Below, in pieces: positions 1-24,734 of a stretch of DNA of 24,734 nucleotides. A program made the position numbers and the translations under genes. The stretch's first letter is position 1. The number at the start of each line of letters is the position of its first letter. A model generated the notes under the pieces. The model was not told where the DNA came from. It made no database searches and saw nothing but the letters and a program-made list of their open reading frames with translations. The stretch spans positions 12,709 to 37,442 of the forward strand of contig MU647748.1 in assembly GCA_026770585.1 (NCBI GenBank), written 5' to 3'. The stretch is from Baffinella frigidus. Its lineage: Eukaryota > Cryptophyceae > Cryptomonadales > Baffinellaceae.

Positions 1-889
1 AATTCTAACAGCTAAACTCTCGCTTTCTGCGCTCGAGCATCGCTATAGATGCTCGCTCTGACTCGCCATACCCTTGGCTGGGGGGAGGGCCGATGGCCGG
101 TTCCCGTGTGGAAAGGTCTACTGGCGTAAAGCAGCGTTTCAGGTGAATCAAGTCGGAAGGGAGGATTCCAATCTGTGGTTCGGAGTACGCTGGACGCAGA
201 TGCAAGACTGGTCCATCAACCGTGCGAAGAGTACCATGCCAACACTTGTAAGGACGCAGTATCTCAAGGCCGTCCGCAGAGGGTAGGTCGTGCACACAAA
301 GAACGTCCTCGGAGGAGTCGGATACAGTCACGTGATCCCTCAGGACACACAGCTTATCTGCCTCCTCTGGTCCGAGGTCTACCAGGAAGTGGTTGGGAGT
401 CCAGTCCGGATGAGTCGAGGCACTTCCGACTGAAAGGTTGGCTGTCGCCCGGCATAGCTGAGACCGCACATTGTTCCGAAAGTCGAGAACGACGCTGTTG
501 ACCGTGATTGTAGCGTCAAGTGGCTGTGCGGACGCAAGTGAGGATCCCTCGGTTGCGTGCTCGGTCAAGGCGGTCGGAGGTGTTGATGGAAGTTTCACGG
601 GCGTCTGTTCCGTGGACTCCTCCACGTCATCAGTGTTGAAGTTCATGCCTCTCCCTTCCGAATCTTCCGAAGAGTCTCAGCCGGGTTGAGACGTGGTGCC
701 TCGTTTGGCACGTCGGCGCGCAGCAGCATTCCGCGGCGCCCGAGATGAAGGCGCAACAGGGGAAGGGGTCGGGTCAACTGAAGCCTCCGCGATTGGGTCG
801 GAAGTATCAGTGGTGATCGGCGAGGACTGTGACCCATCTGTCGGGAGCAGGGTCGACTCTCTCATTCTGTCCGGGAAGTCCGGGGTAGA

Positions 890-1993
890 AAGAGACCAAA
901 CGAGCATCCCAAAATGCACCAGCATCAACGTGAGGGTCCAGGTTGCCAACGAGTAGTGAATGCACGACAGTGCATATAGCGAGGTCACGTTCGGAGCGTC
1001 CAGTGGTTCGTCAGGGAGAGCCGGCGCAAGAATTTCCTCTGGAACTGGTATCAAACGACGAGGGTCCTTCGAGGGGATAACGGGATTTGTTGCGTCGTTC
1101 CGCTCGTCAGGTGTTCTATCTGTCCGAGTCACCAAGTACGCGATGCCGAGAAGGTGGACTAGGGACCATGAAAGCAGCCACGGAACTCATGACCACGTAA
1201 CCAAGGAAGGTGTGATGCACGCCAACGCATACACCGACGAGGTCTCGAACGTGACAGCCTCGGTTTCTTCGGGAGCATTCTGAGCAGTCGTTTCCGTAGT
1301 AAGCGTGAAAGCGAGCAGTCCAAGCGCCAGGAACAGGAGGGAGCACAGCCAGACTTTGGTGCAGGTCACGCATGACAAAACCATGGAGGACGCGTACACC
1401 CCGTTCAGGCCAGACACCGAGGAGGGGGTCAAGGACGGCAAGACACCGGCGCGGATGTAGTTCAAGCAGAAATCGTCCTCGTGACGACGGGATTCGATGG
1501 TGTCTGTGTCCGCGGTGGAGAGGGTTCGTTATAGAATGGCAAGGCCGAGAAGCACGGAGCAACCGACCAACAAATCAGGTGCGACGGGGGCGACGTATGG
1601 GAACATGGCCACGAAAGCGTACACAGAGGTCGATTTGAGGAATGATTTATTCACGGGGGTAATCTCTGTCACAACTCCCGGCCCGTTCTCCGGTATCTCG
1701 TACACGCTGCCCATTCGCTGACGAGGTACGAATGCTCGGGTCCTGTGGGGTGGCGTGTTTCCTTTCTCTGGATGTGCGCGGAAGGCCGTAGGGTTGATCC
1801 ACTCGTGCTTCGTCGGAGGGCCCTGCCCGGCAGTCTCCGTGTCGGAGGCGGTCGTGGGAACGAAGAAGGTTCGAACGACGTTGAACACCGAAAGGAGAGC
1901 AAGGAACGCCATCCAGCAACCGGAAACCTCAGGTGCGAGACACAACAGAATATACGGCAGGGTTGTTGCGGCCAGGCACAGCGGGGACTGCAA
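890..1993 (-). other. Series of homologous hydrophobic (transmembrane) units in the long ORF
   Basis: Going down the minus strand, hydrophobic stretches lie at about 1993-1862, 1633-1532, 1408-1301, 1243-1130 and 991-890. Four of them open with a (S/G)(V/L)YA motif: STSVYAF, NGVYASS, SSVYALA and TSLYALS. Each continues as a hydrophobic run long enough for one or two membrane spans, and short polar Thr/Asp/Pro-rich loops separate them. This suggests a multi-pass membrane domain made by duplication of one unit. The assignment is by eye, not by a topology program. Confidence 0.6.
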
Positions 1994-2591
1994 ACCAGGA
2001 GTAAGGCTTGTTGTCTCCGGTGGCGGATCGGGGAGCGGCTTTGAGAGTGTATACCAGGTACGACGATCCGCGCGCGCGGTCGCGCGTGTTTCCGCCCGAG
2101 CGAAGCGGGACGGGAGTGCAGATCGCCCTCGGAAACCGCCCACACGGCGTCCGTTTTGAAAGTCGTCGAGCTCACCACGCAGGATGCATGTGAGGACGTC
2201 CTCCCGGGCGAAGGTGGGGGTGCACACTCCCGGTGATAGCTTTCCGCCATACACGTCGCAGATAGCCGTTCATTCCTTCAGGGACATCTCCTTCTTCAGT
2301 GCCACCTTGGAGCAGGTTGGTGACGGCGGGCTGGAGGTCCAAGTCCGAGCAGGCGTGTCCCTAGGTTGCGCTGGAGGGACCTGGAGGGAGAGGAAGGTGC
2401 GGCGAACTTCGAAGCCCCGTATCGAGACGGTTGTCCAGTCGTTCTGCCGGGATTCGGTAAGGGTGTTCTCGTTTTCTTCCGTCAGGCGGGTTCCACTCAA
2501 GCCAAGATACGTGAAGCCGGACTGTTGTTCCGTTGATTGGTCGAAAAGGAGTACGCCCCACGCCTGCGGGTCCGGAGTGACATCCTTTGAG

Positions 2592-2905
2592 GTGTCCGGA
2601 AGGTTACCGTGGTCAGGTTCCTCGGGGAAGTTCCTCAGCCCGAGCTCCCTCTTCTGGGTCTCTGCGGGAGGAGACGCTTCCGGAGGGGTTCCCAAGACAC
2701 CCTGGTCTGCATAGGTATCTGCGGAGGGGCGCGGTTGGTTGAGCCCCACGGAGAGGTCACCGTAGACGGGTTCCTCGGGGGAGCTTGTCAACCCGAGCGT
2801 CTTCTCTGGGGTCTCCGCGGGAGGAGACGCTTCCGGAGGGGTTCCCAAGACACCCTGGTCTGCGTTGGCATCTGCGGAGGGGTGCGGTTGGGGGAACCCC
2901 ACGGT
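2592..2905 (-). repeat. 153-bp coding duplication (51 residues, two copies)
   Basis: Two adjacent copies are offset by 153 bp; the shared GGAGGAGACGCTTCCGGAGG lies near 2667 and 2820. On the minus strand each copy contains ADQGVLGTPPEASPPAET, followed by an acidic Pro-rich stretch. The period keeps the reading frame of the surrounding long ORF. Confidence 0.85.
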
Positions 2906-3339
2906 GAGGTCATCCACTTGGGAGGGATCGTCCGGTTCGTCCCGGAGAGTGTTCTCGTCTGCGGATTCCCAAGTGGCAACGTTGCCAACGTAGGTAACCG
3001 TGGTGATGAGCGGCACTTCCGGAGCGTTGGACCGCGCGGCTGCTAGTTTGTTGAACAATTCCAACAGCTTTGGGGTCCAATTCAGAGGCTGGTGGTCCAT
3101 GCAGGGCACGTTCACCGGGTTTTCTTTGTCGGGAAACGTCTCGTGCCACTCCGCGAAAAATTCCGCCAGTTCCGGTAGTACTTCCGTGTGTTGGACCGGC
3201 GCGTCCGGTGCGGACAGGTTTCCCATGATGTCCTGCTCTGTCAGGAAAATTATGGGAGACTCTGGGATGTCGTACTGCAGCGCGGCGGTCTCTTCCGTGG
3301 ATACGTTCCTGTACCCTAGGAGGGTGTCCGCGTACTGGA

Positions 3340-4131
3340 AAAGGACTTGCACGGCAGGGATCATGATCGAGGCGTTCTCGTCCACAGTTTCAGCCTGGAA
3401 AATTATCTCCGGCACTGGGAACACGGTGTCCTGTGTCGCGGGGATCATCTTCGAGGCGTGTGCGTCCCCGTGAAGGTCAGTCGCGTCCTGGAAAATAATC
3501 TCTGGTACCGAAATGTGGGCGCCCTGCGGGGCAGAAGTCATTTTCGAGGCGCTCCCGTCTCCGGGAAGGTCGGTGGCTTTCTGGAAAATAATCTCTGGCA
3601 CCGGAATCGCATCGCTCAGCGGTGCAAGAACCATTTTCGAGGCAATCGCGTCCCCGAGAAGGTCGGCAGCCGTTTGGAAAATAATCTCCGGTACCGGAAT
3701 TGCGGCGTTCTGCAGGGCAGGAATCATTTTCGAGGCGTGTGCGTCCCCGAGAAGGGCGGCAGACGTCTGGAAAACAATATCCGGCACCGGAATCGCGGCA
3801 CGCTGCGGGGCAGGAGTTATTTTCGAGGCGCTCGCGTCTCCGGGAAGGCCGGCAGCCGTCTGGGAAATAATCTCCGGCACCGGAATCACATCGCTCTACG
3901 GGGCAGAAAATAATTTCGAGGTGTTCGCGTTCCCGGGAAGGTCGGCAGTCGTCTTGAAAATGATCTCCGGTACCGGAATTGCGGTGTGCTGCGGGGCAGG
4001 AATCATTTTCGAGGCGCTCGCGTCCCCGGAAAGGTCGGCAGGCTTCTGGAAAATAATCTCCGGCACCGGAATCGCGGCGCTCTGCGGGGCAGGGATAGTT
4101 TTCGCTGCGTTGGCGTTACGGGAAAAAAAAT
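3340..4131 (-). repeat. 93-bp tandem repeat coding for a 31-residue unit
   Basis: About eight copies with an exact 93-bp period. The CGG(C/T)ACCGGA-type core recurs at 3410, 3503, 3596, 3689, 3782, 3875, 3968 and 4061. On the minus strand each unit contains a core like IPVPEIIFQ, then a xLxGDAxASKM segment and a Pro/Gln-rich linker. The period is a multiple of three and most differences keep the frame, as expected if the array was expanded under coding constraint. Degenerate units continue to about 3300. One copy carries the TAG at 3896-3898 where its sisters have CAG. Confidence 0.9.
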
Positions 4132-4786
4132 CCGACATCGAGATGGTGTTATCGATGGCTGCTTCCGGTTGATCCTCGCCTATTTTCAGGAAATTCTCCA
4201 TGGTGCCCATTTCCACACCTTCCACCACGAGTTGAGGCTGGAGCTGTCTCGCCTGCCTCGTGGTCCAAGGCATCGTCGCGGGTGTAGGGAATACCGACAG
4301 GCAGCCGTGGTACGCGGCACCGTTGCGCCCTAGGTATTCGACCGTTCCCAGAGGGGCTGCGGTGAAAGCCGTCTCGCACTGCCAGCCCCAGGGGTTCCCA
4401 GATTTTTTCGGAGCCGTTTGCTGCACATGGGGCCCCGTCCTAGGGTCGGGTCCGCATGCGGAGGGTGCGGTCGGGGCAGGGTTGGCAGGGTGCAGGGAGT
4501 GCAGCGAGGTCTGCACAGCCTGTTCGGACGGGTCCATTCCCGGCTCGGATCCGCACGGTGGCTTGGTTTTTGCCCACGTCGCCCTCCATCTCTCCCGGGA
4601 ACGCTGGTCCCCCACGCTGCGCATGCCCTGCGACAGCGTCGTTTGCACCCCGCGTGGGATTCCGACGACTGCTGCGCCGGCCGGCAGTGGGGGTCCGATC
4701 CCGTCCGTGGGTCCGCGCAGCAGGGTTTGGTACAGCGTTGCCTGCCATGCGTTGCGCGGGGTGGTGGATGGTGGGGTCCACAGCGG

Positions 4787-4970
4787 AGTGCTCTCAACGC
4801 TTGGGGGGGTCATGGTCGTCTGCGGAGTATTCTCAACGCTTTCGTCCGTCTGCGTCTGCGGAGTAATCTCAACGCTTTCGTCCGTCTGCGTCTGCGGAGT
4901 AATCTCAACGCGTACGTCCGTCTTGTTGCCCAGCGGAGTATTCTCAACGCTGCTGTTGCCTAGCGGAGTA
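4787..4970 (-). repeat. 42-bp coding repeats (SVE-x-TP motif)
   Basis: Short tandem units with a CGGAGTA(A/T)TCTCAACGC core recur at roughly 42-bp or shorter spacing. On the minus strand they encode repeated (S)VE(I/N)TPQTQTDE segments. They sit in the N-terminal low-complexity part of the interrupted long ORF. Confidence 0.7.
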
Positions 4971-5826
4971 GTCTCATCGCCTTCGGATCCCGTGGTGACA
5001 GGGGAAATTAGGGCGTCTTTCGTCCGGGTATTCGCGAGCATGCGTGCGGGCGCGGGCTGGCTGTAGCTGCGACGCTGCTTGCGCGTGTGTCGTGATTTGG
5101 CGTTGCTCTGCGGTGGCGCGGGGATGCTTGCAGGAGCGGCCACAGGGGGGGGCACGGCTAGCTGCTCCCCGCCGTGGCGGATGGCGGTGCTGTGCGATCG
5201 GGCAGCAGCGGCTGTGGTGGGGAACACGCCTAGCGTCTGTTCCCCGCCGCAGCGGATGGTCCTGGTGGGGAGAACGCTCGGCGTGTGCTCCCCGTCGCCG
5301 TAGGTGACTTCTCGCTCCGCACAACGGGACCGACCTCACCGGAGGACGGCCCCACCCCCACCCCTGCCACCACAGACTGCCTTCTCCTTCCCCTCCGGTT
5401 GCACCTTTGCAAGTAGCATCCGGGCCACTGACCGGATGCATCCTCTCACCCTGGTGAGGGGTCGTTCCTTTTGCCTCAAAGCCTTCCCGTGGAGGCTCCT
5501 TGCGGTGTGTGCTCTGCTCTCTCGCGAATTGTGGCGCGACTAGCTGTGCATGCTGGGAAGAATGAGGGGATTGCAGTCCCTCACCCCGTGCAGGCCCCCG
5601 GCGGGCCCGATCGTTGCGGCATTTTGGTTGGCTCTCTCGGTTGAGCGGGGAGGGCACTATCTGCGAACCGTCCCGCCGCGTTGTAGAAGGCGCGCCCGCC
5701 GCCTCTGGATGCTCCATGTCGAAGACGCGACGTGCCCCGCTCAATCCGTGAGCGGCCACTCGGGTTTCTTCGACCACTTTCCCAAAAGTTCGGCTGGGCG
5801 GCCACTGACGGGTTCTCTCGGTCGAA

Positions 5827-5842
5827 CCAGGTCAGCGCACCA
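5827..5842 (-). promoter_or_regulatory. Putative primer-binding site of LTR element 1
   Basis: On the minus strand TGGTGCGCTGACCTGG begins one base after the LTR end ACTCCATTACA. A TGG just downstream of a 5' LTR is expected for annealing to the CCA end of a tRNA. I could not assign the tRNA. Confidence 0.45.
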
Positions 5843-5843
5843 A

Positions 5844-6417
5844 TGTAATGGAGTGCGGAGTCGCGCTACTGCTGCTGGCAGGCGACGCAGGCACCCTGAA
5901 TCACAGCTCTGTTCTGCATTCACGTTCTAAGATGAGGAGGAAAATCGGTTGACTAATCCGATTTACCCCTCTTACAGGAGGGGAAAAGACCCAACTCGCA
6001 ATGGTTGGGAAGGGGCGCAAAAGGCCTCTTCTAGGAAGGGCGCATTTGCCTTGTACCAGGAGTGAGGAGAGATCATGAGATCCTCGACGCTCCGGGTAGG
6101 TAGGGATTCCTAGGACTCGAAGAGAAGGGAGATCGTGAGATCCCCCAACGCTTCGAATACGTAGGGCGCATCTATGGCACGTATGAGGCGGAACCCGATT
6201 CTCCCAGAGGGGGAGATAGGGAGGCCAACTTATCTTAAAGGGGCGCTATTCCTAGCACCCGAAAGGGGAGAGGGGTCATAGGATCCCCCAACGCTTTGGG
6301 TGCGTAGGGTCGCCCTCTACGGTACGTATGAGGTAGAACCCAAGCCTCCCAGAAGGGGAGATAGGGTTCAACCACTAGTAACGGATGTTTCAAATATGGT
6401 CGTGAAACTCCGTTACA
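5844..6417 (-). mobile_element. LTR-like sequence of a partial LTR retrotransposon (element 1)
   Basis: The 574-bp segment is bounded by an 11-base inverted repeat with one mismatch: TGTAATGGAGT at 5844 and ACTCCGTTACA ending at 6417. These are canonical TG...CA retroviral-type ends. On the minus strand it is followed at once by a TGG primer-site-like motif, which implies a 5' LTR with the internal region running left out of the window. The partner LTR and any target-site duplication are not visible. A solo LTR beside an unrelated gene cannot be excluded. Confidence 0.55.
6110..6375. repeat. 143-bp tandem duplication inside LTR 1
   Basis: GATCCCCCAACGCTT occurs at 6139 and 6282 (143 bp apart). 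Both copies continue with GTAGGG, then ACGTATGAGG, then a CTCCCAGA(A/G)GGGGAGATAGGG block. A partial earlier copy (GAGATCATGAGATCC) lies near 6070. Tandem repeats within LTRs are commonly enhancer-like U3 sequence; that role is inferred here. Confidence 0.65.
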
Positions 6418-7645
6418 CTTGCGATCCGTGGCAACAGCGCTCGCAGGGCAACCGACGTTGGCAGGGTCCTCCCTGAGTCCTGTGCGCCCCGCGCTCGGGC
6501 CCCTGTTGCTCGAGGGCGAGCTGGGACCGCGTTGCCGAGGACGCGCATCTTCTGGCGACGGCGCGGCCCGCGCGCGGCGCGGGCGCCGACAGGCCGCTGG
6601 ACTCGGGATTGGCTCATTGCAAAGGGTCAATCCCCGTCCATGAGCGTCCGGCCCTCCCGCCAGGCTGCTTCTCCTCCCTGCTCCCGTGCTCTGCTGCTCC
6701 CGCGTGCTTCCCGCTGAGGGGACATGCGCCCGGGCACGCGGGGAACGAAGGAATTCTCTGCCCCTGCGTGCTTAGTGTAAAACCGATCTTACGGAGACTT
6801 GTGTGGTGGCACAGTAGACCAAGCTAGCTAGTATAAAAAACGATCTGTTTTCTCTCACACACAGAGCTTACCCCAAATCCAGTCGAGCTATTGGGACCTG
6901 TTCTGCACGCGGTGCCCGGCTGTGATGGGATTAATCCAGGCTTCTACAAGCAGCGAAACAAGCAGCTTGTGTGTACACGCTAAATCTCCAAGCATCGATT
7001 GCTTGCTATGCTGCGGGCGTGCTGCGTGCGTGGTTTGTGCTCGCGCGTGCGTGCTCTCGCGTGCGTGCCCTGGTAATACCCCCCCCAAAGAGCCCATGGC
7101 TTTGGGTTGAATACGAAAAGGACCTCCCTCTCGGGATTGGTACCTAGCTGACCCCCTGCGCCCATGGCGTGGGGGTGAATACGAACCTCACCACTCACCA
7201 CTCAAGCCTCCCTCAAAGGGCTCCTCATATCCCAAGCCCCTGGTACATAACGCTCCCCCCGAAGAGCTCCCTCCCCAATGCTTCCCCCATCGCCTCTCAA
7301 CTCCTGGTCGCCAGTCATCCCTAACACCCCCCCCTCCCCGAGAGAAACCAACTGCAACACTCCCCCCTCAAGCCTCCCCCAAAAGGCTCCTAACCCTCAA
7401 GCCCCCCCCTAAGGGCCCTGACAAACTTGCAAGACCCTCCAAAGAGCCCCTCAACGTGAACCCCAACAAGCCTCCCCCAAAAGACATCTAACCCCTCAAC
7501 CCTCCCCCCCCAACCACACTCCAGGACCTCCGCCCTCCACAGCTGACTTGCACCTGTGTCCCTGCACTCCACTGGACCGTGCCTCTCTCCATCCCATCCC
7601 CAAGAAGGGAGCCAATGGCAGCGAAACAGTTTCTGTCAATGAACA
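6418..7645. other. Gene-poor spacer with C-rich degenerate repeats
   Basis: I see no supportable gene. From about 7075 to 7525 the plus strand is strongly C-rich, with degenerate recurrences of AAGCCTCCC(C/T)CAAA(A/G)GGCTCCT-like motifs near 7205 and 7370, and C-runs of six to eight bases. A GTATAAAAAACG tract at about 6831 is TATA-like, but no convincing ORF follows. Confidence 0.5.
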
Positions 7646-7695
7646 TTACTACACAATTGGGTGATAGAAGTAAGAGTATTGCATTTGTGTAGTAA
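7646..7695. repeat. Short inverted repeat (11-bp arms)
   Basis: TTACTACACAA at 7646-7656 is perfectly complementary to TTGTGTAGTAA at 7685-7695, with a 28-base spacer. It could be a small hairpin or the remains of a miniature inverted-repeat element. Confidence 0.6.
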
Positions 7696-7809
7696 CTTTT
7701 GTCGGCCCGAAGGAAATGTTTTATTCGTTTCCGTTTCCGCAGTTCAATCCCCACCCACCCTCCGCGCAGGAATCGAAGAGATGACCGCCAACGCGTCGCG
7801 GTCCACGCC

Positions 7810-8179
7810 GCCTACAGGGGTACCTCGCTCATAAGAAACTGCCCCCCCTCAGGACCCTACAGTAGGACTATGCCTACACGGGTATCTGGGATATAAGAAC
7901 ACGGGTGCTCCGACATCGGTCGGTGTCTGTTTTCTTAAATTAGTAATAGAGGGTTGACTAAACGCAAGATGTATTCAACCCTCTAGTACTAATTTAAGAA
8001 AACGGGGGGCCCAAATCCGGTCGGTGATCTTAAGTTCTGGTTTAATTTCGGGGGTGCCTGCTTCATGAGAAACTGCTCCCCACCCTACGGCTACCGTAGG
8101 GCCCTAGGTATAGATAGCTAGCCCTACTGTAGGGTCCTAGCGGGGGGCGGTTTCTTACGAGCGAGGAACCCCTGTAGCC
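7810..8179. mobile_element. Foldback / MITE-like element with 51-bp inverted arms
   Basis: The left arm 7810-7860 (starting GCCTACAGGGGTACCTCGCT) is the imperfect reverse complement of 8129-8179 (ending GAGGAACCCCTGTAGCC). Arms share CTCGCTC(A/G)TAAGAAAC(T/C)GCCCCCC. It has no coding capacity. Further copies of the same arm lie in direct orientation near 8049-8090 and inverted at 8209-8249, so several insertions seem nested. Confidence 0.65.
7929..8003. repeat. 29-bp near-perfect hairpin
   Basis: 7929-7957 (starting GTTTTCTTAAATTAGTA) pairs with 7975-8003 (ending TTAATTTAAGAAAAC-like) with a single mismatch and a 17-base loop. It is AT-rich inside a GC-rich neighbourhood and lies within the larger foldback element. 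Confidence 0.8.
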
Positions 8180-8844
8180 CAGATACCCCTGTAGGGCCCT
8201 CTGGTGATCCTAGGGGGGTGGGCATTTCTTATGAACGAGGCACCCCTCGATCTATCCCGAGGCGGGCCTGTCTTTCCCGAGGCAGGGGTGCCGCAGAAGG
8301 TTACGACCCTCATCGGAGGGGAGAAGGTTGTCCCTTATGTGCCGGCGCCGTCCTGAGACGTGACTTTAAAGTCAACTTTGACATTTTTGGGTTCGGCCGC
8401 CCCTGAACGGAAATTTTCTGAAAAATAACCAGCTTGTGAGGCTCGCTAAGCTTAACAAGTTGAGTAATTAGAGCTCAACGATCCAAAAATTGCCTGATTT
8501 TTTAGGCCCGGGACACCCTCGTCCGCACCACCGCCTTTCCTTAGGAAATTTCCTAAGATAAGAGATAAATACACTCTGGTTTCGGCAGATGAGGGATACC
8601 CGAGAGGGGTGAGCAGCGCCCTTCCTGTACTGTAGATGAAAGTAGCCGTGGCGCTCTCAGGAAACAAGGGCACTGCCGCCATGTATCCCTCCCCACGGAG
8701 GGTGTGTCTGAGCGGGATGAGCAGCGCGGGTCTCGGTTACCTTGTACAGTACATGTACATCTGGATTGATGGACAGCCCGACCGGTGATGGTGACACAAC
8801 GGGTTGCAACCTTGTGCCTGTCTGATGGTGTAGATGTGCTTGTG
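8180..8844. other. Spacer with small palindromes, no gene seen
   Basis: Short palindromes include GACTTTAAAGTC (about 8360) and the perfect 18-base CTTAGGAAATTTCCTAAG at 8540-8557. A GGTGAGCAGCGC / GATGAGCAGCGC pair near 8609 and 8717 hints at a decayed duplication. No reading frame here is convincing. Confidence 0.4.
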
Positions 8845-8938
8845 AGCGCAGGCGGCTCACGCTCTAGGAAAGGTGTCCGCGGGCAGCTAGCTGGCAGCTA
8901 GGTGCGCAGTGCGGGGCGCGCCAGCAGGCCGCGGCCTC

Positions 8939-9184
8939 CAGGGCTCAGAACACCGTGCCTCACATAGAAGTTCGTCGGTTTATTAACAGCCCAAACAGTT
9001 CTCAAGGTTGATGGAAATCTGGGTCGAAGTTCTCCCCACCGGTTGCTGTAAAGCGACTGAGATGGTGACTCAATTAAAGGTCCTACAGGAGAAGAAGACG
9101 CAGAGGCGCACGTTGCAGACACGAGGCGCTTGCTTGATTGAGGTAGGTATTTATAGGAAGTGGGACGTGGCGTGACTTGCGCTG
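8939..9184 (-). repeat. Direct repeat copy A (LTR-like)
   Basis: It matches 10021-10262 almost base for base from CAGGGCTCAGAACACC to GACTTGCGCTG, with few substitutions and a short indel near the end (TATTTATAGGAAGTGGGACG versus TACTTACAGGAAGGCA). A further 57 bases or so lie between this block and the shared CTCTAGGAAA on its left. Confidence 0.85.
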
Positions 9185-9368
9185 TCCCCTCAGTCGTGAG
9201 ATCTTGAGAAGAAGGCCTTGGGGCGTTGTAGTTAGCAGGGTAAAAGAGGGCGGTCTTGCCCTCCGTTCTTGCCCCCCGGAGTCGCAGCGCGAACTTGGAG
9301 TCCTTGCGACGATCATGTTTTTCAAGGTGCCCTTCGTAGGGCCCTGACTTGTGGCGAGAGATGAATGC

Positions 9369-9565
9369 AGCCGTAGCAAGCGTCAATAGCTTTCCGCGGC
9401 CGTAGCTGGCGGGAGGTTGACGCGGCCTCAGCAGACGTCAGTGAGTCTCCGTGGCCGTAGCTGGCGGGAGGTTGGTGCGGCCGTAGCAGGCGTCAGTGTC
9501 TCTCCCTCGCCTTAGCTGGCGGGAGGTTGACGCTGCCTTCGCTGGTGAGAGGTTCTCGCCCGTGG
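9369..9565. repeat. 55-bp tandem repeat
   Basis: C(G/T)TAGCTGGCGGGAGGTTG recurs at 9401, 9456 and 9511, spacing 55. It alternates with GCGTCA(A/G)TG/AGTCTC-type segments. Looser relatives continue to about 9710 (GTAGCAGGCGTGAGTGGCC). Confidence 0.75.
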
Positions 9566-10020
9566 CCCGGGGCAGACGGGAGGAGCTCGACCGAACATGT
9601 AGTCGAATGCTCGAAGTTGGGCGCGGACGTAGCATGGTAGCTCGAACGCGGCTGTAGCAGGCGTGAGTGGCCCTCCGTAGGGCACTGTCTGGCGGCCTTG
9701 GAAGGCGGGATCTTCTTGATCGTGGTCTTGGGCAGGCGGGAAGCAACCGCCGGCCGTTGGTGACAAACGGGAGGTGGGCGCAGCAGCCGATGCGGCCGGC
9801 GTCTGGTCGTGCTTGCATCTTCAGCAGGACTTCGGTCGTTCTCGCAGCGTGGTGTGAGTAGTTATTGGACGCAACGGCAGGATCCCTGCTCGTTGGGCGA
9901 AAACTTTTGGTCCAGCAAACGTGCTGAGCAGCGAGGAGGTGGCGATGGCGCGCGCGCGTAATCCAGGGATCATGACCTCCTCGCGCAACCGGCTCACGGC
10001 TCTAGGAAACGCGGGGCCTT

Positions 10021-10262
10021 CAGGGCTCAGAACACCGTGCCTCACATAGAAGTTCGTCGGTTTATTAACAGCCCAAACAGTTCTCAAGGTTGATGGAAAT
10101 CTGGGTCGAAGTTCTCCCCACCGGTTGCTGTAAAGCGACTGAGATGGTGACTCAATTAAAGGTCCTACAGGAGAAGAAGACGCAGAGGCGCACGTTGCAG
10201 AAACGAGGCGCTTGCTTGATTGAAGTGGGTACTTACAGGAAGGCATGGCGTGACTTGCGCTG
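10021..10262 (-). repeat. Direct repeat copy B (LTR-like)
   Basis: Second copy of 8939-9184. Similarity stops abruptly at GACTTGCGCTG on the right, and thins to CGGCTCACGGCTCTAGGAAA on the left. Confidence 0.85.
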
Positions 10263-10659
10263 CCAGTGCTGCATTTCGCACTCGCTAGCTACATTCATGG
10301 TTGAGTTCTTTGTAAAAAGTGGAGAGCTAGGAGGATGCCGACTGCTCGCCCTGGCCGGTCTCAGAACAGTTACATGTAAACCTGCACGACGTTGCCGGGA
10401 CAAGTACATACAAACTGTGGTCCCCAGCGGACCCCGGCCAAAACAGCCCACACCTACCTCCCCTCTCCGGAGGGGCCTCGGGTCCGCACCCGAGGGTCCG
10501 ACGCCGGCACGCAAACACCAGCAAGCTTTGTGGAGACGTCGGCACAATCCCCCACCTAAAGCCGAGGTCGAGCCCCCCGGGGGGCAGAACCTGACTGTGG
10601 GCCCCTAGGCCCACGGATAAAATCAATACAGACGAACCCTGTTCGGGGACGCGCCCGTA

Positions 10660-11361
10660 ACTGTGCCAGCGTGAAAAGACAGCCGTCTCCCCTCCACGCG
10701 TCCGTGCACACCCAGTGCGCCAATCTGCAAGAGCAGAGGCACCGTGCGTCTCCCCGAGACCCGCGCAACCCCCCCCTCGTCTTTCGGCAGCGCCGTAGCT
10801 GATACAGCGTGGCAAGAGAGCTGTCTCTTCTCCACGCGTCTGTGTGCGACCCAGCAGACCCTCCTGCGAGTGCGCCATGCATCTCCCCCGAGACCCGCCC
10901 GCATGCCCCCGCGTCCGTCGGCAGCGGAGGCACCGTGCGTCTCCCCAAGACCCGCACGCCCCCCCCTCCCCCATCTCTCGGCAGCGCCGTAGCGGCCCCA
11001 GCGTGGAAAGAGAACCGTCTTCCCTCCACGCGTCCGTGCGCGACCAAGCGCACCCTCCTGCGCGGGCAAAGGCGCCGTGCATCTCCCCCGAGACCAGCGA
11101 GCACCCCCCCCCTTCGTCCGTCGGCAGCGGAGGCACCATGCATCTCCGCGAGACACACTCGCCCCCCCTCGCGAGGTCTTTCGGCAGAGCCGTAGCTGCT
11201 CCAGCGTGGAAAGAGAGCCGTCTTGCCTCCACGTGTTCGTGCGTGACCCAGAACATCATCCTGCGAGAGCAGCGGCGCCGTACCAGCTGGAATCCCTGCA
11301 CACGCCCCACCGAGGAGCGACAGAGAGCACACGCAAGCACGCACCAAGGGATCCAGCGCCG
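10660..11361. repeat. Minisatellite of about 195-200 bp, running into the gap
   Basis: CAGCGTG(G)(A/C)AA(G/A)AGA-type starts recur at 10667, 10805, 10999 and 11202. Each is followed by a CTCCACG(C/T)GT block and a second half with GCATCTCCCCCGAGAC. Spacings are 138, 194 and 203, so the first unit is shortened. The large frames reported on either strand here come from this array plus the N run and are not supported as genes. Confidence 0.75.
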
Positions 11362-12330
11362 NNNNNNNNNNNNNNNNNNNNNNNNNNNNNNNNNNNNNNN
11401 NNNNNNNNNNNNNNNNNNNNNNNNNNNNNNNNNNNNNNNNNNNNNNNNNNNNNNNNNNNNNNNNNNNNNNNNNNNNNNNNNNNNNNNNNNNNNNNNNNNN
11501 NNNNNNNNNNNNNNNNNNNNNNNNNNNNNNNNNNNNNNNNNNNNNNNNNNNNNNNNNNNNNNNNNNNNNNNNNNNNNNNNNNNNNNNNNNNNNNNNNNNN
11601 NNNNNNNNNNNNNNNNNNNNNNNNNNNNNNNNNNNNNNNNNNNNNNNNNNNNNNNNNNNNNNNNNNNNNNNNNNNNNNNNNNNNNNNNNNNNNNNNNNNN
11701 NNNNNNNNNNNNNNNNNNNNNNNNNNNNNNNNNNNNNNNNNNNNNNNNNNNNNNNNNNNNNNNNNNNNNNNNNNNNNNNNNNNNNNNNNNNNNNNNNNNN
11801 NNNNNNNNNNNNNNNNNNNNNNNNNNNNNNNNNNNNNNNNNNNNNNNNNNNNNNNNNNNNNNNNNNNNNNNNNNNNNNNNNNNNNNNNNNNNNNNNNNNN
11901 NNNNNNNNNNNNNNNNNNNNNNNNNNNNNNNNNNNNNNNNNNNNNNNNNNNNNNNNNNNNNNNNNNNNNNNNNNNNNNNNNNNNNNNNNNNNNNNNNNNN
12001 NNNNNNNNNNNNNNNNNNNNNNNNNNNNNNNNNNNNNNNNNNNNNNNNNNNNNNNNNNNNNNNNNNNNNNNNNNNNNNNNNNNNNNNNNNNNNNNNNNNN
12101 NNNNNNNNNNNNNNNNNNNNNNNNNNNNNNNNNNNNNNNNNNNNNNNNNNNNNNNNNNNNNNNNNNNNNNNNNNNNNNNNNNNNNNNNNNNNNNNNNNNN
12201 NNNNNNNNNNNNNNNNNNNNNNNNNNNNNNNNNNNNNNNNNNNNNNNNNNNNNNNNNNNNNNNNNNNNNNNNNNNNNNNNNNNNNNNNNNNNNNNNNNNN
12301 NNNNNNNNNNNNNNNNNNNNNNNNNNNNNN
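11362..12330. other. Assembly gap (969 N)
   Basis: An uninterrupted run of N. Different tandem repeats abut its two sides, so the true length and content are unknown. Confidence 0.99.
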
Positions 12331-12446
12331 CCAACGCCCTAACCGAAACGTGCTCCTCAGAGTCACGTGATAGGATCTTCCTATCAGGGAGTCCAAGGGC
12401 CAACGCCCTAAACGAAACGTGCTCCTCCGAGTCACGCGATAGGACC
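12331..12446. repeat. 69-bp tandem repeat emerging from the gap
   Basis: CCAACGCCCTAA(C/A)CGAAACG starts at 12331 and again at 12400. Both copies continue with TGCTCCTC(A/C)GAGTCACG(T/C)GATAGGA. The first visible copy begins at the gap edge, so more copies probably lie within it. Confidence 0.8.
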
Positions 12447-12636
12447 GGACATCTATCCCAGGTTAGTCTCCCTGCGAGTGGTTGGGTAATCGGGTAATCT
12501 AGTTGGCTAATCCCTGGCGGGGAGAGGCCATCTGCTGTCCTGTCACTCCCTCCTCCCTCCACACAGCGGCTGCCAAGAGATTTTGTTGGTTTCTGAACAC
12601 CTTTCCGTTTCCGTATCCGTAGGAACCCTCCTATGT

Positions 12637-12661
12637 CCCTACGGTAGTGCCTACCGTAGGG
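12637..12661. repeat. Perfect 11-bp hairpin with CCCTACGGTAG arms
   Basis: CCCTACGGTAG, a TGC loop, then CTACCGTAGGG. The same arm core recurs at about 8082-8104 (CCCTACGG-CTA-CCGTAGGG) and 24133-24143. Confidence 0.8.
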
Positions 12662-12730
12662 TCTGTGGATTATCCAATTTTGGGTTATTCAAGAAATTCC
12701 TTGGTAGTCCGCTGTGTGGCTGGCTCCTCT

Positions 12731-13150
12731 TCAGAGCCTGTCTCCCCTTTCCAGCACTCCGCTGGTGCACGCTTTCCTCTTCATCCCACTCTTATCTTCG
12801 TGAGAGCCCGGAAAGACTCGGCCAGAGCTAGCACTTGATTCGAGTGTGACCACATTGTGGACGTACGCCTTGAACGGTTGCTTTTGCAAGGCGGCAGCCA
12901 ACGTATTCATCACAACTTCCACATGAGGCGGATCAAACACCCTTTTCAAAATCCAAACAGCTGTACAAGTTGGGCAGTGTGCATTAATTTTCATTGGATT
13001 GGCACGTCTTCTCCAGCTTTTCTGGCGGCCACGTGACAAACTTCCAAACAAAACGCCTAGAATCGACAATTCAAAAGGGTGTTGGAACAGACTGCTGTGG
13101 TTCATCATGGGAGCTGCGTTTTTGTGGAATAACTGAATACGCGATGTCAT
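12731..13150 (-). CDS. Small hypothetical protein (139 codons)
   Basis: It starts with a true ATG at 13150 and is not recognised. The sequence is fairly mixed in composition rather than low-complexity: a hydrophobic ELSILGVLFGSL stretch near residue 30, a basic SRGRQKSWRRRAN segment, an isolated CPTC pair near residue 59, and a Val/Leu-rich VEVVMNTLAAALQKQPF segment that could be helical. It sits between a small hairpin region and a telomere-like tract. It could be a real small gene, an exon, or chance. Confidence 0.3.
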   Translation of the reverse strand: MTSRIQLFHKNAAPMMNHSSLFQHPFELSILGVLFGSLSRGRQKSWRRRANPMKINAHCPTCTAVWILKRVFDPPHVEVVMNTLAAALQKQPFKAYVHNVVTLESSASSGRVFPGSHEDKSGMKRKACTSGVLERGDRL

Positions 13151-13303
13151 AGCGGTTGGTGAGAGGCGTCAGGCGATGGCAGGCACAAAAAAGCGAACAG
13201 TAACGTGTAACGTGACCAATATGAGCAGGCGCAGAACGAAAATCAGATGGAGATTCAGCACTACCTCCATCTCGCAGCATGGCGTCGGGGACCTATCAAG
13301 GCC

Positions 13304-14062
13304 ACCCAAACCCTAAAACCTAAACCCCAAACACTAAACACTCAACACTAAGCCCTACACCCTAAACCATGTACCCTAAACCCTAACCCCTAAACCCTAA
13401 ACCCACATCCCTAAACCCTAAACACTTAGCCCTAAACCCTGAACCCTCAAGCCTAAACCCTACACCCAAACCCCTGAACCCTGAACCCTAAACCCTAGAA
13501 CCTAAATCCTAAATCCTGAACCCTAAACCCTAAACCCTAACCAGGAGCTATTAAGGTCACCTTAATTCTAAACCCTAAAGCCCAAACCTTAAACCCTAAA
13601 CCCTAAACCCTAACACTAAACCCTAAACCCTAAACCTTAAATCCAAACACTAAACCCTAGAACCTGAACCCTAAAACCTAAACCCCAAACCCTAAACCCT
13701 GAACCCTAAACCCTAACCCCTAAACCCTACAACCTAAAACCTAAACCCCAGAAACCAAACCCCAAACTCTAAACCCTAAACCCTAAACACTACACCCTAA
13801 ACCCTGAACCCTAAACCCTGAACTTTAAAACCCAAACCCCAAACCCTCAACTCTCAACCCCGAACCCTAAACCCCACACCCTACACCTTACACCCTACAC
13901 CCTACACCCTACACCCCAAACCCCAAACCCTAAACCCTAAACCCTAAATCCCAAACCCTGAAGCCCAAACCCCAAACCCTGAACCCTAAACCCTGAACCC
14001 TAAAATCTAAACCCCAAACCCCAAAACCTGAACCCAAAAGCTTCTAAACCCCAAACCCTTGA
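13304..14062. repeat. Interstitial telomere-like tract (CCCTAAA, degenerate)
   Basis: About 760 bp consist almost entirely of CCCTAAA and close variants (CCCTGAA, CCCCAAA, CCCTACA, CACTAAA). They are in the C-strand orientation on the plus strand. A short island at about 13542-13568 (GAGCTATTAAGGTCACC) interrupts it and resembles the CTATCAAGGCCACC just before the tract, so the tract may itself be duplicated. Confidence 0.9.
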
Positions 14063-14509
14063 CCCCGCCCTCCTAGTGGACTAGTTTGATTGCCTTGGTC
14101 AAGTAGTGTAGCATCAAGGGGGCGTCGATTTCCGACGACCCCTTGTCCAAATTGGTGTGTGTGCTCTCCTCTGCACAGCCTCCACGGGAGGGGATCTATT
14201 GCTGCTGGGTCGGTGTCAACACAGCGCACACGGACCGAGCACGTTTTGCATCTCCTCTCTCACTCCGCTGGTGACGCAACCCACTTAGCTGATACCGATG
14301 TCTTCGGGAAACGCTCCATCTAAACCATTCCCGCACAACTTGCAAATGCTTTCGCCAGTAACGTGACCAATATTCCCCCGAAAATCCGGAGAAGGTGGGC
14401 TTCGTTCACGTTTAAGTAGACTGTTCACTTGAAGTGGAAAGCAGGGGAGTGTGGCTGGGCGCAGTCTCATCAGAACGTATGCTGGCCGCGCTGTCCAACG
14501 GCGCGCGAG
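14063..14509. other. Unique spacer between two telomere-like tracts
   Basis: No gene is supported. A minus-strand frame 14285-14470 is short and of uncertain start; it includes SPDFRGNIGHVTGESIC. The DNA CAGTAACGTGACCAATAT near 14356 resembles AACGTGACCAATAT near 13211, which also lies about 100-150 bp before a telomere-like tract. Confidence 0.3.
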
Positions 14510-14649
14510 TAAACCCTAAAACCTAAACCCTAAACCCTAAACCCTAAACCCTACACCCTAAACCCTAAACACTAAACCCTAAATCCTAAACCCTAAATCC
14601 TAAACCCTAAACCCTAAACCCTAAACCCTCAACCATAAACCCAAAACCC
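14510..14649. repeat. Interstitial telomere-like tract 2
   Basis: About 140 bp of CCCTAAA with few variants (CCCTACA, CACTAAA, TCCTAAA). It is less degenerate than the 13.3-14.1 kb tract and has the same orientation. Confidence 0.9.
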
Positions 14650-14650
14650 G

Positions 14651-14932
14651 GTGCCCCAGGCGGCATTGCTGAACATCTCGATCTCGAGCGTGTGGCGCCG
14701 TCCAGAATCGCTCGCCGCGGGCGTGATGCTCTCGTGCCCGTGCAACCCCGACAACGCGACCGACTGGTGCGACGACGCGCGTGACGGGAAAGTCGGCGGC
14801 GGCGGTGCCTGCTCCGTCGCGTGGTGTGTGGCTGCCCCCCGACTCTTCGTCCACCTTGGATCGTGGGCTTTCCAGGACCACCTCCCACACCGTATCCCTT
14901 CTCAGATGACCGCACTATCGAGGAGAAAATGA
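14651..14932 (+). CDS. Doubtful ORF or exon fragment, Cys-rich
   Basis: This 93-codon frame has strongly G/C-biased third positions in its middle and a Cys/Asp-rich stretch (SCPCNPDNATDWCDDARDG, then GGGGACSVAWC). That looks more protein-like than its neighbours. It begins at once after a telomere-like tract, and no homolog is recognised. It may be an exon fragment captured at a rearrangement, or chance in GC-rich DNA. Confidence 0.2.
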   Translation: MPQAALLNISISSVWRRPESLAAGVMLSCPCNPDNATDWCDDARDGKVGGGGACSVAWCVAAPRLFVHLGSWAFQDHLPHRIPSQMTALSRRK

Positions 14933-15187
14933 GGAAAGGTGCAAACATGGCTTAGTACCAGGTTCGTGAAACCACGCAAGGCCCTTCGGGGAGGATTTTT
15001 TATGTTTGTTTTTGGAGACTTTGTTTCGTTCTTAGAGCCGTTTGTCAAATTTTGGCAGGTATGGCCCCGGGCTCTTCGAAAAAACTGAAGAGATTGACTT
15101 CTGAAAAACACCCCCCTACAGCCTTGCATGGACTACAACGAGCAAACGTAAAATCTCCCAGACCGAGAGAGCGAGGAGTTAATTAAC

Positions 15188-15216
15188 GGTTTAGGGTGTA
15201 AGGTTTAGGGTTAGGG
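15188..15216. repeat. Short telomere-like block in reverse orientation
   Basis: GTTTAGGGTGTAAGGTTTAGGG followed by TTAGGG: a few TTTAGGG units on the plus strand, opposite to all other telomere-like tracts in the window. Confidence 0.8.
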
Positions 15217-16218
15217 AGGGAGAGGCCCAACTCGAGCCGGGTGTCATGCGAGGATGCCGTCCGGCACCTTTAGGTCCTTCAGGTTCTTTTAACTCCAACC
15301 ATAGGCGGACACCGGAACTTATCATGGTGGCGGACCCCGGCGTTCTGGGGCGCGCTGCATGTGTCGCAGTGAAGCGCGTCTTGAAATGTGGTCGGCGACC
15401 GCGGGCGCGGCGGGCTCATCGCGGGGCACCGGTGGACGACCTCTCAAGGAACCTCGGCTCTGGACACCAGCGTCCCTTGGGCATCTCAGCCTCTTGGAGG
15501 CGCGCGTCGGCTCCCCCTCCAGCGTTTTGCTGGGGAACAGCGGCCGGGTGGAAGGGGGGGCGAATGGGGAGGTCGGCAAGGGGCGGCGGATCGGATGGGG
15601 CTCTGCCCTCGCTCTTGGCCTCGTGAATCTCCTGCTGAAGGTCCTCGCCAGGCTGCATCCCCTCCCTGTCCCCACGTGCGCAACGTGCTGACCCCTCCTG
15701 TGTGATCTACGGTTCCTGTGTGCGTGCTCTTCTGCGCCCGTGTGCGTGTGTGCTCTGCTCCCGCGTGTTCTGCTAGGGCTGACCCAATCCACATACCACC
15801 CCGCCCCGCTCGGCCGCTGCCACACCATCACCCGTCAATGCCTCCCTCCGCGCCCACACACTACGTACTCAGTGCACTCTTTTTGCGTGTGGGCGCAGAC
15901 GATCACCCCCGGGTGAGCGCTGGCGTCCACGAGTGTCCAAGGAGGCAAGACACGAACCCTCGCCAGGCTGCCCCCCCTCCCTCCACCTCGTGTTCACGGC
16001 CAACCTCCCGCCCTCCCCCCATGTTTGCTTCTACTGTCTTTCACCAGTCAACTACTCCGTTTGCTGCCTGTTTGGACCTGTCTCACAGCAGACCCTGCTC
16101 CATCCTTGCACTTTGCCCTGGTTGAATTTTGGATCAGCCCCCGCTGCTGTGAAATTTAGACCTAACCATGGACCCTTTGGACCCGACCAGTGGAAGCACA
16201 GCCACGCCCTTGGTGGAC
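15217..16218. other. GC-rich spacer, no gene supported
   Basis: Overlapping frames exist on both strands, but all have low-complexity Arg/Pro/Ser translations typical of chance in GC-rich DNA. A TGTGCG-rich segment lies at about 15715-15765. Confidence 0.4.
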
Positions 16219-16223
16219 TTTTG
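16219..16223. repeat. Target-site duplication, left copy (TTTTG)
   Basis: TTTTG immediately precedes TAATAGAGG, the left end of element 2, and is matched at 22674-22678. Confidence 0.75.
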
Positions 16224-16627
16224 TAATAGAGGCCGCAACAGGGGCAGAGTGTAGAAGTGGAGAGCAGGGGAGCCTCCACTCTGACGCGAGGGGCAAAAGG
16301 GAAAGAAGAGAGAGCTTCTTGTCATGCGAGCATGCAGAGAGGAAGGCTCTGCTCACCCGCAGGCGTAGGGCGCTGTAGTGCGTGCGCGGAGGCAGCGAGG
16401 CCGAGGCAAAGACGCCGAAGAGGAGGAGAAGAGAGAACAAGGAACGTGTCAGAGAAAAGATCTCGTGAAGAGATTTCCTCCGAGACGGCCCCCTTCCTTT
16501 TATTCAGTCAACTTTTCCTAAGTTGATTTCTTCAAAAGTTAATGCCTCCTTTGAAAGTTTCCTTAAGTTGACGTCCTTAAGTATCCTTTCGAGTCTCACA
16601 ACCTGTGCCTTATTAGCTCGTCCCTCA
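16224..16627 (-). repeat. Element 2 LTR, downstream (3') copy
   Basis: 404 bp from TAATAGAGGCCGC to GCTCGTCCCTCA on the plus strand. It differs from 22270-22673 at about two sites (CAGTCAAC versus CAGGCAAC; TTTCTTCAAAA versus TTTCTCCAAAA). In minus orientation a GAATAAAAGG motif about 130 bases in could be a TATA-like or polyadenylation signal. A signal-peptide-like frame (MFSLLLLFGVFAS) starts only with TTG and is not called. Confidence 0.9.
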
Positions 16628-16636
16628 CCCTCGCTC
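16628..16636 (-). promoter_or_regulatory. Candidate polypurine tract of element 2
   Basis: On the minus strand GAGCGAGGG directly abuts the LTR start TGAGGG. This is where the plus-strand primer of an LTR element is expected. It is short. Confidence 0.4.
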
Positions 16637-17577
16637 AATGTGAGAGAGAGAACAAGTCATTCATCTAGGTATTGATACTCCTTATTGAAGGTTTGACGAT
16701 GCTCGTTGCTCCCGGGTGGCGTCGGTTCTTTGGAGGGCTGTTCACAGCACTTTCCAGGCATGAAGGTCAAGTTGAATGGTGGTTCCGTTGAAGATTGATT
16801 CGGGATAGGTTTCCTATCCAAGGACGTGATTTCAAAGGTTGTTTAGGACTTATCTAAGTCCTGTTTCTGAACTATGAGCATGTTGTCGTCGGTTTCGGAC
16901 GGGGAGATTTCAACCAAAAGAACGAAGGTCCAAGCTAAAGCTTTTTGTTGACGCAAGAGTAAAGAAGGAGGGACCGTCCTCGGAGGCAGTTATGTACAAA
17001 AGATGCGAGGAGGGAAGTCGAGATAGGTTTCTATCGACTCTCTAGGCGCGTTGTGAAGGTTTCGCGCGCAAGAGTCAGGAGACTCTTTTCCATTCGAGAT
17101 CGCAGATTTCTTTTTGTCAAGAGTTCTTACGAAGTTACTTCCCGTTCGCCGAGTTCCGAGGGAACAGGGCTTATGGGGAAAATGTGTCAACTCTTCCTTT
17201 GGCAAGGTTGAGGACGCCGCTCGTCTGTCTTTTGATAGAAGAGCGGTGGAGGTCGTCACAGTCACTGAAGTAGAACTTAGTAAGTTCTGCTTCTTTGACT
17301 ATTCTACGAGGTGTGTCCCTCGCAGAGTTGGAGAGTGGCGGATGCGGTAACGGAGGTCTTGTTGGCGAGTCCCTCGCAGATGTCGTGAAGGGTTACGTCC
17401 CGTGGTGGAAGAGAAGCGTCGCGTGGTGCTGGTGTGCTACTTCTGACTAAGTTGATAGCTCTCCCTGCCCCCCCGAGTCCTTGAGACCAGAAAGGGTCGA
17501 AAGGAGTCTCGTTTCAGGAGAGCTGGAGGCTAGCAGCTGAAGATGTCGTCGAGGCGGAGGCGGAGGTCAGGCGGTGT
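16637..17577 (-). other. 3' untranslated part of element 2
   Basis: About 0.94 kb between the zinc-cluster stop codon and the polypurine tract. The longest minus-strand frame (16990-17265) has no recognisable domain, and I see no enzyme motif. Confidence 0.45.
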
Positions 17578-18528
17578 TCACGGCGTGCAGGCGCAGTTGT
17601 ACGGGAAACAGCGGCACTTGTCGCAGCGCTTGTACGTGGAGTTCTTGACCTTGCTGGCTTTGTGGATCTGGTACTCCGCGCAGTTGGCGGTGTGGAGCTT
17701 CCAGGTTTCCTCCTCCTTGGGCTGGTTGCAGTGCAGGCAGAGGCCCCGAGTGTTCTTACGAGGACTCGAGGCATGGCGCGCGCCGTCGTGGTGGCGTGCG
17801 GTGTTGCGGTCACTCTGGCTCCGTTCCGCCCATTCTGTGGGGCGAAGACGTTTGCCGAGGGTGTTGTCGACGCGCGGTGTCGAGGGACGGGATACGGAGG
17901 CCGACTGTGGTGCTGGCGTGACGATGTAGTGTTGCCGTCCTTGAAAGATTCGCGCCAGTTGAAGACGGTTGCGTAGGACCAGGATGTCGATGGAATGTTG
18001 GAGGCCGGAGGCGTCGACGGGAGTGTCGTAGCGAGACCGGGTCTGGATGATGATGTCGACCACATCGCCTCCGTCGGCGATGGAGGGCTTGTCTTGGTTG
18101 GTCAGGACTGCGTTCATCACGGCACGGAGCTGGTCCTTGCCGTCGTGGACAACACCGCGGGGGTCTTGCCCTTCCGGGTAGGCGGAGGTGTTGAGGATGT
18201 GGTTGATGTGCGCCAGAACGGGGCGACGGGGATGCGTTTCAGACAGGTCGACGGGGATGCGTTTCAGACAGTAATCACACCAACGAGTGGATGGGTCGTC
18301 GTCGGTGCCGGCACCTTCGATTGGTCCGAGCGCGTCGCTGCCCCTCCAGCCGTGAAGGTGCTGAGGGGGATGGTCGGTGATGAGCCTCCCGTAGGGGGAG
18401 TAGATCGCTGGCGCACCCTCCGGGGCGGCCCCGAGTACGATGGAGATGTGATCGTCATCGAGGAGAGCGGCAATGGCTCGAGAGACGGAGGCGGGATCGG
18501 TGTCACGATCCAGCTTCACGTTTACGCT
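17578..18528 (-). CDS. Zinc-cluster protein frame of element 2 (ORF2)
   Basis: About 316 codons, open from 18528, just after a TGA at 18529-18531, to a TGA at 17578-17580. There is no ATG in the first 130 or so codons; the nominal start at 18519 is GTG. It is therefore probably expressed as a continuation of the upstream winged-helix frame by splicing or frameshift, not alone. Numbering from 18519, a first Cys/His group has C81, C84, H104 and H107. The C-terminus has C261, C264, H276 and C280 (CX2CX11HX3C), then a cluster C299, C302, C304, C309, C311, ending CACTP. Such C2HC or C2H2 groups usually bind zinc and nucleic acid, as in retroviral nucleocapsids, but the spacing is not the CX2CX4HX4C knuckle. 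A 25-bp duplication at 18224-18271 lies between C84 and H104. The family is not recognised. Confidence 0.6.
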   Translation of the reverse strand, partial: SVNVKLDRDTDPASVSRAIAALLDDDHISIVLGAAPEGAPAIYSPYGRLITDHPPQHLHGWRGSDALGPIEGAGTDDDPSTRWCDYCLKRIPVDLSETHPRRPVLAHINHILNTSAYPEGQDPRGVVHDGKDQLRAVMNAVLTNQDKPSIADGGDVVDIIIQTRSRYDTPVDASGLQHSIDILVLRNRLQLARIFQGRQHYIVTPAPQSASVSRPSTPRVDNTLGKRLRPTEWAERSQSDRNTARHHDGARHASSPRKNTRGLCLHCNQPKEEETWKLHTANCAEYQIHKASKVKNSTYKRCDKCRCFPYNCACTP

Positions 18529-21092
18529 TCACGTTTACGACGTGTAGGATGTTGGGTTCGGAGAGGCCTATCACACCGGGTGACAGGGTGAAGAGGGACT
18601 CGTAGACGACTGCACGTCGCGCGTTGTTCCTCGGTGGGCTTGACGGTGTAGCGGACGATGGGAGGTGGGGCGTCCGAGATGCGGGGGATTCGTGAAGCTC
18701 CCGTGGGACGCGAGGGTGTCGAGGAGGTGCCAGTGTGTCCCTCGTCAGATGGTAGGGTGGTCATGCGGTCCCTCCGGTAATTGTAGCCGACTTGGATGAT
18801 GACGCGCTCCGTGCCAGGAGGCGCGTCATTTGGAGGAACGAAGATCTTCTGGTCGACGAGACGGTCGAACTCGAGGAGGTAGGTGATCTGGTCGGTCGAC
18901 GGTGCAGCAGCGTGATAGAGGGTCCAGAGCTCCGCACAGGACAGGCCGAGAGGCCTGGACTGTGTGGTTTTGGCGACGAGGTCAAGGATGGAGGCGCGAG
19001 TGTTGTGCTGTGCCAAGCTCGTGGTCGGGGCAGGGCTTCCCGAGGAGGCTTTTGTGGGACCGGAGGTGATTTGGAGGTGGCAGTCGCGCAGGCCGCCTCG
19101 CGAGGGGCTCACCGTGATGAGTCCCTTGGAGATGAGGGAGTTCGTGGCCCTGCGAAGGGCACTCGGTGAGAAATCGGGGTAGGCCGCCTCGACCTTCGTC
19201 ATGATGGATGCCTCCAGGGAGGTCGTGCCGTCGCGGTCGCGCATGACCGTCATGACGGCGGCTGCCGCGGCGGCGTCCGCGCTGCTGTTGGAGACCCCTT
19301 CGAGGGCAGCCTCCTTTGGGGGAAGGCCACCCGCGGGAAGGCTTTTGGCGGTGGACGCGGTGATTGATCCCATGGATGAAGTGGAGATGGGGTCGTTCCT
19401 TGGAGAGTGGCTTTCCGAGGAGCTCCCGCGCGGCGCGGAGTGGCGGGGGCGCTTCGATTGTGGAGGTGAAGGGGCGGTGTCTCCGAAGGTTTCCCACGAT
19501 ACTGCAACCGGGCGTGGGCCGGTTGACCGTCGGGTCGTGAATTTTTTGGATCCTTCGCCTCTGGGAGTTCGTGAGAGTGAGCGGCTGCGAGCAACGGAGG
19601 TAGATCGGAGGGATGATCCTCGGGAGCGAGCGCGAGGTGACCGCGGTGGGGTGCGCGAGCGTGCCGGGGACCGAGTGGGGCGCGTCTTGGACCCTGATGG
19701 TGCGTCGGGGAGTGTCGATTCCACACCCGCTGCGTCCGACGAGTCCCTGGTGGTTGCTGCGAAGGTTGTACCGGTGGTGTCACTTGGAGACGGATCGTCG
19801 CCGGAAAGGACTCCGAGGGTGTTGGTCTCAGTTGAGATTTGAGAGACCAATGCCTCGATGCCTTCCTGGGTGGGATCAGCCGGCCAGTGGTGGTGGAATC
19901 GGCGCACGTGTTGGCGCTGCGCGTCGGTGACTAGGTGAACGGCGGTCAGGATCGAGAGGTCGAGGTTGACGAGGGTGCGGGGCCACTGTACCGGGTCGGT
20001 GCCGTGGACTTGTGTCGTGATGGTGCGGAGGGCATCAATGCACGCCTGGAGGGTAGGTCCTTGACGTGCTCCGATCGGGTGGTGGTATGGGCCGACGCGA
20101 ATTACTTCCAGTTGTAGCGATGATGCCCGGTGCATGAACTCCGTGCACACCAGGAGGTGGAGGTTGTAGGGCTTGTTCTCGACCAAGGGGGCGAGGTCGG
20201 CGACGTCCCCTTGAGTCATGGAGGCAACGGTGGCGAGGCAGAAGGGGCACGCTGTGAGAGTGCTGGGATCGAGTCCGGCGAGGACGAGATTCCGCAGTAC
20301 TTCCAGGATGGCGGCGGTGGCGTCTGGCAGCATGAGCAGTTGCTCCGGGCTGAAGATCTTTGTGGTCACTGCCGTTTGAAGCGCGCCCATGAACTTGCCG
20401 ATGATGTTCGTGGCGTGTCGGGTGGACTCTTTCTGGAGGAAGGTCTCGTCGGGGTCCACGCTCATGCCTTGGGCAGTGGTGAACAGCTCGAGCGTCGACG
20501 AGGCCTGGCTGTGGAAACTGAGTTGCGCCTTTCGAACGAATTCTGCTGCCGCGGTTCTCGCCAAGAGAGACTCAGCCTTGGCTGATTCGCTCGAGAGGGT
20601 GTTCGTGGCAGCGGAGGCCGTGGGTTCCTCGGAGGCAGGTTCTTCGAGGAGCGGGGCTCCGATGTCGAGCGCATCCGGAAGATCGTTGGAGCGTGAGCGC
20701 GCGTTCCCCGAGGTCGCGTTCTGATCGACGATAGGTGAGTTGATCTGCGAGGAGGCTCCGGCGGGTTGGCCGGTGACGGTGAGCGTGGAGCTGGGACTGG
20801 TTGCTCTCGGCGGGGGTGCATGCGCTGTGGAGATCGCTTTGAACTTAGTTCCGTTGACGACGAGGGTGGCGTTGCCCTCGCCCCAGAATGTCAAGCTGTG
20901 GAGAGCTGTGTTGATCTGTTCCGTGGAGGCAGATCGGTGATCCTCAGAGTTGGCTTGCTGAAGCAGCTTTTTAACTGCAGCGGTGGTGAGGCCGCCCGCG
21001 CTTTTCGCTCCCCGAAGCATTTCGTTGCGGATGATGCTCAGGATCGTGCGGTGGAGAGACGTGAACGTTCCGCTGGAGGATTCGGGCTCCAT
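18522..21092 (-). CDS. Three-winged-helix, SR-rich protein of element 2 (ORF1)
   Basis: The frame is open from 21377 to a TAA at 18522-18524. The first ATG is at 21092, giving 856 residues; GTG at 21200 gives 892, the numbering used here. Domains by eye: a winged-helix-like fold at about 46-123 (helices RTILSIIRNEM, TTAAVKKLLQQ, TEQINTALHSL, then strands ATLVVNG and TKFKAI); an acidic linker; a mostly helical 205-460 with a CPFC pair at 318-321; an Arg/Ser-rich basic stretch at 505-555 and SKRPRH near 582; a second winged helix at 644-712 (SLEASIMTKVEAAY, PSALRRATNSLISKGLITVS); a third at 735-806 (RASILDLVAK, SCAELWTLYH, ITYLLEFDRLVDQKIFV); and a basic tail. Repeated winged helices plus an SR region point to nuclear DNA or RNA binding. 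The position first after the 5' LTR suggests a gag-like role, and the helical middle could be capsid-like. No known family was recognised. Confidence 0.7.
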   Translation of the reverse strand: MEPESSSGTFTSLHRTILSIIRNEMLRGAKSAGGLTTAAVKKLLQQANSEDHRSASTEQINTALHSLTFWGEGNATLVVNGTKFKAISTAHAPPPRATSPSSTLTVTGQPAGASSQINSPIVDQNATSGNARSRSNDLPDALDIGAPLLEEPASEEPTASAATNTLSSESAKAESLLARTAAAEFVRKAQLSFHSQASSTLELFTTAQGMSVDPDETFLQKESTRHATNIIGKFMGALQTAVTTKIFSPEQLLMLPDATAAILEVLRNLVLAGLDPSTLTACPFCLATVASMTQGDVADLAPLVENKPYNLHLLVCTEFMHRASSLQLEVIRVGPYHHPIGARQGPTLQACIDALRTITTQVHGTDPVQWPRTLVNLDLSILTAVHLVTDAQRQHVRRFHHHWPADPTQEGIEALVSQISTETNTLGVLSGDDPSPSDTTGTTFAATTRDSSDAAGVESTLPDAPSGSKTRPTRSPARSRTPPRSPRARSRGSSLRSTSVARSRSLSRTPRGEGSKKFTTRRSTGPRPVAVSWETFGDTAPSPPQSKRPRHSAPRGSSSESHSPRNDPISTSSMGSITASTAKSLPAGGLPPKEAALEGVSNSSADAAAAAAVMTVMRDRDGTTSLEASIMTKVEAAYPDFSPSALRRATNSLISKGLITVSPSRGGLRDCHLQITSGPTKASSGSPAPTTSLAQHNTRASILDLVAKTTQSRPLGLSCAELWTLYHAAAPSTDQITYLLEFDRLVDQKIFVPPNDAPPGTERVIIQVGYNYRRDRMTTLPSDEGHTGTSSTPSRPTGASRIPRISDAPPPIVRYTVKPTEEQRATCSRLRVPLHPVTRCDRPLRTQHPTRRKREA

Positions 21093-21377
21093 GCCGAAGG
21101 CGAAGTGGAGATCGAGGGTGGTGGTTTGGAGAATCGTGGGATCCGGCGAGTTGGAGGTCCCGATTGATGGCGCCGTGGAGGTGGTCGACCGCGGAATCAC
21201 GATGTGCTGGCTTACGGAGGGCCGCTCATGTCGATCCGGTTCCGTGACGAGCCTGGGACGAGTCGAATTTTTGTTGAGGTGGTGATTTTGGGCAGGGTCA
21301 GGGATGAGGGTGAAGAAAAAAAGGGTACGAGAGTCCTTTACAAGGCGCCTGTAGCAACTGTCCCGGGGTCGCAGCGT

Positions 21378-22269
21378 TCAGCAAGTCGGTTTGCCACTTC
21401 AGCTAGGGGGGTTCTTTGCACTGTGGGGCAGACTACCCCGACAGATCCCCTAGTCATCAGTCATTCGATTTCGCGATCACCAGCAGGGAACAGTGGCTTC
21501 AGTACTCTTGAAGTCACCCTGTGGTTCACACCGTACGAGGTCCGGCCCCTTTGCACACACTAGCCCAACTGGATTGCCCTGGATTTGCCATAACTCTGTT
21601 GCTTTGTCTATCTAGCCGGGCACGGTGGTGGATGCTTTTTCAGAATATTTTCTGGAATTGTGTGCTGGCGGGTGTTTGGCGTGAGGCAAGTCGTTGTCTG
21701 GGGTGGTGGACTATCAAGTCTGCAGGGTCGCGGTCTGCCGGCTTCGAGTCTGGGCTCGGAATCGGTGTCTAGCTGGTTTGAGGCCATGTGCAAGCGGTGT
21801 GTTAGTTGAGCATGGGCCATTGGTCAAGTTTTCATGAAGGGTCGCGGTCTGCCGGCTTCGAGTCTATGCTCGGAATCGGTGTCTAGCTGGTTTGGGGTCA
21901 CGTGCAAGCGGTGTGTTAGTCAAGCATGTGCCAATGGTCAAGTTTTCATGAATGTTGCAGGGTCGCGGTGGTTGGTCTAGTCCGGGATCATGCTCTAGCT
22001 GCGTCGTCAAGGCTTCGGCTGGCCGGCATCAGATCGGTGTCTGGAGCTGCAAATGGGCGGGTGTGCGATGTTTCTTCGGTTTGGTCTGCCGGCGTCGGAT
22101 CTAGTCCGGAATCATCTCTAGCTGCGTAGTCAAGGCTTCGGAGGGCCGGCATCAGATCGGTGTCTGGAACTGCAAATGCTGTCAGGGCGGGCGGGTGGCA
22201 ATTTCCAATCTTCTTCCCCTCGCGCCTCCCTGGGTCAGAGTGGAGGTGCGTGGGGGCAGGGCCCTCACC
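21378..22269 (-). other. 5' leader of element 2
   Basis: About 0.9 kb between the upstream LTR and ORF1. It is non-coding as far as I can see and carries the tandem repeats listed separately. If transcription starts within the LTR, this would be a long leader, where packaging signals often lie (inferred). Confidence 0.5.
21720..22190. repeat. Degenerate 114-124-bp tandem repeats in the element 2 leader
   Basis: AGGGTCGCGGT recurs at 21724, 21838 and 21959. The first two are followed by CTGCCGGCTTCGAGTCT and ATCGGTGTCTAGCTGGTTTG. A related pair with CTAGTCCGG(G/A)ATCAT starts at 21977 and 22101, each continuing with GTCAAGGCTTCGG and GGCCGGCATCAGATCGG. Confidence 0.8.
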
Positions 22270-22673
22270 TAATAGAGGCCGCAACAGGGGCAGAGTGTAG
22301 AAGTGGAGAGCAGGGGAGCCTCCACTCTGACGCGAGGGGCAAAAGGGAAAGAAGAGAGAGCTTCTTGTCATGCGAGCATGCAGAGAGGAAGGCTCTGCTC
22401 ACCCGCAGGCGTAGGGCGCTGTAGTGCGTGCGCGGAGGCAGCGAGGCCGAGGCAAAGACGCCGAAGAGGAGGAGAAGAGAGAACAAGGAACGTGTCAGAG
22501 AAAAGATCTCGTGAAGAGATTTCCTCCGAGACGGCCCCCTTCCTTTTATTCAGGCAACTTTTCCTAAGTTGATTTCTCCAAAAGTTAATGCCTCCTTTGA
22601 AAGTTTCCTTAAGTTGACGTCCTTAAGTATCCTTTCGAGTCTCACAACCTGTGCCTTATTAGCTCGTCCCTCA
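22270..22673 (-). repeat. Element 2 LTR, upstream (5') copy
   Basis: Same 404-bp sequence as 16224-16627 with about two substitutions. In minus orientation it is the promoter-side copy, starting TGAGGGACGAG at 22673. Confidence 0.9.
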
Positions 22674-22678
22674 TTTTG
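22674..22678. repeat. Target-site duplication, right copy (TTTTG)
   Basis: TTTTG directly follows ...GTCCCTCA, the right end of element 2, and matches 16219-16223. Confidence 0.75.
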
Positions 22679-23220
22679 GAGAAGGTATCCATGCTCCAAC
22701 AATTGTCTTCAAATGAATCTTTTGAGCAGGTGAGAGTAGCACGCTCTTGCCACAGTAGACGCTTGCGAGAGAAGTGAGTGAGGGGCTTTTGCGAGGGAGG
22801 GAGGGGGAGGTGAGCACGGGCCTTGCGGCCAATGTGCCAGGTCGTGGGAGAGGCACCTCTCCCTCTCTCGGCACATGGCGCCTCTCAGCCCTGTAGGATG
22901 CTGTCTCTGATTACCGCACGGGTCGGGACATGAGTCGGCAACTTATGAGGAGGTACCTAGGGTTGCTCTGCCAGCTTGACGCGCGCGGGCTCAGTGGTCC
23001 ATCGCCAGGACTGACTGAGACCCATCAGGGGACTTTGAGGGTGGGGTAGACACCATCGACGGGCGTTTTCACACCGCATCGTGGGGGCCTAAATGGTGGA
23101 GGTGGTTGCTCTCCTTGTGTTGCCCGCAATAGAGCGAGAAGTCCACATAGTTGTCCGGTCCGCCACGCTCGTCAGGAGGTGTGCTAGGTGATTGTGCCTG
23201 GATGAGGTGAAGACCCCCAC
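22679..23220. other. Spacer right of element 2, no gene seen
   Basis: Short frames only, with low-complexity translations. A GAGGGAGGGAGGGGGAGG purine run lies near 22793. Confidence 0.4.
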
Positions 23221-23256
23221 AAGCCAAGGCCCCTGTGACAGCAGGGGCCTTGGCTT
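23221..23256. repeat. Perfect 15-bp hairpin
   Basis: AAGCCAAGGCCCCTG, loop TGACAG, then CAGGGGCCTTGGCTT. It is a stable stem-loop of unknown role with no neighbouring gene that would make it a terminator. Confidence 0.85.
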
Positions 23257-23531
23257 CCTTCGAGGTCTGCCTCTGCTGGATCCCCCAATGTGAGTAGTGG
23301 CAGTTTCTTGGTTAGAATTTGATTGGAGAGTACCCAAATCATTTTCCAAGCTCGCCTCTATTCTGCGCAGTGCATTCCTCTTTCGAATAAAGTCAAGAAG
23401 TTTGAATAAGTGACACCTCGCCGACAGGCACTATCCCCACCCTCCGACGCGGTGCCTAGAAGGCGCGCTCGAGCGTAAAGGCTGCGCGCGGCGGCGTCCA
23501 GCACCGTCGAGATGTTATCCCCGCCCCGTGA

Positions 23532-23557
23532 GCGCGGCGCGGCGCGCCGCGCCGCGC
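23532..23557. repeat. 26-bp GC-only palindrome
   Basis: A perfect palindrome of G and C only, centred on GGCGCGCC. Overlapping frames on both strands translate to Arg/Ala runs and are not supported as genes. Confidence 0.8.
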
Positions 23558-23958
23558 CGCCCCGGCAAGCTGGGGTTTTGCGTTGCGTGTGCCGCGTCTG
23601 ACGCTGACCTGGTCTGTGACGCCGGGAAGGTAGTGTCCCTGTCCCACAAGCGTGCCGCAAGTGCCCAACGGCGCCGGTTCCGTGGTGTGGTTTCGTGTGA
23701 AACATTTCAGGACTTTGCAACTCGCCAGACGTTAGCCCGGCTTTTCAGCTGGGGCACGCGAGCGTCGGACCAGCCTCGAAACCAACAAGGACGTTCCATT
23801 GTGGGGTCTGCGTTCTTTGCCTGAACTCCTGGCTGCCTGAAACAGAAAACCCCGTGGATGGGGACCTCGACACAGCACGACCTCTCCCTCCTCCTCCGCC
23901 CCCTCCGTTGCGGTCGGCCACGCGCTCACCCTCTCCAGTGCAACTCTGTTCCCTAGCG

Positions 23959-24111
23959 CCTCACTCGGGTTGACAGACGCGCTCTCCTTACCCAAGCTGT
24001 GTCTCAGTCTATTTGGGCTCACTAATTTGGTGAGACCGGGTCCTTTTTGCTCCAAAGTTGACGGATGTGTACTGTAGACCTGGGACGTCAACTCGGTCAA
24101 CCCGAGTGAGG
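23959..24111. mobile_element. Possible 153-bp MITE with 16-bp terminal inverted repeats
   Basis: CCTCACTCGGGTTGAC at 23959-23974 is the exact reverse complement of GTCAACCCGAGTGAGG at 24096-24111. The interior is non-coding and also contains CTCAC/GTGAG pairing. A poly-G run directly follows the right end, and no target-site duplication is clear. Confidence 0.5.
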
Positions 24112-24203
24112 GGGGGGGGGGCAGGACTATATCCCTACGGTAGCCCCCGATAGGGTATCTTTTGAAAAACACATCCCCAGCTAAATTCATCGAGGGGAAT
24201 AGA

Positions 24204-24340
24204 TTGGAACCCTACACCTTACGTACTTTCGAGACCCTACACCGTCCGCCATCCACCGTCTACCTTGAACTGACCCTCCGCCCTGAACCGTAACCTCTAT
24301 ACACCCTAAACCGGCAACCCCAACACGAACACCCAAGAGG
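24204..24340. repeat. Highly degenerate telomere-like sequence
   Basis: Recurrent ACCCTACACC, ACCCTCCGCC and CCTGAACC segments are recognisable as eroded CCCTAAA-type repeats. They thin out before 24340. Confidence 0.5.
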
Positions 24341-24426
24341 ATTTTCTGGATTAATATCTGGATTGATGTAGGAACCCTGAGTAACTAATCACGAGCCAGC
24401 CACCACCAACACATCAAAGAAGTGTT

Positions 24427-24665
24427 TACCCTCAATCCTACACCCTACACCCCAAACCCGAAACCCGAAACCCGAAACCCGAAACCCGAAACCTCAAACC
24501 ACAAACCACAAACCACAAACCACAAACCACAGACCCCACACCCTAAACCCTAAACCCCAAACCCCGAAACCCCAGACCTCAAACCCCAAACCCGTTTTCA
24601 ACCCCGATGCTGGCACCGCGCGGTGCCATGGAACCCTAGACCCTAAACCCTAAACCCTAAACCCA
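24427..24665. repeat. Telomere-like tract with amplified variant heptamers
   Basis: It begins with CCCTACA/CCCCAAA units, then about five consecutive CCCGAAA heptamers, then about five CCACAAA heptamers, and returns to CCCTAAA. A 16-base palindrome, GGCACCGCGCGGTGCC (24612-24627), interrupts it. Confidence 0.85.
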
Positions 24666-24734
24666 GAACCCGCAAATATCCTACCAGAGAGGGTTTCATT
24701 TCTTTTCAAACAACTGGTGAGCAGCAGTCGGACT

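Follow-up and report, generated by a model that had tools for sequence, protein, structure and literature searches.

A probably helper-dependent LTR element in the cryptophyte Baffinella frigidus with a gene for a Gag-tailed, winged-helix-like protein

What kind of mobile element carries nearly identical long terminal repeats (LTRs), a gene for a protein with winged-helix-like segments, and no polymerase? The question is posed by a stretch of DNA, 24,734 nucleotides long, from the cold-water alga Baffinella frigidus (hereafter the window), in which a first-pass annotation had proposed a young non-autonomous LTR element with a self-encoded protein. That proposal is borne out, the protein being one without a known gag, integrase or reverse transcriptase domain. 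We put the probability at about 0.72 that the element is a helper-dependent, non-autonomous satellite of the Copia tribe, encoding a Gag-tailed protein whose putative role is to bind nucleic acid.

The two LTRs, at 16224–16627 and 22270–22673, are 404 bp each and identical at 402 positions, confirming the two or so differing sites first noticed. The TTTTG duplication at the outer ends is likewise present, at 16219–16223 and 22674–22678; the chance of a 5-bp match at two fixed ends is p ~0.0011. Coding runs on the minus strand, and read in that sense the LTR is TGAGGG...CTATTA. In coding order, the features are:

22674..22678, unstranded: target-site duplication copy 1, TTTTG on the plus strand
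22270..22673, minus: 5′ LTR (coding sense), 404 bp, TGAGGG...CTATTA
22247..22269, minus: primer-binding-site (PBS) side, GGTGAGGGCCCTGCCCCCACGCA
21093..22246, minus: leader, ~1.15 kb, with repeats at 21721–21948 and 21993–22178
18615..21092, minus: interrupted ORF, first piece (826 codons, open), equivalent to residues 1–814 of the relative P0002
18605..18616, minus: internal-deletion junction, P0002 residues 815 to ~912 absent, frame shifted
18514..18539, minus: 13-bp tandem duplication (18514–18526, 18527–18539), the second frame-changing lesion
17578..18525, minus: interrupted ORF, last piece (315 codons and stop), equivalent to P0002 937–1245
16628..16638, minus: polypurine tract, TTGAGCGAGGG, adjoining the 3′ LTR
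16224..16627, minus: 3′ LTR (coding sense), 404 bp, two differences from the other LTR
16219..16223, unstranded: target-site duplication copy 2, TTTTG on the plus strand

The 23 nucleotides of the PBS side are conserved after the 5′ LTR of related elements, being identical on contig C827, matching at 20 of 23 positions on C1169 and C1288, and occurring as close variants on C460, C1280 and C1346, but they do not start with TGG and represent a candidate primer site only. Self-priming was considered and rejected, as the best pairing with the LTR (11 of 12 pairs) was reached by 83 of 500 shuffles. By eye, TAG/GTGAGG at the boundary of LTR and leader resembles a splice donor, and the leader contains a tRNA-like motif; Rfam and tRNA searches of the window returned no match.

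The interior had been described as free of polymerase, and profile searches for pol domains agree. Pfam scans gave no family above cut-off for the two main frames of the element or for 20 further stop-free frames in and around it, the longer ones among 61 listed frames of at least 60 aa. The Copia polyprotein of C1288, introduced below, matched the window at E 0.31 at best. Integrase and RVT_2 domains were found neither in the window element nor in its relative on C1169, and both are present in C1288.

The 892-aa and 313-aa frames are pieces of a single damaged gene of ~1,250 codons when intact. By tblastn, the 1,247-aa relative P0002 matches the window at 21092–18615 (residues 1–814), 18646–18518 (residues 901–943) and 18525–17587 (residues 937–1245), in three successive frames. 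An internal deletion and the 13-bp tandem duplication break the gene, leaving the window copy unable to encode the complete protein. Either this damage followed insertion, or the copy moved wholly in trans. The first piece encodes winged-helix-like segments 1–3, a helical region with CxxC...H...C, and an SR-rich stretch, and the last piece a CxxC/H cluster followed by C-terminal CxxC...H...C and CxxCxC clusters. The missing stretch corresponds to a fourth winged-helix-like segment, and relatives have four, perhaps five, such segments followed by zinc clusters. The segments and clusters first reported are therefore present, but in one damaged gene instead of two frames, and the three winged-helix-like segments are the remnant of a longer array.

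Solved winged-helix structures match the predicted model, and this comparison firmly supports one segment alone; the model is poor (mean pLDDT 39.8), and the prediction for the C-terminal piece (pLDDT 34) was not used. Foldseek searches against PDB and viral libraries gave no match at E≤0.001, a PDB sequence search gave nothing below E 1.5, and Pfam gave no gag match. Internal duplication as the source of the array was also considered, and profile comparisons of seven segments (21 pairs) showed no signal for it.

The gene is found in at least 11 tblastn segments on at least eight contigs, and the family members P0004 and P0005 occur among transcripts. An element on C1169 has 325-bp LTRs with three differences (99.1% identity), flanks of CTGTT and ATGTT (four of five positions matching), and a stop-free winged-helix frame that spans 1,372 codons, or 1,387 counted from stop to stop. 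Its ORF lacks the last zinc cluster, so that either the Gag-like tail described below is dispensable in some copies or the C1169 copy is defective. Aligned with the window element, it matches in the ORF, across the LTR end and PBS side (83% over 47 nt), across the polypurine tract and LTR start (87% over 31 nt), and weakly in two leader segments, with nothing aligned beyond these parts. Two or more LTR families, dissimilar in the body of the LTR, thus carry the gene, and they also have in common the LTR ends, the PBS side, traces of leader repeats and the polypurine tract (TTGAGCGAGGG in the window element, TTGAGAGAGGG on C1169 and also on C1288). Weakly related leader repeats occur in C1169, C1280 and C1288 and, at the same threshold, not in C827. 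C1213 is a mosaic, with a window-like LTR and an ORF end 94% identical to that of C1169. Related LTR starts were also seen on C1346 and at C1169:~51.9k, with no delimited element. More distant paralogues on C895 and C961 (29–30% identity, no LTR pair detected) match the C-terminal part of the protein in separate frames at E 1e-10 to 1e-15, and the C895 gene is followed on its own strand by a polypurine and LTR-start-like sequence with two mismatches.

An autonomous relative with reverse transcriptase and integrase, sharing the LTR ends, was found on C1288. It is a 12.7-kb Copia-type element whose 2,645-codon frame contains rve and RVT_2 (E 4e-25). The 23 nt after its 5′ LTR (C1288:4487-4812) are those found in C1169, and ahead of its 3′ LTR, again as in C1169, stands TTGAGAGAGGG/TGAGAGACGA. 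Its LTRs are only 88% identical to each other, which makes this copy old or mosaic. C1169 and C1288 align strongly (LTR 86%, leader 70%, ORF A 60–64% in amino acids, 3′ region 73–74%), and between these shared flanks the winged-helix gene of C1169 occupies the place of gag-pol in C1288. The sharing between the window element and C1288, by contrast, is limited to the LTR ends, the PBS side, the polypurine tract and weak leader repeats; its LTR body did not align with the C1288 LTR beyond the ends. Judged by these LTR and cis sequences in common with a pol-bearing element, the window element is a non-autonomous derivative of the Copia tribe. Around copies of its own 404-bp LTR no autonomous element was found: the C1288 polyprotein matched nothing (E≤1e-3) near those on C827, C460, C1213, C880, C179 and C1346, in stretches of up to 10 kb each, of which that on C1213 holds 4,280 N. 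Neither LTR-edge motif was found in 18 integrase loci with ~1.5 kb or less on each side, and of five extended integrase loci, four of them partly covered, one (C1288) contains the polypurine/LTR-start motif.

The C-terminus of the winged-helix protein aligns with a zinc cluster from the C1288 Gag region (33% identity over 82 aa, E 2e-4 in a search of a handful of sequences), with a score reached by none of 1,000 shuffles that held Cys and His fixed. By this comparison the two clusters are homologous. The earlier remark that three winged-helix-like folds in one protein are not a familiar gag architecture holds in that no Pfam gag family is present; the protein is nevertheless not wholly foreign to gag, because its last ~80 residues match a zinc cluster in the partner's Gag region.

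These observations are consistent with a helper and satellite relationship, in which a related complete element probably copies the winged-helix element. The host would make the LTR transcript, while capsid, reverse transcriptase and integrase would come in trans from a C1288-like helper. The common PBS side, polypurine tract and LTR ends would let the helper enzymes copy and insert the element. The encoded protein may bind the RNA or cDNA of its own element through its domains, and its Gag-like tail could bring it into the helper particle or pre-integration complex, favouring its own genome. More tentatively, the satellite may bring its own chimeric Gag-like protein, a nucleocapsid-type zinc tail of the helper joined to a winged-helix array, which would select its own genome for helper particles or choose insertion sites. 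If so, it would parallel, among retroelements, the satellite viruses that supply a structural protein of their own, and the C895 and C961 relatives would represent an old, separate lineage of Gag architecture.

A doubtful alternative, still deserving some weight, is that a once-autonomous lineage with a divergent Gag of winged-helix type lost its pol, as in TR-GAG elements, the helical region being capsid and the zinc clusters nucleocapsid. The Gag-like C-terminal cluster fits this reading, as do the C-terminal matches of C895 and C961, the sequence downstream of the C895 gene, and an all-helical region of ~250 residues in the low-confidence model of P0004 (164–416), for which no capsid appeared among the matches listed, barely a test since one domain fills the list. 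However, the C1288 polyprotein revealed no pol beside the members examined (C895/C961, C827, C460, C1213, C880, C1280 and C1169), and C1169 keeps a separate upstream ORF A in common with C1288.

It is improbable that the gene is a captured host gene, a passenger with no role in transposition. Gene capture by LTR elements has been described (PMC7264820), and C895 and C961 are distant paralogues with no LTR pair detected. However, point estimates of dN/dS (Nei–Gojobori) lie below 1 in nine of nine pairs, at 0.23–0.69 in eight and 0.87 in the youngest. The ratio is 0.48 for window–C827 and window–C1169, and for the C-terminal piece 0.26 with C1169 and 0.23 with C1213; it lies at 0.58–0.87 in the three pairs with C1280 and, across 100-codon blocks of window–C1169, between 0.14 and 0.82. 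A recent, one-off capture is unlikely because at least two LTR families carry the gene and its dN/dS is below 1. In protein searches that each scored ~8,000 candidates, the relatives came exclusively from B. frigidus records and from one jgi and one MMETSP cluster, and viral contigs yielded none; the match of the protein's tail to the partner's Gag region also speaks against a passenger.

We give slightly less credence still to a role in copy-number control, in which the Gag-tailed protein would interfere with helper particles by analogy with the truncated Ty1 Gag p22 (PMC4599808). The few copies and a Gag-like tail in common on a different body would suit an inhibitor, but p22 is a portion of the Ty1 Gag itself, not a large winged-helix gene in place of gag-pol. 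Lastly, although tandem duplications are numerous in this region, the direct repeats almost certainly did not arise by segmental duplication or as an artefact of assembly. Among at least 12 LTR matches in the genome, a solo LTR at C179:535794-536197 has CTTAG on both flanks, so the 5-bp target duplication recurs at a second, independent site, the PBS side and polypurine tract lie at the correct inner ends, and the solo LTR together with the 99% identical LTRs of C1169 supports retrotransposition.

In more than one LTR family, gag-pol has given way to a conserved, otherwise unknown protein that keeps a Gag-like end. Two questions become testable in what would be a helper and satellite pair in a cryptophyte: how a retrotransposon parasite comes to have an edge over its helper, and whether some of Gag's work can fall to winged-helix domains.

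To our knowledge, non-autonomous LTR elements bring either no protein or an ordinary gag. LARD and TRIM elements are LTR-bounded and helper-dependent, as the window element appears to be, and lack a long conserved ORF, whereas the ORF here is conserved with dN/dS below 1. TR-GAG elements, non-autonomous and retaining only gag, resemble it in that both are bounded by LTRs, have no pol and contain a single long ORF that includes a nucleocapsid-like zinc cluster; the body of the protein here differs, consisting of winged-helix-like segments and an SR-rich stretch with no Pfam gag family domain. With the Copia (Ty1/copia) element C1288 it has in common the LTR ends, the PBS side (20/23), the polypurine tract and a Gag-type zinc cluster, to which the C1169 member alone adds the LTR, leader ORF and 3′ region; unlike Copia, no integrase or reverse transcriptase was found, and the winged-helix gene replaces gag-pol. 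Maize Bs1 is a gene-transducing LTR element, and plant LTR elements with additional ORFs are described in PMC7264820. Like these, the window element has an extra gene between its LTRs, replacing or beside gag-pol; unlike the gene-transducing elements, its gene occurs in more than one LTR family and ends in a match to the partner's Gag region. Ty1 p22 (PMC4599808) is, like the protein here, a Gag-related product made without pol, but it represents the C-terminal part of its own element's Gag.

The element at 16219..22678 of the window is an LTR element. As claimed by the first-pass annotation, with exact place and length, it is bounded by direct repeats of 404 bp that carry 2 differences and have TTTTG outside both; equally, no pol was found in it. 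Its long frames lie on the minus strand, so that, read in coding direction, it extends from 22673 to 16224, with LTRs reading TGAGGG...CTATTA. Directly inside the 3′ LTR lies a purine run, TTGAGCGAGGG, which from its leading TT onward is pure purine but for a single C.

Other features of the window
2270-5227, minus strand: two neighbouring frames (539 aa and 443 aa), neither matching Pfam, in which a motif around IPVPEIIFQ recurs
11362-12330: 969 N (assembly gap), so that several ORFs listed there are meaningless
14469-14708, 15183-15217 and 24384-24685: CCCTAAA-type (telomere-like) repeat arrays flanking the element on both sides, inside the contig and not at its end

The two separate frames described at first turned out to be one gene by comparison with P0002, a protein from a jgi cluster encoded by a single ORF (1,247 aa): the window copy is spread over three frames, interrupted where sequence following P0002 residue 814 is deleted and again by a tandem duplication of 13 bp. 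In three protein searches (about 8,000 candidates scored in each, out of 5.8 billion sequences), the only relatives besides the window were B. frigidus records (P0003, P0006, P0007, and P0005 under taxid 697907, merged into B. frigidus), one MMETSP cluster (P0004) and the jgi cluster. P0006 is encoded by contig C827 at 99-100% identity, which identifies the genome as that of B. frigidus or of something very close. The transcript P0005 looks mosaic, beginning as a C1169 type and continuing as a P0002 type.

The published CCMP2293 draft genome is described as 534.5 Mb with 41% repeats (PMC9756366). In the 382 Mb of genome sequence that we searched, P0002 matched at least 11 segments in 8 contigs, and the window LTR had at least 12 matches, of which 6, the window's own two among them, span all or nearly all of its length.

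Copies with the window LTR
C179: solo LTR, CTTAG on either side
C827, C460: 5′ LTR kept, with more or less of the interior
C1213: 3′ LTR, 3′ region and gene end kept, then an N gap
C880: LTR piece

The C1213 copy is a mosaic, its LTR window-like (86%) and its gene end 94% identical to C1169.

C1169 carries a second LTR family with the winged-helix gene, an element of 8,968 bp with 325-bp LTRs (3 differences) and a stop-free frame of 1,372 codons; a 97% relative on C1280 is cut off at the contig end. An antisense acidic frame of 225 aa without a Pfam match lies in the 3′ region of the C1169 element (L035:7651-8328, minus). Common to the window and C1169 elements are the gene, 47 nt spanning the LTR end and PBS side, and 31 nt spanning the polypurine tract and LTR start, with two weak matches between the leaders, a pattern that common copying machinery would preserve.

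dN/dS of the winged-helix gene (Nei-Gojobori, nine pairs; pairs share copies and are not independent)
window-C827: 0.48
window-C1169: 0.48
C827-C1169: 0.49
window-C1280: 0.58
C1169-C1280: 0.87
C827-C1280: 0.69
C-terminal piece, window-C1169: 0.26
C-terminal piece, window-C1213: 0.23
C-terminal piece, C1213-C1169: 0.49

An autonomous relative of the kind sought by the first-pass annotation is a Copia-type element on C1288, with integrase and RVT_2 within one 2,645-codon frame. Its LTRs (326 and 315 bp, 88% identical) are flanked by ATAAT/ATAGT, and its PBS side, polypurine tract and LTR start are as in C1169. The two elements match in LTR, 3′ region and leader, the last with an upstream ORF. 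The stretch enclosed by these parts is about 7.85 kb long in C1288, where it contains gag-pol, and about 4.1 kb in C1169, where it contains the winged-helix gene. The integrase profile PF00665 has 18 matches in the genome; Pfam on 10 of them gave further Copia-type domains in three and a Gypsy-type H2C2 domain in three. Relatives of the C1288 polyprotein occur in 10 of the 17 other integrase loci (9 at 43-83% identity), so the tribe, Copia-type elements sharing LTR ends, PBS side and polypurine tract, would have several helpers. C1288 is strongly indicated as helper of the C1169 element and indirectly as that of the window's own subfamily.

Across 63 loci and the window (306,467 bases, overlaps counted), every occurrence of the LTR-end/PBS motif is at an LTR end of the tribe, C1346 included, and the polypurine/LTR-start motif (≤4 mismatches) has three simple-repeat matches besides those in the tribe. 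A weak leader repeat is present in the window element, C1169, C1280 and C1288; this survey did not find it in C827.

The zinc cluster that follows a helical-looking part of the C1288 polyprotein is matched by the C-terminal ~80 residues of P0002 (33% over 82, E 2e-4 in a database of a handful of sequences). None of 1,000 shuffles attained this score, nor did any when the Cys and His positions were kept fixed; outside this zinc tail nothing in the two proteins aligns. The winged-helix protein therefore bears a Gag-type tail. From its place we take the C1288 region ahead of pol to be Gag; it has no gag domain match in Pfam. In the C1169 member the tail has been lost at the point where the gene runs into C1288-like 3′ sequence, which speaks against a need for the tail in every copy or marks this copy as defective. 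At about 9000-9600 of C1288 (L055/L040), membrane-like segments separate the zinc cluster of the Gag region from a protease-like DTG motif (by eye); such a stretch is unusual for Copia elements.

Distant relatives of the protein, at 29-30% identity, are encoded on C895 and C961 (BLASTP of separate frames, E 1e-15 and 2e-10). No LTR pair was found around either gene; the downstream flank of the C895 gene contains GTGAGCGAGGG|TGAGAGACCA, with 2 mismatches to the tribe motif. These relatives could be either old elements or genes of the host. Beside the C961 gene, L032:567-5639 holds an open frame of 1,690 aa with odd composition and no Pfam match above cut-off.

Of the original proposal, a non-autonomous family with a self-encoded protein, the LTR element and the protein stand, no pol having been found, and the two frames give way to one gene. 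In the literature listings, the larger ones covered by their best-ranked entries (for example 20 of 152 and 12 of 127), titles and abstract openings describe no such element. The window element is best read as a helper-dependent member of the Copia tribe that carries a new kind of conserved protein, with an inferred role and a Gag-like end.
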